This document shows, piece after piece, positions 1 through 57,489 of a DNA stretch of 57,489 nt. Positions within the stretch are counted from its first letter, which is position 1, and each line of letters starts with the position of its first letter. The position numbers and the translations under genes are program-made. Under the pieces are notes generated by a model. It was not told the DNA's origin, ran no database searches, and saw only the letters and a list, made by a program, of their open reading frames with translations. This DNA comes from a virus: IMG/VR virus record IMGVR_UViG_3300031839_001226, positions 1 through 57,489 of that record. One strand, 5' to 3'.

Positions 1-253
1 GCACGAGGCGCAGGAAATTGCTTGGAAGCGGGAAGGCAGCGCTGTATTCAAAGTCTGGCGCCGTCGTGCTTGCGGCAAGCGTCGCGCGCTTGGTAGCACA
101 GTTCCATTGATGCTCCCGAAGGACTTCCTTCAGTACCGGCTCATAGTGCCCATTGGCAAGCCGAGCGGGGCGCGTGCCTTCCTCGATATCGTTGATGATA
201 TCGTCGCCAAGGATGGACAGAGCCGTGTTTGCCACATCTGTTCGTGAGACCAT
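1..253 (-). CDS. Tail tubular protein A, N-terminal part (runs off left edge)
   Basis: The first 84 residues match the T7 gp11 tail-tube family: an opening MVSRTDVANTALSILGDD, then RPARLANGHYEPVLKEVLRE and HQWNCATKRATLA. The family links the connector to the nozzle of short-tailed phages and is normally about 190-230 residues, so over half is missing beyond the edge. The ATG at 253 follows GGAG with 5 bases between. A leftward terminator lies just upstream, so this gene may start a separately controlled tail segment. Joining the left edge to the right edge gives a stop after about ten codons, so sequence is missing between them. Family assignment is confident. Confidence 0.85.
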   Translation of the reverse strand, partial: MVSRTDVANTALSILGDDIINDIEEGTRPARLANGHYEPVLKEVLREHQWNCATKRATLAASTTAPDFEYSAAFPLPSNFLRLV

Positions 254-269
254 AGGGACTCCGCCATAG

Positions 270-295
270 AAAAAGGCTGCCCCGGAGAGCAGCCC
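270..295 (-). terminator. Rho-independent terminator
   Basis: Read leftward, a 6-bp stem GGCTGC/GCAGCC with an 8-base loop is followed at once by TTTTT. It lies after the winged-helix gene and about 20 bases before the tail tube gene, so it would end the accessory cassette and make tail expression depend on readthrough or antitermination. Confidence 0.7.
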
Positions 296-382
296 TTCGT
301 GCCTTGTTTAGTGATGCTACGTCAGGTGAAGTGACGTGGAGCCATGCAGCGCAAAGTGCTGTTGCGCGTTGTGTCGCGATGA

Positions 383-874
383 TTATACCTTGAATGCTTC
401 CAGCGTCTTCGCGAGAGGCAACTGAGCGCCAGCCTTCGCGACTTGCTCTTCCAGAGACTTCACGCGGCCCGGCGACATGATTGAAGCAATTGCCCCAAAC
501 CCGCTGAGAGCCGCGTTGTGCTTTACCTTCAAGTCGTTTGGAAGCTTGTCGAATTCCTGTACGCACGTCAGACGCTTGACCGCGCGCTTTGCCTTACGGC
601 GGATGCCTTCGCGCGCATGCTCGGCGGTGTTCACCACTTCGATATCGTTCATGCGCTGGTAGCCGACACCACGCACATTGGCGAATGCTACCCCTTCACC
701 CTCCAGCCGATGAAGTGCTGACTGGAGGTTGGAACAGGCGCCTTCCACTTTCCTTCCGAGCAGTTCTGTCATCTGCTGAAACGAAACCACTTCACTCACC
801 GCCACCTTCTTGAGGCGATCGTACAGCATCCTGGTATCGATGCTCATTTCAAAGAGGGTCTTCTTGTCCGTCAT
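383..874 (-). CDS. Winged-helix-like protein of unknown role
   Basis: 163 residues from the ATG at 874, preceded by AAGGA at suitable spacing. An in-frame extension to 1015 has poor composition and was not used. Residues 15-70 read like a winged helix: helix MLYDRLKKVA, helix SFQQMTELLGRK, recognition-like helix SNLQSALHRLEGEG, then a short wing. The rest is basic and helical (AREGIRRKAKRAVKRL). It is the last gene of a leftward pair with the RAMP-like gene at 1061-1636, opposite an XRE regulator. Possibly a DNA-binding partner of that gene; function unknown. Confidence 0.6.
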   Translation of the reverse strand: MTDKKTLFEMSIDTRMLYDRLKKVAVSEVVSFQQMTELLGRKVEGACSNLQSALHRLEGEGVAFANVRGVGYQRMNDIEVVNTAEHAREGIRRKAKRAVKRLTCVQEFDKLPNDLKVKHNAALSGFGAIASIMSPGRVKSLEEQVAKAGAQLPLAKTLEAFKV

Positions 875-1060
875 CGGTGTTTGATCCTTGTCTTGACCTG
901 TCGCGTCTAGCCCGGCAATGCCCAGCCGAAAGCTGCGGTGCCTAGTAGGGCCGTGGGAAGCGACAAATGAAAATGATGGAACCTTGTCTTGCTTTGCCTC
1001 GCACGGTGTTGTCATGCCGTGTGGTGCGAAGCCGAGCCGGGTCGAGCCGAACTCGATATA

Positions 1061-1636
1061 CTACGCGGCCATCTGCTGCTCGGACCAGTTCACCCGGTCA
1101 ACAGCATAACGACCATAAAAGCCACCATTCTCAGGACGGAACCGCCCGATACCGATGAAATTTCCAGCCTCCTTCAAGTGAGCCTCAAACACGTCCGGCG
1201 TGATCGTTTCGTCCAGAATGTAGAACGTCACGTCGCCAGACCATTCACGGATGACGGGGAACTTGCGCTTCACGCGCTTGCCGCCGCCAGCCTTGCCGTC
1301 CGATGGGACAAAGAACACTTCGCCCGGAACGTTTTCCTTCTTGTCCGGCAGGATCAGCCCGTCAGTGACGAGGACGCCGGCCTTGAAGTGTTTCGTGTAA
1401 GTCGCCTTGCCTCGACCCTTGATCTGCATCGACAGGAACCGCGCGGCGGTCTCCAGCGATTTCTTGAACGCCATCGGCGGGATAAACACGTGCCCGTCGT
1501 CGGTTGTGCTCAGGCGTTCCGCCCAAGTCCTCATTTCGTAGTCGTCAGCCGCTTCCTTCTCGCGCTTCGGCGTGTCGTGATAGCGGGACTGCGAATACGG
1601 AGCTACGCTCCGGAGCGATGCAACTGCAATTCTCAT
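1061..1636 (-). CDS. Unknown protein resembling Cas7/RAMP folds in its C-terminal motif
   Basis: 191 residues from the ATG at 1636, with AAGGA about 9 bases upstream. The N-terminal half has a conserved-looking block with FIPPMAFKKSLETAARFLS. The C-terminus holds a glycine-rich block, GNFIGIGRFRPENGGFYGRY, of the kind seen in RNA-binding RAMP proteins of the Cas7 family. That likeness is by eye only. The gene lies divergent from an XRE-type regulator and upstream of a winged-helix gene, all inside the late head operon. It is not a recognised virion component. Confidence 0.55.
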   Translation of the reverse strand: MRIAVASLRSVAPYSQSRYHDTPKREKEAADDYEMRTWAERLSTTDDGHVFIPPMAFKKSLETAARFLSMQIKGRGKATYTKHFKAGVLVTDGLILPDKKENVPGEVFFVPSDGKAGGGKRVKRKFPVIREWSGDVTFYILDETITPDVFEAHLKEAGNFIGIGRFRPENGGFYGRYAVDRVNWSEQQMAA

Positions 1637-1762
1637 AAGCAACTGTCCTTCCGTTAGGAACCATGTCTTGCCAAGCTACGCGCGGACGTGAGTTGTCGTG
1701 CCCTTTCACGCGTTGTCGTGCTTCGATGGAAGCAGTTGCTTTATCTTCCTTTTTGTGCGAGT

Positions 1763-1848
1763 TTGCAAGAGGTTTCGATAGTTTTTTTATCATGGACGAT
1801 ATGGAAATCTACGGAACGTAGTGGAACACAACGGACAAGGACGGAAAG
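1763..1848 (+). promoter_or_regulatory. Promoter and possible operator of the XRE gene
   Basis: TTGCAA at 1763, then 17 bases, then TTTATC at 1786 forms a plausible sigma-70-type promoter reading right. CTACG-GAA-CGTAG at 1809-1821 is an inverted repeat in the leader, and AAGGA lies 7 bases before the ATG at 1849. The region 1637-1848 has no gene and is visibly more AT-rich than its surroundings, as expected for a divergent control region. Protein binding is inferred only. Confidence 0.45.
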
Positions 1849-2139
1849 ATGTCATTGGCGCTTGCCCCGACATACAAACCTGTGGAAATTGCGCCTGTGT
1901 TGACAGGTTCTCAGATTCGAGCGGCCCGCGCGCTCCTCAAATGGTCAGGCCAAGACCTGGCTGCCCGTTGTGGCGTCTCGTATCCCGCGATCCAGCGCGC
2001 TGAGAAGGCCGACGATATGCCGAACATGCAGGCGCGGAACCTTGCCGCAATCAAAGCCGCGCTAGAACGCGGCGGCGTACAATTTCTGGACGGCCCATAT
2101 TCCGGTGATGGCGGGCCAGGAGTCAGGCTTCGCGGCTAG
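1849..2139 (+). CDS. XRE-family helix-turn-helix regulator
   Basis: 96 residues. The HTH covers residues 21-60: LTGSQIRAARALLKWSGQDL followed by AARCGVSYPAIQRAEK. The tail ends GGPGVRLRG, the usual ending of a large alphaproteobacterial family of small XRE regulators. It is read against the head operon and overlaps the end of the next leftward gene by 17 bases. Its position opposite the 383-1636 pair suggests it controls that pair and itself. DNA-binding assignment is firm; targets are inferred. Confidence 0.85.
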   Translation: MSLALAPTYKPVEIAPVLTGSQIRAARALLKWSGQDLAARCGVSYPAIQRAEKADDMPNMQARNLAAIKAALERGGVQFLDGPYSGDGGPGVRLRG

Positions 2140-2311
2140 CCGCGCTGAACTCCTTACCGACAGCAATCAGTTTGTCCCGTGCCCGTTTAAGGTTCGCTAA
2201 TTCCTCTTCCATGTTCTCAATGTCGTCACATATGCGTGTGAGCTTCTTCTGCATGATGAGCCGGATACAGGACCGCCAGTCATCCACATTGAGAAAATCG
2301 AAGTCAGTCAT
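2123..2311 (-). CDS. Small coiled-coil protein, unknown
   Basis: 62 residues. After an N-terminal DFDFLNVDDWRSC the middle is a strong amphipathic helix (ICDDIENMEEELANLKRARD) likely to form a coiled coil. It starts 6 bases after the glycosyltransferase-like gene and belongs to the leftward head operon. No family recognised. Confidence 0.6.
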   Translation of the reverse strand: MTDFDFLNVDDWRSCIRLIMQKKLTRICDDIENMEEELANLKRARDKLIAVGKEFSAASREA

Positions 2312-2317
2312 GAGCCC

Positions 2318-2992
2318 TCACAGATATTCCGCATAGCATGCTTCCCATGCCTTGCGTCCGATGTGCTTGAACCGCAAAAGCGTGTCCGCGTAGCACTCGC
2401 CGCCGATCGCTCGCCAGCGCCGGCAGAACATGAAATCCTCGCCCCACAGGCTTGGCTCGCATCCTTCATCCGCGACGATCTCGGGAAGGAACAGCGCGCA
2501 GTTTTCCTTGTGGGCCAGACGGTCATCCACATAACGCAAATGCCGGTAGTGTTCGGTCATCTTCTCCGCACAGTTGCGGGAGATATGCAAGAAGCCACCG
2601 GGCAGCATGGCGACCTTCAAGAGCCCGTTATCGTCCGGCTCTTCGCCCTTGATGCGTTTCACGGGAAACCGTATGTCATCCTGCTTTAGAGGATAGACGC
2701 CGCCACAGACATCCTTGCCGTGGCTGACTAGGCGAAGGATCGCGTCATCCTCCCACCATATGTCGTCGTCAAGCATGACGAGATCGGTGCACTCGGAATG
2801 CAGGAAGTCGGCAACGAAGCTATCCCTTGCATGGGAGATCAGCGAGTTGCCGACCGTAAATCTGTACTCGCATTGCCAGCCGACGCGGCGTATTCCGTCC
2901 GCTGCCTGACGAAGGCAATGGAACGTTTCGATGTCAGCCTTTCCAGAGAAAGTCGGGCAGGCGATGTAGATGTTCCGCGCCGGCTGAGCCAC
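2318..2992 (-). CDS. Glycosyltransferase-like protein (GT-A fold)
   Basis: 224 residues. N-terminal strand ARNIYIACPTFSG, then NSLISHARDSFVADFL and the acidic block TDLVMLDDDIWW, which looks like the DxD metal and nucleotide-sugar site of GT-A enzymes. A later WGEDFMFCRRWRAIGG fits the acceptor-side ED motif. Such proteins occur in phages and may modify virion proteins or the host surface. It lies between the capsid module and tail tube A. Fold is fairly confident; donor and acceptor are unknown. Confidence 0.65.
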   Translation of the reverse strand: MAQPARNIYIACPTFSGKADIETFHCLRQAADGIRRVGWQCEYRFTVGNSLISHARDSFVADFLHSECTDLVMLDDDIWWEDDAILRLVSHGKDVCGGVYPLKQDDIRFPVKRIKGEEPDDNGLLKVAMLPGGFLHISRNCAEKMTEHYRHLRYVDDRLAHKENCALFLPEIVADEGCEPSLWGEDFMFCRRWRAIGGECYADTLLRFKHIGRKAWEACYAEYL

Positions 2993-2994
2993 TG

Positions 2995-3240
2995 TTACGC
3001 CGCCTGCGTAGCGTGCGGATGATCCGGATACTTCACCCGTTCGTCGTAGTGCGGGATATCGGTGTGCTGCTCATGCTCCAGCTTGCACAGGGCATAGGCG
3101 GTTTCCCACGCCTGATCCGGATTGTCGAACTCACCCCGCTCGGATACGGAACCAGCGCCCGCGCCCTCTTCGACATAGCGCGTGATGATGTAGCGATCCA
3201 CTTTGCGAACGCGGTATTCCAGTTTGGTGATGACACCCAT
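2995..3240 (-). CDS. Small conserved-looking phage protein, unknown
   Basis: 81 residues, soluble and charged, with a repeated-strand start (VITKLEYRVRKVDRYIITRY) and a C-terminal helix. It ends two bases before the glycosyltransferase-like gene, so the two are probably co-translated. No function can be assigned. Confidence 0.6.
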   Translation of the reverse strand: MGVITKLEYRVRKVDRYIITRYVEEGAGAGSVSERGEFDNPDQAWETAYALCKLEHEQHTDIPHYDERVKYPDHPHATQAA

Positions 3241-3351
3241 GGTAGTCTTCCTTTTGGCTTGAAAGCGACGGCCTCAACCGCCTATCCGCACCATGCGGAT
3301 TCCTTGCAGAAAGGGGCAGGCCCGAAGACCCGCCCCATCCCCCGTCCCCGA

Positions 3352-3858
3352 TCAATCGATCGCGTATTCAATCTCCGCAGTGATCGTGCCGGCGCCGGAC
3401 GAGAGGTGTACGGCTCCTTCGATCACCACCTTGACATCCAGAAGCCCGCCGGGATCGACGGTCTGGCCGTTGACGTATTCCCACAGGCGCTTGCCCCAGT
3501 TGGCCTTGTCAGCAATGAATTCCTTCGTGCCGGCCGTGGAAGCGACGATGCCCGTGTTCAGCGCGTCAGCGTCATCCGTCATGGATTGCTTCGTGCTGGT
3601 CTTGTAGATGCCGATGCCCAGCGCGGCAGTGGTCGCACCCAGCGCATCATGCGCCAGTTTCGAGCCGCCGAAGATGCGGGCATTGGACGGAAGACGCGCC
3701 ATGAGATAGGTGGAGGTCGCGGAGTCGGCAGCGCCGGTTTCCACAGTCTCAACCCACTTGCGCGTGCGGCCACCACCCTCACCGGGGTCGGCAAGGACGG
3801 CAGGCGTGGACGTGAGGCTCGACATGATGCGCGAGCCGTAGCTGGTAACGATAGCCAT
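3352..3858 (-). CDS. Probable head decoration or capsid-associated protein
   Basis: 168 residues, lying directly after the major capsid gene. It is rich in Ala, Gly, Ser and Thr with alternating strands, no membrane segment and an acidic C-terminal strand (GTITAEIEYAID). Placement and composition are typical of capsid stabilising or decoration proteins. No named family recognised; the role is inferred from position. Confidence 0.55.
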   Translation of the reverse strand: MAIVTSYGSRIMSSLTSTPAVLADPGEGGGRTRKWVETVETGAADSATSTYLMARLPSNARIFGGSKLAHDALGATTAALGIGIYKTSTKQSMTDDADALNTGIVASTAGTKEFIADKANWGKRLWEYVNGQTVDPGGLLDVKVVIEGAVHLSSGAGTITAEIEYAID

Positions 3859-3882
3859 TGTGGTTCTCCTTTCTGGCTAGGC

Positions 3883-4794
3883 TCAGATGTCAGTCGTCGG
3901 CGAGCCGCCCGGATCGCACTCGATGTATCCGACGCGCTTCTCTTCCATGCGGGTCGCCCCCACGGACATCTTCGCGTAGACCTGAGTTGCGTAGGACTTG
4001 TCGTCTCGCTCGGAGATGCGAGCCATCATGTCCGCGCCGAGAGCGAGAAGCATGCCCGACCTGGTGTAGAACGGCACCTTGTCGTCGCTGTTGCTGTCGA
4101 GGCCGATACGATTGCACGGAACGAGCGTGCAGCCGCCGACCATCGACACCTTGCCCGACACGAGCGGCAGGGCCGCGTTGTAGTCGCCGGACACGACACG
4201 CTCATCTTTGAGCAGAGACGAAATCTGGCGGGCGTTGACGACAACGAAGACTTCCTCGTCGGGGTCAACGTCGTTTGAACCGAGGAGCTTGCGCGCTTCG
4301 ATGAGCTTCGCCAGATTGAGTCCGGTATCGGCGGCGGAGACGCCAGGCCACACGGTCTGCACGTCAACGACCATGTTCGTGTCGAACGCGGTCTGGGTGG
4401 AGCCGCTTTCCCCGGTGTATGCGGTCGCATCGATGGCCGCGAGGATTTCGTCATCGATCGCACGACCGAGGGACATCATCGCAGCTTCGGTGTAGACCGA
4501 GGCCGGGTCGAGAAGCATGCGGATTTTGTCCTGGTCATCGATCAGGTCCGCCCACTCATAGTCGAACACCGACACGCGCCTGCGGGCGTGCGGGGTGTCC
4601 ATGCGAGGCGTGTCGCCATGCCGCGAGGTGCGGCGCTGTGCGGTGACGGCACCGATCTGGTCGAAGAATGCGTTCTTGCCAGTGATGGTCTCGGTGCGGA
4701 CAGTGCCGCGAAGCTTGCTGCCCTTCTGCTGTACGAGGTGGTAGACGTTTGCCTTGTACTGCTCGACAAACGCCGTCGTGATCTGGACAGACAT
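3883..4794 (-). CDS. Major capsid protein
   Basis: 303 residues. The start (ITTAFVEQYKANVYHLVQQK) and the block RHGDTPRMDTPHARRRVSVF are hallmarks of a phage capsid family found in short-tailed alphaproteobacterial phages. DYEWADLIDDQDKIRMLLDP and the helix GRAIDDEILAAI follow. It lies downstream of the scaffold gene, as in T7. GAAAGGATAAGGAC precedes the ATG, giving a strong ribosome site. The 136 bases upstream (4795-4930) hold no gene. Confidence 0.9.
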   Translation of the reverse strand: MSVQITTAFVEQYKANVYHLVQQKGSKLRGTVRTETITGKNAFFDQIGAVTAQRRTSRHGDTPRMDTPHARRRVSVFDYEWADLIDDQDKIRMLLDPASVYTEAAMMSLGRAIDDEILAAIDATAYTGESGSTQTAFDTNMVVDVQTVWPGVSAADTGLNLAKLIEARKLLGSNDVDPDEEVFVVVNARQISSLLKDERVVSGDYNAALPLVSGKVSMVGGCTLVPCNRIGLDSNSDDKVPFYTRSGMLLALGADMMARISERDDKSYATQVYAKMSVGATRMEEKRVGYIECDPGGSPTTDI

Positions 4795-4930
4795 GTCCTT
4801 ATCCTTTCAACGGTGAATTTTTGGGATGGTTTGTCGAACGTTGTCCGGCGAGCCGGGCGTTACATGCCCAACGTGGGCGGCGGCATGGCTACATGCTTTC
4901 GTGCGGGGCCTTGCGGCTTGTCCGCTAATG

Positions 4931-5119
4931 CTATTGCGTGACGACCTTCGGAGGACGGCCCCGGCGCTTTGGCTGGGGTTGTTCGTCACTCGGTTGGACA
5001 GTCACGAATTTAAGGAACGCTTTGGCGCGTTCGATGATGGCTTTTGCGTCCGGGTCTCTCACTCCATCAGGACGTGCGAGCTTGAGGCATTCGAGGCGGA
5101 TGGTGCTTTCATCCATCAT
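4931..5119 (-). CDS. Small protein with a C-terminal AT-hook-like motif
   Basis: 62 residues. The N-terminal helix STIRLECLKLARPDG is common in small phage proteins beside head genes. The C-terminus ends PKRRGRPPKVVTQ, containing the AT-hook core RGRP flanked by basic residues, which binds the minor groove of AT-rich DNA. It overlaps the upstream 96-residue gene by four bases. A DNA-binding role in the head is possible but unproven. Confidence 0.65.
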   Translation of the reverse strand: MMDESTIRLECLKLARPDGVRDPDAKAIIERAKAFLKFVTVQPSDEQPQPKRRGRPPKVVTQ

Positions 5120-5406
5120 GCAACCCTCCGCACTTTGGCGATGGCATGCAGTATCTTCCTCGGCCCACCCGCTTTGGACAAAAAACTACCCTTGCGTTCG
5201 GATACCTCGAAAACCGCGTCCTCCGTAGCTACACCATGGCGTTCTTCAAGCATCCGAAAAGCAGCATTCGCCGTCTGTATCAGGCTACCCAGAGGGCCCG
5301 ACCTTGCCTCCGCCTCATCAATCCTGCCGCAGGGAACATCAACGCCAGGAGGAAGGAAATCAGCCCACTGATAGGCTTCATCCTTTTCCGGTGCGCCGGC
5401 ATTCAT
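5116..5406 (-). CDS. Unknown small head-operon protein
   Basis: 96 residues, soluble, with a helix GSLIQTANAAFRMLEERHG and a basic tail (GPRKILHAIAKVRRVA). It is ATGA-overlapped with both the scaffold gene before it and the AT-hook gene after it, so all three are translationally coupled. No function recognised. Confidence 0.6.
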   Translation of the reverse strand: MNAGAPEKDEAYQWADFLPPGVDVPCGRIDEAEARSGPLGSLIQTANAAFRMLEERHGVATEDAVFEVSERKGSFLSKAGGPRKILHAIAKVRRVA

Positions 5407-6317
5407 CCGCCGAACCTCTGCTGATAGAGCCGCGTCATCTGTTCCGTCAGCCGCTTGTGATCGACATGGCTGGAATCGTGCAGTGCGGCATGATGCTCAC
5501 GGCGGAACGTAGCGATTGTCTCGTCCAGATTGGCGGGCGTGGGTTCCTGTTCCACCTTGTCGCCGACGAGCTGGCTTTCGCCCATGGTCTTCTCCGCAAT
5601 CGTGGCGAATGCCTTCACGAGCGCGGGATGATCGCCAAGCCCGGACTGGTCGAGGAACGCGGCGAATTCCGCACCTCCGTATTCCTTCACAGCCTTATTG
5701 GCGGCGGTCAGCTTCTGGTCGTATGCCCTGCCCCACTCTGACTTGAGTTGAGCGGCTGCGGCTTCCTGTGCAGCGGCGGATTCTTCCGCCTGCTTTGTCT
5801 GGGCCTGCGAGAGGTAGTCCAGTTGCCATTCGCGAAGAGCGCTGGCCTGTCGCTTGTTCAGGCCGAGTTCGTGCGCCTTGGTCGCGAACGTCTTGTCCAC
5901 CTCCTCGGAATATTCCATGCCCTCAGGGAGCTTTTCCGGCTTGGCGAATTCGTATCCCTTCGGATCATCAGGACGGCCGGCCGCTTTCCAGAAGCGATCC
6001 CATGCAGCCTGGTCGCCTTCCTTCGGGACTGGAACCTTGTCGCCGCCCATCATGCGCTCCAGATTGACGTAGGACTTCGATAGCCCTTCCCATGTCTGGA
6101 ACTTGGACAGTGACGGAGAGTTCTTCACGTCTTCCGGCTGCTTTTCCAGCCAGTCCTTGAACTCGAATTCCGTTACCGGAGGCGGAGTGGTTGCCTCGGG
6201 TGTCGGTGTCGTGGCTTGGGTTGTCGTCTCAGCAACGGGTGGCTGCTGTTCGGCCCCTGCGATTGGTGCAGTTGCCGCGTTGTCCGTCGTTTCGACGGGC
6301 GCGGATGCGTCGGTCAA
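5403..6317 (-). CDS. Capsid scaffolding protein
   Basis: 304 residues. A long Thr/Pro/Ala-rich disordered N-terminus (residues 1-50) leads into helices with RFWKAAGRPDDPKGYEF, a motif shared by T7-like assembly proteins. Alanine- and glutamine-rich coiled coil follows (QAEESAAAQEAAAAQLKSEW). A basic helical C-terminus (LTEQMTRLYQQRFGG) would contact the capsid protein. Order connector-scaffold-capsid matches T7 genes 8-9-10. Such proteins fill the procapsid and leave before DNA packaging. Confidence 0.85.
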   Translation of the reverse strand: MTDASAPVETTDNAATAPIAGAEQQPPVAETTTQATTPTPEATTPPPVTEFEFKDWLEKQPEDVKNSPSLSKFQTWEGLSKSYVNLERMMGGDKVPVPKEGDQAAWDRFWKAAGRPDDPKGYEFAKPEKLPEGMEYSEEVDKTFATKAHELGLNKRQASALREWQLDYLSQAQTKQAEESAAAQEAAAAQLKSEWGRAYDQKLTAANKAVKEYGGAEFAAFLDQSGLGDHPALVKAFATIAEKTMGESQLVGDKVEQEPTPANLDETIATFRREHHAALHDSSHVDHKRLTEQMTRLYQQRFGG

Positions 6318-6337
6318 GATTGTTTCCTTTCATGGAC

Positions 6338-6370
6338 TGTGGTAGTCTTCATCCCTTCATCAACAAGGGA
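6338..6370 (+). promoter_or_regulatory. TGTGGTAG promoter-like motif plus RBS hairpin
   Basis: TGTGGTAG at 6338 is followed six bases later by the hairpin TCCCTT-(CATCAAC)-AAGGGA at 6352-6370. The 3' arm is the ribosome site of the gene at 6377. The same arrangement occurs at 9181 and, more loosely, at 41665, each before an unrelated rightward accessory gene. A TTG lies 18 bases upstream of the motif. Probably a constitutive or lysogenic promoter with a ribosome-site hairpin. Confidence 0.5.
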
Positions 6371-6376
6371 TTTCCC

Positions 6377-6589
6377 GTGCGAAACTCATCGCGTCTGATC
6401 AATTGGATTGCGCATGTGCGCTACGCTGGCAAGGAACCCGTATGGTACGGGAACCTCACGGTCGATGCCGATCTAGGGCTTGAACAGGTCCGCTCATTGA
6501 TGGTCGCTGATATAGAGGCTCACCTTGCCGATGGCTTTGAGATCATCGACCTCAAGCGCGGCCAGGTATGGCTCTCCTTTGACGACTAG
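6377..6589 (+). CDS. Small accessory (moron) protein, unknown
   Basis: 70 residues from a GTG at 6377, six bases after AAGGGA. Sequence is soluble with an amphipathic middle (GLEQVRSLMVADIEAHLADG) and the ending GQVWLSFDD. It is read against the head operon, lies between scaffold and the 97-residue gene, and overlaps the latter by four bases. Its own promoter-like motif and hairpin suggest expression separate from the lytic operon. Confidence 0.6.
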   Translation: MRNSSRLINWIAHVRYAGKEPVWYGNLTVDADLGLEQVRSLMVADIEAHLADGFEIIDLKRGQVWLSFDD

Positions 6590-6879
6590 ATATCCGCGCC
6601 TTCCGCCTGTGACGCGACCTGTCTCATGACTTGCGTCTTGAACCTGTGTTCGGGATTGACCGTGAGCGCCACGATCTCATTTCCTACGGATCGCTGACCT
6701 TCGTTGAACAAGGTGATGTTCATGTTCCCGTCAGGCGGCATGGAGTCGCGGAACACATGGCAAAAATCGAGGATGTACCCGAATAGCCGTTCGCCTTCTT
6801 CCGTGCCGGCTACGATCTTGGCGTCAATGGCAGCTTGCCGACGACGCTCTTCCCACTTTGCCTGTTCAGCCTTCGTCAT
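6586..6879 (-). CDS. Bbp19-like phage protein
   Basis: 97 residues, ATGA-coupled to the connector gene. The segment ITLFNEGQRSVGNEIVAL resembles the Bbp19 domain, a small phage domain found next to connector and scaffold genes in short-tailed phages. The N-terminus is a charged helix. Role in the virion is not known; the assignment rests on one motif and position. Confidence 0.6.
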   Translation of the reverse strand: MTKAEQAKWEERRRQAAIDAKIVAGTEEGERLFGYILDFCHVFRDSMPPDGNMNITLFNEGQRSVGNEIVALTVNPEHRFKTQVMRQVASQAEGADI

Positions 6880-8486
6880 GCGGCCTGCTGTCCTGTCGCA
6901 ACTGCCTCACTGAAGGCTTTCGATCCTTGCCCTGCCGCCTGATATGCCTTGGCGGCTTCCGCTGCCATGCCGACCATGCCGGGCGGGATTGGTGGTTCCT
7001 GTACATCGTCTTCATCAATGATGAGCGCAGGATCGACGCTCATTTCCTTGGCCGACCATTCAACGAAGCCTTCTCCGTCAAAGCGTTTAGCCATAGCCTC
7101 CGCAACACTTGGAATAGACTCGGCAGCACCGCCGACCATTGCCATCCAGCGCATCGCCAGTTCGACTTTCTGGCCTCTCTGTGCCAGTGCGATAGGCGAG
7201 GTATATTCCACCGTCCATTCCACGCCGTCGAGTTCTTCCGGCTGCTCGGGAAGACGCTCCAGACGCGATAGAATGCCGAACACGCGAGCGATCAACGGCC
7301 CGAGCAATTCGCTTTCCATGCGCCCCAGGATCGGGCCTAGAAGCCTCATGCGCTCCTGTGTGCGCTGCATGACTTCGGTCGCGGTCATGTCCGCGTCGCC
7401 GACCATCTGCAACTGATCCACGAAGAACGTGCTCAGGACGCGATTGCGAAGGTCTTGGAGGAAGTCCAACCCTACCGCCGGCTGTACCCCCGTCATCATG
7501 GGGGATATCTCACGCTCTCCGCGATAGAAGTTCAGGCCGCCGGGAATGGTGCGGACTGGGCCGATGTGCCCTTCATCCGGAACATTGAGCGGAGGACGAA
7601 CCGCAAGCTGGGAAGCTATAGCCACATCCTTCATGACCGAATGCAGCATCTTGCAATCGGGAAGCGCAGACATGCCAGGGGAACGGCCATAGGTCTCGCC
7701 CGTCACCTTGTACCAGCGAGGAACCGCGTAGGGAAACTCTTCGAACCCGCTTTCGCTCAAGGTCTCCTTGGACTTATAATCCAGATAGACCGACGCGAAC
7801 GGCATGTTCATCGCGTCTTTCTTCCCGCTCTCCCGCTCTTCGCGAGGGCATACGGCATGAAGGATTTCCACCGGCTCGGTGAACTTGCCTTCCGCGTACT
7901 TGTCCTTGACCTCCTTGGGGCACTTGTCGCCCCATTTCTGAAAGCACTGGCGCACGGACATCTTGAACTTGCGGATGACGGTGTCGACCACCCCCTCGGC
8001 GTTCTCATCGATCATGCACTCGGCAAGCGAGCGCGTCTGGAACAGGAGCTTGTCTTCCTTCGTCTTGCCGATAAACATGATGCCGGTTCCGAACGCGGCA
8101 TAGTCCATGTAGAGTTCGTGCAGATGCGTCGTGATCGAGGACGACGGCGAGTGCATTTCGGAAAACAGCCGGTCTTCTACAGCCGATAGATACTCTCGGA
8201 CATTATCGTCTTCGGCATCCTCGCCAATGATGCGCAGCGAAAACCATCGACTGGCCGGGTTCGTCGCCATGCCATGCAGACCGGCCGCCAGCAGTTCCAA
8301 TGCCTGGAGCGGCGTGCCATCATATATCTTCGTCGTGCGCTTTTCGCCAACCGTGCGATCGCCCACGAAGCCCATGCGCCGGGTATAGATGTTCTCTGCG
8401 ATCTCCTCCCAATGGGATTCGAACGTGCCACGCTGGCCTTTCAGCTCATCGTAGCGCTGGCAGAGTTGGATGGCGTCATAGGCCAT
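6876..8486 (-). CDS. Head-to-tail connector (portal) protein, T7 gp8-like
   Basis: 536 residues, the expected length. Begins with helical YDELKGQRGTFESHWEEIAE, then DGTPLQALELLAAGLHGMAT with NPASRWFSLRI, and later MTATEVMQRTQERMRLLGPI and GRMESELLGPLIARVFGIL, all typical of the podoviral connector family. Twelve copies form the ring through which DNA enters and leaves the head. It heads the connector-scaffold-capsid block. Confidence 0.92.
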   Translation of the reverse strand: MAYDAIQLCQRYDELKGQRGTFESHWEEIAENIYTRRMGFVGDRTVGEKRTTKIYDGTPLQALELLAAGLHGMATNPASRWFSLRIIGEDAEDDNVREYLSAVEDRLFSEMHSPSSSITTHLHELYMDYAAFGTGIMFIGKTKEDKLLFQTRSLAECMIDENAEGVVDTVIRKFKMSVRQCFQKWGDKCPKEVKDKYAEGKFTEPVEILHAVCPREERESGKKDAMNMPFASVYLDYKSKETLSESGFEEFPYAVPRWYKVTGETYGRSPGMSALPDCKMLHSVMKDVAIASQLAVRPPLNVPDEGHIGPVRTIPGGLNFYRGEREISPMMTGVQPAVGLDFLQDLRNRVLSTFFVDQLQMVGDADMTATEVMQRTQERMRLLGPILGRMESELLGPLIARVFGILSRLERLPEQPEELDGVEWTVEYTSPIALAQRGQKVELAMRWMAMVGGAAESIPSVAEAMAKRFDGEGFVEWSAKEMSVDPALIIDEDDVQEPPIPPGMVGMAAEAAKAYQAAGQGSKAFSEAVATGQQAA

Positions 8487-8492
8487 GAAGGG

Positions 8493-8684
8493 CTATTCCC
8501 CGAGCAGCCGCTTGCGCGCGACCGGCATGTTGGCCTCTTCGTCCGACAGCCTTGTGAGCATGGTCGAACGACGGCCTGACTGTGAGGCTGCATAGGAACG
8601 CTGACGCTGATCGTTCACAGCGGCGATTTCGCCTGCGGACTTCTGCGGAGGGGCAGGAGCCGGCTTAGGCTTGGGGATCGACAT
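8493..8684 (-). CDS. Small proline-rich protein, unknown
   Basis: 63 residues from the ATG at 8684; longer in-frame starts have unlikely sequence. N-terminus is Pro/Lys/Ala-rich (SIPKPKPAPAPPQKSAGEI), followed by basic, polar sequence with ASQSGRRSTMLTRL. Lies just before the connector gene. Similar small proteins sit at this place in other short-tailed phages; function unknown. Confidence 0.6.
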   Translation of the reverse strand: MSIPKPKPAPAPPQKSAGEIAAVNDQRQRSYAASQSGRRSTMLTRLSDEEANMPVARKRLLGE

Positions 8685-8704
8685 GAAGCACACGGGCCTG
8701 TTCC

Positions 8705-8950
8705 TTAGATGAAGAGCATGAGGATTGAACCGGCAACGGTAATGAGCGATCCGAGCATGGCGGCGTTGTATCCGGTCTCGGATTCCTTGTTGGCGAAGTT
8801 GCCAGCGATCCAAGCCCAGCCAGCAGCAGACATTGCGGCAATCATACCAACCCTGTCACCGTCGATCGCATGGATGGCAAACAGCATGCCGAGCATGGCC
8901 GTTCCGGTGACGATGGTGACGAATGCACCGTATTTCTGGAGATCAGACAT
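8705..8950 (-). CDS. Small membrane protein with about three transmembrane helices
   Basis: 81 residues from MSDLQKYG at 8950. Hydrophobic helices are visible at about residues 9-27, 35-50 and 60-80 (GSLITVAGSILMLFI at the end). Another membrane protein follows upstream. Could be a holin-like or superinfection protein, but the lysis genes are elsewhere, so the role is open. Confidence 0.6.
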   Translation of the reverse strand: MSDLQKYGAFVTIVTGTAMLGMLFAIHAIDGDRVGMIAAMSAAGWAWIAGNFANKESETGYNAAMLGSLITVAGSILMLFI

Positions 8951-8961
8951 TGGCCTGTTCC

Positions 8962-9162
8962 TTAGTCTTCCCGACGAATACGAAAGCCGTGTATCTCGTC
9001 CCACGACAGCATTACGTTCATGCCAGGGATCATCGACACCAGCCAAGCGACGGCCATAGCTACACCCCACCACGGCGAGACTTCACCCATAAGGACACCG
9101 ACCAGGATTACGCCGCTAATGACATAGGCGCAGAAATCGGCTGCTTTCGTGAGATCATACAT
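8962..9162 (-). CDS. Small membrane protein with two transmembrane helices
   Basis: 66 residues. Helices at about 9-27 (FCAYVISGVILVGVLMGEV) and 32-50, then a polar tail FRIRRED. It is the first of two adjacent membrane-protein genes between gp13-like and connector genes. No family recognised. Confidence 0.55.
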   Translation of the reverse strand: MYDLTKAADFCAYVISGVILVGVLMGEVSPWWGVAMAVAWLVSMIPGMNVMLSWDEIHGFRIRRED

Positions 9163-9180
9163 TGGCGGTCGATTGCCTCC

Positions 9181-9213
9181 TGTGGTAGGATGAAGCCCTC
9201 ATCAATCAGGGCT
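9181..9213 (+). promoter_or_regulatory. TGTGGTAG promoter-like motif plus RBS hairpin
   Basis: TGTGGTAG at 9181 is followed five bases later by AGCCCT-(CATCAATC)-AGGGCT at 9194-9213. The loop shares CATCAA with the element at 6338-6370, and the 3' arm again overlaps the ribosome site of the next gene. Two independent copies make chance unlikely. Confidence 0.5.
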
Positions 9214-9218
9214 AAAAC

Positions 9219-9419
9219 ATGCGAAAAATTACCCGCTTTGATATAGCAGACGCGGTTCTTGCCGAACGCGAGCGATGCGCCAGTGTTATCCGAGACCTGC
9301 ATGCCCACTATGGGAGCGGAGACATCCATGCATGGCATGTAGAACACATGATCCGCTCTATCGAGACGCCAGAATACAACTGGGAGACTGCCCCGATCCC
9401 TACGCAGGCGGAGCTTTAG
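9219..9419 (+). CDS. Small accessory (moron) protein, unknown
   Basis: 66 residues, soluble. N-terminal helix RFDIADAVLAERERCASVIR resembles the short helical start of many small phage early proteins. It overlaps the end of the leftward gp13-like gene by four bases and is read against the virion operon under its own promoter-like element. Function unknown. Confidence 0.6.
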   Translation: MRKITRFDIADAVLAERERCASVIRDLHAHYGSGDIHAWHVEHMIRSIETPEYNWETAPIPTQAEL

Positions 9420-9877
9420 CGAACCCAGCTAAACTGAACATACGACGCACCATCGCGCCCATAGCCACGAAGAACACCCTCGTCTCTCGCGCCCATTGCC
9501 CTAAGCCATGAATGCGCCGTGCGATGATCGATCCGGCTCGCACACTGCAATCTATGTGCGCCATGATCCAGAACATACGGCTTCAGCACAGTCAGCGCAT
9601 ATCGCGTGAGAGACAGGGCAACACGCTGGAAATCATCCGTGCCCCATGCCCAGGCTTCCCATACTCCGGGCCAGTTTGGTGAAACTCCTATCACAGCGGC
9701 AGGAATGCCCCGCCAGCAAGCGACAGATGCCTTGCCGAGCGATGCAGCCGCGATGGCCTCTCGTGCCAGCAGGAACGGGTTTGTGTGGCCGCGAAGGCCG
9801 TACACCTCCCGAGCGTCATCCTCTCGCATGTTGAGGCAGACGTACTCGACAGCCTCACGGGTGATCGGCTGGATCAA
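9416..9877 (-). CDS. Gp13-like (DUF2833) protein with acetyltransferase-like fold
   Basis: 153 residues from a TTG at 9877 whose TGA overlaps the previous stop. The opening IQPITREAVEYVCLNMRED and the later VACWRGIPAAVIGVSPNWPG match the T7 gp13/DUF2833 pattern, a GNAT-like fold with a closing strand and the helix HRTAHSWLRAMGA. In T7 the protein helps make infectious virions. Longer in-frame starts overlap the upstream gene and look unnatural. Confidence 0.65.
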   Translation of the reverse strand: MIQPITREAVEYVCLNMREDDAREVYGLRGHTNPFLLAREAIAAASLGKASVACWRGIPAAVIGVSPNWPGVWEAWAWGTDDFQRVALSLTRYALTVLKPYVLDHGAHRLQCASRIDHRTAHSWLRAMGARDEGVLRGYGRDGASYVQFSWVR

Positions 9878-10761
9878 GCCGCCGTCTCTGAGTGGTAGAA
9901 GGTAGACACCGCGAAATTGTACGAGCCTGCGCTGCCCGCGATGCTGGTTTCCTTCACGGACTTTATGCGCGTGGTCTCGCCAGCCACAACACCACATTTG
10001 ATCTGCGAAGGCGAAAAGTTCCGATCCCTTAGAATGGTCCGGTCATCGGACTTGGCGAAATTCACGCCTTGGAAATACACCACATCCGCATTCGTGCCAT
10101 CGACCCGAGTGATGACCCCGATGCGAACCCTGCCCGTTGCAGTGCTGTCCCGGTCAACGGAAATGTAGACGTTTGTCAGATCGACACGGCCGACGCGATC
10201 CTGAGCAGACAGATCGATCAGCCACCGAAATCCACTGGCCGTTACATCCTGCACTGCCACTGCGGCGAACAGATTGCGCTCACGCTCGGTGACTGTGACC
10301 AGAAGTTCGTTGTCATCCGAAGATGAGGCTGGGAACAGGTTGTTTCCGTAGCTCGTCAGAAGCGCGAAGGACGATTGCCCCGTTCCTCCATTGACATACC
10401 GCACCCGGAATGCCCGACCCGGCATCTTGACCAGTGGGCGGAAGTAAGCCGTATCCGCGTAGATCGGGCGTGAGGACGACAGCGTTTCGACAACATCGCT
10501 GTCCGTGATCGTTCCAGCCGGATCGACGCCATCTTTCAGGATGGCAGTTTCAACGTACAGCGTTCCGTCCTGATCCGCTACGACGTTGATGCACGCATGC
10601 TCAAGGCTGTTGACTTCCCACGCGCCTGTAAACTCCCCGGCAGAGCCAAGCGCAGTGTTGGTCGAATTGCCGCTCGACTTCTTCGCGGATGTCTCTTCCA
10701 ATGCCAGGAAGATAGCCGAGCGCATGTCACGGGATATCCCGAGGGGAAGATCAACCATCAT
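9874..10761 (-). CDS. Probable structural protein, unknown family
   Basis: 295 residues. No membrane segment; mostly predicted strands with many Val, Thr and Ser, and one cysteine-bearing motif SLEHACINVVADQDG. Lies between large terminase and gp13-like genes, a place often used for virion or head-fibre proteins. The C-terminus (GSYNFAVSTFYHSETAA) overlaps the next gene's start. Structural role inferred from position and composition. Confidence 0.5.
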   Translation of the reverse strand: MMVDLPLGISRDMRSAIFLALEETSAKKSSGNSTNTALGSAGEFTGAWEVNSLEHACINVVADQDGTLYVETAILKDGVDPAGTITDSDVVETLSSSRPIYADTAYFRPLVKMPGRAFRVRYVNGGTGQSSFALLTSYGNNLFPASSSDDNELLVTVTERERNLFAAVAVQDVTASGFRWLIDLSAQDRVGRVDLTNVYISVDRDSTATGRVRIGVITRVDGTNADVVYFQGVNFAKSDDRTILRDRNFSPSQIKCGVVAGETTRIKSVKETSIAGSAGSYNFAVSTFYHSETAA

Positions 10762-10770
10762 CAGCCCTCG

Positions 10771-12168
10771 TCAGAACGGCGAGTAGTCACCGCCGGAACT
10801 TGCCGGCCTGTCACGATAGGTAGACGCATCGAAGTTGAACGGATCGAAGTCCTGAGCCACCGCTGCTCTTGGCGTCTTGTCCCGGCGGTCATCGATCAAG
10901 CCGGGGAACAGTTCGGTAAAGCCCCATACGAGAGCATCGACACGATCCGGCGAATACCCCTGCCCCTTGCGGTCGAAGTCGCTGGTGAAGTTGCACTGCT
11001 GATTCTCTAGCTCTTCGAAGTCCCCAGCATGCCTGATCCTGTCACGGGCATAGAGCGCTGCGATCGGTTCCGCCCGAACATACTTGCCTCGCGTGGCGCG
11101 AACCTGCTTTACCGGCAAATCGGGCGCATGACCGCGAATGTTTGCCTCGACCAGATCGCCGCCCTGATTGTTCTCGCAAACAATCGCGTCCGCCTTGTAA
11201 TAGTGGTACAGCGTGATAGCCTTGCGTGCCCACTCTTCCGGCTTCATCACACCCGAGCCGTCAGCAAGCACATACCCCATGCCACCCGCATCAATGGCCG
11301 TGACGACGATGCCCGTCTCGTTCGACCCGCTTTCCGTCGAGACGGCAGGATCGATTGCAACCACCACCCTGCGGAAGTCGGGCAGTTCGGCATCGTTGAG
11401 CACATAGAGCTTCTTGATCGACCCGCGCGACCACAGTGCATCCGCCTTGTCGCCCGAGAACTCACCGAGGAAGAATCTTCGCTTCTGTGCCTCCGGGAGA
11501 AACTTCAGGCTCTCGATATAGTCAGGCGCCAGGTTCTCCGCATTGTCGAGTGGATTGGCAACGCCATAGACGTAATTGCCTTTCGGCAGCGGCTTCTTCG
11601 ATTCAGGCTCGATGCCCTGCACATAGAGCTTGTACGTCCAGTGGCTTTCCGTGGTAGGATTGAGATCGACATAGCTCTTGAGTGGGAGCGGTTCGCCAAC
11701 CCCATCGCCGGCCGTAACGTCCACCTTCTGCGCCAGTCGGGTTTGAGCCACGAGATAGGACTGATACGGGATTTCCGACGCCTCGTTGAAATACAGCGTC
11801 GCGAACTCCTTGCCGAGGACCTTGTCCACACGATCCTTGTCATCGAGACCGGCAAGCCAGACCTCGGAACCGTTCGGGAAGGCAAAATACCCGTCCTGCT
11901 CCTTCCATTCTACAGCCGCGCCATCATACGCCAGTTCAAGCACCTTCGGCATAGTGTCCTTGCCGATCGATTGCTTGACCGCGACACCATGGCGGCGGAA
12001 GATCGCATGCCTGGAACCGCTGGACCTTAATGCCCTCGTGGCGATGGCATAGCAGTACAGGAACGTCTTTCCCGAGCGCGAGCCGCCGTAGATAAGGGAA
12101 TGCTTGGCAGGGCTCAGGAGCAGCGTGTCGCGTAGATGCTTCTGCTTTTCCGTGAGGAGAACGGTCAA
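10771..12168 (-). CDS. Large terminase subunit
   Basis: 465 residues. N-terminal ATPase: Walker A GGSRSGKTFL near residue 30 and a Walker B-like FATLYFNEASE near 125. C-terminal nuclease: VVVAIDPAVSTESGSNETG near 265 with a first metal-binding Asp, then ADAIVCENNQGGDLV and a final Asp region (SPDRVDALVWGFTELF). This motor cuts and pumps phage DNA into the head. Overlaps the small subunit gene by four bases. Confidence 0.95.
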   Translation of the reverse strand: MTVLLTEKQKHLRDTLLLSPAKHSLIYGGSRSGKTFLYCYAIATRALRSSGSRHAIFRRHGVAVKQSIGKDTMPKVLELAYDGAAVEWKEQDGYFAFPNGSEVWLAGLDDKDRVDKVLGKEFATLYFNEASEIPYQSYLVAQTRLAQKVDVTAGDGVGEPLPLKSYVDLNPTTESHWTYKLYVQGIEPESKKPLPKGNYVYGVANPLDNAENLAPDYIESLKFLPEAQKRRFFLGEFSGDKADALWSRGSIKKLYVLNDAELPDFRRVVVAIDPAVSTESGSNETGIVVTAIDAGGMGYVLADGSGVMKPEEWARKAITLYHYYKADAIVCENNQGGDLVEANIRGHAPDLPVKQVRATRGKYVRAEPIAALYARDRIRHAGDFEELENQQCNFTSDFDRKGQGYSPDRVDALVWGFTELFPGLIDDRRDKTPRAAVAQDFDPFNFDASTYRDRPASSGGDYSPF

Positions 12169-12584
12169 ACGCCAGCGTCGTCCTTGGCGATGGTGATGGA
12201 AAGGCCGGAATGGGCGACTTCCTGCTTATCGCGCCAGTCGTCAGGCTTGCGGTTCTTGAGCCAGTTGAACGCAGCCCCAACGTCTGGAGGGACATGCTCC
12301 ACCGTTTCAGCGCGGATGATCTGGCCTTGATACTGGAAGACTTTCTCGCTTTCGAAGGTGTAGCCGACAGCCCGATTGTACAGCGAGCGCTCTACACGTT
12401 CGTCCGCCTTTTCCTTCCCGCTAATGACTGCCTGACAAAATTCTTCGTGCACGTTCTTCCAACGATAGATCGTCCGCGTGTCCACACCGAAAAAATCCGC
12501 TAGTTCAAAGTCGGTCGCCCCGAGCGCGCAAAGCTTCGATGCCTGTGCCGCATACTCAGGGGCGTAGTCGGTTGGCCTGCCCAT
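12165..12584 (-). CDS. Small terminase subunit
   Basis: 139 residues. N-terminal helix-turn-helix, GATDFELADFFGVDTRTIYR, the DNA-recognition part, followed by an oligomerisation helix (GKEKADERVERSLYNRAVGY). NWLKNRKPDDWRDKQ is characteristic of small terminases in PBSX- and T7-like groups. The start abuts the stop of a 51-residue gene. Adjacent to the large subunit. Confidence 0.9.
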   Translation of the reverse strand: MGRPTDYAPEYAAQASKLCALGATDFELADFFGVDTRTIYRWKNVHEEFCQAVISGKEKADERVERSLYNRAVGYTFESEKVFQYQGQIIRAETVEHVPPDVGAAFNWLKNRKPDDWRDKQEVAHSGLSITIAKDDAGV

Positions 12585-12740
12585 TCAACAAGCCTCGCCA
12601 TCTGTCCGAACCCCAATCGGCGATCCACACACGACGCCCTTAGCGCGAGCCATAGCGATACCCAAATGGATCTCGGTCAGCACGGCTGCGAGCATCTCTA
12701 CGCGATCTAGCTTCTGATCCTTGTCAGTGGCCTTTGCCAT
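12585..12740 (-). CDS. Small protein upstream of terminase, unknown
   Basis: 51 residues. Helical (DRVEMLAAVLTEIHLGIAMA). Its TGA is immediately followed by the small terminase ATG, so translation is probably coupled. No family recognised; short length keeps confidence moderate. Confidence 0.55.
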   Translation of the reverse strand: MAKATDKDQKLDRVEMLAAVLTEIHLGIAMARAKGVVCGSPIGVRTDGEAC

Positions 12741-12808
12741 CGGTCAGCGGTCCTCTTCGGATTGTCGCTCGTGAGAATTGGTCTTGCCGCTGTTAAGCCG
12801 CGTGCGTG

Positions 12809-12949
12809 CTATTCGACGGGGACGAGATCAGCCGCGAAAAACCAATGATCGGCGATCCGCACGAGCGCCTTGCCATCAGCCGTGACGGTCTGTGCATCTA
12901 CAGTGCCCTGTATGTTGGATTGGGGACAGCGTAGTTCCATGCCGATCAT
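12809..12949 (-). CDS. Small protein, unknown
   Basis: 46 residues from the ATG at 12949, six bases after GGAG. Sequence looks like a tiny beta domain (RCPQSNIQGTVDAQTVTADG then ALVRIADHWFFAADLVPVE). Probably the first gene of the leftward terminase operon; the region upstream is the accessory island. Confidence 0.5.
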   Translation of the reverse strand: MIGMELRCPQSNIQGTVDAQTVTADGKALVRIADHWFFAADLVPVE

Positions 12950-12995
12950 GTGGAGCTCCTATCGGGGGATATGCAAAATTAATTTGCGAAACCGC

Positions 12996-13026
12996 TTGAC
13001 TATCGCCAAATGATTTGGCATATTAT
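12996..13026 (+). promoter_or_regulatory. Promoter with palindromic operator in its spacer
   Basis: TTGACT at 12996 and CATATT or TATTAT at 13019-13026 flank the perfect palindrome GCCAAAT-G-ATTTGGC at 13005-13019. A repressor bound there would block polymerase. The promoter drives the two-gene cassette 13051-13493 whose second gene is an HTH protein, the likely repressor. Confidence 0.65.
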
Positions 13027-13050
13027 GGTCACAAACCAAGGGAGACCGAC

Positions 13051-13290
13051 ATGAGAGCCATCGCACCGAAGGAAATGCCGAACCTGCCCGCCAAGGCTAC
13101 CGGATGGGCACGATCAACAAAACGGGCCGGCAGTGTTTTCCATGCCCACGCACTTGGAAGGCCAGTATGTGGGGCTCGATTCGTTATCGATAGGCATCAG
13201 GCAGAATTGCCTGACGGCCTCGGGTCTTTTCGTTACCACGGCGTATGCCCACGCTGCTACAAACTGTCCCTCGAAGCGGTCGAAGCATGA
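13051..13290 (+). CDS. Unknown small protein of a self-regulated cassette
   Basis: 79 residues from the ATG at 13051, seven bases after GGGAG. No recognised family. It has a basic middle (KATGWARSTKRAGSVFHAHA) and a possible metal pair GVCPRCYKL near the end. The next gene, an HTH protein, overlaps it by ATGA. The layout (own promoter, palindromic operator, small orphan gene, HTH gene, placed among virion genes) is that of anti-CRISPR/Aca loci and other accessory cassettes. Function is unknown. Confidence 0.65.
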   Translation: MRAIAPKEMPNLPAKATGWARSTKRAGSVFHAHALGRPVCGARFVIDRHQAELPDGLGSFRYHGVCPRCYKLSLEAVEA

Positions 13291-13493
13291 CCCCAGCCCA
13301 ATTTAAACAGGCCGTGGAAGCCCTCCAGTCTCGGGGGGCTATTCCACATGGGCACGGGTGGAAAACCGCACTGGCGGGCAAGCTGGGCCTCACCAGAACC
13401 ACCATAGACAACTTCGAACGCGATGGCACGAAAAAGGTTCAGACCGACTATGCCATTGCCGCCCTCGTTGCGGGGCTTGATCCCTATCCCTGA
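13287..13493 (+). CDS. HTH DNA-binding protein, probable autorepressor
   Basis: 68 residues. Begins MTPAQFKQAVEAL; the HTH is about residues 24-48 (GWKTALAGKLGLTRTTIDNF). The cassette at 39074 encodes a similar-sized HTH protein that also starts MTP..FK, so the two cassettes may be distant relatives. It probably binds the 15-bp palindrome at 13005-13019. Inferred role: repressor of its own operon. Confidence 0.75.
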   Translation: MTPAQFKQAVEALQSRGAIPHGHGWKTALAGKLGLTRTTIDNFERDGTKKVQTDYAIAALVAGLDPYP

Positions 13494-13510
13494 TCAGGTG
13501 GGGCCTCTTG

Positions 13511-13965
13511 GGGATGGGGGAGGATGCGAGGCGGTGGCGCGTATGGGCTTCCCGTAGGCTGACCGCAGCAGCAAGATAAGGGCATCAACGCCGCGCGTAC
13601 CAGCCTCGCATTCTGTACCCCTCTCATATCGGGAGGGGAAGGGATTGGGCTAGCCGTAGCCGCGAAACCATGTCGCTGACCCGCCATCAGGTGCACCGCC
13701 AACCCGAGGGAAGGCTTAGGCGAGCCGCCCAAACTGTATGCCGCTATGGAGCGGCGGAATTGAATGGGCTGCCGGTTATCACCTCAGCGGGGCCACCGCG
13801 TGTGTCGGTGCCGGAATCCCGCAACGCTGTCCGCTGGCTAAGCGGCTATTCGCGTCTTTAGGGATGCCCAACTCTGACCCGCTCATCGCGGGGAACTCAC
13901 TGGCGCAAAGGGCCTCTATCTGAGCAATGCAAAGCCACATGCCTCAACGCAACATGCGGAGGCTG
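13511..13965 (+). ncRNA. Candidate large structured RNA
   Basis: No credible gene spans 13494-14028. The stretch folds into a long helix, 13516-13541 with 13592-13621, giving about 25 pairs with small bulges, including the perfect ATGCGAGGC/GCCTCGCAT. Local hairpins follow: 13648-13661 (GGCTA/TAGCC), 13740-13755 (GCCGCT/AGCGGC), 13791-13812 (CACCG/CGGTG), 13831-13845 (CCGCT/AGCGG), 13878-13892 (CCCGC/GCGGG) and 13941-13963 (GCCTC/GAGGC with inner CGC/GCG). The first part uses several G-U pairs only possible on the + strand. No match to RNase P RNA, tmRNA or a tRNA was seen. Confidence 0.45.
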
Positions 13966-14028
13966 GGGCGAACCGGCGAGTGATCTTGCGATCCCGCTAA
14001 CTGCACATTCGCTCATCCGATGCACAAC

Positions 14029-14628
14029 CTATGCTGCCGCTTCGTTCGCGTCAATAGGCGTCAGGTCTCTTGCGTCAAATTCCACAGGAACCATGCCTCC
14101 GAGAAGTTCGATCATCGCCTTCACCTTGCGCCGTCCCTTGGCTGCTACAACGCTGCCATAGAAGCCGCTGAACGAGTGCCCTTCCTTGACAGCCACACGC
14201 AAACCCTTGTGGAACTTGGCCTTGAGTTCGTCCTTTTCGTTTGCCATGATCTCCCCGCGATATATCTTGGCCTTCCGGGTGTCATCAAACTCCATTTCGA
14301 CCTCGGCTTCACGGAACTCGCGAACGATCTTTGCTGATACCCTGGCAGGCAATCCATTGACGCCTAGAAGACTCTCGACACCATCGCATGAGCGGGCAAA
14401 GCCGAAATGAAACGGCCCACTCTCGACGCCCACGAACAGATAGCGGTTGAACAGGACGAACTCCTTCGTGATGACCGCCTTTGTCCGATGATGGATGATG
14501 TCCTTGCGCATTCGAGGCAGGTACACGTCGAAGCCGGCCGATCGCAGGGATGATGCCGCCCTGTCCTCGCAACGTATGCCGGTTCTCGCGACATACCATT
14601 GCGAGCTGTCGCTGATGTTTGCCTTCAT
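14029..14628 (-). CDS. NusG-family transcription elongation factor
   Basis: 199 residues, close to NusG length. N-terminal NGN domain: QWYVARTGIRCEDRAASSLR, FDVYLPRMRK and LFNRYLFVGV, followed by VESLLGVNGLPARVS. After a charged linker, a KOW domain reads GLRVAVKEGHSFSGFYGSVV and ends VEFDARDLTPI. The family clamps RNA polymerase and can antiterminate. It lies at the end of the leftward early operon just before the terminase genes, which suggests a late-gene antiterminator. A gene copied from a host NusG is possible. Confidence 0.85.
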   Translation of the reverse strand: MKANISDSSQWYVARTGIRCEDRAASSLRSAGFDVYLPRMRKDIIHHRTKAVITKEFVLFNRYLFVGVESGPFHFGFARSCDGVESLLGVNGLPARVSAKIVREFREAEVEMEFDDTRKAKIYRGEIMANEKDELKAKFHKGLRVAVKEGHSFSGFYGSVVAAKGRRKVKAMIELLGGMVPVEFDARDLTPIDANEAAA

Positions 14629-14683
14629 GTATCCCCGCCGCTTATGCTTTTCTGGTATTGAATGGGGTTAGTTGTGCGCTTCC

Positions 14684-14944
14684 CTATTCGTCTGCTAGCG
14701 AAGCGTCAGCCCGCTCGATCATCCGTAGCGCCATCGCCTTGAGAGCCTTGATGTCCTGCCTAGGCATCCTTTCCATGGACGGGACTTCATGCTCGGGGAA
14801 CTCCCATGAATTGAATCGTTCGCCGCACGCTTTGCACTCACGCCTTCGAACAATGGCATTATCTCTCGGGCGGCTGTTCTTGACCATCAACCGGGTAGAC
14901 CGGCATTTCGGACAGTGCACGCCGGGGCTTAACGTCGCCATCAT
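14684..14944 (-). CDS. NrdR-like zinc-ribbon protein
   Basis: 86 residues from the ATG at 14944 (ATGA overlap with the previous gene). Zinc ribbon HCPKCRSTRLMVKNSRP then VRRRECKACGERFNSWE has the spacing and SRP/RRREC signature of the NrdR N-terminus. The ATP-cone of true NrdR is absent, replaced by a helical tail. Likely DNA-binding; could interfere with ribonucleotide reductase control, but that is speculation. Confidence 0.75.
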   Translation of the reverse strand: MMATLSPGVHCPKCRSTRLMVKNSRPRDNAIVRRRECKACGERFNSWEFPEHEVPSMERMPRQDIKALKAMALRMIERADASLADE

Positions 14945-15489
14945 GCTGCCCGCTCCGTGAGAAATGGCTGCTTGCCCTCCTTCCTTCGATACGTGTCCAC
15001 AAGCGCCAGAATATCCACCCACTTGCAGGCTCGCGGTTTGCCTGATCCGGTGCGGAGGGTGTACTTGTCCTGATTGCCGTGAGGCGTTCCGCCAACCTCA
15101 TGCCCGCGTTCGGCAAGGTACATCTTCACCGACGTGAAATCCGATGACACTCCGCGCTCAAACCGCCTTACCCCACCGTTTCTCGCGATCCAGTCCTTGA
15201 CTAGGAAATCCACATCGTTCGATACTACGCGAACTTCCTTGCGCGGCCTTCCGGGCTTTCCTTTGGGTTTGGGAGCCTTCGCCTCGGCAATCTCCCGAAT
15301 GCGCTCCTGATGCTTGTGTTCGGCGCGGAAACCGATGTCTCTCAGCTTCGATTCCCGATGAACAATACCGATTATGGCATAGCGCGAGACGTTCATTATC
15401 TCACCGATTTGTCTAGCAGTTTTGCCGTCGAGAAGCAATTCGGCCACCTGGTTTATCCGCTGCTCATCCCACACTCTTACAGCCACCAT
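14941..15489 (-). CDS. GcrA-like regulator with AT-hook motif
   Basis: 182 residues from the ATG at 15489. Residues 1-50 match the GcrA N-terminal HTH: RVWDEQRINQVAELLLDGKT then QIGEIMNVSRYAIIGIVHR. GcrA is an alphaproteobacterial cell-cycle activator working at CcrM-methylated GANTC promoters. A linker KGKPGRPRK looks like an AT-hook. The C-terminal half (HEVGGTPHGNQDKYTLRTG) is unlike host GcrA. May redirect host sigma-70 transcription during infection. Confidence 0.75.
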   Translation of the reverse strand: MVAVRVWDEQRINQVAELLLDGKTARQIGEIMNVSRYAIIGIVHRESKLRDIGFRAEHKHQERIREIAEAKAPKPKGKPGRPRKEVRVVSNDVDFLVKDWIARNGGVRRFERGVSSDFTSVKMYLAERGHEVGGTPHGNQDKYTLRTGSGKPRACKWVDILALVDTYRRKEGKQPFLTERAA

Positions 15490-15770
15490 CACACCCCACT
15501 ATCAGCCGCCGCACGCCATCGCCTGCGAACGCTTGACGACTCGCAATTGAAGAACTTCGCAACCGTGCCAGATGTCAGATCAGGACGTTCACGTCGGATC
15601 GCGAACATGGCCTCGCTCTTCGCCGCCGAAATCAGTTCGTTGCGCGCATGCTCCTTCATCTTCGCCAGCGGCACATTGGTCTGCCGGCATACATCACCGA
15701 CGATATCCGCCATTGATCGGCCGCGTTCTTCATGCACCTCTATGATGCGAAACCAAGGCTCCCGATACAT
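15489..15770 (-). CDS. DnaA domain-IV-like HTH protein
   Basis: 93 residues from the ATG at 15770, eight bases after AGGAG. The segment ARNELISAAKSEAMFAIRRE followed by LTSGTVAKFFNCESSSVRRR follows the helix pattern of the DnaA C-terminal DNA-binding domain, without the ATPase. Overlaps the GcrA-like gene by one base. Could bind DnaA-box-like sites to steer replication or regulate genes. Confidence 0.6.
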   Translation of the reverse strand: MYREPWFRIIEVHEERGRSMADIVGDVCRQTNVPLAKMKEHARNELISAAKSEAMFAIRRERPDLTSGTVAKFFNCESSSVRRRWRAAADSGV

Positions 15771-15781
15771 CCCGTCTACTC

Positions 15782-16168
15782 CTACGACTTCTCTGCTTTC
15801 ATGCGCTCCCATTGGCGGGAGAAGTGGTTTTCAGGAAGCTGTGGACGGATCGATACCACGTTCTCCTGACCGTTCTGGCGCTCCTGTAGGCGGCGCTGAT
15901 AGGCGCGTTCCTGCTCGCACTCATCCACCCACCGCTCTGAATTGAGGTACACCGACAAGAGTTGGATATACGGGCGCTCTTCCGCCTTCATGGTGCGGAG
16001 ATGGTAGCGGGCGCCGTCGAGTATGTCGGCGGGCTCAGCACCTTCCAGGAGCCATTTGCGATACGTGGGGCGGGCTTTGCCAGGTCCGTCCGACTTGCGG
16101 GCGTGCGGGAGCCACAGCTTCCACAGCGTATCGAAACCTTCAGGCGGGGCTTCACGTACCTTGCTCAT
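15782..16168 (-). CDS. Phage replication-associated protein, helical
   Basis: 128 residues from the ATG at 16168, overlapping the previous stop as TGATG. FDTLWKLWLPHARKSDGPGK followed by ARPTYRKWL resembles the C-terminal domain shared by phage replication initiators and helicase-loading proteins, where a short run is followed by repeated helices (PYIQLLSVYLNSERWVDE). No N-terminal initiator domain is present. Assignment is tentative. Confidence 0.5.
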   Translation of the reverse strand: MSKVREAPPEGFDTLWKLWLPHARKSDGPGKARPTYRKWLLEGAEPADILDGARYHLRTMKAEERPYIQLLSVYLNSERWVDECEQERAYQRRLQERQNGQENVVSIRPQLPENHFSRQWERMKAEKS

Positions 16169-16428
16169 CACAGCCACCGTGTCTTATGCTCACGAGCACG
16201 AATGACCGGGCGCTTTCCTTCGGCGACGTTCTTTTCGCAGATGCGACAGTGACCGCGCCCGCCACGCCAGCCACGAAGGATGCTGAACCTCCAGCCATTG
16301 CTTCGATTCCAGCCATAGTCGCACATAGGCCAGTAATTTCCGGCCGCTGTTTTCGCGTATGTGTGAGAGCGCGACCCTTCCGGGTCATTCCGACAGACAC
16401 CAGATATGTAGTCGATTACCTTGCTCAT
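16168..16428 (-). CDS. Small basic protein with a CxxC motif, unknown
   Basis: 86 residues. Basic, Trp-rich (YWPMCDYGWNRSNGWRFS), with GHCRICEKN as a half zinc site and earlier single cysteines that could complete it. ATGA-coupled to the gene before and TGATG to the gene after. Function unknown. Confidence 0.55.
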   Translation of the reverse strand: MSKVIDYISGVCRNDPEGSRSHTYAKTAAGNYWPMCDYGWNRSNGWRFSILRGWRGGRGHCRICEKNVAEGKRPVIRAREHKTRWL

Positions 16429-16646
16429 CCCGCCGCTTTCTCCCTTGCCTTCCCTGCCATCCAGATCAGGACTTCCCGCGTCCGCTCCAGCTTCGCTAGT
16501 TGATCGCGCTTGACGTGGATTTCCCAATCGGGTCTCTTGTTTCGACCGTCGCTGAAGTTCTCCAGCCAGACAGCTTTGCCCCTTGCCAAACCGGCATGGA
16601 ATTCGGCTAGGCCGGCAAGCTCTTCGGCGAACTCAGTCGGGTTCAC
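16425..16646 (-). CDS. Small helical protein, unknown
   Basis: 73 residues from a GTG at 16646, six bases after a strong GGAGG; the longer ATG-start reading runs deep into the DUF1064 gene and was rejected. Two helices (PTEFAEELAGLAEFHAGLAR and RDQLAKLERTREVLIWMAG) around a basic loop. Unknown function. Confidence 0.55.
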   Translation of the reverse strand: MNPTEFAEELAGLAEFHAGLARGKAVWLENFSDGRNKRPDWEIHVKRDQLAKLERTREVLIWMAGKAREKAAG

Positions 16647-16647
16647 G

Positions 16648-17052
16648 TCAGACCTCCACCACACGAACGGCAGGGTACATCGCCTCGACAAGCGCCTTCC
16701 GAAGAGTGTAGGCTTCCGTCCTTGTGGACTGACCACCTTTCACGTCTTCGATGATCCGATGCTTTCCATCAAAGTATGCGAAGTCGAATTTGACGCCGGC
16801 ATGGCGCCCGTTCGGATAGCGTTCCGACCGGATCAGCACTGGCCGATCCCCGATGTAGAACTTGAACTTCGGCTGGCGCTCCAGATGACTGATTTCGCCC
16901 TGCTTCTCCAACTGCTTCAGTTCCTGATACCGCCGCGCTTCCTTCTTACTGTCGAACCGGATGCCGTCCACGACAGTAGGCTCAGCCCCGTACTTGGATC
17001 GCTTGGGCTTTGCGGCCTGTGTCCTGTATTCGGATGCTGACATGCGGGTCAT
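16648..17052 (-). CDS. DUF1064 family nuclease-like protein
   Basis: 134 residues. SKYGAEPTVVDGIRFDSKKE opens the DUF1064 pattern, followed by ELKQLEKQGEISHLERQPKF, a VKFDFAYFDG strand and IIEDVKG, where the acidic residues and Lys look like a PD-(D/E)XK nuclease core. The family is common in phage replication regions and is thought to cut or resolve DNA. ATGA overlap with the membrane gene before it. Confidence 0.8.
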   Translation of the reverse strand: MTRMSASEYRTQAAKPKRSKYGAEPTVVDGIRFDSKKEARRYQELKQLEKQGEISHLERQPKFKFYIGDRPVLIRSERYPNGRHAGVKFDFAYFDGKHRIIEDVKGGQSTRTEAYTLRKALVEAMYPAVRVVEV

Positions 17053-17435
17053 GAACGACCCTCAGCCTTCGGCACGTCGTTCTGTTGCCAGTCCGTCCCA
17101 GCAGCGACACCGCACGCAATACCGTTCGTGCCTATGATGACGACGGTGAATGTCTTTCCATCGGCGGAAGCGTATATCTGGACAACCGCGTTTCCCTTGG
17201 TAGTAACCCCGCTTGCGACGGGGAATTCGTGGTATGTCTTCTCCATCTGCTCCTTCATCACGTTGACGGGGATGCAGACGGGTTGCGCGAAGGCTTTCGT
17301 CACGATCATGCTCGGGAGCAAATACCACGCCGTTAAAGCCAGTCCTGCTCCAATGGTGGCGTAGACCAACATAGGCCAGATAACCCACCCTGCTTTGCAA
17401 GGCCCTTCCATGCCGTTGTAGTCGTCAGTGTTCAT
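17049..17435 (-). CDS. Membrane-anchored protein with exported domain
   Basis: 128 residues from the ATG at 17435, which follows GGAGGGAAC. One strong transmembrane segment at about residues 17-43 (WPMLVYATIGAGLALTAWYL) then a C-terminal domain with two cysteines placed outside the cytoplasm (PVCIPVNV... GIACGV). Signal-anchor topology is likely. A role in surface exclusion or cell-envelope interference is possible; unknown. Confidence 0.6.
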   Translation of the reverse strand: MNTDDYNGMEGPCKAGWVIWPMLVYATIGAGLALTAWYLLPSMIVTKAFAQPVCIPVNVMKEQMEKTYHEFPVASGVTTKGNAVVQIYASADGKTFTVVIIGTNGIACGVAAGTDWQQNDVPKAEGRS

Positions 17436-17509
17436 GCTGTTCCCTCCACTCATAGGAGAGCGCGATCTAGGCCGGATCGCTCGGCACGCAGGGGGAGTTA
17501 CGCGGCGTG

Positions 17510-17821
17510 TTACGTCCGACGCCAGAACTGCCAGCCGGTTTCCGCGGTTGTATCGTGCTCGCGAAACATGCCTTTGCTTTTGAACTTGGCCCGGATCGAC
17601 CCGAGATTGATGCCGAATGCCGTCCGGACACCGTTGTTATAGTCGGCCGCCAAAACCTGAATCGCTAGACACGACGGCCAGCGAGAACGCTTGTCGAGAC
17701 CACGACTAGGTCCAAACCAACTATTGGGGGCGATGCCGATGATCGTGGCGCCAATCTGTAGGCTGAATCCGACTGCTTGGATTTGCGCCCAAGCCGTTTC
17801 CGTCATTCGATAGAACTTCAT
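17510..17821 (-). CDS. Unknown protein
   Basis: 103 residues. Central part CLAIQVLAADYNNGVRTAFG followed by INLGSIRAKFKSKGMF could be helix-turn-helix-like; both ends are Trp-rich. No family recognised. Short gaps (about 70 and 15 bases) separate it from neighbours in the leftward operon. Confidence 0.5.
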   Translation of the reverse strand: MKFYRMTETAWAQIQAVGFSLQIGATIIGIAPNSWFGPSRGLDKRSRWPSCLAIQVLAADYNNGVRTAFGINLGSIRAKFKSKGMFREHDTTAETGWQFWRRT

Positions 17822-17836
17822 CTGCTTTCCCCAAAG

Positions 17837-18040
17837 TTAGCGTGTCTGATACGATCGCTTATCGACCGCGATGAATTCCTGGTCCTGTTTAGCAAGGTCC
17901 ATCCACATGCCGCTAAGTGTCGATTTCGCAGCCTCACACAACAGCCGCGCTTCGCGGGGACCGTTCTGCTTATTGGAGCGATAAAGCCCTTGCGCGATGA
18001 GGGCGATGCCATCCTCAATCAGTTCGTCGGGCGTCTTCAT
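17837..18040 (-). CDS. Small helical protein, unknown
   Basis: 67 residues. Acidic start KTPDELIEDGIALIAQGLYR then a helix REARLLCEAAKSTLSGMWMD. Its ATG directly follows the stop of the HNH-AP2 gene. Function unknown. Confidence 0.55.
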   Translation of the reverse strand: MKTPDELIEDGIALIAQGLYRSNKQNGPREARLLCEAAKSTLSGMWMDLAKQDQEFIAVDKRSYQTR

Positions 18041-18556
18041 TCATCGTCCTCCCGGAGTTCCGGAGCGCCCGTGGTTTTCGTGGAACCCGTATTGGCGTTC
18101 TGCTGCGCGTCGTGCGCTTGCGGCCTCGTCTAGGCAGTCAAACATGCCGATATGCTTCAACTGCCCATCAAGATTTCGTATCTGCGCGCACCAACGGCCA
18201 GTCGCCTTAACCTTGTAGACGCCGCTTACACCGCTCCTATTCGTACACCTGAGCGCCTTGTTGCGCTGATTGATCTGACATGGAACCGACCGAAGATTGG
18301 CGATAGCGTTGTTGTGGCAATCACCGTTTATGTGATCGATATGTTCTGATGGCCATTCACCATGAACATAGAACCACGCTAGTCGATGACCACTGTATTG
18401 TTTCCCGTTGATCGCTATCCGTTCGTATCGCCAAGTTCTGCCGCCCGCTCGCTTGCCGGCACTCCCACTCCCGCTGCTACGCAACCAAGTGAACTCGCCA
18501 GTGACAGGATCGTAGTGGATGACCGATCTAAGCTCCTCCAGTGTCAAATCCGTCAT
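18041..18556 (-). CDS. HNH endonuclease with AP2 DNA-binding domain
   Basis: 171 residues from the ATG at 18556. N-terminal GEFTWLRSS then YSGHRLAWFYVHGEWPSEHI and DHINGDCHNNAIANLRSV form the HNH core with His, Asp and Asn in place. The C-terminus SGVSGVYKVKATGRWCAQIR is an AP2 fold used for target recognition. Free-standing homing endonucleases of this layout are frequent in phages. Overlaps the previous gene by the TGATG junction. Confidence 0.88.
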   Translation of the reverse strand: MTDLTLEELRSVIHYDPVTGEFTWLRSSGSGSAGKRAGGRTWRYERIAINGKQYSGHRLAWFYVHGEWPSEHIDHINGDCHNNAIANLRSVPCQINQRNKALRCTNRSGVSGVYKVKATGRWCAQIRNLDGQLKHIGMFDCLDEAASARRAAERQYGFHENHGRSGTPGGR

Positions 18557-19188
18557 CACCTCAACTCCCCCCGCGTCTTCGCCTTGCTCTTCGCAGCTTC
18601 CAAGCGAGCCACGTCATCATCACGGCCTTCCAGTTCTTCAATCTGCGCAAGAACCTCAGCCCTATGGGCCATCAACTCTGAGACGACCGCCTCGCGTAAA
18701 GTCTTGAGCAGATATGCGCTGACCGTGATGGCTTTGTGTCGCAGATGGTCCAGCTTCGATGCGCTGATACCGTAGTCAGCGGTGATTTCCTTCCTTGCCT
18801 CACCCATAGTGAGGCCCTTTCGTTGGCAACGGTTCCATACCAGCCTACGGGCGAGATGCTTCGCTTCCTCCGCCAAAGCAGCTTCACCAAGCGCCCATTC
18901 TTTCTCGGCCGCCGTCTCACATATTTCAGCGACTGCGCCATCAGGAAGATCGGCAATCATGCGACGAATTTCGGCACTCCCACGAAACCACTCGCCGAAC
19001 TCAAGATGCCGTGCAAAGCCGCTTTGAATCTTCTTTTCGCGCCGCCTATCGCCATTGATAACCCTGATAATCTCAAGAGCGCCGTGGTTCTTGGTCAGGA
19101 CGCGGAGACGCGCATCAAAGTTCGTCGTATAGCCGACCTTGATCAACCCATCGCGGCGACCAAGAAAGTAGATGCTGCCGGTCTTCAT
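18556..19188 (-). CDS. T5orf172/GIY-YIG-like protein with coiled-coil tail
   Basis: 210 residues. Residues 5-75 match the T5orf172 nuclease-like domain: SIYFLGRRDGLIKVGYTTNF then ARLRVLTKNHG and SGFARHLEFGEWFRG. The tail has a helix-turn-helix-like stretch (KGLTMGEARKEITADYGIS) and a long coiled coil. A second T5orf172 protein is encoded at 35835. Nuclease activity is plausible but unproven. Confidence 0.7.
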   Translation of the reverse strand: MKTGSIYFLGRRDGLIKVGYTTNFDARLRVLTKNHGALEIIRVINGDRRREKKIQSGFARHLEFGEWFRGSAEIRRMIADLPDGAVAEICETAAEKEWALGEAALAEEAKHLARRLVWNRCQRKGLTMGEARKEITADYGISASKLDHLRHKAITVSAYLLKTLREAVVSELMAHRAEVLAQIEELEGRDDDVARLEAAKSKAKTRGELR

Positions 19189-19569
19189 TCATCGCCCTCC
19201 TTCATTTCCGGCGCTATCCACTTTGCCCAGCGGAGACGACGCGCTGCGATACGCATCCATCTGCGGGCCAAAGAACGCCTCATCCGCCACGGCAAGTGCT
19301 GCCTCAAGGCTTGCCAACCTCCCTTTGATTTCATGGTATTCACGTCTAGCTTCCTCGATTTGTGCCCGCTTGATTGCTTCCGCTTCCTCGGCGTCGATCC
19401 GACGAGCGGCACCCTCCCAGATAGATCGTGCGCGGCGTTCGCTGAAATCCTTAGTGACCTTCGGTGAGATGTACCGATAGGCCGCATAGATCGACGCCTT
19501 GGCACCTCCGTATCGCCACTTCGGGAACGCATCCCGAAGTGCCTCCTGATAATATGCAGTGTCACTCAT
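19189..19569 (-). CDS. Unknown helical protein
   Basis: 126 residues from MSDTAYYQEALRDAFPKW at 19569; the longer reading upstream lacks sense. A compact N-terminal part (KASIYAAYRYISPKVTKDFS) is followed by a long charged helix (AEAIKRAQIEEARREYHEIK). Similar proteins occur in rhizobial prophage regulatory regions. Function unknown. Confidence 0.55.
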   Translation of the reverse strand: MSDTAYYQEALRDAFPKWRYGGAKASIYAAYRYISPKVTKDFSERRARSIWEGAARRIDAEEAEAIKRAQIEEARREYHEIKGRLASLEAALAVADEAFFGPQMDAYRSASSPLGKVDSAGNEGGR

Positions 19570-19630
19570 ACCCTTAACCTTGTCCCGGTCTGACAGCACT
19601 TTGTTCGTCTCCTTCTGTAGGGTTCTGCCT

Positions 19631-19845
19631 ATGAAACAGAACCCCGACAACAAAGGAGAAGAGACGATTGGTGAAGCTGCGAAGCGCCTGCTGGCAGGCA
19701 TAGATGCGCGTCGCAAAGATACGGCTCCGGGGCGCCGTCAAGCCCCCGGCGAAATCAGTTCCGAGCTGGTATCCCCGTCTCAGCTCGGTGTCAGCGGATC
19801 GGAAGGCGACAACCGCCGTAGTACTGCCTTCCGATCCGCCTTTTT
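19631..19845 (+). ncRNA. Candidate antisense transcript or small ORF ending at a strong terminator
   Basis: This sits inside the leftward operon but reads right. An ATG at 19631 opens a plausible helical start (NKGEETIGEAAKRLLAGIDA), yet the frame runs past the terminator at 19794-19845 before stopping at 19906. So either a short RNA or a gene whose end is regulated. GTAGGGTTCTGCC just before the ATG resembles the promoter motif upstream of the gene at 41702. The leftward ORF across the same stretch (19574-19873) has random-looking sequence. Confidence 0.35.
19794..19845 (+). terminator. Rho-independent terminator, rightward
   Basis: A perfect 14-bp stem (19794-19807 with 19826-19839, core GATCGGAAGGC/GCCTTCCGATC), an 18-base loop, then CTTTTT. 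No U run follows on the other strand, so it acts on rightward transcripts. It lies within the leftward operon between methyltransferase and the 126-residue gene. Confidence 0.75.
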
Positions 19846-19869
19846 GTTCATATTGGCAGCGAACGATAA

Positions 19870-20574
19870 TCATTCCGCAGCCTCCATGCGTGGAGCCAGG
19901 ATATGATCAATGGCAGCGCGTCCGATGAACTCCGAATATGCAGGCGGTATCGCTTGGGAGAGCCGGTCTCGCGGCATATACCAGCCGATGTCCATTGCCG
20001 CCGCGCCCTCAACGCGCCGATAATTGTTGCCTGCAACAGTGACAAACTCCGCTCCAGTGCTGTATCCTCTATGCGAATTTGTCGGACCATGCCGCCCGCA
20101 CTGCGGAACCATGATTATCGGGAAGTTCAGTTCGAACAGCCGGTGCCGTATGACCTTGAGCCCGAACATAGTTCCGCACAGGGTGATGGTGTTTCGGAGA
20201 GGGGCGCCAGGAACGTTCTCAATCGCCCATGTCGCTGCCGTTCGCTCCAGACGAGACCGCGTTTGCGGTATCAGATCAGGATAGTTCTTGCCGTGTATGG
20301 CGCGGGTTTTCGAATGCGCCTGACATGGCGGCGACGCCCAGATGAAATCGAATCCCTCCAGCGGGTACGTAAGCGCGTCGGCTTTGTGGAATTCGAACGG
20401 GTAGTATGGCTGCGGCTCGATATCCACACCCACAATTTCGAACCCAGCGCGGTGCAGGCCCATGGATGCGCCGCCAGAACAGCAGAACAAATCCAGTGCG
20501 CGCAGCTTCCGCTCAGGCGCACGCGGGGCGGCCTTGTATGGTGAGCGGACTGTCCATGGGTCGGTGGGGGTCAT
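19870..20574 (-). CDS. C5 DNA methyltransferase
   Basis: 234 residues from the ATG at 20574, ATGA-coupled to a small membrane gene. Motif I ALDLFCCSGGASMGLHRAGF binds S-adenosylmethionine; motif IV ASPPCQAHSKT has the catalytic Cys; motif VI is ENVPG; motif VIII is RHRLFE; the end has PPAYSEFIG (motif X region). The target domain is short, as in phage solitary enzymes. No partner restriction enzyme is adjacent, so it likely protects phage DNA. Confidence 0.93.
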   Translation of the reverse strand: MTPTDPWTVRSPYKAAPRAPERKLRALDLFCCSGGASMGLHRAGFEIVGVDIEPQPYYPFEFHKADALTYPLEGFDFIWASPPCQAHSKTRAIHGKNYPDLIPQTRSRLERTAATWAIENVPGAPLRNTITLCGTMFGLKVIRHRLFELNFPIIMVPQCGRHGPTNSHRGYSTGAEFVTVAGNNYRRVEGAAAMDIGWYMPRDRLSQAIPPAYSEFIGRAAIDHILAPRMEAAE

Positions 20575-20729
20575 TTGCCGAGCGCCTTGAGAATATCTTT
20601 GGCAACTATCGAAATCCACGCCACTATGAGAAAAACCCCGCTCGCGTCACTATCGCCAGCCATGCTCATGGCTATCGAAATGGCGCAGAAGACAACAAAA
20701 GCTGCGCCGTAAAAATTGGGTGGCTTCAT
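20571..20729 (-). CDS. Small membrane protein
   Basis: 52 residues: hydrophobic segments NFYGAAFVVFCAISIAMSMA and SGVFLIVAWISIVAKDIL separated by a charged loop. Overlaps the methyltransferase start and the previous gene's stop by ATGA junctions, which supports reality. Function unknown. Confidence 0.6.
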   Translation of the reverse strand: MKPPNFYGAAFVVFCAISIAMSMAGDSDASGVFLIVAWISIVAKDILKALGK

Positions 20730-20896
20730 CCCGCCCTCCGTACCGCCTCTTGCGGATCATGCGGGACGACAGGAGACATGAAGTACTCCAGTTCATCCCG
20801 CTTCCTTGCCGTCACGCGACGCTGGATTTCAGCGCCGATAGAAACGCCTAGGATAAGGCCAGTGATGATGCAGATGATGTTGCCGGGATCGAACAT
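20726..20896 (-). CDS. Small membrane-anchored protein
   Basis: 56 residues: one transmembrane helix (PGNIICIITGLILGVSIGAE) and a basic cytoplasmic tail containing VTARKRDELEYFM. ATGA overlap with the next membrane gene. Starts two bases after the upstream stop. Function unknown. Confidence 0.6.
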   Translation of the reverse strand: MFDPGNIICIITGLILGVSIGAEIQRRVTARKRDELEYFMSPVVPHDPQEAVRRAG

Positions 20897-20897
20897 G

Positions 20898-21230
20898 TCA
20901 GGCGGTTTCCTTCGTCTTGGAAGGGATGCCGGTCAGATGCTGACGGAAGATCGCGAGACGGTCGCCAGAGAGGGGGCGGAAGCGGCTGATATGATAGCCA
21001 GGTTCACCGAAGTGCGGCACTGGACGGCGTTCAATTTCTTCGAGCCATACGCAATGCCTTGCTTGCGCAAATGCCCCCACCCGCCGCACCGTGTAAACAT
21101 GGCCGGCAACGAGCCCTTCAAGGCCTCTTTCCTCATATTCTGGCGCAATATGCCACGGCGTGAGGTCGTTTCTGTCGCTTGCATCCACACACTCGACCAG
21201 CATGCCAGGCTCAAGAGCAGGGGCGGACAT
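20898..21230 (-). CDS. Small phage protein with SH3-like start, unknown
   Basis: 110 residues. LEPGMLVECVDASDRNDLTP and GLVAGHVYTVRRVG look like a small beta-barrel of the kind common in phage early genes. Ends HISRFRPLSGDRLAIFRQHL. No defined function. Confidence 0.6.
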   Translation of the reverse strand: MSAPALEPGMLVECVDASDRNDLTPWHIAPEYEERGLEGLVAGHVYTVRRVGAFAQARHCVWLEEIERRPVPHFGEPGYHISRFRPLSGDRLAIFRQHLTGIPSKTKETA

Positions 21231-21572
21231 TCAGGTGGTTCCTTCATTGGATTGGGAGAGGAGCTGCGAGAATGCCACCCGCAACTCTTTGCGGATTTTC
21301 ATGCCGACACAGCCTTTGTAGTGCTCGTTTGCATGAGCACATATCGCGTCGAACTTCTCCGCCGCCCGTCGCATGCCTCTCTCTTCACCGCGTTTTTCTG
21401 CGGCTATGATTGCGGCATCCGCGTTATCGACTTGCGCACGAAGCGACACCAAGTCGTCGTACTGGCTCCACGCTTCACAACAGGCGCATCCAGCGGCGAA
21501 TTCCTCGCATCTCTCTCCGAACTGTTCGGTGATGGCTTCGGCGATATAGTCAGGAACGATTGTGCCGCTCAT
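21231..21572 (-). CDS. Unknown protein with clustered cysteines
   Basis: 113 residues. An N-terminal CEEFAAGCACCEAWSQYDDL could bind metal; then a helix of Ala/Glu/Arg and CAHANEHYKGCVGMKIRKEL. Its ATG follows the next gene's end closely (TGAATG). No family recognised. Confidence 0.55.
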   Translation of the reverse strand: MSGTIVPDYIAEAITEQFGERCEEFAAGCACCEAWSQYDDLVSLRAQVDNADAAIIAAEKRGEERGMRRAAEKFDAICAHANEHYKGCVGMKIRKELRVAFSQLLSQSNEGTT

Positions 21573-21581
21573 TGCCGCGTC

Positions 21582-21806
21582 CTATTCGGAAGGGTTGGGA
21601 GCGGGAGGAAGGGGCATCCAGTGGCTATAGGAGTCTGGTTTGCACTTGCCTTCGTCGGACTCCCACGGCCAGTCCGGATCACCAGAATAGCCAACGATAT
21701 CCATGTACCAAGTCACGGATTTATCGCCGGGATAAAGGTACGAACCGCATGCAAGGAAATCATTTCCATCGCGCGGCGCTGTCTCAATAGGCTGCCACTC
21801 GCTCAT
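21582..21806 (-). CDS. DUF551-like protein
   Basis: 74 residues. MSEWQPIETAPRDGNDFL at the start and SYSHWMPLPPAPNPSE at the end are the DUF551 signature, a small phage domain of unknown role. A longer relative may be encoded at 26174. ATGA overlap with the 42-residue gene. Confidence 0.75.
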   Translation of the reverse strand: MSEWQPIETAPRDGNDFLACGSYLYPGDKSVTWYMDIVGYSGDPDWPWESDEGKCKPDSYSHWMPLPPAPNPSE

Positions 21807-21931
21807 GCGTCCGCTCCATGCGTTGAATTGGGGAGGCCGAGCACAGACGGGGAGGAGGTCGTCGCGCTCGGCCTATCGGCTGCACCGGGAGGAACGGGAG
21901 CCGATCTGAAAGGGTTGGGGAAGGTGCTCAT
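21803..21931 (-). CDS. Very small Ser/Pro-rich protein
   Basis: 42 residues (STFPNPFRSAPVPPGAADRP...). Low complexity, so composition alone would not support it, but it starts and ends in ATGA overlaps with the HNH gene and the DUF551-like gene, filling the operon exactly. Function unknown. Confidence 0.4.
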   Translation of the reverse strand: MSTFPNPFRSAPVPPGAADRPSATTSSPSVLGLPNSTHGADA

Positions 21932-22692
21932 TGAATGAGCCCTCCCGCGAATATGCTTCGATACTCCGCCGTTAACGGATCGGTCTGTTGAGTTTGATCT
22001 AGACCGCCTTCGCGCCAGTCCGTTTCATCCCACGCGCCCTTACCTTGGTTGCATTCGTCGCAAAGAACCTGAAGGTTTGAACGGTCAAGCCGTAGATGCC
22101 AGAACTTCGATACCGGCTTGATGTGATCCACGACGATGCGAACTTTTCCGCCGTGCATCGCTGTGTCTGTCGGTTGTGCCCCGCAGCACATGCACCGGCG
22201 TCCATATTCTTTCAGGACTTCCATTCGCATGCGCCGCCATTCCCACGTGAGGTAGAACTCAGTGCGCTTTGTCGCGCTCGGCTTTCGCTTCAGTGCGTTC
22301 TCTGCAACTTCGTCTCCCCACTCATTCTTCGCCGACTCCGGCGGACTCGTGTGGACTATCGGCGGGTTTCCTTCAGCAGCGCACCGAGCGATGTAGCGGG
22401 CTTGTGCGCGTTGCTCCGATGGCAGTCGTGCGATCGCGTTCCTTATGCGTCGAACGGCGACCATGAACCCCTCTCCGGGGTAAGGTCGCATGCCAAACAT
22501 CGAATGAACGATACCCCAAAGCTGCTCTTCCGAACGGATCCGCTTCTTAGGAATCCCGATGCAAAGGGACGTATAGTTGATCAGGGACGCCACCGCTCGC
22601 GTATCCCCGCGTCCGAGTTCATGCCCGAGGAACCACTTTGTTTTCTTGCTCACGCCGCTTCTCCGGCGCCAGTCTCTTGTTCGTCCAGCCAA
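21928..22692 (-). CDS. HNH endonuclease
   Basis: 254 residues. The C-terminal half has the zinc-bound HNH core: RRCMCCGAQPTD, IVVDHIKPVSKFWHLRLDRS, NLQVLCDECNQGKGAWD, with the catalytic DH and the CxxC pairs. The N-terminal half is basic and unassigned. It overlaps the Cro-like gene by 43 bases, so a later start is possible. In this place an HNH protein could act in packaging, recombination or homing. Confidence 0.8.
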   Translation of the reverse strand: MAGRTRDWRRRSGVSKKTKWFLGHELGRGDTRAVASLINYTSLCIGIPKKRIRSEEQLWGIVHSMFGMRPYPGEGFMVAVRRIRNAIARLPSEQRAQARYIARCAAEGNPPIVHTSPPESAKNEWGDEVAENALKRKPSATKRTEFYLTWEWRRMRMEVLKEYGRRCMCCGAQPTDTAMHGGKVRIVVDHIKPVSKFWHLRLDRSNLQVLCDECNQGKGAWDETDWREGGLDQTQQTDPLTAEYRSIFAGGLIQ

Positions 22693-22883
22693 TCGATTAC
22701 GCGCTGGTACGTCTTGAGGGTGAAGTTATCGCCCTTTTCGACGTTCGCGAGGAACTTGCTGTCCTTCACCGCCGCTTGGGAAATGGCGGAGAGACTCGTC
22801 TTGGTTGCGGATGAATACGCCTTTGCCCTGTCGAGCAGGTGCTTCCGGACATGGTCAGCGGTGAGTTCGACGTGCTGGTTCAT
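22650..22883 (-). CDS. Cro-like HTH regulator
   Basis: 77 residues. HTH region: KTSLSAISQAAVKDSKFLAN then NFTLKTYQRVIDWL. It is divergent from the repressor, with three operator-like sites between. The -10-like AATATC ends seven bases before the ATG, so the mRNA probably begins at the ATG (leaderless). First gene of the leftward early operon. Role inferred from place and size: lytic regulator antagonising the repressor. Confidence 0.8.
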   Translation of the reverse strand: MNQHVELTADHVRKHLLDRAKAYSSATKTSLSAISQAAVKDSKFLANVEKGDNFTLKTYQRVIDWLDEQETGAGEAA

Positions 22884-22889
22884 GCCGCC

Positions 22890-22961
22890 GATATTCGGGA
22901 CATTTCCCGAATTGTCAAGGGATTATTCCCGATGGCGGTGAATTTTCCCGAATTCTATGAT
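22890..22961. promoter_or_regulatory. Divergent repressor/cro promoters with three operators
   Basis: Operators: O1 22893-22912, ATTCGGGA-CATT-TCCCGAAT, a perfect 8-bp inverted repeat; O2 about 22915-22934, core GGGA-TTAT-TCCC; O3 about 22934-22953, right half TCCCGAAT with a poor left half. Leftward promoter: TTGACA (22913-22918), a 17-base spacer that is essentially O1, AATATC (22890-22895). Rightward: -10-like TATGAT at 22956-22961 with no good -35, like a repressor-activated promoter. Repressor binding is inferred. Confidence 0.75.
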
Positions 22962-22967
22962 CGCAGC

Positions 22968-23654
22968 ATGGATTCGAACCCCGACACGCCGTTGAAGAAG
23001 CGCATCCGCGAGCGCATGGATTTACTCGGCATTAACGCATTGCAGACGGCTAAGAAATCGGGGCTTGGAGATAGCTTCGTTCGGGATATCCTACGCGGAA
23101 AGACGCGGAATCCCAGCGCGGCGAATCTAGCGAAACTCGCGGTCGCGCTTGAGACAACCGCCGATGCGCTCATGGGCCAAGCGGGGGAAACGCCAACCCA
23201 AATCGAAGAGGTCCCGGTCACGGGCCTGGAAGTCGTTTCAGACGTCCAGGCCGGTAGTTGGCTAGAGGTGACGGAATTGGACGACGCGGATCACGAGGTC
23301 ATCCCGGTAGCTCACGACCCTCGGTTCCCGCACGCGCGCCAGTACGCACTTCGCATCCGTGGCGATTCGATGGACCTAGAGTATCCCGAAGGCTGCTTCG
23401 TCACCTGTGTCGACTTCTGGGATTCTGGCATCGCCATGCGCGAAGGTCTACACGTCCACGTCGAGCGCAACCGCGACAATGGCCAACTCGTGGAGATCAC
23501 CATCAAGGCGATTGAACGCCGGGATGGCGTCTGGTTCCTCGTGCCGCTCAGCTCCAACCCGCGCTGGACAGCCGTCGCGGTGGAAGGCGACGAAACGACG
23601 AAAGTTGACATCAAGGGGTTGGTAACCGGCTCATGGAAGCCGACCGTAATCTAG
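22968..23654 (+). CDS. CI-type repressor with S24 autoprotease domain
   Basis: 228 residues from the ATG at 22968; the in-frame extension upstream runs through the operators. N-terminal HTH: TPLKKRIRERMDLLGINALQ then KKSGLGDSFVRDILRGK. C-terminal LexA/S24 domain: YALRIRGDSMDLEYPEGCFV carries the catalytic Ser, and HVERNRDNGQLVEITIK the Lys, so RecA-stimulated self-cleavage and SOS induction are expected. TATGAT ends seven bases before the ATG, predicting a leaderless message. Maintains lysogeny. Confidence 0.9.
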   Translation: MDSNPDTPLKKRIRERMDLLGINALQTAKKSGLGDSFVRDILRGKTRNPSAANLAKLAVALETTADALMGQAGETPTQIEEVPVTGLEVVSDVQAGSWLEVTELDDADHEVIPVAHDPRFPHARQYALRIRGDSMDLEYPEGCFVTCVDFWDSGIAMREGLHVHVERNRDNGQLVEITIKAIERRDGVWFLVPLSSNPRWTAVAVEGDETTKVDIKGLVTGSWKPTVI

Positions 23655-23669
23655 GCCTTTCCCCCTGTT

Positions 23670-23784
23670 GATATAGATCTACCCTCCAGAGCCTATATCT
23701 TCTGGGATAACCCTTTTAGGAATTAGCCTTTACAGATTCGTACGCAGAAATTGCGTGGGTAACCCGCGCAGAAATTGCGTGGGT
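23670..23784. repeat. Inverted repeat and two iteron-like direct repeats
   Basis: Between the convergent repressor and winged-helix genes. CGCAGAAATTGCGTGGGT occurs at 23743-23760 and 23767-23784, a 24-base period, each holding a CGCA-N5-TGCG inverted repeat; the second reaches the stop codon of the winged-helix gene. GATATAG/CTATATC at 23670-23676 and 23693-23699 could form a hairpin. Could be iterons of a replication origin, a terminator pair or operator sites. Confidence 0.5.
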
Positions 23785-24101
23785 TAGTCCAATGGGCTGC
23801 GGATGAAGTAGGTATTCCGCTTCCCAGATTCCCTTACGACGAGCATCAACCCGAGCCGCTCCAGTTCGGCCGTCGCATCCGAGACGGTGCGCGTGCTCAC
23901 TCTCAAGTGTTCGGCAATCCGCTTGACCGACCACCAGGTGCACTGGTCCTCGCCGTTCATCTTCATGGATAGCCAATACCCGACGCGGAAAGTCGCGTGC
24001 CCTACGTCGGGATGCTCCACCAACAGTTCCCGCCATTTCCGGCGCTTGTCGTAGAAAGCGGCGGCGGCTTCGCCGTTGTCGTTACGTTTGAGCATCCCCA
24101 T
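23784..24101 (-). CDS. Winged-helix protein, replication-initiator-like or regulator
   Basis: 105 residues (or 103 from a second ATG at 24095). Middle and end form a winged helix: TWWSVKRIAEHLRVSTRTVS then DATAELERLGLMLVVRESGK. Such domains occur in phage replication initiators and MarR-like regulators. It reads toward the repressor from within the right operator cluster, so repressor control is likely. Iteron-like repeats at its 3' end hint at initiation. Role uncertain. Confidence 0.6.
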   Translation of the reverse strand: MGMLKRNDNGEAAAAFYDKRRKWRELLVEHPDVGHATFRVGYWLSMKMNGEDQCTWWSVKRIAEHLRVSTRTVSDATAELERLGLMLVVRESGKRNTYFIRSPLD

Positions 24102-24105
24102 GCAC

Positions 24106-24189
24106 TACGGGTTTTTTCCCGCTTACGCAAACATTTTTAGGGATGTTTCCCGATTTTGCATTGACGACGGGAAATTTCCCGAATACTGT
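24106..24189. promoter_or_regulatory. Right operator cluster and divergent promoters
   Basis: Sites similar to those at 22.9 kb: 24106-24123 (CGGGTTTTTTCCCG), 24136-24155 (GGGA-TGTT-TCCC) and 24165-24184 (CGGGA-AATT-TCCCGAAT). Rightward promoter TTGACG (24161), 17-base spacer covered by the third site, TACTGT (24184). A possible leftward promoter TTTGCG (24126-24131) with the first site in its spacer points to the winged-helix gene. So one repressor would shut the rightward early operon here. Confidence 0.75.
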
Positions 24190-24218
24190 CTCCCCATCAA
24201 ACGACGGGAGCGACGGAC

Positions 24219-24485
24219 ATGCAGACCGACTTTAACGACCACCCTTTCTCTCCGCAGAACGTAGTCCGCGAGAGCGGCGCATCTGACCGTTCAGAACGCG
24301 CTTGGCTCAAGTGGTGCGCGGATGCCGAACGTCTCTTCGGCCACGACATCGACGGCAATGACGTTGGCGGCAAGGGCTGCGGCTATTCGCTGGACGAGGC
24401 GTACGACCACTTTTGCAAGGGCACCACGCCTCACGCCTACGTCGCAATGGCGGCAAGCCGTGATCGGTACTTCCGCGCTCCCTAA
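24219..24485 (+). CDS. First gene of rightward early operon, unknown
   Basis: 88 residues, acidic and soluble (RAWLKWCADAERLFGHDIDG, then DEAYDHFCKGTTPHAYVAMA). Starts after GGGAG in the leader of the repressed promoter. First expressed upon induction; possible host-takeover role. No family recognised. Between it and the next gene is a GAGGAAGC/GCTTCCTC hairpin at about 24500-24535 without a U run. Confidence 0.6.
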   Translation: MQTDFNDHPFSPQNVVRESGASDRSERAWLKWCADAERLFGHDIDGNDVGGKGCGYSLDEAYDHFCKGTTPHAYVAMAASRDRYFRAP

Positions 24486-24558
24486 CCCCCCACCACCCCG
24501 AGGAAGCACCCCCGCCCACGAGCAGGGCTTCCTCATCAGATGAAACGGAGACGATGAC

Positions 24559-24816
24559 ATGGGCGTATTCATGGACATGCTGACAGCGAAGCCGAAGGGG
24601 CTCCGCGTCGAACCGAAATACTTCCCGAAGGTCGGCGAGGTCTGTCTCGTCTCCGGGCCAAACGAAGACAACGACCAAGGCTATGTCTGGGGCGAAACAA
24701 CCCTTCTCTGGAGCAACGACATCTTCGTTCTCTACGGGCGGGATGGCTTCTGGCCCGTGCTCCACAAATGGGAACACGTCCTGTTCAAGCCACGCGAGAA
24801 CACCACGCCTATCTAA
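24559..24816 (+). CDS. Unknown early protein
   Basis: 85 residues, with two apparent beta pieces (YFPKVGEVCLVSGPNED and TTLLWSNDIFVLYGRDGFWP) and Trp-rich end. GGAGACGATGAC precedes the ATG, a ribosome-site context reused in this operon. No known domain. Confidence 0.55.
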   Translation: MGVFMDMLTAKPKGLRVEPKYFPKVGEVCLVSGPNEDNDQGYVWGETTLLWSNDIFVLYGRDGFWPVLHKWEHVLFKPRENTTPI

Positions 24817-24861
24817 CCGCACCTCACCACGGCCCACGGGCCATTAGCACGGGGAAAGACG

Positions 24862-25266
24862 ATGGAACTGACCGCACAGAATGTGAACGAAGTAGCAAAG
24901 CATTGTCTGTTTCGCGACGATGAAATCGGCGAAGGCGAAGCCGCCATTCCGTCCAACGCGATCATCGTTGATGGGATTGTTGGACGCTATGGCTTCCACC
25001 CTGACAGGCTTTCCGAGCGCAAGGCAGACATCGCTTCCATGCTCGATGATCTTCCTGACGAGTTCAAGGAAGGACATGGCGGCGGGATGAGTTTTCTGAA
25101 TGCGTGCATGACCAAGAACGGCACTCATTGGGGTGAACACCCGACGATGGGAATGCTGTTCGCGCTTGGCATCGGCGTTGATCTCGCCGCATACACGTTC
25201 CCTCGCGAGATGTGGAACGCCCTTCCTGGTGGCGTGCCTTACGTCACCGTGAAGACCCTGTCCTAG
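24862..25266 (+). CDS. Unknown early protein
   Basis: 134 residues, acidic. Helical start TAQNVNEVAKHCLFRDDEIG, then a Gly/Met-rich part (GGGMSFLNACMTKNGTHWGE). Similar-looking proteins occur in rhizobial phage early operons, but I know no function. Confidence 0.55.
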   Translation: MELTAQNVNEVAKHCLFRDDEIGEGEAAIPSNAIIVDGIVGRYGFHPDRLSERKADIASMLDDLPDEFKEGHGGGMSFLNACMTKNGTHWGEHPTMGMLFALGIGVDLAAYTFPREMWNALPGGVPYVTVKTLS

Positions 25267-25339
25267 CCCTCTCCTACCACAGGACACCTCCCATGAACAT
25301 CCACACCCCCACACCGACAATGAGAGCAGAAGCTACGGG
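25261..25339 (+). repeat. 79-bp direct repeat, copy 1
   Basis: Identical to 25954-26032. It covers the stop of the previous gene, the ribosome site, the ATG and the first 16 codons (MNIHTPTPTMRAEATG) of the gene at 25293. Two genes thus share the same start region and differ after it. Confidence 0.9.
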
Positions 25340-25541
25340 ACAGAAGTACCCGCTGTACCGGCTCGTGAACGGCGAGATCAACTGCCAGCATCACAAGGGC
25401 GGCGACTGGTATCCCGTCGATTTTGTATGGGCAAACATTCTGCTTTCGAAGCTGGATGGCGTAGCGCTTCATGACTGCGAACTGGCGAAGCGCGATCTGA
25501 TCCCGGATTGCCCGAAGCCTCTTTTCTGGCATCCAGTTTGA
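25293..25541 (+). CDS. Unknown early protein with duplicated N-terminus
   Basis: 82 residues from the ATG at 25293. Residues 1-16 are identical to those of the gene at 25986. The rest (YRLVNGEINCQHHKGGDWYP, then LHDCELAKRDLIPDCPKP) has no recognised domain. The shared start suggests gene-body exchange behind a fixed translation-start segment. Confidence 0.6.
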   Translation: MNIHTPTPTMRAEATGQKYPLYRLVNGEINCQHHKGGDWYPVDFVWANILLSKLDGVALHDCELAKRDLIPDCPKPLFWHPV

Positions 25542-25545
25542 AGGC

Positions 25546-25587
25546 GGGAGCGGTGTCATGAGCAAGGGAACTGAGACGATGGAAGCG
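25546..25587 (+). repeat. 42-bp direct repeat, copy 1
   Basis: Identical to 26461-26502. Spans GGGAGCGGTGTC, the ATG and the codons for MSKGTETMEA. A shorter third copy of the ribosome site and start (GGGAGCGGTGTCATGAGC) is at 26162-26179. Confidence 0.9.
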
Positions 25588-25959
25588 AAGCATACCCCCG
25601 GACCTTGGACGATTGTTGACCGCGAAGTCCTCGAAGACGGCGGCGTGTACCCGCGCCATATCGTCGGCGGGTCTCGCGAACTGGAAATCTGTTGGCTGGA
25701 AAGCCTGTTCAGTGCCGAGTCTGCGGTGAAAAATCCGGACAGCATCGCCAGCAGTGACAAGATGATGGAGAGCGCTACCGATACCCGCTCAAAGTCAGCC
25801 AACGCCCACCTGATCGCAACCGCGCCGGACATGCTGGCCGCGCTTAAGGCAATGCTTGCGTTGCGTCCGCTCAGCAGCGGTGAAAGCAACGGGCTTTTGA
25901 ATGAAGCGTGCGCCCTCGCGGAAGCCGCCGTCGCAAAGGCTGAAGGCCGCGCTTCCTAG
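25558..25959 (+). CDS. Phage early protein (KHTPGPW / NAHLIATAPDMLAAL type)
   Basis: 133 residues. EAKHTPGPWTIVDREVLEDG and SANAHLIATAPDMLAALKAM form the well-known pattern of a small phage protein family of unknown function. The first ten residues and leader are repeated before the gene at 26473. Confidence 0.75.
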   Translation: MSKGTETMEAKHTPGPWTIVDREVLEDGGVYPRHIVGGSRELEICWLESLFSAESAVKNPDSIASSDKMMESATDTRSKSANAHLIATAPDMLAALKAMLALRPLSSGESNGLLNEACALAEAAVAKAEGRAS

Positions 25960-26032
25960 CCCTCTCCTACCACAGGACACCTCCCATGAACATCCACACC
26001 CCCACACCGACAATGAGAGCAGAAGCTACGGG
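25954..26032 (+). repeat. 79-bp direct repeat, copy 2
   Basis: Second copy of the repeat at 25261-25339, with identical sequence; leads into the single-helix membrane protein at 25986. Homologous recombination between the copies would delete about 690 bp and fuse the two starts. Confidence 0.9.
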
Positions 26033-26177
26033 TCATTTCGATCCGTTCTACTGCGATGCAGAACAGCATGTGGACCGCAGGGAATGGGCAAGGTTCAAGA
26101 CCACGGCAGGCGTCTCTGCCGCGCTTGTTCTCGCGATCATAGGCGGTGTGGTTGTGCTGGCGGGAGCGGTGTCATGA
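25986..26177 (+). CDS. Small single-pass membrane protein
   Basis: 63 residues. Shared N-terminus MNIHTPTPTMRAEATG, then a polar piece, then a transmembrane helix (TAGVSAALVLAIIGGVVVLA). The positive residues before the helix place the N-terminus inside. Function unknown. Confidence 0.6.
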   Translation: MNIHTPTPTMRAEATGHFDPFYCDAEQHVDRREWARFKTTAGVSAALVLAIIGGVVVLAGAVS

Positions 26178-26476
26178 GCGCGAAGACGACAATATCGCAG
26201 ATCGAATGGCACCGCCTAGTTGACGGTGATCCGCCATCAACTGGCCGCTACATTGTAGCACATCGCGGTTGTTCGATGCAGGTGAACTTCAATTCCAGAC
26301 GCCGGGGCATGTGGGATGAGGATGTGTCGGCGTTCACCCATTGGGCAAAGGAGCCTTGTGCGCCAAACGATGGCACGCCAAACCTGCGCAACGCGCGCGG
26401 AAAGGAACTCCGTGACGCCGTAGATGAAGCGGCAGCTTGGGAAGCATTCACACCCAGCCAGGGAGCGGTGTCATGA
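26174..26476 (+). CDS. DUF551-like protein
   Basis: 100 residues, ATGA-coupled to the membrane gene. ISQIEWHRLVDGDPPSTGRY and DVSAFTHWAKEPCAPND resemble the DUF551 arrangement, as in the gene at 21582. Function unknown. Confidence 0.6.
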   Translation: MSAKTTISQIEWHRLVDGDPPSTGRYIVAHRGCSMQVNFNSRRRGMWDEDVSAFTHWAKEPCAPNDGTPNLRNARGKELRDAVDEAAAWEAFTPSQGAVS

Positions 26477-26502
26477 GCAAGGGAACTGAGACGATGGAAG
26501 CG
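26461..26502 (+). repeat. 42-bp direct repeat, copy 2
   Basis: Identical to 25546-25587; supplies the ribosome site and first codons of the gene at 26473. Confidence 0.9.
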
Positions 26503-26685
26503 GAAACGGAATTGCGCGAGGCATTTGAAGAACAGACGGACCTCGTTGACCGTCTACTCTCGGCGATTGAACGCGCGGAAGAGGACATAGGTGGTGAAAC
26601 AGCCATCACTGTCATCGGCTTACTCGGGCCTTCGTATGAACGCTCCCGTGCTGCCCTTGCCCGCGCTACTGGAGCAACGTCATGA
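26473..26685 (+). CDS. Small acidic helical protein
   Basis: 70 residues from the ATG at 26473. After the shared MSKGTETMEA it is a charged helix (ELREAFEEQTDLVDRLLSAI). Coupled by ATGA to both neighbours. Unknown function. Confidence 0.55.
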   Translation: MSKGTETMEAETELREAFEEQTDLVDRLLSAIERAEEDIGGETAITVIGLLGPSYERSRAALARATGATS

Positions 26686-26981
26686 CCAAGACAGGCGCAT
26701 ACAAGGCTGTACACGTCGCCATCAGCGAACACATCACCTACTGCGATTCAGTTGTAGGCCGCCTTTATCGGTTGGCTGATGCACTTTCGGTAGTTGGGAT
26801 GGATCGCGTAGCCGATGAGATCGTCGGCATCTGTGAACATCTCCCCATGTCTGCCCGAGAGATACAGAAATGCAACAGCGCGGCCCTCACTGAAAACGTC
26901 CGTCATTCCGAGCATATGGCCGGACTGCTTCTTAAGGCGACGCTTCAAGGCGTTCTAGGACCGAAGGAGAATGCATCATGA
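26682..26981 (+). CDS. Unknown helical early protein
   Basis: 99 residues; mostly helix (DSVVGRLYRLADALSVVGMD, then RVADEIVGICEHLPMSAREI). ATGA overlaps on both sides. No known family. Confidence 0.5.
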   Translation: MTKTGAYKAVHVAISEHITYCDSVVGRLYRLADALSVVGMDRVADEIVGICEHLPMSAREIQKCNSAALTENVRHSEHMAGLLLKATLQGVLGPKENAS

Positions 26982-27226
26982 CCCCCGATCGCACACTCTG
27001 GTTTGTCACCAGCATAGAGGACGGCAACGCTGCTGTCTGCACGTCGGAACAACAGGCATTTGATTGCTGGGTTATGAACCCGAGAGACACGGTGATCGAA
27101 ACCAACCCGTTCGAGAACTGGTCTCGCTATGTCCACGATGAATTCGCAGAACGCCTTGAGGGCGAAGAGATAGCCGCCCGTAGCTGGCGGGCTCATGAGC
27201 GGTCGTTTGCAGTGGGGCGTATGTAG
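26978..27226 (+). CDS. Unknown early protein
   Basis: 82 residues. TLWFVTSIEDGNAAVCTSEQ then PFENWSRYVHDEFAERLEGE. Compact, soluble. Overlaps its upstream neighbour by four bases. Confidence 0.5.
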   Translation: MTPDRTLWFVTSIEDGNAAVCTSEQQAFDCWVMNPRDTVIETNPFENWSRYVHDEFAERLEGEEIAARSWRAHERSFAVGRM

Positions 27227-27227
27227 C

Positions 27228-27440
27228 ATGCCACGCGCCCGCGATGAAGCCTCAATCCGCTGGCTGGACACATGGACTGGCCGAGAGTTCGAACGCGCTC
27301 TGGACCGTGTCTGTGGCCGCTACAAGGGTATGGATTTCTGGACCGACGAACAGCTTGCCGAGATACGCGCTCAGATGGTTCAGGACGCATGGTTCAGCCA
27401 CCAGATCAATCGACAGAACCGCAGGAGGAAGGTGGCATGA
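27228..27440 (+). CDS. Small basic helical protein
   Basis: 70 residues from the ATG at 27228. EASIRWLDTWTGREFERALD then a basic tail HQINRQNRRRKVA. Possibly nucleic-acid binding. Function unknown. Confidence 0.5.
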   Translation: MPRARDEASIRWLDTWTGREFERALDRVCGRYKGMDFWTDEQLAEIRAQMVQDAWFSHQINRQNRRRKVA

Positions 27441-27739
27441 GCGGGATCATTGAACAACTCCGGTTCCGCGCCAAGGCAAAAGGCGACGCCGATCTTCGCG
27501 CGGGACGCAAGGCCCCGACATACGGGCCTGAAAGCGAACTCGAATGGCAAGCCGCAGACCTCCTAGAGAAAGCAGTGAAGGCGCTGGAGCCGTTCGTGGC
27601 GCTGACCTTCACTGGCTCAGTATACGAAGGCGCTGCGGACGAGACGGCGGTTCTATACTGCCACGCAGACGGCAGCCAAGTGACCATTGGCGACTTCCAT
27701 AACGCCCGCGCCACCCTCACCAAGATCAAGGGAGAGTAG
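27437..27739 (+). CDS. Unknown early protein
   Basis: 100 residues, ATGA-coupled. SGIIEQLRFRAKAKGDADLR then ELEWQAADLLEKAVKALEPF resembles the helical pattern of several small phage early proteins that end in a Lys-rich helix (NARATLTKIKGE). Function unknown. Confidence 0.5.
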   Translation: MSGIIEQLRFRAKAKGDADLRAGRKAPTYGPESELEWQAADLLEKAVKALEPFVALTFTGSVYEGAADETAVLYCHADGSQVTIGDFHNARATLTKIKGE

Positions 27740-27742
27740 ACG

Positions 27743-27964
27743 ATGGCAAGGCGTGTCACTGTCCGCTGTGCCCACTGCAATGCGGCGTTTTCTGCGCGGA
27801 CGGTAGATCGTGAGCGCGGGTGGGCAAAGTTCTGCTCAAAGTCATGCAAAGCGCTCAGTCAGGCGCGGCGTTCAGATTATCTCGGAAGCGATGAAGAGCA
27901 TGACGATCTGTGCGCAAATGCCGTCGAAGGCGATGGCTGGGATGCACACAAGGTTTGGAGGTGA
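27743..27964 (+). CDS. Zinc-ribbon protein
   Basis: 73 residues. VRCAHCNAAFSARTVDRE and GWAKFCSKSCKAL give CxxC and CxxxC pairs, a zinc ribbon likely to bind nucleic acid or protein. The tail is acidic (GSDEEHDDLCANAVEGD). Function unknown. Confidence 0.65.
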   Translation: MARRVTVRCAHCNAAFSARTVDRERGWAKFCSKSCKALSQARRSDYLGSDEEHDDLCANAVEGDGWDAHKVWR

Positions 27965-27968
27965 CCCG

Positions 27969-28106
27969 ATGCGTCTTGAACCCCACGAACTATACGCCCC
28001 ACCCGAGGAAGAACGTGAAGGCCCGATAGCCGTCATTCTCGGCATCGTCGGCATGTTCGGCGGCATCGGATTGGGGATGTTCATCTTCGGGATTTTTGGA
28101 TCATGA
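27969..28106 (+). CDS. Very small membrane protein
   Basis: 45 residues: acidic N-terminus LEPHELYAPPEEEREG and a glycine-rich transmembrane helix (GIVGMFGGIGLGMFIFGIFG). ATGA overlap with the next gene. Too short for homology; function unknown. Confidence 0.5.
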   Translation: MRLEPHELYAPPEEEREGPIAVILGIVGMFGGIGLGMFIFGIFGS

Positions 28107-28357
28107 CAAGCAGGCCACTCAACTACAGCATCCGCATAGAACAGAAGCATTTCGAAGCCATGTCCCGGGTGTTCGACAAGAACCTTCGTGGCGATCCCAT
28201 GCAGGGGTTCTACATCACGATGGCGACCGCGCTCATCATGATAGCAGATGGCCTCGTTGACATCTATGGCGAGGAAGAAGCCCGCCGCCAAATGTCGGAA
28301 GGCGTCGAGCGTGCGTTTCGGCAAGTGCTTGTCGGCGACGGGAACCTATCGTCATGA
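28103..28357 (+). CDS. Unknown early protein
   Basis: 84 residues, helical (KHFEAMSRVFDKNLRGDPMQ and EEEARRQMSEGVERAFRQVL). ATGA-coupled on both sides. No family recognised. Confidence 0.5.
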   Translation: MTSRPLNYSIRIEQKHFEAMSRVFDKNLRGDPMQGFYITMATALIMIADGLVDIYGEEEARRQMSEGVERAFRQVLVGDGNLSS

Positions 28358-28635
28358 CCATCCACACCCGCCCCCTACACGAACCATCCCCGGCAGACGT
28401 ACAGGATGCATTCCGTATCCTTGCCGATGACTGGAACAGAGAGTGGGAAGCCAAGCGCGAGGATCGTTCCGCCCGGTACATCCCCATGATCCAGGATTGG
28501 CTCGATCACTACGAAGGCTCAATCCGCAGGGCAATGGCCTATCGCAATGAAGGCGATGCCGATGAGGCGGAGAGGCAACTGGACAACGCACGGTTTGCCC
28601 TACGGCAGGCTGAGATACTGAGGAAGCAGATATGA
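28354..28635 (+). CDS. Unknown helical early protein
   Basis: 93 residues; charged helices DAFRILADDWNREWEAKRED and ADEAERQLDNARFALRQAEI. It directly precedes the coiled-coil and Rad52 genes and may be part of the recombination module. Function unknown. Confidence 0.5.
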   Translation: MTIHTRPLHEPSPADVQDAFRILADDWNREWEAKREDRSARYIPMIQDWLDHYEGSIRRAMAYRNEGDADEAERQLDNARFALRQAEILRKQI

Positions 28636-29369
28636 ACATCGCAGTCGCGAAGATAGGCCACAACCGTTCCCCGTTCGAACTCTCGAAAGAACGCATCGAA
28701 GAGCTATACGAGGAAGCGAAGCACTGGCTCGACGGTGAACCGATTGAGACGCAGGAACAGGCGAACGAAGTCCAGAAGCTTCTCCGCATGATCCAAGAGG
28801 CGGAGACGGAAGCCGACGCTCGCCGCAAGGAAGAGGCCAAGCCGCACGACGAAGCGAAGGCCGCGATCCAAGAACGGTACAACACCCTCATCGGGAAGAC
28901 AAAGACCGTCACCGGGTTGACCGTCAAGGCGGTCAAGGCGTGCAAGGATGCACTCGCGCCGTTCCTCATGAAGATCGAGGAAGAGAACGAACGCAGGGCG
29001 GCAGCACTCCGCAAGGAAGCGGAGGAACGCCAGCGCGAGGCCATGGAGGCCATGCAGAAGCGCAACGGCGATCTGGCGGCAGCAGAGAGGGCGGAAGAAC
29101 TCGTTCGCGCTGCCAAGGCCGCAGAGGCGGACGCAAGGCGTGCTGGCAATACCAAGGCGACAGCGAAGGGCGCAGGCCGCGCCGTCACCCTCCGCGACGA
29201 CTACCGCCCGGAGATCACGGACTACACCGCGTTCGCCCGCCATGTGTGGCTGACCCATAGGGAAGACATGGAGGTCTTCCTCGACGGCATGTCTGTGAAA
29301 CTTGTCGCGGCTGGCGTCCACCACGGCATTCCGGGCGTGACCGTCCATCATGAAAGGAAAGCGGTATGA
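28632..29369 (+). CDS. Coiled-coil protein of the recombination module
   Basis: 245 residues. Long charged coiled coil between about residues 15 and 170 (VQKLLRMIQEAETEADARRK; EEENERRAAALRKEAEERQR; basic and alanine-rich segments), and a C-terminal compact piece (ITDYTAFARHVWLTHREDME). Proteins of this type commonly precede phage annealases. ATGA overlap with the Rad52 gene. Likely an accessory DNA-binding protein. Confidence 0.6.
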   Translation: MNIAVAKIGHNRSPFELSKERIEELYEEAKHWLDGEPIETQEQANEVQKLLRMIQEAETEADARRKEEAKPHDEAKAAIQERYNTLIGKTKTVTGLTVKAVKACKDALAPFLMKIEEENERRAAALRKEAEERQREAMEAMQKRNGDLAAAERAEELVRAAKAAEADARRAGNTKATAKGAGRAVTLRDDYRPEITDYTAFARHVWLTHREDMEVFLDGMSVKLVAAGVHHGIPGVTVHHERKAV

Positions 29370-30100
29370 GCTTCACCGAACAGCAGATTGCGCAGCTTTC
29401 CGGCAAGTTGGACCCTGCCGCCGTCCGCCCGCCGCAGAAGTTCGGGCCGAAGGGAGACTATCTCGAAGGCTGGTACGTCATCGCGGAAGCAAACCGCATC
29501 TTCGGCTTTGACGGATGGAGCTACGAGTCCCTTGACGTGCGGTGCGTATCGGAAGCCCCACGCAAGATCGGCAGAGACCAAAAGGACGGCTGGGGCGTCA
29601 CCTATACAGCGCGGGTCCGTGTTGTGGTGCATGGAATCGTTCGTGAAGACTGCGGCGCCGGCCATGGCTACGATCTGGACGTTGGGCTCGCCCACGAGAG
29701 CGCGTTGAAGGAGGCGGTCACGGACGCTTTGAAGCGGACGCTACGCACATTCGGCAACCCGTTCGGACTGGCTCTGTACGACAAGACGCGGGCGAATGTC
29801 GGCGTCACGGAACCTGCAACGGAGCCGCAGAAGCCTACCAGCGCGGCCGAGATGAAGCGCGGTCTTGAGCAGATCGACCAAGACCTCGTTGACTGCCACA
29901 CCATCGGCGACGTGGACAAGTGCGCCAAGATATGGGCCGCGCTCATGAAGCGGGATGGCTGGTCGAAAGAGTACATCGATTTCGCCAAGCCGAAGTTCGC
30001 CGCGCGTCGCGATGCGATCAACAAGGCTGGATCGGTGGACGATATCTTCCCCGGCGACGTGAAGACCAACAGTTATGTGCAGAACGTAGGAGCAATGTGA
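29366..30100 (+). CDS. Rad52-family single-strand annealing protein
   Basis: 244 residues. The Rad52 core is clear: YLEGWYVIAEANRIFGFDGW near residue 32, then GVTYTARVRVVVHG, GAGHGYDLDVGLAHESALKE and AVTDALKRTLRTFGNPFGLA. It anneals complementary single strands for phage recombination. The C-terminal 80 residues are a variable tail, probably for SSB contact. SSB and NinB genes follow. Confidence 0.9.
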   Translation: MSFTEQQIAQLSGKLDPAAVRPPQKFGPKGDYLEGWYVIAEANRIFGFDGWSYESLDVRCVSEAPRKIGRDQKDGWGVTYTARVRVVVHGIVREDCGAGHGYDLDVGLAHESALKEAVTDALKRTLRTFGNPFGLALYDKTRANVGVTEPATEPQKPTSAAEMKRGLEQIDQDLVDCHTIGDVDKCAKIWAALMKRDGWSKEYIDFAKPKFAARRDAINKAGSVDDIFPGDVKTNSYVQNVGAM

Positions 30101-30103
30101 TCT

Positions 30104-30502
30104 ATGAAGGCGATTGTAATCTCTGGACGCTTGGGGAAAGATGCGGAACTTCGTCGCACTCAAGGCGGCGATCCGGTACTATCATTCTCGGTCGCTGTCG
30201 ATGACGGATATGGCGAAGGCAAGCGGACCATGTGGTTCGAATGTTCGGTCTTCGGCAACCGTGCGCAGGCGCTGGAACAGCACCTGAAGAAGGGCACATC
30301 GGTCAGTGTGTCCGGCGCGTTCGGAACCCGTGAGTACGATGGCAAGACGTACCTCCAAATTCGCGTGAATGATGTGACGTTCATAGGCAATGCGCCAGCG
30401 AAAGACGAGCGTCCAGCACCACGCAAGCAGGAGCCGGCGGGCTCGTATGGCATGGCGGATGAACTCTCAGATGAAATCCCGTTCATGATGGAATGGAGGT
30501 AA
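30104..30502 (+). CDS. ssb: Single-stranded DNA-binding protein
   Basis: 132 residues. OB fold: KAIVISGRLGKDAELRRTQG then DPVLSFSVAVDD, TMWFECSVFGNRAQALEQHL and YLQIRVNDVTFIGN. The tail has a short acidic/hydrophobic end DELSDEIPFMMEWR, near the DDDIPF-like tip that recruits partners. It coats single strands with the Rad52 protein next to it. Confidence 0.92.
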   Translation: MKAIVISGRLGKDAELRRTQGGDPVLSFSVAVDDGYGEGKRTMWFECSVFGNRAQALEQHLKKGTSVSVSGAFGTREYDGKTYLQIRVNDVTFIGNAPAKDERPAPRKQEPAGSYGMADELSDEIPFMMEWR

Positions 30503-30504
30503 CG

Positions 30505-30909
30505 ATGGGCCAGTCTACGAACGGCATTCTCGTATACGGCATCGCCTTCGAAGATGAGGACGAACTGCCGGAAAGCCTCTCGTTTCTGGAAGAGTTCGAC
30601 GGGGACTTTGACGAGTATCTGGAGTCTCTAGCCGGCCTTCCGAAGTGGGGCGAACCAGGCCATTCGTTCGAAGCCGTTCGCGCTCATCGCGAGACATGCC
30701 CTGCGGATTTGGTCATGCACTGTTCGGGCGACTTTCCGATGTACATCCTTGCGGTGCGCGGTACTGAAATCACGGCGCACAGGGGCCACGCGGTCGAGAT
30801 CACATCGCTAGACGTTCCCGTCGCCAAGGTAGCCGCGTTCAAGCAATGGTGCGCCGAACGTGGCATCGAAGGCGAGCCGAAGTGGTATCTTTGCAGCATG
30901 TGGAACTGA
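30505..30909 (+). CDS. Unknown protein
   Basis: 134 residues from the ATG at 30505, five bases after GGAGG. Acidic first third (GIAFEDEDELPESLSFLEEF), then VMHCSGDFPMYILAVRGTEI and GHAVEITSLDVPVAKVAAFK. No family recognised. Lies between SSB and NinB; may be part of recombination or a modifier of host protein. Confidence 0.55.
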   Translation: MGQSTNGILVYGIAFEDEDELPESLSFLEEFDGDFDEYLESLAGLPKWGEPGHSFEAVRAHRETCPADLVMHCSGDFPMYILAVRGTEITAHRGHAVEITSLDVPVAKVAAFKQWCAERGIEGEPKWYLCSMWN

Positions 30910-30921
30910 CAAGCGGAGACG

Positions 30922-31320
30922 ATGAACGTGGCGCAGACAGTCATCCTAACTGGCGACAGGCAACGGCAGTTTGCCAAGACCCTCATTGACCGGGCGCCGC
31001 AGGATGCTGTCCTGACGATCCGAGAAGCCACGCGCACGAATGACCAGAACGCCCGTCTATGGGCCATGTTGTCCGACGTAAGCCGCGCGAAGCCGGAAGG
31101 ACGTATGTGGCCGCCAGAGACGTGGAAGTGCGCCTTTATGCATGCTCTAGGCCATCAGGTGAAGTTCTGCGAAGGACTGGACGGAACTGGCCCTTTCCCG
31201 CTCGGCTTTCGGTCCTCTCGGCTCACGAAGAAGCAGATGAGCGACCTGATTGAGACGATCTTTGAATACGGTTCCAGGCACGCGGTTGTCTGGACGGAAC
31301 CGGAGCGCGAAGCAGCATGA
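30922..31320 (+). CDS. NinB-like recombination protein
   Basis: 132 residues. TNDQNARLWAMLSDVSRAKP, then the conserved WPPETWKCAFMHALG and FRSSRLTKKQMSDLIETIFE match NinB (Orf) of lambdoid phages, which binds single-stranded DNA and helps recombination on DNA coated with SSB. Its place after Rad52 and SSB fits. Confidence 0.82.
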   Translation: MNVAQTVILTGDRQRQFAKTLIDRAPQDAVLTIREATRTNDQNARLWAMLSDVSRAKPEGRMWPPETWKCAFMHALGHQVKFCEGLDGTGPFPLGFRSSRLTKKQMSDLIETIFEYGSRHAVVWTEPEREAA

Positions 31321-31508
31321 CCGCCCTCACCCGCGACGCTCTCATAGCCTACCGTGCGTCCTTACCATCTCACTCACGGGGAATACGAGTACTGGATGAA
31401 CTGGCAAGACGGCTCACGAATGAAGAGCTGCGGATGGAACTGGAACTGGAACGGGTTGTGGACGATGCGATCCGCGCCGAGATGGAAGAATGCAGGGAAG
31501 GGATGTGA
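31317..31508 (+). CDS. Small helical protein
   Basis: 63 residues. GIRVLDELARRLTNEELRME then LELERVVDDAIRAEMEECRE, a strong acidic helix. ATGA overlap with NinB. Function unknown. Confidence 0.5.
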   Translation: MTALTRDALIAYRASLPSHSRGIRVLDELARRLTNEELRMELELERVVDDAIRAEMEECREGM

Positions 31509-31509
31509 G

Positions 31510-31725
31510 ATGAAGGCCCGCGCCTCACGCGACTACGAGTTCCTTCGCAGGGAACAGCCGCTATCTGGCTTTACGCTCGGCTATGAGCAAAAGGAAGTCT
31601 GGAGAGTGCTGCTGGAAATATCGCCTCGGCAGTCGTTCCTTTCTACGAGAACCTATACGTCATGCACAAGTGCGCAAAGGGCAGCCGATCGGATCAACGA
31701 GAAGGCAGAAGGCCGCCAGTCATGA
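31510..31725 (+). CDS. Small protein, unknown
   Basis: 71 residues from the ATG at 31510. FLRREQPLSGFTLGYEQKEV then SCTSAQRAADRINEKAEGRQ. ATGA overlap with the next short gene. No family recognised. Confidence 0.5.
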   Translation: MKARASRDYEFLRREQPLSGFTLGYEQKEVWRVLLEISPRQSFLSTRTYTSCTSAQRAADRINEKAEGRQS

Positions 31726-31826
31726 CCTCCCTCATCGCCCTCCTTCTCCTAGCCGGTGAACTATCCCGTACCCCGGAGGGTGTCGTGAAGGGACTATGGC
31801 GCATGTGGAGAAATGGGAGGAAGTGA
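31722..31826 (+). CDS. Very small hydrophobic protein
   Basis: 34 residues: SLIALLLLAGELSRTPEGVV then a basic end LWRMWRNGRK. Overlaps both neighbours exactly (ATGA, TGATG), which argues that it is translated. Could be a membrane peptide. Confidence 0.4.
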   Translation: MTSLIALLLLAGELSRTPEGVVKGLWRMWRNGRK

Positions 31827-32125
31827 TGACAGAGCCGATGCAAATCAGCGAACTGTTCGCGACAATCATCGACTGGATTGCCTCGAAGGGTGTAGAGGAT
31901 ATTTCCAAATTGCCCGGACTATGGACGGGCGAGACGCCGGAATGGAAAGTCGAAATCAACGGTGTAGGTGGTGAGATTGACGACCTCCCATACCTGCATG
32001 TCCGGCTTAGGCATAAGCGGCTTTTCCAACTTGGCATCATCTCGCCAACGGACGGCGCAATAGGCGGTGGAGCCCGCGAAGATGAGATGATTGAGCATTT
32101 CCGCAGCGAGGCAAAAGCGTCGTGA
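31826..32125 (+). CDS. Unknown early protein
   Basis: 99 residues from the ATG at 31826. MQISELFATIIDWIASKGVE, then GEIDDLPYLHVRLRHKRLFQ. Soluble, mixed fold. Stop overlaps a GTG start of the next gene. Function unknown. Confidence 0.5.
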   Translation: MTEPMQISELFATIIDWIASKGVEDISKLPGLWTGETPEWKVEINGVGGEIDDLPYLHVRLRHKRLFQLGIISPTDGAIGGGAREDEMIEHFRSEAKAS

Positions 32126-32583
32126 GCCGCCGTGAGTTCACCCGTAATCAGCGCGAAGAGATCGTCGAGCGGGCGAAGAATGAACGTGGCGAAATCTGCT
32201 GCGAACGGTGCCATCTTGCGCTAGGATCGAAGCCATTCGAGATCGACCATACTATCGCGGAAGCGTTGCGTCCAGAAGCCGACAAGAAGGCCAAGATCAC
32301 CATCGCGGAAGGCCAGCTTCTAGGTCGCGACTGCTGCCATAGAGGCGACGACGGCAAGACGAACAAGGACGTGGCGAAAATCGCCAAGGCCAAGCGTCAG
32401 AACGCCGCCCATCTCGGCATCAAGACCGCCCCTCAGAAGCCCCTACAGGGCCGTGGCTTCCCGAAGACAGACAAGCCCAAGACACACCGCCCTTCCCTTC
32501 CCCCACGCTGTATGTACGCCCCTGTAGGAGCACTATGGCCGCAACCGAAACCAGATTGGAATGAGGACCGAAATGGCGATTGA
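32122..32583 (+). CDS. HNH-type endonuclease
   Basis: 153 residues from a GTG at 32122. RGEICCERCHLALGSKPFEI with DHTIAEALRPE and GQLLGRDCCHRGDDGKTNKD give the first cysteine pair, the catalytic DH and the closing half of an HNH zinc core. The tail is Pro/Lys-rich. Phage HNH proteins of this size act in packaging, repair or homing; here far from terminase. Confidence 0.75.
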   Translation: MSRREFTRNQREEIVERAKNERGEICCERCHLALGSKPFEIDHTIAEALRPEADKKAKITIAEGQLLGRDCCHRGDDGKTNKDVAKIAKAKRQNAAHLGIKTAPQKPLQGRGFPKTDKPKTHRPSLPPRCMYAPVGALWPQPKPDWNEDRNGD

Positions 32584-33487
32584 GACGAAGACGGATGTAT
32601 GGCCTGAAAAACTCACTCTCCGCGACACCAAGGTCTATGCGGACGAAGGGCAGCGGATATTCACCACTGCCACCGGATATGGATACGAGAAGCAGGAATA
32701 CGTCCGCGCCGACATCGCTTCCCGTCCCTCCATATCGGAGGGTGTGGAGGCGGAGGCGGTGGACGGCGAGGCTCGTGAGTGGCTGATCCGCAAATCGGGC
32801 TACTTCTATCGGCCGAACCGCGCCGGATACACATCGTCCAAGTTCGAAGCTGGCCGCTACACAAAGGCCGACGCCGAGCGTGAAGCCGCAATCGAGCCGT
32901 GGCACATGAAGGCGATCCACGAAAGCGAATGGCCGGACGATGCTCCGAGCGCGGCAGTCTCTCACCACAAGGACCGCATTGCCGCCCTATCGGCGGAACT
33001 TGCCGGGGTGAGGAAGGAGCGGGACGAGGCCCAGCGCCTATTCCAAGCGCGTGACGAGCAACTGACTGCCGAGTTTTCCGTCAGTAGTAAAATGGCACGA
33101 CTTGCGGAGGAAGCCGCAGCCCGCGCGGAGCGCAACTGGAAAAACATGCAGCGCCTTTGGGATTTGGCGCGCGGCGATGATCCGGACGATCTTCTAGACG
33201 ATAGGCCCCGATGCCGTGATTGCGCCGACGAAGATGGCACCTGTCCGCACAGCGGTTTTGCATGCGACCCGCAGACCGGCGCCGAACAACGCATCCGCGC
33301 CCTCGCCTCCCGCGCCACCACCGCCGAGGCGGAAGTCACGAAGGTGCGAGAGGCCCTCGGCGACCTGTTGTCTTGGTTCCCGAAGGAGCCGTCAAAGCCG
33401 GAATGGAGGCTAGAGGCAGGGCCGTCTGGCGCGGATGACGCGGTTGCTCACGCGCGCTCCCTCATCGCAAAGGGAGACCAGTCATGA
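32573..33487 (+). CDS. Large unknown early protein with coiled coil and cysteine cluster
   Basis: 304 residues from the ATG at 32573. N-terminal beta part (KLTLRDTKVYADEGQRIFTT), REWLIRKSGYFYRPNRAGYT, coiled coil (DRIAALSAELAGVRKERDEA), then RPRCRDCADEDGTCPHSGFA, a possible zinc site, and a C-terminal helix. A patchwork typical of phage early proteins of unknown role. Overlaps the HNH gene by 11 bases. Confidence 0.6.
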   Translation: MAIETKTDVWPEKLTLRDTKVYADEGQRIFTTATGYGYEKQEYVRADIASRPSISEGVEAEAVDGEAREWLIRKSGYFYRPNRAGYTSSKFEAGRYTKADAEREAAIEPWHMKAIHESEWPDDAPSAAVSHHKDRIAALSAELAGVRKERDEAQRLFQARDEQLTAEFSVSSKMARLAEEAAARAERNWKNMQRLWDLARGDDPDDLLDDRPRCRDCADEDGTCPHSGFACDPQTGAEQRIRALASRATTAEAEVTKVREALGDLLSWFPKEPSKPEWRLEAGPSGADDAVAHARSLIAKGDQS

Positions 33488-33894
33488 CCCGGATACCCGA
33501 AGAGGCGGTGGAGGCGGCGAAGGCCACGACATTGTGGGCTATCCGCAAGTGGAGGGACAAGCTTACGCCCGAGGAATTGGTCGAAGCGATTTTCGATGCG
33601 CCGCCAATGCAAGAAGCCCTCGCCGCCGCCCTCCCGATGCTCCACCGTGAGGGGGTGGTGGAGGCAACGCACCGGCACAACAAGCGCGGGAGCGAGTACG
33701 TACTGCTCGGCATCGGCAGGATGCAGTCTGCGTATTGGCTCGATGGTTTGGATGAGGAGGGGCGCCTCGTGGACATGCGCGAGGTCGTCATATACCGCAG
33801 CCTTGATGGCGGGTCGTTTTGGGTTCGCCCGCGCGAAGAGTTCGAAGACGGCCGGTTCTCCGCCCTCCGTACTGGAGGCAATGCCAATGGGTAA
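33484..33894 (+). CDS. DUF1653-like domain protein
   Basis: 136 residues. The C-terminal half HRHNKRGSEYVLLGIGRMQS then MREVVIYRSLDGGSFWVRPR and EEFEDGRF follows DUF1653, a small beta domain. The first half is helical (TPEELVEAIFDAPPMQEALA). Function unknown. Confidence 0.6.
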   Translation: MTRIPEEAVEAAKATTLWAIRKWRDKLTPEELVEAIFDAPPMQEALAAALPMLHREGVVEATHRHNKRGSEYVLLGIGRMQSAYWLDGLDEEGRLVDMREVVIYRSLDGGSFWVRPREEFEDGRFSALRTGGNANG

Positions 33895-34144
33895 GCTGAC
33901 AACGAAACTGCTAATGCGCGCTGCCAGATTAGCTGAGCAGAAAGCCAGGATACAGGATGATCTGTCCGAGGCGTTCGTGGAGCGATACGGCACCACATAC
34001 TCTGACGTTGATGCCGATGGCATCATTGACATCCTAGACTATGGCGGCGGCGATATTGACCTCGCTCAATGCGACGCGATCATGACTGAAGCTGGCCATC
34101 CGCCTCTCAGTAGACGCGCCCTCTCTGAGGGAGAAGGCAAATGA
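33887..34144 (+). CDS. Small helical protein
   Basis: 85 residues from the ATG at 33887, eight bases after GGAGG. Helical start KLTTKLLMRAARLAEQKARI and an acidic region YSDVDADGIIDILDYGGGDI. Overlaps both neighbours. Function unknown. Confidence 0.5.
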   Translation: MGKLTTKLLMRAARLAEQKARIQDDLSEAFVERYGTTYSDVDADGIIDILDYGGGDIDLAQCDAIMTEAGHPPLSRRALSEGEGK

Positions 34145-34353
34145 GCATCATCATCACGAACGTCTCGCGCCACGAAGGCAACGCTCGCATCAGCGAGTAC
34201 ATCGTGCAGGTCGATGACAGCCCGATCATCGCCAGGTTCAAGCATTGGCGCCGTGATGGGCTTGCTGAGTGCCTACGCCTTGCGGCTACCGCTGTCGATG
34301 AGGCAGAGGCCCGCCGTCGCCCCCTCCCCCGCCAGGAGGACGACGGAAGATGA
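34141..34353 (+). CDS. Small protein, unknown
   Basis: 70 residues, ATGA-coupled on both sides. RISEYIVQVDDSPIIARFKH then LAECLRLAATAVDEAEARRR. No family recognised. Last unknown gene before the integration module. Confidence 0.5.
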   Translation: MSIIITNVSRHEGNARISEYIVQVDDSPIIARFKHWRRDGLAECLRLAATAVDEAEARRRPLPRQEDDGR

Positions 34354-34700
34354 GCCAGTCGCTACTCTCCCCGGCCGACGCCGCGCGCGTCCTGTGCATT
34401 TCCGACACGCAGCTCCGGGCGCTGACTTGCGCTGGGTCCATCCGGTACATCAATATCGGCTTAGGGGCGAAGCGCGAGACCCGCCGTTACCACCCGGACG
34501 ATCTCGCAGCATTTCAGGAGGCACGGGGATGTCAGTCTACAAACGTCCGGGCGCCGAAGTCTACAGCTACGACTTCCGGTGGCGTGGTAATCGATTTTCG
34601 GGGTCAACCGAATGCAAAACCAAGCGGGAAGCCGAACGCTTCGAGGAAGCCGAGCGGACCCGCGTCAAGTCGGCAGGGATCGACCGAAGCAAACCAATGA
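34350..34700 (+). CDS. HTH protein, excisionase candidate
   Basis: 116 residues. N-terminal MerR/excisionase-type HTH: LLSPADAARVLCISDTQLRA then RRYHPDDLAAFQEARG, ending near residue 60. The rest is low-complexity Ser/Pro/Lys sequence that overlaps the integrase gene by 172 bases. Such small HTH proteins next to tyrosine integrases usually bend attachment DNA for excision. The tail may be incidental readthrough of the overlap. Confidence 0.65.
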   Translation: MSQSLLSPADAARVLCISDTQLRALTCAGSIRYINIGLGAKRETRRYHPDDLAAFQEARGCQSTNVRAPKSTATTSGGVVIDFRGQPNAKPSGKPNASRKPSGPASSRQGSTEANQ

Positions 34701-35623
34701 CGTTCGCGGTCGCGTCAACGCTCTACTGGAACGAGGTCGGCCAGTTTCATCGAAATTCATCCGACACAAAACGCGCTCTTGGCTGGCTGCAAACCAACGT
34801 CGGGATGAACAAGCTCGTATCAGCCATTTCCGACGCCGAGATTGCCCGCCTCGTGGCGAAGCGACGCGGGGACGGTGTTTCCAACGCCACGGTAAATCGA
34901 AGCGTCTGCGAGCCATTGCGGGCCGTTCTGAAGCGGGCGGGGAAAACATGGAAGCAGTCGGTGCAAGACATTGACTGGAGAAGCCACGTCCTTAACGAAT
35001 CCCAGGAGCGGGTTCGGGAAGCTACGCCGGGGGAAGAGACGAAGCTTATAGCAGCGATGCGGCCCGACTACCGGCCGGTCGTGCAGTTCGCCATCCTGAC
35101 AGGCTGCCGGATGAACGAGATACTTGGGCTGAAATGGGCGAAGGTGGATTTCTTCAACCGCCAGTTCACCGTGTTCGGGAAGGGAGACAAATCCCGCACG
35201 ATCCCGATGACGCAAGTGGTCTTCGATCTGTTGACGGCCTTGCGCAAGCATGATGGCCCAGACGTGTTTACCTACCAGGCGACGAAGACGCGCGACGGCA
35301 AGGTGCGCGGCTATCGCTACCCGATCACCGAAAACGGGTTCAAGACGCAGTGGCGCCGGGTGAAGCGGGATTCAGGCGTAGAGGACTTCCGGTTCCACGA
35401 CACGAGGCATACTGCGGCGACGCGACTTGTGCGCGCGACGGGCAACCTCAAGCTCGCTCAGCGGCTTCTCGGACACACGGAAATCGCGACGACATCAAGA
35501 TATGCACATGTCACAGACGCAGACCTCCGCGCAGGGATGGAGGCCGCCAATCCCACGGGAAGTGCCACGAACGTTGCTTCACCCGATGATAAGGCTTTGA
35601 GAAATAACGGTAATGTGGTATGA
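34529..35623 (+). CDS. Tyrosine site-specific integrase
   Basis: 364 residues from the ATG at 34529, seven bases after AGGAGG; the open frame upstream is not part of it. N-terminal arm-binding AP2-like part (VYSYDFRWRGNRFSGSTECK), core-binding middle, then the catalytic domain: Arg in ILTGCRMNEILGLKW, Lys in VFGKGDKSRTIPM, HDTRHTAATRLV, and LLGHTEIATTSRYAHV with the Tyr nucleophile. It catalyses integration at a site in tRNA-Pro, judged from the attP just downstream. Confidence 0.95.
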   Translation: MSVYKRPGAEVYSYDFRWRGNRFSGSTECKTKREAERFEEAERTRVKSAGIDRSKPMTFAVASTLYWNEVGQFHRNSSDTKRALGWLQTNVGMNKLVSAISDAEIARLVAKRRGDGVSNATVNRSVCEPLRAVLKRAGKTWKQSVQDIDWRSHVLNESQERVREATPGEETKLIAAMRPDYRPVVQFAILTGCRMNEILGLKWAKVDFFNRQFTVFGKGDKSRTIPMTQVVFDLLTALRKHDGPDVFTYQATKTRDGKVRGYRYPITENGFKTQWRRVKRDSGVEDFRFHDTRHTAATRLVRATGNLKLAQRLLGHTEIATTSRYAHVTDADLRAGMEAANPTGSATNVASPDDKALRNNGNVV

Positions 35624-35633
35624 GGATAACCGT

Positions 35634-35672
35634 TCCCAAACCAGATGCGCTACCAGACTGCGCTACACTCCG
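35634..35672 (-). other. Attachment site (attP) core matching tRNA-Pro(UGG) 5' half
   Basis: Read leftward, 39 bases match the 5' half of bacterial tRNA-Pro(UGG): acceptor strand CGGAGTG, D-arm AGCGCAGTCTGGTAGCGC, and anticodon arm ATCTGGTTTGGGA with the UGG anticodon. Identity stops at the anticodon loop, a common crossover point of phage integrases. It starts 10 bases after the integrase stop. The 3' half is absent, so this is not a tRNA gene. Confidence 0.8.
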
Positions 35673-35834
35673 GGCTTTCTCAGCCGTTGATTTCCCTAGT
35701 GATTTGGCTGCTGGAACGCAAGCATTGAATTCGCCGGCAACGGCAAGAACGGAATCTTCGGTATCCAGTGGCGCCAAGCGGGACAAAACTCCCACGCAAA
35801 GTTCCACGGACGTTCCATAGCGAGGAGTAGCAGA

Positions 35835-36362
35835 TTGCCCGCCATCAAGAACCTGCCGGAATGCATCAAAATAGGGCGCACCTGGCGCATCGTACCATTC
35901 AACCCCGTCGAGGCTGCGTGGAACTGGCCGAAGTATGAGGGGAAACGCGCGACGCTGTACGTCGTGGAGTGCGCCGGGTACTTTAAGGTCGGGCTGACTA
36001 CAAACTTCAAGTCGCGACTGAACGCCATAAACTTCGGCACGCCGCTACCGATCCGCAAGGTAAAGACCCGCGAAGTTCCTGCCGCAGGATTAGCATATGC
36101 TGAATCGTGGGTTCATCACCAACTTTCCGACACGCGGGTCAAGGGAGAATGGTTTGCTGCGCCAGAGGCGGATATCCTAGCGCTTCTACCGAAGGCGGGC
36201 ATTCTTGCCGCGCGCTATGAGGAAGAATGCCGTCGCTGGTATTTTGATGAACGCCGACTGATGTCTGACGAGGATAGGGCCAAAGCGAAGGCAGAGGTAG
36301 CTAGGCTTGAAGCCGAACGAAACGAAGCTACGAAATCTATCGAGGCAGCGTTGGCAGCATGA
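35835..36362 (+). CDS. T5orf172/GIY-YIG-like protein
   Basis: 175 residues from a TTG at 35835 after GAGGAG. Residues 37-115 match the T5orf172 domain: RATLYVVECAGYFKVGLTTN, KSRLNAINFGTPLPIRK and AESWVHHQLSDTRVKGEWFA. The tail is a charged coiled coil. A second copy of this domain type is at 18556. First gene after attP, so in a prophage it lies near one end and may be a lysogenic accessory gene. Confidence 0.7.
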   Translation: MPAIKNLPECIKIGRTWRIVPFNPVEAAWNWPKYEGKRATLYVVECAGYFKVGLTTNFKSRLNAINFGTPLPIRKVKTREVPAAGLAYAESWVHHQLSDTRVKGEWFAAPEADILALLPKAGILAARYEEECRRWYFDERRLMSDEDRAKAKAEVARLEAERNEATKSIEAALAA

Positions 36363-36449
36363 TCCGCCGCGCCGAGTCCGCCGGCATTCCGGTTCGCCGC
36401 GTTCCCCCGAGACAGCATCGGTCCGCAAATGCCGTAACCAAAGGAGAAA

Positions 36450-36764
36450 ATGATGGAAACTACCCATACGAATCGAGGTTTCTGCATTAGCAAGTTCTTG
36501 GATGCGAATGGCGTTGATTGCTCTGTTCAAGAAAGTAGCATCATGGCGGATGAAGGCCATATCTGGCTTGGCTGTAGCGAAATCGGGTTGAAGAAGTTCA
36601 CCCCATACAAGGGATGGGAAGACGTGCCTTTGGAGCAAGATGCTCCTTATGGTGTAACGCACAGCGCTAATACGCGAATGCACCTTTCTCAGTCGCATGT
36701 CGCGGAGTTGTTGCCGGTGCTGGCATACTTTGTTGAGCACGGATCATTGCCAGAGCGCACATAA
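36450..36764 (+). CDS. Unknown protein
   Basis: 104 residues after AAGGAG. NRGFCISKFLDANGVDCSVQ, then HIWLGCSEIGLKKFTPYKGW and MHLSQSHVAELLPVLAYFVE. Similar small proteins occur in alphaproteobacterial prophages; no function known. The bases 36363-36449 hold no convincing gene. Confidence 0.6.
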   Translation: MMETTHTNRGFCISKFLDANGVDCSVQESSIMADEGHIWLGCSEIGLKKFTPYKGWEDVPLEQDAPYGVTHSANTRMHLSQSHVAELLPVLAYFVEHGSLPERT

Positions 36765-36809
36765 TACGGTTCGCCGCGTTCCCCGCCCCTAACCGTGAGG
36801 AGAGAGAAG

Positions 36810-37064
36810 ATGCAGATGCTGTACGACCCGGACGAGTATGAGAGCGTCCAAGACTATCGCCCATGCCCGCTTCACGAAAAGAACCCCGGCATGTGGCACG
36901 CCGGGTGCACTTGCTCGGTCGGGTACACAAGCCGCAAGCGGGCGCCGGAAGAGGTCGCGGCTATCAAGGAACGGAAGCGCATCGCGGAAGAAGACCGCAT
37001 CCTCGCTGAGGCGGACGCGATCCGTGCCCGCCGCGCTTCCTCCCCCACCACAGGAGCCTCATGA
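36810..37064 (+). CDS. Small protein with Cys motif and basic helix
   Basis: 84 residues from the ATG at 36810, after GAGGAG. YDPDEYESVQDYRPCPLHEK, GMWHAGCTCSVGYTS, then a charged helix (EEVAAIKERKRIAEEDRILA). The cysteines may bind metal. Function unknown. Confidence 0.5.
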   Translation: MQMLYDPDEYESVQDYRPCPLHEKNPGMWHAGCTCSVGYTSRKRAPEEVAAIKERKRIAEEDRILAEADAIRARRASSPTTGAS

Positions 37065-37306
37065 TGGACTGGAACACCGACATGAACACGCCACGCGAGT
37101 TCCGCCCCTGCGTGATCGTGAATGAAGAATCGCGGATCACGGAAGCCGTCTTCGAGGACGTGCCCTACATTGCCGTTCCGGTCTTCGATGGCGTCCATCA
37201 CTACATGGACAAGCACATAGCGATGGATGACGGCCGACTGGTCGGCTTCGCTGTGTGGGCAACGCGTCCGCCTCTCCCCTCCCCTCCTACTGGAGAAGCG
37301 TCATGA
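37061..37306 (+). CDS. Small protein, unknown
   Basis: 81 residues. FRPCVIVNEESRITEAVFED then VHHYMDKHIAMDDGRLVGFA; beta-rich and soluble. ATGA overlap with both neighbours. Confidence 0.5.
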   Translation: MMDWNTDMNTPREFRPCVIVNEESRITEAVFEDVPYIAVPVFDGVHHYMDKHIAMDDGRLVGFAVWATRPPLPSPPTGEAS

Positions 37307-37554
37307 TGGACGCAAGCTATACAGACGGAATGGTCGAGTGCTCCTCCGTTTATGACTTCCAACGGGGACTGCGGATTTCACTCTTCGTCGTGATGCGCGA
37401 TGGAAATATCGACTATCGCGCTACTCTTTCAATGCTCAAATGGCGGGCACTCGTTCTCTGGCACGAAGCAGGGAAGCCCCTACCTTTTGTCGCTCACCTT
37501 GGATCGTTTGTTCGGATCGAAGCCACCAACACAGAGGAGCAGGATGCGTCATGA
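37303..37554 (+). CDS. Small protein, unknown
   Basis: 83 residues from the ATG at 37303. YDFQRGLRISLFVVMRDGNI then LVLWHEAGKPLPFVAHLGSF. ATGA-coupled. Function unknown. Confidence 0.5.
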   Translation: MMDASYTDGMVECSSVYDFQRGLRISLFVVMRDGNIDYRATLSMLKWRALVLWHEAGKPLPFVAHLGSFVRIEATNTEEQDAS

Positions 37555-37826
37555 CTGAGACACGCCCGAGAGTGGTTATCTACGTTGACCAGAATGGAAA
37601 CTGGTCCGTTCAGGCCGACCCCGGCGTGGATGTGTACTCTGTGGACGAGCTAGTCCCGCACGACCGCGTTTACCAGATGAACCCGGATCATATCGAGGAC
37701 GGCGTTCTTGATGGTGAGGTACACCATGAGAATGACGGAAGTGCGGCTGCGGCTCGGATTACCAGGGCCGTCCGTGAGGCGCACGGGATGCCAGCGTTCG
37801 AGGTGATCGAGAGGAAGCCGTCATGA
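37551..37826 (+). CDS. Small acidic protein, unknown
   Basis: 91 residues. TETRPRVVIYVDQNGNWSVQ then VDVYSVDELVPHDRVYQMNP. ATGA-coupled on both sides; its start codons ATGACTGAGACA are repeated in the next gene. Function unknown. Confidence 0.5.
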   Translation: MTETRPRVVIYVDQNGNWSVQADPGVDVYSVDELVPHDRVYQMNPDHIEDGVLDGEVHHENDGSAAAARITRAVREAHGMPAFEVIERKPS

Positions 37827-37993
37827 CTGAGACACCACTGGAACGGGCGAAGAAAATCGACGCCTTGGCAGACGCGCTGGAACGCATGTGGAGCGGCGGC
37901 GGCGGGGAGTATGGCGTCTACACCGTTGCAAACCAGCGTGAGAAGGTGCGGGAACTGCTACACGAATTGCTCAGAGAGCCAAATGCTTCCTGA
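37823..37993 (+). CDS. Small helical protein
   Basis: 56 residues: ERAKKIDALADALERMWSGG and NQREKVRELLHELLREPNAS. Both neighbours overlap it, which supports translation. Function unknown. Confidence 0.5.
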   Translation: MTETPLERAKKIDALADALERMWSGGGGEYGVYTVANQREKVRELLHELLREPNAS

Positions 37994-38108
37994 CCGCCGC
38001 CCCGAAGTCTATGCCGTCCCTGCTATTGCGGGGGTTATTCTGGTGGTATGGATGGTGTCTGAGGTTGGGAGTTATGTTGTGGGGCTTTGGAATTGGATAG
38101 GAGGGTGA
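37983..38108 (+). CDS. Very small membrane protein
   Basis: 41 residues with one transmembrane helix (YAVPAIAGVILVVWMVSEVG). Overlaps the previous gene by 11 bases. Function unknown. Confidence 0.45.
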   Translation: MLPDRRPEVYAVPAIAGVILVVWMVSEVGSYVVGLWNWIGG

Positions 38109-38109
38109 G

Positions 38110-38382
38110 ATGACGATAAGCGAACGATTGCGAGCGACGAGCGGCAAGGGGCAACGGGCGGTAAGGTATGTGAACAATACAAACGACACGCCGCCGCAAA
38201 CACCGGCGGAAATGGAGCGCATTATCATTCGCCAACGCGCTACAATAGACGCATTGATTGCCGCTGGTCGGGGCCTGTCAAATACAGCTTTCAATCTCGC
38301 GCAGGACGACCACCCTGCCCGAGTTGCACTAGAGAGCGGATATAAGGCTTGGGATGCCGCCTTGTCTAAAGCCCCCCGATAG
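38110..38382 (+). CDS. Small protein, unknown
   Basis: 90 residues. SERLRATSGKGQRAVRYVNN then MERIIIRQRATIDALIAAGR. Last of the rightward run; it converges on and overlaps a leftward gene by 17 bases. Confidence 0.5.
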   Translation: MTISERLRATSGKGQRAVRYVNNTNDTPPQTPAEMERIIIRQRATIDALIAAGRGLSNTAFNLAQDDHPARVALESGYKAWDAALSKAPR

Positions 38383-38698
38383 CCTTCCGTCCCTTCTCGG
38401 ATGCAGTGTGGATTTCCGTCTCTGACATGCCAAGACGGCGGCCGACGATCTTCTCTTTCGGGAACTGCTGGACCACGATCTGGTCAAACCATGCGGGTTT
38501 GTCGGCTGGCATCTCATCGGAAATCGCAGCGACGATCTCCTTCAATGCGGTGACGAGCGCAACGTGACGAGGCCCCTTCTTCGCGTTCTCTTCCGCTTCC
38601 TGTGCGGCCCGCATCTCCGCGTCTGCCAGCTCTTTTCTGATCCGATCTACAGCCTCTGCGGCAGTCTCTACACGGTCCACTTTCCTACGCGGTGCCAT
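38366..38698 (-). CDS. Unknown helical protein, leftward
   Basis: 110 residues. Charged helix VDRIRKELADAEMRAAQEAE then KPAWFDQIVVQQFPKEKIVG and RRLGMSETEIHTASEKGRKA. The second part could be a small HTH. AGGAGG lies 10 bases before its ATG, with an AT-rich run (CTTTACGATATAGG) that may be a promoter. Convergent with the small-gene run; separate unit. Confidence 0.55.
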   Translation of the reverse strand: MAPRRKVDRVETAAEAVDRIRKELADAEMRAAQEAEENAKKGPRHVALVTALKEIVAAISDEMPADKPAWFDQIVVQQFPKEKIVGRRLGMSETEIHTASEKGRKAIGGL

Positions 38699-38755
38699 TG
38701 GTATTCCATCCTCCTATATCGTAAAGGAGGGGAAAGAAGCACAGCGGATTGGCAC

Positions 38756-38784
38756 TTGCAATCCTGTGAACATTGTTCTATGTT
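38756..38784 (+). promoter_or_regulatory. Promoter with palindromic operator in its spacer
   Basis: TTGCAA (38756), 17 bases, TATGTT (38779). The palindrome GAACA-T-TGTTC at 38768-38778 lies inside the spacer, the same design as at 12996-13026. It drives 38829-39289, whose second gene is an HTH protein. Confidence 0.65.
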
Positions 38785-38828
38785 GTGTGTACGGCAATGA
38801 AGCCGACCTAACCGCAAGGGGAAATGCG

Positions 38829-39077
38829 ATGATGAACTACAGGATGGAATACCAAGCCCAGAACGGGGATGACGAAGTTGTCCATCTCGGCCAGCTTTCA
38901 GTAGCAGCCGCCAGAGCGCGCGCTCGTCGCCTCAGCGAGAAGCCCGGTCACTTTTTCACTTTCGGTAACGTCGTCTACCTCATGGGTGCGGACGCTGACG
39001 GAACGGACCAAGAATTGTACACCTACTTCGCCGGCACGATGACGGAGAAGGACTTGGTGAAGGATTGGGATAAGTGA
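38829..39077 (+). CDS. Unknown small protein of a self-regulated cassette
   Basis: 82 residues from the ATG at 38829 after AAGGGG. Helix-rich middle (LSVAAARARARRLSEKPGHF) and an acidic end (YFAGTMTEKDLVKDWDK). No known family. Followed with overlap by an HTH gene, in an anti-CRISPR/Aca-like layout between the early and lysis modules. Function unknown. Confidence 0.65.
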   Translation: MMNYRMEYQAQNGDDEVVHLGQLSVAAARARARRLSEKPGHFFTFGNVVYLMGADADGTDQELYTYFAGTMTEKDLVKDWDK

Positions 39078-39289
39078 CCCCATACGAATTCAAGAACGCC
39101 CGCCTGTCGCTGACAACCACCAGCGGCGGGCGGATGACCGAAGGCAAGATGGCGACCGTCCTTAACGTCAACAAGCGCACCCTGCAATATTGGGAATCCG
39201 ATGACGGAAAACGCCCGCCTCATCCTACCGCAGTCAGGGTGATGCAGTGGTTCCTTGCTGGGTATAGACCGCCTGAATGGCCTGTCTAA
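39074..39289 (+). CDS. HTH DNA-binding protein, probable autorepressor
   Basis: 71 residues from a GTG at 39074. HTH: MTEGKMATVLNVNKRTLQYW then ESDDGKRPPHPTAVRVMQWF. The recognition-helix ending RTLQYWES resembles Aca-type repressors of anti-CRISPR operons and other small XRE proteins. It begins MTPYEFK, like the HTH protein at 13287. Likely binds GAACATTGTTC upstream. Confidence 0.75.
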   Translation: MTPYEFKNARLSLTTTSGGRMTEGKMATVLNVNKRTLQYWESDDGKRPPHPTAVRVMQWFLAGYRPPEWPV

Positions 39290-39357
39290 CTACTTGCTCA
39301 TCACCTTCGCCACTATCTTGTTCACTCCCCCCATAAGGGACCATGCACAGACAGCGG

Positions 39358-39645
39358 CTATCTCCGCCTTGGCGTGTCTTTCATGTGATCGATGGCTTCT
39401 GCAAGCTCTTCCAGCCGAGCGTTGATAGACGATGTGTTCCTGTCTGTGATGGCGTCGGCGATCCGTTTGACCTCGGTAATCAGGCGCTCCATCTGTTCCC
39501 GCTCGACAAATCCGCCCCCGATGCCATCGATGAGCGGGTTTCGGGAAGGGCTCTTGAGGGTGCGTAGGTAGTTCCCTATCGCCCCAAGAATGACAAGCAG
39601 GCCCACGCCTGCGGTTCCTAGAAGCTCAGGTGTCAATTCCATTGC
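39358..39645 (-). CDS. Membrane-anchored coiled-coil protein of the lysis region
   Basis: 95 residues from MELTPELLG at 39645. One transmembrane helix (LGTAGVGLLVILGAIGNYL) then a long helix (EREQMERLITEVKRIADAIT; INARLEELAEAIDHMKD). Overlaps the four-helix gene upstream by 20 bases. Could be an antiholin or second holin; not certain. Confidence 0.5.
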   Translation of the reverse strand, partial: AMELTPELLGTAGVGLLVILGAIGNYLRTLKSPSRNPLIDGIGGGFVEREQMERLITEVKRIADAITDRNTSSINARLEELAEAIDHMKDTPRRR

Positions 39646-40075
39646 GCGCCGTCCGTTGATGATGTGCGTCCGATCTGCCCGCTTCACCCATGGTGCGGAT
39701 GGCGTTGAATGCGTCCAGAAGGAAGAGAACGGGATAGACGGCAAGGCCCGTTCCCCATGTCCCGGCCTGTGCAAGGCCAACGGAAATCTCAAACCAGAAA
39801 AAGCACGAAAAGAATGCGAAGAGCGCCCGCATATGAGGCGACCGACGCCATGCGCCATTGATCGCGAGTACCACCAGCCGCGCACCGCCGGCTATCAGGC
39901 AGGCGAGCGCCCACCAGTTCTGCGGCATGACATCGGCGAGAGCGCGGTACGACACCCGATCATCGAACAACGTCTCGTTTGCCGACAACACCACAGACCA
40001 GAGGAAGAGCATCAACCCCAGCGCCCATTCGGAGGCTCGTGCCGGAAACGTCTCCCTAAGCGACAGCAACGTCAT
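39626..40075 (-). CDS. Multi-spanning membrane protein of the lysis region
   Basis: 149 residues from the ATG at 40075, which has GGGG upstream, rather than the ATG at 40096. About four hydrophobic helices: SEWALGLMLFLWSVVLSANE, ALACLIAGGARLVVLAING, a Phe-rich ALFAFFSCFFWFEISVGLAQ, and TGLAVYPVLFLLDAFNAI. Found near spanin and holin genes. May help lysis or exclude other phages. Confidence 0.5.
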   Translation of the reverse strand: MTLLSLRETFPARASEWALGLMLFLWSVVLSANETLFDDRVSYRALADVMPQNWWALACLIAGGARLVVLAINGAWRRSPHMRALFAFFSCFFWFEISVGLAQAGTWGTGLAVYPVLFLLDAFNAIRTMGEAGRSDAHHQRTARNGIDT

Positions 40076-40358
40076 GTTAACCCCGAATATGTGCATATTT
40101 GGTCAGCCATCGTCTAACCTCTCATCAGGTCGGGCGGTTGGTCAGGGATTGGCGCAATGTTAGCCCCATGGCGTCGGTCCCGCTTGTTGTCTTTTTATGG
40201 GGATGTGGTAGGAAGGAAGGGCTGGCGGCGGCGCTGAAAACCGCAGAAGCACGATGGCGCGGCAAACGCCATTTGATGAGACAAGATGGCCCGCTCTTTG
40301 CCTTTTCGAGCGCAGTTGTCTGTCTCAAGCCTCAGTAGCGCGAGGCCCGCCAGCTACT
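40076..40358. other. Gene-free stretch with a palindrome and a promoter motif
   Basis: No convincing gene. AATATG-TG-CATATT at 40086-40099 is a perfect palindrome just before the membrane gene and may be an operator. TGTGGTAGG at 40204 repeats the motif found before accessory genes at 6.3, 9.2 and 41.7 kb, but here no hairpin or clear gene follows; rightward frames from 40168 and 40254 look doubtful. Confidence 0.4.
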
Positions 40359-40562
40359 TTACCAACACCCCTGCCCTGCCCCGAACCGATTGTGCGCCGC
40401 TACCTGATTGGAGAACGGGCGATCATTCTTCAGGATGAAAACCGACGTTTCAAGGCTCGGACGAAGCGCCTGAAAGCCGTCGCACACATTCTGCTTCGTC
40501 GTCGTCTGGCAGCCGGAAATCAGCGCACAAAGCAATGGCATCAGCAACAGACACTTCATCAT
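40359..40562 (-). CDS. Outer-membrane spanin lipoprotein (Rz1-like)
   Basis: 67 residues. MKCLLLMPLLCALISGC is a lipoprotein signal with the lipobox ISGC; a short Pro-poor mature part follows. It starts inside the Rz-like gene in another frame, the overlapped arrangement typical of Rz/Rz1. With its partner it fuses inner and outer membranes at the end of lysis. Confidence 0.75.
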   Translation of the reverse strand: MMKCLLLMPLLCALISGCQTTTKQNVCDGFQALRPSLETSVFILKNDRPFSNQVAAHNRFGAGQGCW

Positions 40563-40737
40563 CTATGGTTTCCCTTTCCCGGAGGATTTCGACAGAGCGT
40601 TCAAGCGCCTCTACAGCCGCCGCCTGTCGCCCTTCATGCTTTCCATACAGATAGACGCCGGGAGATATGAGAAGCGCACCAGCGGCTACGCCTGCTCCGA
40701 TCTTGAGCCAGTCAGGGATGAGGAAGCCGAACATCAC
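40450..40737 (-). CDS. Inner-membrane spanin (Rz-like)
   Basis: 95 residues. N-terminal transmembrane helix (LKIGAGVAAGALLISPGVYL) then a periplasmic helix (GRQAAAVEALERSVEILRER). Topology and the overlap of 113 bases with the lipoprotein gene support the spanin role. ATGA overlap with the holin candidate gene. Confidence 0.7.
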   Translation of the reverse strand: MMFGFLIPDWLKIGAGVAAGALLISPGVYLYGKHEGRQAAAVEALERSVEILRERETIDDEVSVADAIALCADFRLPDDDEAECVRRLSGASSEP

Positions 40738-40949
40738 ATATCCTCCGCCCGGCGACGGCGCAGGTACTCGCTGAATACGCCATTCGCCAGCACGAGAAGC
40801 GGGAACAAATCGGTCGGCATGATAGGCTCCAGAACGGACGGATCAACATAGGTCACGACGGCGGCGATGATGCCGATTGCCGTCTGAAGGCGAGCCCAGA
40901 AGATCGTCTCGCTTTCCTTAAAAAATCTCTTCGTTCTTTCCCAGAACAT
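40734..40949 (-). CDS. Holin candidate
   Basis: 71 residues from MFWERTKRFF at 40949; the longer frame is poor. Basic N-terminal helix, a transmembrane helix (LQTAIGIIAAVVTYVDPS), a second hydrophobic part (DLFPLLVLANGVFSEYL) and a basic tail RRRRAEDM. Size, place before the spanins and after the endolysin support a holin. Not proven. Confidence 0.6.
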   Translation of the reverse strand: MFWERTKRFFKESETIFWARLQTAIGIIAAVVTYVDPSVLEPIMPTDLFPLLVLANGVFSEYLRRRRAEDM

Positions 40950-41046
40950 TGTCTCGTTCCCTTGTGGATGGTACAAATAGCGAACGCGCCGCAGGGCTGG
41001 CACCCGGCGACGCGCTCTAACCAGCCCAACCTGTCAGGAGGTCAAG

Positions 41047-41628
41047 ATGGCTGCTTCTCGTTTATGCTCGATTCCGAACTGCAACAAGGCGGCGTTTTGC
41101 CGGGGTTGGTGTTCGGCGCATCACTGGAGATTTCGCAAATTCGGCGACCCGCTCGCTGGACCGCCTCTACGCAATCGTTGGGGTTCGCCCGTTTGCATTG
41201 TCGATGGCTGCAACTCGCCTCGGAAGAGAGGAAGTGGCATGTGTACCGCGCACACTTTGCGGAAGTGGCGGCATGGTGATCCGCTTTCTGGAAGAACGCC
41301 AGTAGGAGAGCCCGCCAAGTTCATCAAAAAGGTGCTAGCCACCCCTACGAAAGAGTGCGTTTCATGGCCGTATTCTCGGGGCGTAGACGGCCGGCCACTA
41401 ATCAATAATAATTCGATCAGCGACAGCACCAAGATCGTCTCCCGGATCATTTGCATCGCGGCCCACGGAGAGCCGCCATCCCCTGCCTATGAGGCGGCGC
41501 ACTCATGCGGGAACGGACACCTCGGGTGCGTGAACCCTCTACATTTGCGATGGAGGACGCATCGGCAAAACATGCAAGAGACTTTGATCCACCGAGAAGA
41601 AGGTAAAGGGCGATGGGCCGCGCAGTGA
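41047..41628 (+). CDS. HNH homing endonuclease with two zinc-finger-like units
   Basis: 193 residues. Two repeated units, LCSIPNCNKAAFCRGWCSAH and CIVDGCNSPRKRGSGMCTAH, then WRFRKFGDPL/LRKWRHGDPL, likely bind DNA. The C-terminal HNH core is EAAHSCGNGHLGCVNPLHLR. It is inserted against the lysis operon between holin and endolysin, as expected for a free-standing homing gene. Confidence 0.85.
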   Translation: MAASRLCSIPNCNKAAFCRGWCSAHHWRFRKFGDPLAGPPLRNRWGSPVCIVDGCNSPRKRGSGMCTAHTLRKWRHGDPLSGRTPVGEPAKFIKKVLATPTKECVSWPYSRGVDGRPLINNNSISDSTKIVSRIICIAAHGEPPSPAYEAAHSCGNGHLGCVNPLHLRWRTHRQNMQETLIHREEGKGRWAAQ

Positions 41629-41664
41629 TGCTTAGCCCACATTGGCTGTTTTCCTTTCCGGTTA

Positions 41665-41697
41665 TGTGGTAGGGTTTGCGCCTTCAGATGAGAGGCG
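41665..41697 (+). promoter_or_regulatory. TGTGGTAG promoter-like motif plus RBS hairpin
   Basis: TGTGGTAG at 41665-41672, then a CGCCT/AGGCG hairpin at 41679-41697 whose 3' arm abuts the ribosome site (GAGAGGCGAGAG) of the gene at 41702. Third member of the set at 6338 and 9181. Confidence 0.5.
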
Positions 41698-41701
41698 AGA
41701 G

Positions 41702-42091
41702 ATGAAGCAGTCGCGCTGGCGTGAGCCAATCCTATCGAAAGTGACCGCAATCCCGGTGGCCGTGGATTTGAATGACATGCGCCCGCAAAAAGCATGGCGG
41801 GAACATGAAGTGGACGTTGTTCTTCAAGGCCATTACGACGGCCATTGGTTCTACCCAACCCACCGAGTCGGGCGTCATTTCATAGATGGCGTTCTGACCG
41901 ACACGCAGAATATGCCGCTCGAAAAAGGCGACGTTCCGATGAAGATTGACGAGGCTGACTTCGAGCCTCTACCCGCACCACACGTTGAACAGGCTACACG
42001 GCAGCGACGCCATCCACGCCCATCCCGCAGCAAGAGCAACCACAACAGCAGCGATAATGCCTGTCTTGCCCTTTGGCTTTGGTACTGGTGA
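41702..42091 (+). CDS. Small accessory (moron) protein, unknown
   Basis: 129 residues. EPILSKVTAIPVAVDLNDMR, EVDVVLQGHYDGHWFYPTHR and DGVLTDTQNMPLEKGDVPMK suggest a compact mixed fold. The last 40 residues overlap the endolysin gene on the other strand and have low-complexity sequence. Own promoter-like element. Function unknown. Confidence 0.6.
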   Translation: MKQSRWREPILSKVTAIPVAVDLNDMRPQKAWREHEVDVVLQGHYDGHWFYPTHRVGRHFIDGVLTDTQNMPLEKGDVPMKIDEADFEPLPAPHVEQATRQRRHPRPSRSKSNHNSSDNACLALWLWYW

Positions 42092-42796
42092 GGGTTTTGG
42101 GCTCGGGACGGGGATTGGAGCGGGATCAGGCTGGCGTGGCTGTACGGGCTTTTCTGTGCCAAACCCGGCTTCCGTTAGCGCCTTGAAGAATGCGCGGTGT
42201 GACTTTGCCACTTCCGCGTCACTACCGTCCTTCCCGTTGACGATCCGGCGGGGGTTGGTATCCGGCGGGTTGTCGAGATCGCGTGGGAACACGTAGCCGG
42301 ACAGTTTGCGGTTTCGGAACATCCCCTCCACCATGCCGACGATGGCGATGTCCGCCCCATGCTTCAGGTCGAGCGCGAGAGACGGATTCTTCCTAAGTGG
42401 GATGCCGAGGCGCCGCCCGAACTTGTCGTAGTTCTCCCAATGCGTAAGTTGGATTGGCCCACGCCCGAATGCGCCATCCCGCCAGTACGGCGTTTTGACC
42501 TTGCCGAGCACGCCCTTCTTCCATGCGTTGTCGAGACGGGCAATTACCGTGGCGTCGGACGGGTTCTTGTCCTTGTGGTAGGGCATCACAGTTTCTTTGA
42601 TGCCTCGCATATAGCCGCCGGTCTCTCTGTAGACCTGTGCCATGATGTTCGCGGCATGGTGAGGGTTGCGGACATCGTGGCGTTCAAAGCCGTCTAGGAG
42701 CGCATCTGTGCCCTGCACCTGAGCGGCAGACAGCGAAGTGCCGAAGAGGCCCGATTCGCGACGGCGCAAAGCATCGAAAAACCGCTTCCGGTCCAT
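41969..42796 (-). CDS. Endolysin, GH19-like, with C-terminal membrane anchor
   Basis: 275 residues from the ATG at 42796, eight bases after AGGAG, rather than 42814. Catalytic part: AANIMAQVYRETGGYMRGIK with a candidate Glu, then GAFGRGPIQLTHWENYDKFG, the GH19-type GRGxxQLT...NY signature, and NPRRIVNGKD. A Pro/Lys linker follows and then a hydrophobic helix (GIIAAVVVALAAGWAWM). It cuts peptidoglycan. A C-terminal anchor is unusual and could hold the enzyme inactive until the membrane is depolarised. Confidence 0.85.
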   Translation of the reverse strand: MDRKRFFDALRRRESGLFGTSLSAAQVQGTDALLDGFERHDVRNPHHAANIMAQVYRETGGYMRGIKETVMPYHKDKNPSDATVIARLDNAWKKGVLGKVKTPYWRDGAFGRGPIQLTHWENYDKFGRRLGIPLRKNPSLALDLKHGADIAIVGMVEGMFRNRKLSGYVFPRDLDNPPDTNPRRIVNGKDGSDAEVAKSHRAFFKALTEAGFGTEKPVQPRQPDPAPIPVPSPKPSPVPKPKGKTGIIAAVVVALAAGWAWMASLPCSLFNVWCG

Positions 42797-42894
42797 CGGT
42801 ATTCTCCTGTTCATGTGAGAGCCGCGCTCGGAAGGCGGCTTGAGGTTTTCGGGTGGGTGTGCTTAGGGGTGGGCCGCCAACTGGAAAGCGGCTA

Positions 42895-44805
42895 ATGAAG
42901 TATCTTGCCTACGTGGACGGGCTACGCGCCATCTCCATTCTTTCTGTGGTACTGTACCACATCGGCGGAATTCCGGGATTTTCTGGCGGTTTCGTAGGCG
43001 TAGATGTATTCTTCGTAATTTCCGGCTATCTCATCATCGGCCAGATTGCGAATGACCTGACAAAAGACCGCTTTTCATTCTCGGAATTCTGGTCGCGCCG
43101 CGCCCTACGCATCCTGCCACCATACCTACTCGTCATCATTGCTTCCATGATCGCGGCGCAATACGTGCTCGTCACGGAAAAGGAGTTCACCGAATTTGGG
43201 GATCAGGCGCTCTATTCGGCCCTAATGGTCGTGAACCACTATTTTCTGGAACAGCAAGGATATTGGGATACCGGCGCCGAACTGAAGCCCCTGCTCCACC
43301 TGTGGTCTCTCGCTGTGGAGGAGCAATTTTACGTTGTCGCGCCGATCCTGCTTTTCCTCGGCTGGAGATTTCGGCGGTATGCGCTCCCCCTGGTTGCGAT
43401 CCTTTTCATCGCATCGCTTGCCGGAAGCGTCATGTACACAAACGTGGATGACAAGAACTATGCCTTCTACCTCATGCCGTTGCGTGCATGGGAGTTCATT
43501 GCTGGCGGAGCGGCCTTGCTCATTACGCGCGGCAATATGATGCCGAAGTTTATGCGAGACCCGCTCGGGGTTGTTGGTCTGGTTGCAATCCTGTTAGCGG
43601 TTTCCACATTCTCCGAAGACACCGCGTTCCCATCCTACAGCGCCATGTTGCCGGTATTCGGTGCCGTCGCGATTATTGCGTCCGGCTCGGATTCGCTTGT
43701 CGGGCGGCTGCTCTCGACACGCCCGATGGTCGGCATAGGGCTCGTCTCCTATTCATGGTACCTCTGGCACTGGCCGCTATTGTCGTTCGGCCGCATTTAC
43801 AATTTCGAGGAACAGATATTTGCCTTCGATCTCGCGATGGGCATCGCCGCCCTCGTTCTTGCTATTGGAACGTTCTTCCTTGTCGAACGGCCGATCAGGG
43901 ATTGGCGTCGTCGGCAAGGCGCGCTTGGCTGGCGTCCTGCCTATGTAGGTGGTGCAGTGGCCGCACTGATAGCCGTGGCAGGCGCTACTGTAGGATACGG
44001 CGCCCTGCCCAACGCCGCGATAGCAGCAGCTCAGGAGAGGCCCAAGCCGGCGACTGTCGAAAGACCCGTAACGAGAGGGTACATATTCGGCGATTCACAC
44101 GCCAGAACCGCATACGCCGGCTTGAGCCAGTACCTTGCCGAGCGCAAATCCAAGCTCATAGTTGCGACAGGGAGCGGATGCCCGCCTTTCACATGGGTTG
44201 TGATCCGAACGCCGACTGGCGGCTCATTCAAGAAATGCACGAACATAGTATCGAAGAAGCTCGGCGACGCAAAGGCAGACTACGCCATCCTTCACGCCAG
44301 ATGGAACATCTATGGCCCGCAACCCGAGATCATGCTTGGCGGGAAAACGATGCAGCGGCTGTTGGACCGGGAGGGAGTAGACCCGGCCGACCAAGACGCC
44401 TCATTCGTATCGAGCCTCAAGACCACGATAAGATGGCTGCGCAAGAAGGGCGTCAAGCGCATTCTCATCATCGGCCCCACCCCGGAATTTGTCCGCCGCA
44501 TTCCCGAATGCATTGCCAGAGCCGACCAGTACGGCAAGGACCGGGATGCTTACTGTTCCGTCCCCCGCGCTACGAATGATAGCAGGCGCGCGAAGATCGT
44601 TGGCCTATTGAAACAGGGAGCGGACGGCATGGAAGGCGTGCGCGTCGTGGACCCGATCAACATGTTCTGCGGCGATGATATCTGCCGCCCATACCATGGC
44701 GACGATCTCCTTTTCCGGGACGCAAACCACCTCTCGGAATCTGAAGGTGTTCCCCTTATGGTCGCAAGCATGAAGGACGATCTGGACTGGCTGGTTGGTC
44801 GATAG
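42895..44805 (+). CDS. O-acyltransferase (OafA-type) with SGNH domain
   Basis: 636 residues from MKYLAYVDGLRAISI at 42895. Acyltransferase-3 domain with about ten membrane helices: DGLRAISILSVVLYHIGG with the conserved His, FVGVDVFFVISGYLI, FWSRRALRILPPYL and HLWSLAVEEQFYVV. After residue 380, an SGNH hydrolase-like domain: YIFGDSHARTAY and a late DANHLSESEG. Acetylates surface polysaccharide. Read against the tail operon, next to the tailspike; likely lysogenic conversion that blocks adsorption by similar phages. Confidence 0.9.
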   Translation: MKYLAYVDGLRAISILSVVLYHIGGIPGFSGGFVGVDVFFVISGYLIIGQIANDLTKDRFSFSEFWSRRALRILPPYLLVIIASMIAAQYVLVTEKEFTEFGDQALYSALMVVNHYFLEQQGYWDTGAELKPLLHLWSLAVEEQFYVVAPILLFLGWRFRRYALPLVAILFIASLAGSVMYTNVDDKNYAFYLMPLRAWEFIAGGAALLITRGNMMPKFMRDPLGVVGLVAILLAVSTFSEDTAFPSYSAMLPVFGAVAIIASGSDSLVGRLLSTRPMVGIGLVSYSWYLWHWPLLSFGRIYNFEEQIFAFDLAMGIAALVLAIGTFFLVERPIRDWRRRQGALGWRPAYVGGAVAALIAVAGATVGYGALPNAAIAAAQERPKPATVERPVTRGYIFGDSHARTAYAGLSQYLAERKSKLIVATGSGCPPFTWVVIRTPTGGSFKKCTNIVSKKLGDAKADYAILHARWNIYGPQPEIMLGGKTMQRLLDREGVDPADQDASFVSSLKTTIRWLRKKGVKRILIIGPTPEFVRRIPECIARADQYGKDRDAYCSVPRATNDSRRAKIVGLLKQGADGMEGVRVVDPINMFCGDDICRPYHGDDLLFRDANHLSESEGVPLMVASMKDDLDWLVGR

Positions 44806-44810
44806 TACGC

Positions 44811-46835
44811 CTATGCAGGCGTCACCGATACCGAACCGTCAAAAGCATCCCACGGGTCTGTTGCGTTCGCCCCACGGGCTCGCATCATGCGGTTGTTCGT
44901 GGTATCCCAATAGGTGATACCTGCGGTCTTCCCGGTTGTGTTGACGGCGTTGGCCGCACTGGCAATTGCCGCTGCCGTGGTCTCTGCCTTGAATGCCGCC
45001 GGGAGAAGAATGTCGGTTCGTTCTGGCCTGAAACGAATAGGCGTCGCGGCATTGACAATGACATCCCACATGAAGGAAGACCCGGAAGACCCGGAGGCCC
45101 GGAGCTTGATGCCGCCGACTTCACCTGGAGTGCCGGACGTATCCGCCGCTGATACCCGCATACCACCCGCGAAGACATCGGAGCCTGTCCATGAAGCGTC
45201 GTCAGCGGTCGCGATGATATCGATGTAGGCATTTCGGGCTTTGCTGATCGCGAGATTGTCTCGGATGAAGCTACGCGCCTTGAGGACGTTGAGGATGCTG
45301 GTTTCGCTGTAGTCCTGTGCGTTGCTGTCCAGAGAGATATCCGTGACACTGTTGAGGACCACGCGGCCAAGAGAGAGGTCGAACCCATAGACAAGGCTGT
45401 TCTTGACGGTGCAGCCTTGGAAAGAATTTCGTTGCCCGTAAACGCTGATACCAACCTCGCAGCCGTCTGCCGTTAGGTTGGAGAGCTTGAGATCGCGTGT
45501 ATTGGCCGTAGTTCCGATGCCAACCGCATCATCTCCAGCGCCAGTGCAGGCAACGGCTGTAATGTTGCTGAAGTTGCCCGAGGTTGGGACGCCGTCGGCG
45601 GTATCATATGCACGGAAACCGTGGAAGCACCCATAGACGTAGATATTTGATGCGGTGCACCCCTTGTCGTTGACGACAACGCCCTGAATACGCTTGACCG
45701 AATTCGTCCCTTCGGCTGGGTCTTTGCTGGAGTAGACACGGATGTTGTGTGCCTGAGACCCTTCCGAACCGTTACGACCCAATGAGGTCGATTTGGCACG
45801 GAAACGAACCCCCGCATTGCCGATCTGAGCATCGTAGGAGTCGAGATTGTAGATCGTGACGCCATCCACAATCATGCCCTGGCACATATCGATGACGGCT
45901 TGGTTTTCCGACCCTTGACCGGCGTCGTACTTGCCAACGTAGTTGTGGCCGCAGCCGTCGAGCGCAATTACATCGCGGATTATGATGTTGCGTTTGTAAG
46001 CCGCACCGGATGTGAAAGATTTGCCGTCTATGCAGTCACCGCCGATATTCGAGAAAACAGGCCGCTGAATGAATGCATTATCAATCGATACGTCTTGGAG
46101 GCCAATGCCGTAATGGCCTGTATTTTTTACGCGAGGGTATATGATGCTCAGGTTGCTTAAAGTGCCGCCACCTTCACAAATAATACCCTCTCCGCGGACG
46201 GAGCCTGAACTTGCATTGGTCGTCCCCTCTGGGATCGGATCATAATTATCAACGTCGCCGTCTACTATGAAGCATTTTACATCGACGGTTCCGCTTCGGA
46301 GACGAAGCACGCAACGCCAGTTGTCAGCGCCGTTCTTTAGGTGAAAGCCACTGGCGACTAGCCCATCACGGGCAATAATGCCGCCATGCGCCCACTCGCC
46401 GGAAGACCATGATGTGCGGTTTCCTTTGTAGCCGTCGATGATGTAGATATTATCAAGGCTTTCAACTACGGGAATTTTGTTGGCCGCTGCATAGTCGAAA
46501 CACTTCTGGACTGCCTTCGTATCCACGGCCATATTCGCAACGTCGCCGTCGCCCACGCCGCCCCACTGCTTGACGTTGCACACGCCACCGGGGAACAGCC
46601 ACTGGACCTGGAGTCCATTGTCCAAATCGGTGAACGAGCCGCCATCATCCGTGCCCGCACCACCTGCCACGACAACGCCGGTATTCGCCCCGCCATCCCC
46701 ATAGGCATAGTAGCCGTAGGTCTGGACGTACTGGCCTAGACGAAGGCTGCCATCCGAGACGACAGCGGCTAGAGTTGCGCGGAACTTTGGCGGCGTGCCA
46801 AGTATGTTTGATAGAGGGTAAACGTGACTGGTCAT
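44811..46835 (-). CDS. Tailspike with parallel beta-helix
   Basis: 674 residues from the ATG at 46835. N-terminal adaptor (MTSHVYPLSNILGTPPKFRA), GGAGTDDGGSFTDLDNGLQV, then CNVKQWGGVGDGDV, which opens a pectate-lyase-like helix: repeated short strands with G/N turns through about residue 530 (GIICEGGGTLSNLSIIYPRV; GIGLQDVSIDNAFIQRPVFS). The C-terminal GITYWDTTNNRMMRARG is a standard phage tail-protein ending. It probably degrades or binds host polysaccharide. Adjacent to the acetylase gene. Confidence 0.85.
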   Translation of the reverse strand: MTSHVYPLSNILGTPPKFRATLAAVVSDGSLRLGQYVQTYGYYAYGDGGANTGVVVAGGAGTDDGGSFTDLDNGLQVQWLFPGGVCNVKQWGGVGDGDVANMAVDTKAVQKCFDYAAANKIPVVESLDNIYIIDGYKGNRTSWSSGEWAHGGIIARDGLVASGFHLKNGADNWRCVLRLRSGTVDVKCFIVDGDVDNYDPIPEGTTNASSGSVRGEGIICEGGGTLSNLSIIYPRVKNTGHYGIGLQDVSIDNAFIQRPVFSNIGGDCIDGKSFTSGAAYKRNIIIRDVIALDGCGHNYVGKYDAGQGSENQAVIDMCQGMIVDGVTIYNLDSYDAQIGNAGVRFRAKSTSLGRNGSEGSQAHNIRVYSSKDPAEGTNSVKRIQGVVVNDKGCTASNIYVYGCFHGFRAYDTADGVPTSGNFSNITAVACTGAGDDAVGIGTTANTRDLKLSNLTADGCEVGISVYGQRNSFQGCTVKNSLVYGFDLSLGRVVLNSVTDISLDSNAQDYSETSILNVLKARSFIRDNLAISKARNAYIDIIATADDASWTGSDVFAGGMRVSAADTSGTPGEVGGIKLRASGSSGSSFMWDVIVNAATPIRFRPERTDILLPAAFKAETTAAAIASAANAVNTTGKTAGITYWDTTNNRMMRARGANATDPWDAFDGSVSVTPA

Positions 46836-47125
46836 CACTCAACCCCCAGAAGAACAAAGCTGACAGAAGGAGACGAGCCGCCGGTTATAGTCCCGCGAAG
46901 ATAACAGGAACCAATCTCAAAAGACGGCAGGATACCCGGCGCTGTGAACGTCACATCGTCAATCGTATCTACCGCATTTTCGCCGTCGAGGGACAATTCC
47001 AGCCCCACTGTCGCGCCGCTCGGGTCACCCGAAACGACCGGCATTCGCTTGCCGCTGACAACCCGAACCCAAGGTCCGGTTTCGGATGCGCTGGTCAACA
47101 ACGTGACCGGAGCTATAGCGCCCAT
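46835..47125 (-). CDS. Small beta-rich tail-associated protein
   Basis: 96 residues. GAIAPVTLLTSASETGPWVR, LELSLDGENAVDTIDDVTFT and SCYLRGTITGGSSPSVSFVL; all-beta. It ends TGATG with the tailspike. Likely a virion or tailspike chaperone-like part; unknown. Confidence 0.5.
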   Translation of the reverse strand: MGAIAPVTLLTSASETGPWVRVVSGKRMPVVSGDPSGATVGLELSLDGENAVDTIDDVTFTAPGILPSFEIGSCYLRGTITGGSSPSVSFVLLGVE

Positions 47126-47139
47126 GATGATACCTCATG

Positions 47140-47162
47140 AAAAAGGCCGCTCGAAAGCGGCC
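47140..47162 (-). terminator. Rho-independent terminator
   Basis: Leftward, GGCCGCT-TTCG-AGCGGCC followed by TTTTTC; a perfect 7-bp stem with a stable tetraloop. It ends the tail-fibre transcript after the 55-residue gene and separates it from the tailspike gene pair. Confidence 0.85.
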
Positions 47163-47191
47163 GGCTTTGACGTTCGATTGTTTGGATTGGC

Positions 47192-47359
47192 TTAGGAAGC
47201 GGGGGGCTCTTCCGGCTTCGGTTCGGTCTTGAGCGGAACGTGTTCCTGAAGCTGCTGAAGCGCTGCAATGCCGGGAGCGACTTCGGAGTATGGCCGTCCA
47301 GCCATGTAGCCGATGATGGCCTTCAGAAGTTCCTCGGGGATGATGTACTGCTTTTCCAT
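47192..47359 (-). CDS. Small protein after the tail fibre, unknown
   Basis: 55 residues with a strong ribosome site AAGGAGAGCAC. EKQYIIPEELLKAIIGYMAG then helix GIAALQQLQEHVPLKTEPKP. A standard companion of phage tail fibres (short, N-terminal helix, proline end), function unknown. Followed by a terminator. Confidence 0.6.
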   Translation of the reverse strand: MEKQYIIPEELLKAIIGYMAGRPYSEVAPGIAALQQLQEHVPLKTEPKPEEPPAS

Positions 47360-47368
47360 GTGCTCTCC

Positions 47369-49495
47369 TTACGTGGTAATGAGACCGTGGCCGGCGGTGG
47401 AATGCAAATCGTCCTTCAGTGCCTTGACTGTCTGTGTGCAGTCACGCACTGCGTCCATAAGGGCCTGAATGGTCGCTTGCGTATAGCTTGCCTCAGCGGT
47501 GCCAGAATATGTAGCATTAGCGGTGCGCTTGGCGGTGCCTGTGTCCACTGCCCATCCGGTCTTCCGATCCGAAACCACCTGAAGTGCATTGACGTAATAC
47601 CCGCCTCCGGTCAGCACGTTGACGCGCCCCGCCCCCATATCAGTCGTGGTGCCAACCATAAGGCCAGCGCCAATGGCTGCGCGTCGCGTGCCATTGCTCG
47701 AAAAGGCCCATATACCGGACGAAACCCAGTACCATCCGGTGTCATTGTCGGCGTGGTAAGACCATGCCGGCTTGCCGACTAACCCCGCTCCGGAACGGAC
47801 CAGGCCTGTTCCATCCGCATGCTTCGCCGCCGTAATGTGGAAGTCCATGTAAGAGTCCCCCCACTGTGTAAAATGCGAGAGAAGGAACTTGATCCCCGGC
47901 GATCCCGTGAGATTGGCCTGACTTGCCCCCAGAAAGGCGCAGCCAACATCCCCCACCCATGCAGTGGTAGCGAAAGCCACATGCTGGCGAGGGAACATCG
48001 ACTGAGGTATGTCAACCATATCCCAGCCGACATAGTCATGCGCGTGCTTAAAAATGGGCGGGTTCTGAGAAGCAGTCGCTGTTACGTCACCGGCGACAGT
48101 CACTGACAAAGTCGAACTGTTGAGATCGTTTGTACCTGTGACGGTCACAACCGCGCCAGAAGCGGCAGCCGTAAATCCGTGTGATCCTGTTCCCCCATTG
48201 ATCGCCGATGCCACCGCAGTCGCCGTCGCAGAGTGGGAAGTCGTCCAGTCCACCGCCGAGGAGAGGAGGTTAGTGGCGCCCACCGTGACTTGTGATATCT
48301 TGTTGACGCCTGCGCTTGCCGTCCCACCTGTGATGGTGAACGTCTTGGCGTTTGCATCGTACATCAGGTTCTGGACTTCGAGGGTCAGGTTGTTGCCGGC
48401 CCCTGTCACACCAGCATCAGCATTCGACACAAACACCTTTCTTGTGCTGTATGAAGTGCCGCCGCCAGTACCCCACCGTCCTTGGGACGTGATGTGGAAC
48501 ATGGTGGTAATCGGCCCGTCGATAGTCGATGTCAGCCAGTTCTTCTTGTACGCTTGCAGCCACAATCCGCCGTCAAGATGGCTTGCGTTGCTTGGCCCGG
48601 TCGATCCCTCTGCCTCGTGCGAGATAGACTGTGCCCAACGCGACGTGTTGAGGTGGGCGCCGGTTGTGGAGTAGTGGACAGCATTGCCACCAAATGCTCC
48701 ACCTGCCCCGCCGCCGAAAGCATTGGGGATAGTGGCTGAAGGTACAGCGGACGAGGAGACCGTGAATGCTTCGGCCGCATTCAATGTCTTCACATTCCCG
48801 GATGCAGTGCCGATCGTGAGCAGGTCAGCCGTGCCCGATCCCGTGAAGTACGGTATCTTGTTTGCAGCACTCGTCAGCCCGGAGATGGCGTCAAGATTGG
48901 CAGTCGCAGCGGCGGAAAGAACAATCGGGATACCGGCGCTATTATTGCGGAAGTACCTGTTTGCCGTCGCCGGGAAAACCGCAGTGTCGAGATCGGTCGC
49001 CGTCTTGTTTTCCAGCGCATTCGCATCAGAGTTCCAACCGAGCAGTTTCGATGCCCCAGGTTCTGGAAACGTCAGGCCGGAATAGGTACTGGTTTCTTTC
49101 AGTGCCGGGCTGCGATCAAGCCGCTCCTCCAGCATCTGGATTTTCATCGCCAGCCGGTCGAGCGCCTTTTCGTGGCTCTTGGCCGGGAACGGATCGTTGA
49201 CCGTATAAGACTGTGGCTGCGTCAAAGGTTCATTGCGCAGGATGGTGATCTTCGTTCCGCTGGCCGGGGTGTAGTTTGTCGGCGTCGTCTTGACGTTGAC
49301 TGTTCCGGTAGCGGCGGCAGCGTTGTCAGTGAGCGTGTAGTGGGTATCGATTACCCACGTCGCATCAACCCCGTCCGCGTCGGTGTAGACCACTTTGACG
49401 CCAGCCGCCGTCAGGAATTCGAACGGCACGGCAAAGGCCGTCGTGGCCCCGTTGCCGGAATATTGCGCGCGGGTTGTCGTGCTGGAAATCGTCAT
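47369..49495 (-). CDS. Tail fibre protein, T7 gp17-like N-terminus
   Basis: 708 residues. TTTRAQYSGNGATTAFAVPF at the start and SHEKALDRLAMKIQMLEERL near residue 108 match the virion-attachment domain of T7-type fibres, including a coiled coil. The long middle is Ala/Gly/Thr/Ser-rich with a beta-structured receptor part. The end GRVNVLTGGGYYVNALQVVS with a helix (TQATIQALMDAVRDCTQTVK) is common in fibres. Binds the host surface. Confidence 0.85.
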   Translation of the reverse strand: MTISSTTTRAQYSGNGATTAFAVPFEFLTAAGVKVVYTDADGVDATWVIDTHYTLTDNAAAATGTVNVKTTPTNYTPASGTKITILRNEPLTQPQSYTVNDPFPAKSHEKALDRLAMKIQMLEERLDRSPALKETSTYSGLTFPEPGASKLLGWNSDANALENKTATDLDTAVFPATANRYFRNNSAGIPIVLSAAATANLDAISGLTSAANKIPYFTGSGTADLLTIGTASGNVKTLNAAEAFTVSSSAVPSATIPNAFGGGAGGAFGGNAVHYSTTGAHLNTSRWAQSISHEAEGSTGPSNASHLDGGLWLQAYKKNWLTSTIDGPITTMFHITSQGRWGTGGGTSYSTRKVFVSNADAGVTGAGNNLTLEVQNLMYDANAKTFTITGGTASAGVNKISQVTVGATNLLSSAVDWTTSHSATATAVASAINGGTGSHGFTAAASGAVVTVTGTNDLNSSTLSVTVAGDVTATASQNPPIFKHAHDYVGWDMVDIPQSMFPRQHVAFATTAWVGDVGCAFLGASQANLTGSPGIKFLLSHFTQWGDSYMDFHITAAKHADGTGLVRSGAGLVGKPAWSYHADNDTGWYWVSSGIWAFSSNGTRRAAIGAGLMVGTTTDMGAGRVNVLTGGGYYVNALQVVSDRKTGWAVDTGTAKRTANATYSGTAEASYTQATIQALMDAVRDCTQTVKALKDDLHSTAGHGLITT

Positions 49496-49567
49496 GCGAT
49501 TGCCCTACATAGGCCCCTGTGACGGGGCAGTTGCATTTCGGTTTGAACGGGAGTTCACTTGCCGGCC

Positions 49568-49768
49568 ATGACCAACGCCACGCCGTACATCGCCGCCGCC
49601 ATCGTCGGGGCAGTTGCCTCAGTCATCATCGGATACTTCGCCCACGCTTCCGCGTATGACGGGATATCCTTTTCCTTCTGGATCGAACGCCCGGTACGTT
49701 ACGGGGCTATCTGGTGGGCGATTGCCGGGGCCGCTATCGGGCCTGCCGCACGGTACGCTTTCCGTTGA
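49568..49768 (+). CDS. Small two-helix membrane protein
   Basis: 66 residues from the ATG at 49568. Helices PYIAAAIVGAVASVIIGYFA and AIWWAIAGAAIGPAARYAF. Read against the tail genes between fibre and ejection protein; a GCCCC/GGGGC hairpin lies about 40 bases upstream. Forms a pair with the next gene. Possibly a superinfection-exclusion protein. Confidence 0.5.
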   Translation: MTNATPYIAAAIVGAVASVIIGYFAHASAYDGISFSFWIERPVRYGAIWWAIAGAAIGPAARYAFR

Positions 49769-49908
49769 CGCGCTTCTTCCTGGTGACGTGCGCGTGGGCA
49801 CTTGTCGGAGCATCCGGTTTAGGAACGAATGTCGATCCGCTCACATGGGGACTGCTTTGGATCGCCGGCTACTGGTTTCTCGTCTTCAGTTTAAGGCACG
49901 GGGAATGA
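49765..49908 (+). CDS. Small two-helix membrane protein
   Basis: 47 residues from a TTG that overlaps the previous stop (TTGA). RFFLVTCAWALVGASGLGTN and LTWGLLWIAGYWFLVFSLRH. Its end overlaps the ejection protein gene by 23 bases. Unusual start lowers confidence. Coupled to the gene before; function unknown. Confidence 0.4.
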   Translation: MTRFFLVTCAWALVGASGLGTNVDPLTWGLLWIAGYWFLVFSLRHGE

Positions 49909-52516
49909 AACTCTCCTGACCGTACTGTGTCTTCCGGCGACGTTCCGTCTTGCGCAGATAGCCGGGGCTTGCCGCTTCACGCATGGAATTCAGGAACAGG
50001 TAATCCAGAGCCGGGCGCGTGTAGAACAGGTTGATGAACGGCGTGTTCTGAAGTGCGTAGTTCAACCAGTCGGCAGCTCTGACTTCTTCCTCCGGGCTGA
50101 TTGCCGCATCCCGCGCCTTTGCCACGAGATCGATGAAGTCGAACACGGACCCGATGCCAGGCCCCATTGCCGTTTCGGCGATCCCACCGCCGAACCGATT
50201 GACGCGGGAGAACAGGAAGTCGCCATAGATGCCCATGGCCCCGCCTTGAGTGAACGCCGCGATCCACGTCTCCGGATTGGTCGGATCGCGTGGAGGCCAA
50301 TAGCCCCGTGTCAAGTCTTTCATCGTCATGGACACATAGCCAGCCATCGTCATTCCGGCCAGCAAAGCACCAATATGCGAGCCATAGACTGCCGCGCGCT
50401 CCGCGCTACCCATGCCCGCTCGTTGACCAAACAACGCCCGCCCGCCAATCCTTTGCGCGAAGGCGGTTGGGAACCCCTTGAACTGTGCGATGAACCGCAT
50501 GGCCTCGCCAGCAAATGTGCCCGGTCTTTGGCCTAGCGTCATCGTGCGGCGGGAGCGATTGTCCACCTCCACTATGCCGTAACTCGTCTCGTCGGCGAAG
50601 AAGCGGAGCAACGACAGTTCCATGTCGCGCCGGCCGTCTTCGATGATGGATGCACGGCGTTCCTCAAACTGTGCTTCCCGCTTGGCCTTGGTTTCCGGTG
50701 ACTTCGCCTTATCGACTTTCAGCGCCTTTCGGGCCGCGTCGAGACGATCCTTGACCAAAGGCTCAATATCGGCGTCCGACAAATCACGAATGCGATCCGG
50801 GGTGACGTATGCCTTGCCATCGATCTCCCGAGGGCCGGCCTTGCGGATCACATTCCACTTCGCTTCCGTGATGCCGTGAAGACCAAGGACATGCCGATAG
50901 TTGGCCGGGAGCGCGGAATAGGATGCCTTGGACCTCATGCCCATCTCTGCGGCGATCATACGGCCCGCTGACGCGCGTTGAATGTCTGTCCACCACGACA
51001 GGCCATTGAAGCGAAAGAACGTCTCCTGGAGCTTGCTGAGCCTGCCAACGGGGCCGTCCACGGCAGCGGCAGGGGAGACGATATGGCCAATAATCCCATC
51101 GAACCCCTCACCGAGCAGGAACGAGATTTCCGCCCGCTCGCCTTTCGGCCTCCCGCCCATGATGCCGGCGATCTGGTTTGTGAAGCCTTTGAAGAATCCC
51201 GACCCGCGAAACTGCGATGCAAGCCCCGCCGTCACGTTGTCCGACACCGACGACAACAGAGCCCCGCCGAGCTTCGCCATGGACTGGACGGCGCGGATGT
51301 CAGACCCGATGCGAGCCGCCGTGACGTTGACCGGGCGCGAGTTCAGACCCGTCGCAATCCCGAGCGCATGTTGCAGTCCTTCCGCGTCAAGCGCGTTCGT
51401 CTGTTTGTTCTTCTGTTTCGGTGTGAGTTTCGGGTCTTCCTTGATCCTGCGCTTCTGACCATCGATGATGGACTTGAGCATCACTTCAGGGTTAGGACCA
51501 AGCACTTCCATGTTGGCCGCCACCCGAGCCGAATTGCGCAGATGCGAGATCATGCCCGAGACGGTGTTGCCCGTCCCGAATTCATTGCGATAGGCAAGTG
51601 CAGATTCCGCATCCTTGAAATGCAGAACACGGGACTTGCCCAGCCGCTTCGCCATGTTCGCCGGGTTGACGCGCTGGCCCTTCTCCGCAGGCGTGGCCTT
51701 GTTTGGAAAGCCGGTGATGATGGTGTCGTAGATATCCCCGAGGATTTCCACGATTTCATCGCCACTGGCAGCATCCGGGAACGTCCGTGCCGTGTCGATC
51801 TTGGGAAGGATCGATGCCGTCCATGCTTCCTTGCCCGCAGCGATCAGCTTCACATCGTCATGCGATTGATGCCCTGCCCAGCCGTCGAGTTTGCCGATCG
51901 ATGCGCCGAGCTTGTTCAGGTCCGTCCTTGCCAGTTCGGCATAGGTGGAGAAGACCTTGGCGATGTACTGCGCATCCTTGTTTCCCGTGGAACCTGGATT
52001 GCCGCCCTCCCGCAGTTCCGTCATCTCGCGCATCACGTCGGCGTCGAACTTCTGATCTCGCATCGCCATGACGAGGTGAGGCTTGTTCTTCTGGACTTCT
52101 GCGAACAGACCGCCGATGTACCGTGCTTCATAGGCAAGGTTCGTCGCGGCAACCGAATTGCGCCCGCCCTCGATGCCTTTCTGCGTGCCCTCTAGGACGG
52201 CGAGAACCGCCTTCTTCGGAGATAGGCCAGCCTTCACATAGCCGTTGACCGCCGCGTCCAGTCGATCCCGCACGAGGATGTTCAAGGCCGCATGGCGCTT
52301 TGACATGGCAGCGGCGATCTTGGTCCGCTCGGCTTCCCTCTCCGCAAACGAACGGAGTTTGTCGGCCATGCCGTCGATATTGCCTTCCGCCTGTAGCTTC
52401 TGCTTATAGTCGGACACGCGCTGGAATGCGGCGTCGATCTCCTCGCGGGTGAGCTTTTGGCCGGACGCGACATTTGCGGCATCGTAGCAATCAGGGCTGG
52501 GTTTGTACTTTGCCAT
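49886..52516 (-). CDS. Internal virion (ejection) protein
   Basis: 876 residues. Helix-rich (VSDYKQKLQAEGNIDGMADK; AAAMSKRHAALNILVRDRLD), with hydrophobic segments near 430-500 and in the last quarter (AVYGSHIGALLAGMTMAGYV). The end SPGYLRKTERRRKTQYGQES is typical of large DNA-ejection proteins of short-tailed phages. Matches the place of T7 gp16 group. It would leave the head at infection and help DNA cross the envelope. Confidence 0.75.
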   Translation of the reverse strand: MAKYKPSPDCYDAANVASGQKLTREEIDAAFQRVSDYKQKLQAEGNIDGMADKLRSFAEREAERTKIAAAMSKRHAALNILVRDRLDAAVNGYVKAGLSPKKAVLAVLEGTQKGIEGGRNSVAATNLAYEARYIGGLFAEVQKNKPHLVMAMRDQKFDADVMREMTELREGGNPGSTGNKDAQYIAKVFSTYAELARTDLNKLGASIGKLDGWAGHQSHDDVKLIAAGKEAWTASILPKIDTARTFPDAASGDEIVEILGDIYDTIITGFPNKATPAEKGQRVNPANMAKRLGKSRVLHFKDAESALAYRNEFGTGNTVSGMISHLRNSARVAANMEVLGPNPEVMLKSIIDGQKRRIKEDPKLTPKQKNKQTNALDAEGLQHALGIATGLNSRPVNVTAARIGSDIRAVQSMAKLGGALLSSVSDNVTAGLASQFRGSGFFKGFTNQIAGIMGGRPKGERAEISFLLGEGFDGIIGHIVSPAAAVDGPVGRLSKLQETFFRFNGLSWWTDIQRASAGRMIAAEMGMRSKASYSALPANYRHVLGLHGITEAKWNVIRKAGPREIDGKAYVTPDRIRDLSDADIEPLVKDRLDAARKALKVDKAKSPETKAKREAQFEERRASIIEDGRRDMELSLLRFFADETSYGIVEVDNRSRRTMTLGQRPGTFAGEAMRFIAQFKGFPTAFAQRIGGRALFGQRAGMGSAERAAVYGSHIGALLAGMTMAGYVSMTMKDLTRGYWPPRDPTNPETWIAAFTQGGAMGIYGDFLFSRVNRFGGGIAETAMGPGIGSVFDFIDLVAKARDAAISPEEEVRAADWLNYALQNTPFINLFYTRPALDYLFLNSMREAASPGYLRKTERRRKTQYGQESFIPRALN

Positions 52517-54474
52517 CAGATGATACAGTTTACCGCAGCGCGCAAAGCCTCGCCATACGCAGCGCCGTTCTCAAGGTTGGATTGAGCCTGGTCGAGTGCG
52601 TCGATATCGTCCTGCGTCAGCCGACCTTCGGCTTTCAACTGGTCGATCTCCGCGCTTTCAAGGAAGTCGCCCGTTTCAGGATCGACACGGTACTGACTGG
52701 ATAGGGCTTTGTAGTCTTCCGTCTTGGCGATGGAACGCTCGGCTTCAGCGCGCCCTTCGGGAATAGGTTCGGGGCGCCCTACGCTTGTGTCGATTGCCGC
52801 TCTTTGATCTTCGCCAGCACGAGCATATTGCCTGCGATCCGCCGCATTTGCTCCGCGTCTTCCTTGTCCGCGCCTTCGGCCTTGCGGTTCAAAAAGTCGG
52901 CCTCCTGTCGCAGGCGTTCCGGCGTCTTCGAAGAAAGGGATGTCTGCGGCGTCATTGGCGAACCCTCCGTCGCGCTCGGACATAGCGTCGTAGAATTGAC
53001 GATAGTCCTCTTCGATCGCGCGTTCAAGCGCCGTCACCCGATCATCGCCATCCGCCATGTACCCGGCCGCACGGCGGATCGTGTCGTCATCAACCCTGTG
53101 GTCGATCTTCAATTCGTCAAGCGCGGTATCAACCTCATCGAGAACACGCTTGTACTCTTCGCTGTTTCTCAGCTGCGCATCGAATTCCGCCTGGTCGAAC
53201 ATGCGACCGCCATCAAGGCGCGGGGAATAGGTTGCCCGTCCCGCCGCTTCGTCGCTGAGAAGCCTCAGAAGATCATCCGGCGTTGACTTCGCCACCGCTT
53301 CATCAGGGCCGTAGATATGGTCGAAATAACCGGCTTCAGCAGCAGCCTCCCGCGCGTACTCGATGCTCAAGCCATTGCGACGAACAAGAGCACCACTGCC
53401 AGGAATGAACTTGCGCGAAAGCCCCATGGACCGCAGCGCGCCCGCTTCATCGACAATGCCGCCCTCACCGGCAAGAAACTGCATGAGATTGACCGGACGA
53501 AGCGGGGCAGCGTCAACAGGAGCATCCGTGCGCGCCAACCGCGCGAGTTGTTCCGCCCGCGTTTCGTTTATGACCCGCTCGACGCCCGCCATCCCATTTG
53601 GCGACAGGCTGACATCCTCACCCCTCACAACCCCGTCAATGGCCTCGTTCAAGGCTATGCGGGCTTCCTGAGTGGTGCGCAGCGTCGAGAGACGTTCGGA
53701 TGCCTGCGCTTCGATCCTCGCGTCCCTGCGTGCTCCTATGGCCCCGGAAATCGTACCGAACGCGGAGCCGATCAATGCAGCCGTGGCGATCTCGGATATC
53801 GTAGCCTGCCATGATACGTCATCCCCGTATCGACCGCGCTGTTCCCGTGTCGCCAATCCTGCAATGGCGGTGTTCGCCGCAGCATCGCCAGCACCAGTCA
53901 GCGTCCTGCCGAGTACCCGCCCTGCTCTTGCGACCGCAGCGGCCTCGACAACCGGGCCAGCAACCGGAATGTAGTTGATCGGATCGACCGCCTGCCCCGC
54001 CAGATTGCCAACGAAAGACGTGAACGGGCGCTTTTGCGCGTAGTACTCACGAACCTTCTTAGCATCGTGATATGCGGCAAGGGCAGCGGCGCGATCTTCC
54101 GTCATCGCAGCATCCCACGGGACATCCTTGCGATAGTAGGCCGATGCCTTCCATGCGTTCTCATCGAGCGACTTGGAAGGTTCATCCGTCAGGCGGCGAA
54201 TGGTCGAACCGATTGCCCCGGCAATTCCTCCGGGAAGGACCGTTTCGAACGTGCGCTTTACCTGCTCCCCGGTATCGAGTTGCGACGTATCGCCGGCCGG
54301 AATGTCCGCCCCACGAATAGCCGTGCCGAGACCAAAGCTTTCCAGTGTCCCGCCCTTGGCCTGATCCCAGAACGTCGCGCCCATGTTCATCGGCTGGTTG
54401 AGAGCCGAGTCGAACATCTCCGCACGAGATGCACCGCGAAACGACGGGCCGGGGCGAAAGCCGTAAATGCTCAC
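52516..54474 (-). CDS. Internal virion (ejection) protein
   Basis: 652 residues. FRPGPSFRGASRAEMFDSAL starts a helical protein with alanine-rich hydrophobic parts (PVVEAAAVARAGRVLGRTLT and ISEIATAALIGSAFGTISGA, a probable membrane hairpin) and a charged C-terminal half. Position between the lytic-enzyme protein and the 876-residue protein matches T7 gp14/gp15-like core proteins. Overlaps the upstream gene by four bases. Assignment by place and composition. Confidence 0.65.
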   Translation of the reverse strand: MSIYGFRPGPSFRGASRAEMFDSALNQPMNMGATFWDQAKGGTLESFGLGTAIRGADIPAGDTSQLDTGEQVKRTFETVLPGGIAGAIGSTIRRLTDEPSKSLDENAWKASAYYRKDVPWDAAMTEDRAAALAAYHDAKKVREYYAQKRPFTSFVGNLAGQAVDPINYIPVAGPVVEAAAVARAGRVLGRTLTGAGDAAANTAIAGLATREQRGRYGDDVSWQATISEIATAALIGSAFGTISGAIGARRDARIEAQASERLSTLRTTQEARIALNEAIDGVVRGEDVSLSPNGMAGVERVINETRAEQLARLARTDAPVDAAPLRPVNLMQFLAGEGGIVDEAGALRSMGLSRKFIPGSGALVRRNGLSIEYAREAAAEAGYFDHIYGPDEAVAKSTPDDLLRLLSDEAAGRATYSPRLDGGRMFDQAEFDAQLRNSEEYKRVLDEVDTALDELKIDHRVDDDTIRRAAGYMADGDDRVTALERAIEEDYRQFYDAMSERDGGFANDAADIPFFEDAGTPATGGRLFEPQGRRRGQGRRGANAADRRQYARAGEDQRAAIDTSVGRPEPIPEGRAEAERSIAKTEDYKALSSQYRVDPETGDFLESAEIDQLKAEGRLTQDDIDALDQAQSNLENGAAYGEALRAAVNCII

Positions 54475-57400
54475 TGTCCCTGCATCCTTCGCTGGAACGC
54501 ATCGAACGCATCATCGGTCAATGGCGCTTCCGGTGCGCGCGCATCCCTGTCGCGACGGTTCGGATCAGGCTGGACAGTCAAGACATCATCCATGGTGAAG
54601 ATGATCGGGTTTCCGTTCTCATCGGCAACCGCCGCCCCGGTGTAGGGATCGAAGAACACGAACCCGTCTCCCGAATTGCGGAAGTAGCCTTCCGACAGGA
54701 CGTTGCGGGTGTAGTTGGCAGTCACCGAATCCATGATTGCGCGCGTGCCATCGGCAGCCGGCGCATCCTCCGGAACGACCATGATCCTCTCAAGTGCCGA
54801 CTGGACCTGTGGCATCAATCGATCCAGCCCGGTCAGAACCTCATCTTCATCCTGGTCCATCGGAATGAGAATGCGGGCCTGATCCTCATTGACTGGCTTG
54901 ACATCGCCATAGAGGTCTTTTGCCACCCCCGAAATCGCCGCTTCTTCGGTCTCTCCGCTCATCATGCGAAGAATGACCGAGTTCATCATGAGCTTGCTAT
55001 CGCGCTCGGCCCGGACGTAGTTCTCTGCCGTGCCGTCCGTGATGCCGTAGTAGATATCCCCGATCTGCCCTTCATCCATCAATGATGCCTGAATAGAGGC
55101 GCTGAGCATCGGCTTCGTCACGTCCCCCGGCAGTTTGCCCGGAAGCTTGTCGGGATCGATCATCGCAGCCTGGAACAGGCGTTGCGCCGCCCCATTGTCG
55201 CCACGGGTCAAGGCGGAAATCGCACCTTCCGTCATGTCCGGAAGGCCGGCATCCACCAACTGTTCAAAGATCGCCCTTTGCTGATCCGGATCGCCCGTCG
55301 CCATGACGAGCCCGGCAACCGTGGCAAGGCGCTCCTTCTCGGGAAGGTCAACGTCCTTGAACTGGCCTACCGCATTCTCGGCAACGTCCTTGGGCAGCAA
55401 CTGCATATTGCGGATGCCGAGCTGCTGTTGTGCTGTGGCGGTTGCCGCAAACGCTTCTTGGAACCCGCCGTTCTCCATACTCGCATCCTGCCATGCCTGC
55501 TCGACGTGGGGATAGGTATTGCGAACATAGGCGGCTGGATCGGCCTCTCTGGTCTTGATCGTTTCCTGCGCGGCCTTGGATAGCGCATCGTACCTTGCCG
55601 TCTCGACTGCTGCATTGTTGCCCGATGAACGCGGCATGGCGTCTTCCACCAACGCCGTGATTTCGTCAGTCGGCATCGTCCGCATATCGAAAGCGGAACG
55701 GCTTACGTCTATCTCAGCCTGAAACGCCTTGTACCGTTCGGCTCCTTCGTTTGCCCCATAGGCTGCGACGAACTGCTGTCCGGTCGGAAGCATTCCGTCA
55801 TATGAGCCGGTATTGCGGATGGCTACAGGCGCATTCGTCATTGCAATATCGATTGCCGCCCGATCCTGTGCACTGCGCTCGTTCAGTGACGATTGCGCGG
55901 TGTTCATGAGGGAGCGGATTTGATCGATGCTCAGACCCGCATATGCCGGATTACCGGCAAACTTCATGGCCTTGGCAGGACCGCGCTTGGCGGGATTGCC
56001 CCAACCTTCCGCCGCCGCCGCTGCAAAATCGGGATCGACGGTACGGCTCGACTTGTCCGGTCCCCATATCGCCTGTGCGCCGCCGCCGATATGAACGCCC
56101 CACTCGTAATGCCCCATGCCAGTGAAACCCATGGCGGCGGCGTTGCGGAAGAACTGGCGATATAGTTCCTTGTTCTCGCTGGGCTTGACTTCCTTCCCGT
56201 CCACGACAAGCACGATGTCAGCCGCATTCCCGTGGTCGTGACGCGCCGATCCTGTGCGCTTTCCGCCCGAGCCCTTGGCATCCTGCCCGCCTGAGACAAC
56301 CTTGATCGCAATCCGCGAATCCGTAGCCGATGCAGCACGGGCGAGACCGTCATACACCCACTGCTGGACCGGCTTGTCCCTGATCTTGCCGGGTGTCGCA
56401 TCGATGAACTGGACCTGTGGAACCGTATCGCCCGACTTGTCGAGGACCTTCTTCTTGTATTCTCGGGTTTCCTTTGGAAGAACGCTATCGTCACGCCCGG
56501 ACGCAATCCATTCGTCCGCTCGGGAAGGCCCACCATTGTACGCAACGAGTGCGGCTTCCGCGTCCCCGTCATACCGGACAAGCATCTTGTCCATGTAGTG
56601 CCGTCCATAACGACGCCCGGTCGCTTCGTCCTTCAGGTACGCCTTGACTTCTTCGTCACTACCGCCAGCCGGGAAGTTCGGATCATTGAGTTCCGTCGCG
56701 ATCTCGCGCGCCGTTGCGGGCATCACCTGCATGATGCCGGACGCACCCTTGGGAGATTCCGCGTTCGGGTCGTTCGTGCTCTCCACCGTCTCCATCGCGG
56801 CATAGATGTTGCCGGTAGGAGCTGCGACTTCCGCCATGAACTGTTCGGGCGAGAATTCCGCCAGGTTCTTCGCGCGGGCCAGTTGCAGGTTCGTGGTGAT
56901 TGCCGCCTTGGCGTCCGCTTCCTGCTCAGGCGTCATCCACTGTTTGGCGCCTTCGAAATCGTCCATTGCACGGCGGACAACAGCATCATACTGTGTCGGA
57001 TCGGCGAAGATCGTCTGAGCATGCGCGTTCATTGCTTCCGCGAAATCAGTTGACCGCTTGGCAATCTCGCTCTTTGCCTGAAACCCGGCGGACCTTTGCG
57101 TCAGGGTAACGTCGTAATTCGTCGCCCATTCATCGTACATGGCCCGTGCGCGCTCGGAAGGGGCCGACGCAAGCCGCTGCTCCTTGGTCTGGTGGAACTG
57201 GCTGCGAATGCCTTCAACGTAGCCCTGTGCCCCGTCTGTGGCCGAACGCTGCGCTTCCTGCTCAGCCGTGATCATTCCAAGCGCGGTTTCCGCCCGCGCC
57301 TTGGTGAACCACGTATCGTCCTGCGTCTGGCGGATTTTCTGCTCACGCGCGTACAGATCATCCCCAAGCCCGGAGACGGCATTGCCGAGCCCCTGCAAGG

Positions 57401-57489
57401 CACGAGCAGGAGCAGCTATCGCATCGGAGGCATAGGAAGCCGTCGATCCGCCAGATAGCCCTACCTGTCTTGAGTACGTCGGAAACTTC
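54471..57489 (-). CDS. Ejection protein with transglycosylase and peptidase domains (touches right edge)
   Basis: About 1006 residues. The frame is open to the right edge, where the codons read KFPTYSRQVGLSGG; the base next to the edge is G, fitting an ATG that straddles it. Lytic transglycosylase (SLT): TVESTNDPNAESPKGASGIM, QVMPATAREIATEL and ALVAYNGGPSRADEW. An M15-like peptidase follows: KRTGSARHDHGNAADIVLVV and GHYEWGVHIGGG with metal-type His/Asp. The helical remainder resembles the T7 gp16 core. Cuts peptidoglycan as DNA enters. Confidence 0.8.
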   Translation of the reverse strand, partial: KFPTYSRQVGLSGGSTASYASDAIAAPARALQGLGNAVSGLGDDLYAREQKIRQTQDDTWFTKARAETALGMITAEQEAQRSATDGAQGYVEGIRSQFHQTKEQRLASAPSERARAMYDEWATNYDVTLTQRSAGFQAKSEIAKRSTDFAEAMNAHAQTIFADPTQYDAVVRRAMDDFEGAKQWMTPEQEADAKAAITTNLQLARAKNLAEFSPEQFMAEVAAPTGNIYAAMETVESTNDPNAESPKGASGIMQVMPATAREIATELNDPNFPAGGSDEEVKAYLKDEATGRRYGRHYMDKMLVRYDGDAEAALVAYNGGPSRADEWIASGRDDSVLPKETREYKKKVLDKSGDTVPQVQFIDATPGKIRDKPVQQWVYDGLARAASATDSRIAIKVVSGGQDAKGSGGKRTGSARHDHGNAADIVLVVDGKEVKPSENKELYRQFFRNAAAMGFTGMGHYEWGVHIGGGAQAIWGPDKSSRTVDPDFAAAAAEGWGNPAKRGPAKAMKFAGNPAYAGLSIDQIRSLMNTAQSSLNERSAQDRAAIDIAMTNAPVAIRNTGSYDGMLPTGQQFVAAYGANEGAERYKAFQAEIDVSRSAFDMRTMPTDEITALVEDAMPRSSGNNAAVETARYDALSKAAQETIKTREADPAAYVRNTYPHVEQAWQDASMENGGFQEAFAATATAQQQLGIRNMQLLPKDVAENAVGQFKDVDLPEKERLATVAGLVMATGDPDQQRAIFEQLVDAGLPDMTEGAISALTRGDNGAAQRLFQAAMIDPDKLPGKLPGDVTKPMLSASIQASLMDEGQIGDIYYGITDGTAENYVRAERDSKLMMNSVILRMMSGETEEAAISGVAKDLYGDVKPVNEDQARILIPMDQDEDEVLTGLDRLMPQVQSALERIMVVPEDAPAADGTRAIMDSVTANYTRNVLSEGYFRNSGDGFVFFDPYTGAAVADENGNPIIFTMDDVLTVQPDPNRRDRDARAPEAPLTDDAFDAFQRRMQGQ

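What the first reader, a model, noticed from the sequence alone, without database searches (positions are those of the whole stretch)
12996..13493. Anti-CRISPR/Aca-like cassette 1 among virion genes
Promoter with a 15-bp perfect palindrome (GCCAAAT-G-ATTTGGC) in its spacer, an orphan 79-residue gene, then an ATGA-overlapped HTH gene, read against the late operon. This is the layout of anti-CRISPR loci, where the HTH Aca protein shuts down its own promoter. The orphan gene would be a candidate defence inhibitor.
Basis: partly seen in the sequence, partly recalled or inferred. Interest (0 to 1): 0.72.

Follow-up and report, generated by a model that had tools for sequence, protein, structure and literature searches.

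The report
Swappable phage gene with self-repressing switch
A small gene pair in a bacterial virus has a conserved on/off switch and a payload gene that differs from phage to phage, which is how known anti-CRISPR operons are built; the payload could block a bacterial defence, but nothing shows that yet.

Summary
A promoter has a perfect 15-bp palindrome in its spacer (13005-13019). It reads a 79-aa orphan gene (13051-13290) and an ATGA-overlapped 68-aa HTH gene (13287-13493), against the terminase strand of a temperate phage. The palindrome alone is weak evidence: about 3% of promoter-sized random sequences hold one. What makes it real is a second phage, IMGVR_UViG_3300012990_000009. There the promoter is 37/42 identical and the HTH 78% identical, under strong purifying selection (dN 0.16, dS about 2.3), while the first gene is unrelated. 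It also lies antisense beside the terminase genes. A third phage, Microcystis phage Mae-JY35, has the same layout with a divergent HTH, its own inverted repeat and yet another first gene. This conserved-switch, swapped-payload pattern is the guilt-by-association signature of acr-aca operons. The HTH gives no sequence match to solved Aca proteins; its modelled fold ties with Aca10 and Aca1, but also HigA2. No known anti-CRISPR is linked, and CRISPR specificity is untested. Best reading: an autorepressed, exchangeable cargo cassette whose first gene is probably, not certainly, counter-defence. The wider HTH family includes many chromosomal, non-phage regulators, so membership alone does not mark an Aca.

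The parts
12996..13024 (+). Core promoter: -35 TTGACT (12996-13001), -10-like CATATT (13019-13024), 17-nt spacer
   Evidence: 26 of 29 positions identical to L001 7761-7789
12983..13024 (+). Promoter block conserved in an otherwise dissimilar phage: 37 of 42 identical, against 26 of 83 upstream and 11 of 26 downstream
13005..13019 (.). Perfect 7-1-7 palindrome GCCAAAT-G-ATTTGGC, inferred operator of the HTH protein; in L001 GCCAAAT-T-AGTTGGC (6 of 7 arm pairs kept)
13051..13290 (+). Gene 1: 79-aa orphan protein, basic (pI 9.8), with C40, H63, C66, C69; candidate cargo / counter-defence gene
   Evidence: no relatives of significance; codon support weak
13287..13493 (+). Gene 2: 68-aa four-helix HTH protein, ATGA-coupled to gene 1; inferred autorepressor
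   Evidence: 78% identical to L001 8001-8204; dN 0.157, dS 2.35
12165..12584 (-). Terminase small subunit (flanking late gene)
   Evidence: PHROG 309, E 2e-49
10771..12168 (-). Terminase large subunit (flanking late gene)
   Evidence: PHROG 979, E 4.6e-62
14029..14628 (-). NusG-like transcription factor gene on the far side of the cassette
   Evidence: Pfam NusG, E 1e-11

Best explanation
This is an autonomous, exchangeable cargo cassette that works like an acr-aca operon. Inferred mechanism: on infection, host RNA polymerase fires the promoter before any repressor is present, giving a burst of the gene 1 product. The ATGA-coupled HTH protein then accumulates, dimerises, binds the palindrome across the -35/-10 spacer and shuts its own promoter, which limits cost and antisense transcription against the packaging operon. 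Gene 1 is the payload and acts on the host, most likely as a counter-defence protein. Shown by sequence: the layout, conservation of switch plus regulator with replacement of the payload, and purifying selection on the HTH. Inferred: DNA binding, autorepression (about 0.8) and counter-defence activity of gene 1 (about 0.4). CRISPR as the target is only one possibility (about 0.15).
For: L001 carries the same three-part cassette. Promoter 37/42 identical with the operator kept, HTH 78% identical, the same 26-nt start spacing and ATGA junction, but an unrelated 62-aa first gene (no meaningful alignment, E 5.7). DNA similarity between L001 (11 kb) and the window is otherwise limited to an 89-bp leader of HNH genes. 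HTH dN 0.157 against dS 2.35, so the switch was kept over a long divergence. Mae-JY35 has a 62-aa gene, ATGA and a 65-aa HTH antisense beside the terminase genes, with inverted repeat ACTTGTAT-gga-ATACAGGT over its -35 and another unrelated first gene. In published acr-aca promoters one inverted repeat always lies inside the core promoter, and Acr-linked Acas mostly average 60-65 aa (PMC9410906, Results read). The HTH model is a four-helix HTH whose top matches are HigA2, Aca10, NE0471, Aca1 and SO3848, largely the set reported for Aca10 itself (PMC9410881, passages). The phage is temperate: integrase and S24 repressor. A related Phyllobacterium prophage carries an antisense TIR-TM-type defence gene about 2 kb upstream of its TerS.
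Against: Only one other phage shares the close HTH (1 relative; 0). Gene 1 is an orphan with weak codon support and an unusable structure model (pLDDT 40). No match to known Acas by sequence. The wider HTH family found with A4 (18 of 382 genomes) is often not in phages, and none of the 9 neighbourhoods read by eye, of 17 fetched, showed the full three-part layout. The HTH was absent from all 92 other loci checked (L006-L097, nearly all TerL relatives), so the cassette is not fixed in this phage group. The palindrome itself is expected by chance in 3% of promoter-sized sequences.
Confidence: 0.6

Rival explanations
1. A lysogenic-conversion moron: the same autorepressed cassette, but gene 1 changes the host (superinfection exclusion, metabolism) rather than blocking a defence.
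For: Same layout evidence; the phage is temperate, and an antisense slot upstream of TerS holds an accessory TIR gene in a related prophage.
Against: Tight autorepression suits a short burst at infection better than steady expression from a prophage (inference). Nothing in gene 1 points to a membrane or surface role.
Confidence: 0.2
2. A type II toxin-antitoxin pair in higBA order (toxin first, HTH antitoxin second, autoregulated through a palindrome).
For: Gene order and palindromic promoter fit; the best structural match is HigA2 (Z 7.2), and HipB gives the weak sequence matches.
Against: An antitoxin must recognise its own toxin, yet a 78%-identical HTH is paired with two unrelated first genes. 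Gene 1 matches no toxin family. Three Acas (Aca6, Aca9, Aca10) and AcrIIA1 are themselves reported to resemble the HTH antitoxins HigA2 and GraA (PMC9410906).
Confidence: 0.1
3. The HTH protein and antisense transcript regulate packaging or late genes; gene 1 is incidental.
For: All four phage loci first reached through HTH homology (window, L001, Mae-JY35, G443) are antisense beside terminase genes.
Against: Exact position differs (TerS-NusG gap, TerS-TerL gap, upstream of TerS). 0 of 92 other loci (L006-L097) carry the HTH. No second operator copy in late regions: 5 sites with up to 3 mismatches, not above shuffles.
Confidence: 0.05
4. Gene 1 is not a protein-coding gene but a leader ORF; only the HTH gene matters.
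For: Codon score for gene 1 lies in the non-coding range and it has no relatives.
Against: Ribosome-binding site, 26-nt start spacing from the promoter and ATGA coupling recur in L001 around a different ORF. Recently acquired cargo often has foreign codon usage (established knowledge).
Confidence: 0.05

Closest known systems
acr-aca operons (Aca1, Aca10 as nearest folds)
   Same: Small first gene(s), short HTH gene in the same operon, inverted repeat inside the core promoter, regulator conserved while first genes are exchanged; four-helix HTH fold.
   Different: No known Acr is linked; no sequence match to solved Aca proteins; the operator GCCAAATNATTTGGC differs from the Aca10 repeat printed in PMC9410881; the cassette is antisense beside the terminase genes.
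HigBA / HipBA toxin-antitoxin operons
   Same: HTH fold and, for higBA, gene order and palindromic autoregulation (operon organisation recalled).
   Different: The first gene is exchanged without change of regulator, and no toxin family matches.
Phage morons (autonomous cargo units in late regions)
   Same: Own promoter, opposite strand, patchy presence among relatives.
   Different: It carries its own dedicated repressor; no terminator-like site was found downstream of the HTH gene on +.
Widespread alphaproteobacterial small HTH proteins (for example the L182-L184 and L187-L188 types)
   Same: Same profile family (A4) with weak E-values.
   Different: Those are about 99 aa, sit in chromosomal contigs without the searched terminase genes nearby and differ in sequence; the window and L001 proteins are a separate close branch.

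Membership tests
Aca (anti-CRISPR-associated regulator) | Short HTH protein encoded downstream of small gene(s) in the same operon | tested here: met
   68-aa HTH, ATGA-coupled to a 79-aa gene; recurs in L001 and Mae-JY35
Aca (anti-CRISPR-associated regulator) | Inverted repeat inside the core promoter | tested here: met
   13005-13019 within the 12996-13024 promoter; kept in L001; criterion from PMC9410906
Aca (anti-CRISPR-associated regulator) | Same regulator found with different first genes | tested here: met
   P0002 and P0003 78% identical; P0001 and P0004 unrelated
Aca (anti-CRISPR-associated regulator) | Sequence membership in a known Aca family | tested here: inconclusive
   No Aca among PDB matches to P0002 or profile A4 at E up to 10; Aca families without solved structures could not be searched
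Aca (anti-CRISPR-associated regulator) | Aca-type fold | tested here: inconclusive
   Aca10 Z 7.1 (rmsd 1.7, 53 aligned) and Aca1 Z 7.0 (2.1, 56) tie with HigA2 7.2 and others; model pLDDT 75
Aca (anti-CRISPR-associated regulator) | Linked to a known anti-CRISPR gene | tested here: inconclusive
   P0001 has no NCBIfam, Pfam, PHROG or PDB match of significance; no dedicated Acr library was available
Aca (anti-CRISPR-associated regulator) | Represses its own promoter through the repeat | not testable with these tools
   Needs a reporter or EMSA
Anti-CRISPR / counter-defence protein (gene 1) | Inhibits a defence system | not testable with these tools
   Orphan protein, needs plaque assays
Type II toxin-antitoxin (HigBA-like) | First gene belongs to a toxin family | tested here: not met
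   No Pfam, NCBIfam or PADLOC toxin match for P0001
Type II toxin-antitoxin (HigBA-like) | Regulator and first gene stay paired | tested here: not met
   First gene replaced in L001 with the HTH kept

The most novel reading that the evidence does not exclude
The strand opposite the terminase genes is a recurring insertion slot in alphaproteobacterial-type phages for autorepressed anti-defence cassettes. Their small HTH proteins form new Aca-like families with their own operators, and gene 1 and its counterparts (P0004, P0009) are unrelated inhibitors of host defences, not necessarily CRISPR. The HTH and operator could then serve as bait for further inhibitors.
Probability: 0.3. Interest if true: 0.65.

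Novelty: new variant of a known kind. Interest (0 to 1): 0.5.

Why it matters
If right, this adds an Aca-like regulator with a defined operator that matched none of the solved Acas, in phages probably of Alphaproteobacteria. It also names three unrelated candidate counter-defence proteins (79, 62 and 62 aa) that are directly testable. It further shows how little a palindrome next to an HTH proves alone: comparison with a second phage is what carries the case.

Tried and rejected
Homology searches for gene 1: families, phages, PDB and viral contigs (10 stretches matched, 0 relatives) gave nothing of significance. In 385 genomes of the class, 7 had weak matches (E 4.7e-4 to 0.008). I judged them chance after reading the alignments: R/P-rich or short alignments, and stops inside 3 of the 7. 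Weak HTH matches (2 of 397; 2 of 385) were partial or lay in long frames and were dropped. In one search (2 of 385) one was followed (G443) and one (G526, E 0.007) was dropped after looking at its DNA. In one search (2 of 7) one is G443 itself; the other (G741, E 3e-4) was fetched but its neighbourhood was not read.

Operator scan of viral contigs: 38 stretches matched the loose pattern; only 1 of 38, the already known L001 record, had the HTH behind it. L139 has identical arms (TTGCCAAAT-A-ATTTGGCAA) in a promoter-like setting, but no member of this HTH family was found downstream, so it was left unexplained.

TerL relatives: 0 of 92 loci (L006-L097) carry the HTH. I read ORFs by eye in three, L008, L014 and L087. 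Profile A3 on 50 records found 0 of 50; that answer carries no positive control within the call.

Wider HTH family: A4 gave 19 places in 18 of 382 genomes. I fetched regions for 16 of the 18 plus G741, giving 17 regions, and read 9 of 17 neighbourhoods. None showed an ATGA-coupled small gene with the full layout; two (L178, L180) had a roughly 30-aa hydrophobic peptide ORF upstream. Structure of gene 1: pLDDT 40, not used. RNA in 13494-14028: no Rfam match, fold z -1.56 and -0.70, not pursued. Literature: searches; nothing on this cassette or on Mae-JY35 was listed, in a library that lacks most subscription papers. Of PMC11065993, PMC9765179 and PMC8434428 I saw outline and abstract, of PMC9765179 also one methods section; of PMC6538845 only passages.

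Full report
What was checked. The window is an IMG/VR virus record of 57,489 bases. It carries terminase subunits and a NusG-like gene on the minus strand, and an integrase, an S24-type repressor and a Rad52-like protein on plus, so it is a temperate tailed phage or prophage. That is a TTGACT-17-CATATT promoter, a perfect 15-bp palindrome filling its spacer, a 79-codon gene, and a 68-codon HTH gene sharing ATGA with the first gene's stop.

How far chance explains it. A perfect 7-1-7 palindrome occurs three times in the window, and 3% of simulated promoter-sized sequences hold one, so this alone would not convince. Codon usage supports the HTH gene and leaves gene 1 in the non-coding range.

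The decisive comparison. Scanning viral contigs with the HTH protein found one relative, in IMGVR_UViG_3300012990_000009 (L001). This phage has a different packaging and connector set: its TerS falls in PHROG 1482, against 309 in the window, and a PHROG 332 head-tail adaptor lies nearby; the two large terminases share PHROG 979, so they are distant relatives. Over the 11 kb held, DNA similarity to the window is confined to the promoter block, the HTH gene and an 89-bp leader before HNH genes. In the promoter block 37 of 42 bases agree, against 26 of 83 just upstream and 11 of 26 just downstream. The start codon lies 26 nt behind the -10 in both, and both end gene 1 in ATGA. The HTH proteins are 78% identical with dN 0.157 and dS 2.35, the latter near saturation. 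The first genes are unrelated. A switch and regulator kept over a long divergence while the payload is exchanged is what the acr-aca literature reports (PMC9765179 abstract; PMC9410906 Results).

A third and a fourth locus. L001 has a third gene after its HTH: a MUG113/T5orf172 domain fused to a C-terminal HTH. That HTH is 66% identical to a free-standing 65-aa protein of Microcystis phage Mae-JY35. There too it is the second of two ATGA-coupled small genes, antisense beside the terminase genes, with an inverted repeat (7 of 8 pairs) over the -35 of a TTGTAT-17-TATATT promoter (promoter read by eye) and a first gene unrelated to the other two. Its 157-aa HTH-bearing protein is again antisense beside TerL, downstream of an inverted repeat GTTCAA-tt-TTGAAC. 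All four phage loci reached this way, the window included, were antisense beside terminase genes, although the other three were not chosen for position.

Limits of the family argument. A wider profile (A4) matched 18 of 382 genomes of one order. Many of these proteins are chromosomal regulators with no visible phage context, and none of the 9 neighbourhoods read showed the full cassette. The HTH was absent from 92 other loci, nearly all of them TerL relatives. Related phages use the same area for other cargo: a Phyllobacterium prophage whose TerL is 70% identical has an antisense TIR gene (PADLOC TIR-TM, E 1.4e-57) about 2 kb upstream of TerS.

Fold. The HTH model (pLDDT 75) is a four-helix HTH. 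Its top structural matches are HigA2 (Z 7.2), Aca10 (7.1), NE0471 (7.0), Aca1 (7.0) and SO3848 (7.0). These largely coincide with the nearest neighbours reported for Aca10 (PMC9410881, passages). The ties show a shared fold, not membership.

Mechanism. The best-supported reading is a burst-then-shut-off cassette: the naked promoter fires on entry, the payload is made, and the HTH dimer then covers the -35/-10 spacer and silences it. Autorepression is inferred from anatomy and from published reporter tests of ten promoter/Aca pairs (PMC9410906). That the payload counters a host defence is inferred by analogy and from the exchange of payloads. CRISPR is not singled out by any evidence here.

Verdict. 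Observation confirmed. The Aca-like interpretation is partly supported: it works like an acr-aca operon on three tested architectural features. It cannot be filed as an Aca, because no linked anti-CRISPR and no repression has been shown.

Noticed in passing
window 40981-41069 and L001 932-1020: An 89-bp, 91%-identical leader directly upstream of plus-strand genes that read as HNH endonucleases (name by eye) in two otherwise dissimilar phages; a shared 5' element, perhaps mobile with the gene.
   Followed up: partly
L151 6123-6209, L178 6690-6776, L180 6928-7023: Peptide ORFs of 28-31 aa, hydrophobic and probably membrane-spanning, sit just upstream of small HTH genes of this wider family; those in L151 and L178 are clearly alike and follow G+C-rich inverted repeats. 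Possibly a type I toxin-like or holin-like unit; no Pfam match for the L151 peptide.
   Followed up: partly
window 38766-39289 (+): Another ATGA-coupled small-gene/HTH pair: 103 aa plus 71 aa (weak MerR-like match), in the early region, not related to the cassette HTH by profile.
   Followed up: partly
   Followed up: partly
window 13494-14028: 535 bp between the HTH gene and the NusG-like gene without coding signal on either strand and without Rfam or phage DNA match; G+C up to 65%.
   Followed up: partly
L087 1854-2708 (-): TIR-domain gene (PADLOC TIR-TM, E 1.4e-57) antisense, about 2 kb upstream of TerS in a Phyllobacterium prophage with 70% identical TerL.
   Followed up: partly
L001 8206-8685 (+): Third gene of the second cassette: MUG113/T5orf172 domain fused to a C-terminal HTH, possibly a regulator-nuclease fusion. 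The window has its own T5orf172-type gene at 18556-19188 (-).
   Followed up: partly
L139 (viral contig IMGVR_UViG_3300028454_000019), about 3803-3826 (-): The same palindrome arms (TTGCCAAAT-A-ATTTGGCAA) behind a TTGACT, without this HTH family downstream; unexplained.
   Followed up: partly

What the first reader, a model, noticed from the sequence alone, without database searches (positions are those of the whole stretch)
13494..14028. About 500 bp of gene-free DNA that folds like a large structured RNA
Seen: no gene; a near-continuous helix of about 25 pairs (13516-13541 with 13592-13621) and at least six further short hairpins. G-U pairs in the long helix only form on the + strand, so the RNA would read right, continuing from the small-gene/HTH cassette. 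Large phage RNAs of unknown function (GOLLD, ROOL type) are known; this one matches none I recognise. It also sits between the NusG-like gene and the terminase genes, where it could serve antitermination or packaging instead.
Basis: partly seen in the sequence, partly recalled or inferred. Interest (0 to 1): 0.8.

Follow-up and report, generated by a model that had tools for sequence, protein, structure and literature searches.

The report
Gene-free tail of phage HTH cassette
A temperate phage carries a small self-regulated gene cassette followed by 535 bases that code for nothing; the first 120 bases form one strong hairpin, but nothing measurable shows that the rest is a large folded RNA.

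Summary
The gene-free stretch is real. Window 13494-14028 has no codon signal, no period-3 signal (the lowest 400-nt windows of the genome lie here) and no protein-family match. The long helix is real (28 pairs, 13511-13540 with 13593-13625) and favours the + strand: z about -3.8 on +, -1.8 on -. The remaining 400 nt fold no better than shuffled sequence, and the further short hairpins are at chance number. No Rfam family matches. No homologue of the stretch was found in phages, plasmids or IMG/VR, so covariation cannot be tested.

Comparison gave a better context. The stretch is the 3' end of a rightward, moron-like cassette set against the late genes of a temperate, podovirus-like phage: promoter with a palindromic operator, a small gene, an HTH gene, then this stretch. 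One other phage contig (L007) shares the operator-promoter (30 of 33 bases) and the HTH protein (78%), but has an unrelated small gene and, in place of this stretch, a T5orf172/MUG113 gene. So this looks like a variable cargo slot.

Most likely it is a transcribed, untranslated 3' tail with one stabilising or terminating hairpin. A new phage RNA remains possible (about 0.2) but unproven.

The parts
12992..13024 (+). promoter with palindromic operator GCCAA-N5-TTGGC between TTGACT and the -10 region
   Evidence: 30 of 33 bases identical to the matching stretch of L007 (about 4759-4791) although the gene that follows is unrelated; promoter-like by consensus scan; one copy in the window; one IMG/VR contig with an exact pattern match
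13051..13290 (+). small ORF1 (79 aa), no family; replaced by an unrelated small ORF in L007
   Evidence: GGGAG ribosome-binding-like sequence upstream; no Pfam match and no significant PHROGs match; not alignable to the L007 ORF
13287..13493 (+). HTH protein (68 aa), start overlaps the stop of ORF1 (ATGA); likely autoregulator of the cassette
   Evidence: 78% identical to L007:5001-5216; weak HTH_3 match, E 0.084; weak profile match to HipB antitoxins, E 0.051
13511..13625 (+). imperfect long hairpin with branched top, starting 18 nt after the HTH stop codon; 28 outer pairs in five segments
   Evidence: z -3.7 to -3.9 on +, -1.8 on -
13618..13638 (+). alternative second hairpin CCCCTCTC/GGGAGGGG, competing with the outer end of the long hairpin for 13618-13625; no T run follows
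   Evidence: pair probability above 0.8 in the whole-region fold; no + strand terminator found in the region
13629..14028 (+). rest of the non-coding stretch: no structure beyond composition, no homologue; position of the variable cargo slot that holds a T5orf172/MUG113 gene in L007 (L007:5206-5685)
   Evidence: z -0.58/-0.24; period-3 absent; L007 slot content
14029..14628 (-). NusG-like protein (199 aa), convergent neighbour
   Evidence: Pfam NusG E 1e-11; phrog_6386 transcription antiterminator E 6.5e-25

Best explanation
The stretch is the untranslated 3' end of a moron-like cassette in a temperate podovirus-like phage. The cassette is transcribed rightward from its own promoter, whose spacer carries a palindromic operator that the cassette's HTH protein probably binds to limit its own expression. 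The mRNA continues past the HTH stop codon and folds at once into a strong imperfect hairpin (13511-13625), which most likely protects or ends the HTH mRNA. The following 400 bases lie in the slot where a related cassette carries a T5orf172/MUG113 gene. They are probably replaceable DNA left by cargo exchange rather than a working RNA. Shown: non-coding, the hairpin, the conserved promoter-operator and HTH protein, the difference in both the middle gene and the 3' cargo. Inferred: transcription, autoregulation, the role of the hairpin, the lack of function of the last 400 bases.
For: Same promoter-operator and HTH protein in L007 with a different middle gene and a T5orf172 gene in the slot. 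The cassette lies against the late genes, next to the terminase genes in both contigs. A repressor and an integrase in the window point to a temperate phage. The hairpin starts 18 nt after the last stop codon and is well below the shuffle mean on +. The last 400 nt show no structure signal. Relatives that share late genes show no match to the stretch.
Against: There is no T run after either hairpin. The stretch is GC-rich (62.4%, top 5% of windows) and in the longest gene-free region here, whereas phages tend to lose useless DNA (general knowledge). Period-3 is wholly absent, so it is not a recent pseudogene. Only one related cassette was found, so 'variable slot' rests on two examples.
Confidence: 0.45

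Rival explanations
1. A functional structured non-coding RNA of a new class, carried as cargo of the cassette and made from its promoter during lysogeny.
For: Non-coding with no period-3 signal, GC-rich, strong + strand hairpin, plausible rightward promoter.
Against: 13629-14028 folds like shuffled sequence; no Rfam match; no homologue found.
Confidence: 0.2
2. A cis-acting RNA element on the leftward late transcript, target of the neighbouring NusG-like antiterminator. The gene 14029-14628 ends just before it and the terminase genes follow downstream.
For: NusG-like protein of an antiterminator family immediately upstream on the - strand; terminase genes downstream on the same strand.
Against: The - strand folds at chance (z -0.5 to -0.7), and L008 and L009, which share late genes, have no match to the stretch.
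Confidence: 0.1
3. A DNA site rather than an RNA: packaging (cos/pac) or replication origin near the terminase genes.
For: Large gene-free stretch about 0.9-1.4 kb upstream of the small terminase gene.
Against: No iterons or repeat arrays in the stretch; a foreign cassette separates it from the small terminase gene; relatives with 62-81% identical portal, terminase and head proteins have no match to it.
Confidence: 0.12
4. One or more undetected small proteins, for example the 61-63 aa ORFs at 13670-13861 and 13738-13923.
For: Other genes here (ORF1, the putative methyltransferase at 19870-20619) also have weak codon or period-3 signal.
Against: ORF lengths at or below chance, no tblastn match, no family match.
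Confidence: 0.08

Closest known systems
Phage moron cassettes (independently transcribed accessory genes of temperate phages)
   Same: Own promoter, oriented against the late genes, patchy presence, exchangeable content
   Different: The 3' slot here holds no gene; transcription during lysogeny was not tested
ROOL and GOLLD ornate phage RNAs (PMC12286853)
   Same: Large gene-free stretch in a phage genome
   Different: No covariance-model match, no tRNA genes in the window, no structure signal beyond 120 nt
3'-UTR stabilising or terminating hairpins
   Same: Strong stem-loop 18 nt after the last stop codon of an operon
   Different: No U tract; multibranched top; effect not tested

Membership tests
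ROOL / GOLLD ornate RNAs | matches the family's covariance model | tested here: not met
   No match at gathering score over the window and no ROOL or GOLLD match at E up to 5-10 on the region
ROOL / GOLLD ornate RNAs | elaborate secondary structure supported by covariation | not testable with these tools
   No homologue found
ROOL / GOLLD ornate RNAs | often encoded near tRNA islands (PMC12286853) | tested here: not met
   No tRNA in the window
Phage moron cassette | own promoter, oriented against the surrounding late genes | tested here: met
   Promoter-like site at 12996, conserved with L007; flanking genes on the - strand. By sequence only; promoter activity not measured
Phage moron cassette | absent at the same place in related phages | tested here: met
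   L008 and L009 share late genes but have no match to the 535-nt stretch; the HTH and operator scans found only L007
Phage moron cassette | expressed from the prophage | not testable with these tools
   No expression data
Intrinsic terminator | GC-rich stem followed by a U run | tested here: not met
   No + strand terminator in 13494-14028
Group I/II introns, RNase P, tmRNA and other Rfam families | covariance model match | tested here: not met

The most novel reading that the evidence does not exclude
The 535-nt stretch is a new class of phage RNA that travels as exchangeable cargo in an HTH-autoregulated cassette and acts during lysogeny, in the same slot where a sister cassette carries a T5orf172-domain gene.
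Probability: 0.18. Interest if true: 0.65.

Novelty: new member of a known kind. Interest (0 to 1): 0.27.

Why it matters
If the stretch made a functional RNA, it would show that phage accessory cassettes can trade RNA cargo for protein cargo behind one regulator. As it stands, it mainly adds a modular, probably self-regulated cassette with two exchangeable positions in phages with different terminases, and a caution: a gene-free GC-rich stretch yields many convincing hairpins by chance.

Tried and rejected
Rfam at gathering and permissive thresholds: only a chance match to a viral miRNA precursor model, E 3.3, 17.9 bits against a cut-off of 97. blastn at E 10 in phages and plasmids: short (24-39 nt) chance matches only. 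Pseudo-protein seeds from open frames of the stretch, used as multi-seed DNA probes in IMG/VR: no relative. Terminase relatives in IMG/VR: 20 loci, searched as whole records for the stretch with the other relatives, only short chance matches. Decayed T5orf172 gene: no trace by tblastn or period-3. A 45-nt match between 12735-12779 and L008 looked like a conserved packaging site, but it is the leader and start codon of a small ORF. A genome-wide 535-nt fold background was stopped by the time limit; the 121-nt background was used instead.

Full report
Observation. Window 13494-14028 is non-coding: codon scores are negative in all six frames, ORFs wholly inside are shorter than in shuffles (63 aa against a mean of 92), frames read through match no Pfam or PHROGs family beyond chance, and period-3 power is among the lowest of the genome. 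The stretch belongs to the longest region of the window without an 85-aa ORF (13291-14019). It is GC-rich (62.4% against 58.3%, top 5% of windows).

Fold. For 13508-13628, z is -3.7 to -3.9 on + and about -1.8 on -. The limits were chosen after seeing the fold, and at least eight other 121-nt windows in this genome reach z of -3.6 or lower. The whole stretch has z -1.6 on + (8 of 100 shuffles fold as well) and -0.5 to -0.7 on -. Without the hairpin, 13629-14028 is at chance on both strands. Ensemble diversity, pairing confidence and the number of short hairpins are at chance on +. E. coli rnpB under the same test gives z -2.7, its complement -0.6. So the claim of a large structured RNA rests on one hairpin.

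Known RNAs and homologues. Rfam gives no match on the window, and only a chance match on the region at E up to 10; ARAGORN finds no tRNA or tmRNA. blastn finds no homologue in phages or plasmids (at E 10 only short chance matches). Whole IMG/VR records of 23 relatives have only short chance matches (31 nt at best, E 0.001). Multi-seed probes of both halves in IMG/VR find nothing. Covariation is therefore not testable here.

Context. The window is a virus record of a temperate, podovirus-like phage: head-tail adaptor, head protein, internal virion protein with an endolysin/transglycosylase-like domain, CI-like repressor, integrase. A GcrA-like protein suggests an alphaproteobacterial host (inference). 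Near the stretch, the genes run leftward: NusG-like, then further left the small and large terminase subunits. The two exceptions, ORF1 (13051-13290) and the HTH gene (13287-13493), run rightward and overlap by ATGA.

The cassette elsewhere. A scan with the HTH protein found one relative, L007 on a 28-kb IMG/VR contig, at 78% identity; a scan for the operator found the same contig only. In L007 the cassette again runs against the terminase genes and lies between what look like the large (L007:3090-4667) and small (L007:5688-6203) subunits (naming by sequence inspection). The promoter-operator CCGCTTGACTATNGCCAAATNANTTGGCATATT agrees at 30 of 33 bases, the HTH gene at 72% of bases, but the gene between them is unrelated. 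The position after the HTH gene holds a T5orf172/MUG113 gene (Pfam E 1e-16 for MUG113 and 4e-11 for T5orf172) with no similarity to the stretch. The scans with the window's terminase did not return L007's contig, and the two large subunits look different by sequence, so the cassette appears to move between phages. Relatives L008 and L009, which share 62-81% identity in portal, terminase and head proteins, have no match to the stretch.

Interpretation. Shown: a modular cassette with a constant promoter-operator and HTH protein and two positions that differ between the two examples; the non-coding stretch occupies the second. Inferred: the HTH protein represses its own promoter by binding GCCAA-N5-TTGGC; the mRNA runs into the stretch; the hairpin 18 nt after the stop codon protects or ends the mRNA; the last 400 bases are leftover or filler DNA. 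A true RNA gene would fit the GC content, the lack of coding signal and the promoter, but has no positive evidence beyond the hairpin. Antitermination and packaging roles have only positional support.

Verdict. The gene-free stretch and the helix are real, the large structured RNA is not supported, and known RNA families were tested without a match. Interest is low to moderate and depends on expression data or new relatives.

Noticed in passing
window 21833-21953: Strongest local fold of the 121-nt windows scanned (z -6.2 on -, -4.0 on +), with a GCCGAGC/GCTCGGC inverted repeat; only chance-level Rfam matches (best in this stretch: alphaproteobacterial sRNA ar14, E 2.9, far below cut-off).
   Followed up: partly
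window 19733-19853: Second strongest local fold (+, z -5.0); Rfam gives only a chance-level match to Scr4115 (E 3.9).
   Followed up: partly
window 18556-19188 and 35943-36308: Two T5orf172/MUG113-like stretches in the window, the family that fills the slot in the sister cassette of L007.
   Followed up: no
window 14029-14628: Phage NusG-like antiterminator (phrog_6386) encoded near the terminase genes; its relatives in L002 and L003 are only 34% identical.
   Followed up: no
window 38766-39289: Another small gene plus HTH-like 71-aa gene pair (VTPYEFKNARLSL...), also rightward and with a start overlapping the stop of the gene before it.
   Followed up: no
L007:4759-5685: Sister cassette: operator-promoter, unrelated small ORF, HTH and a T5orf172 protein with weak similarity to the candidate defence models PDC-S57 and PD-Lambda-1.
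   Followed up: partly
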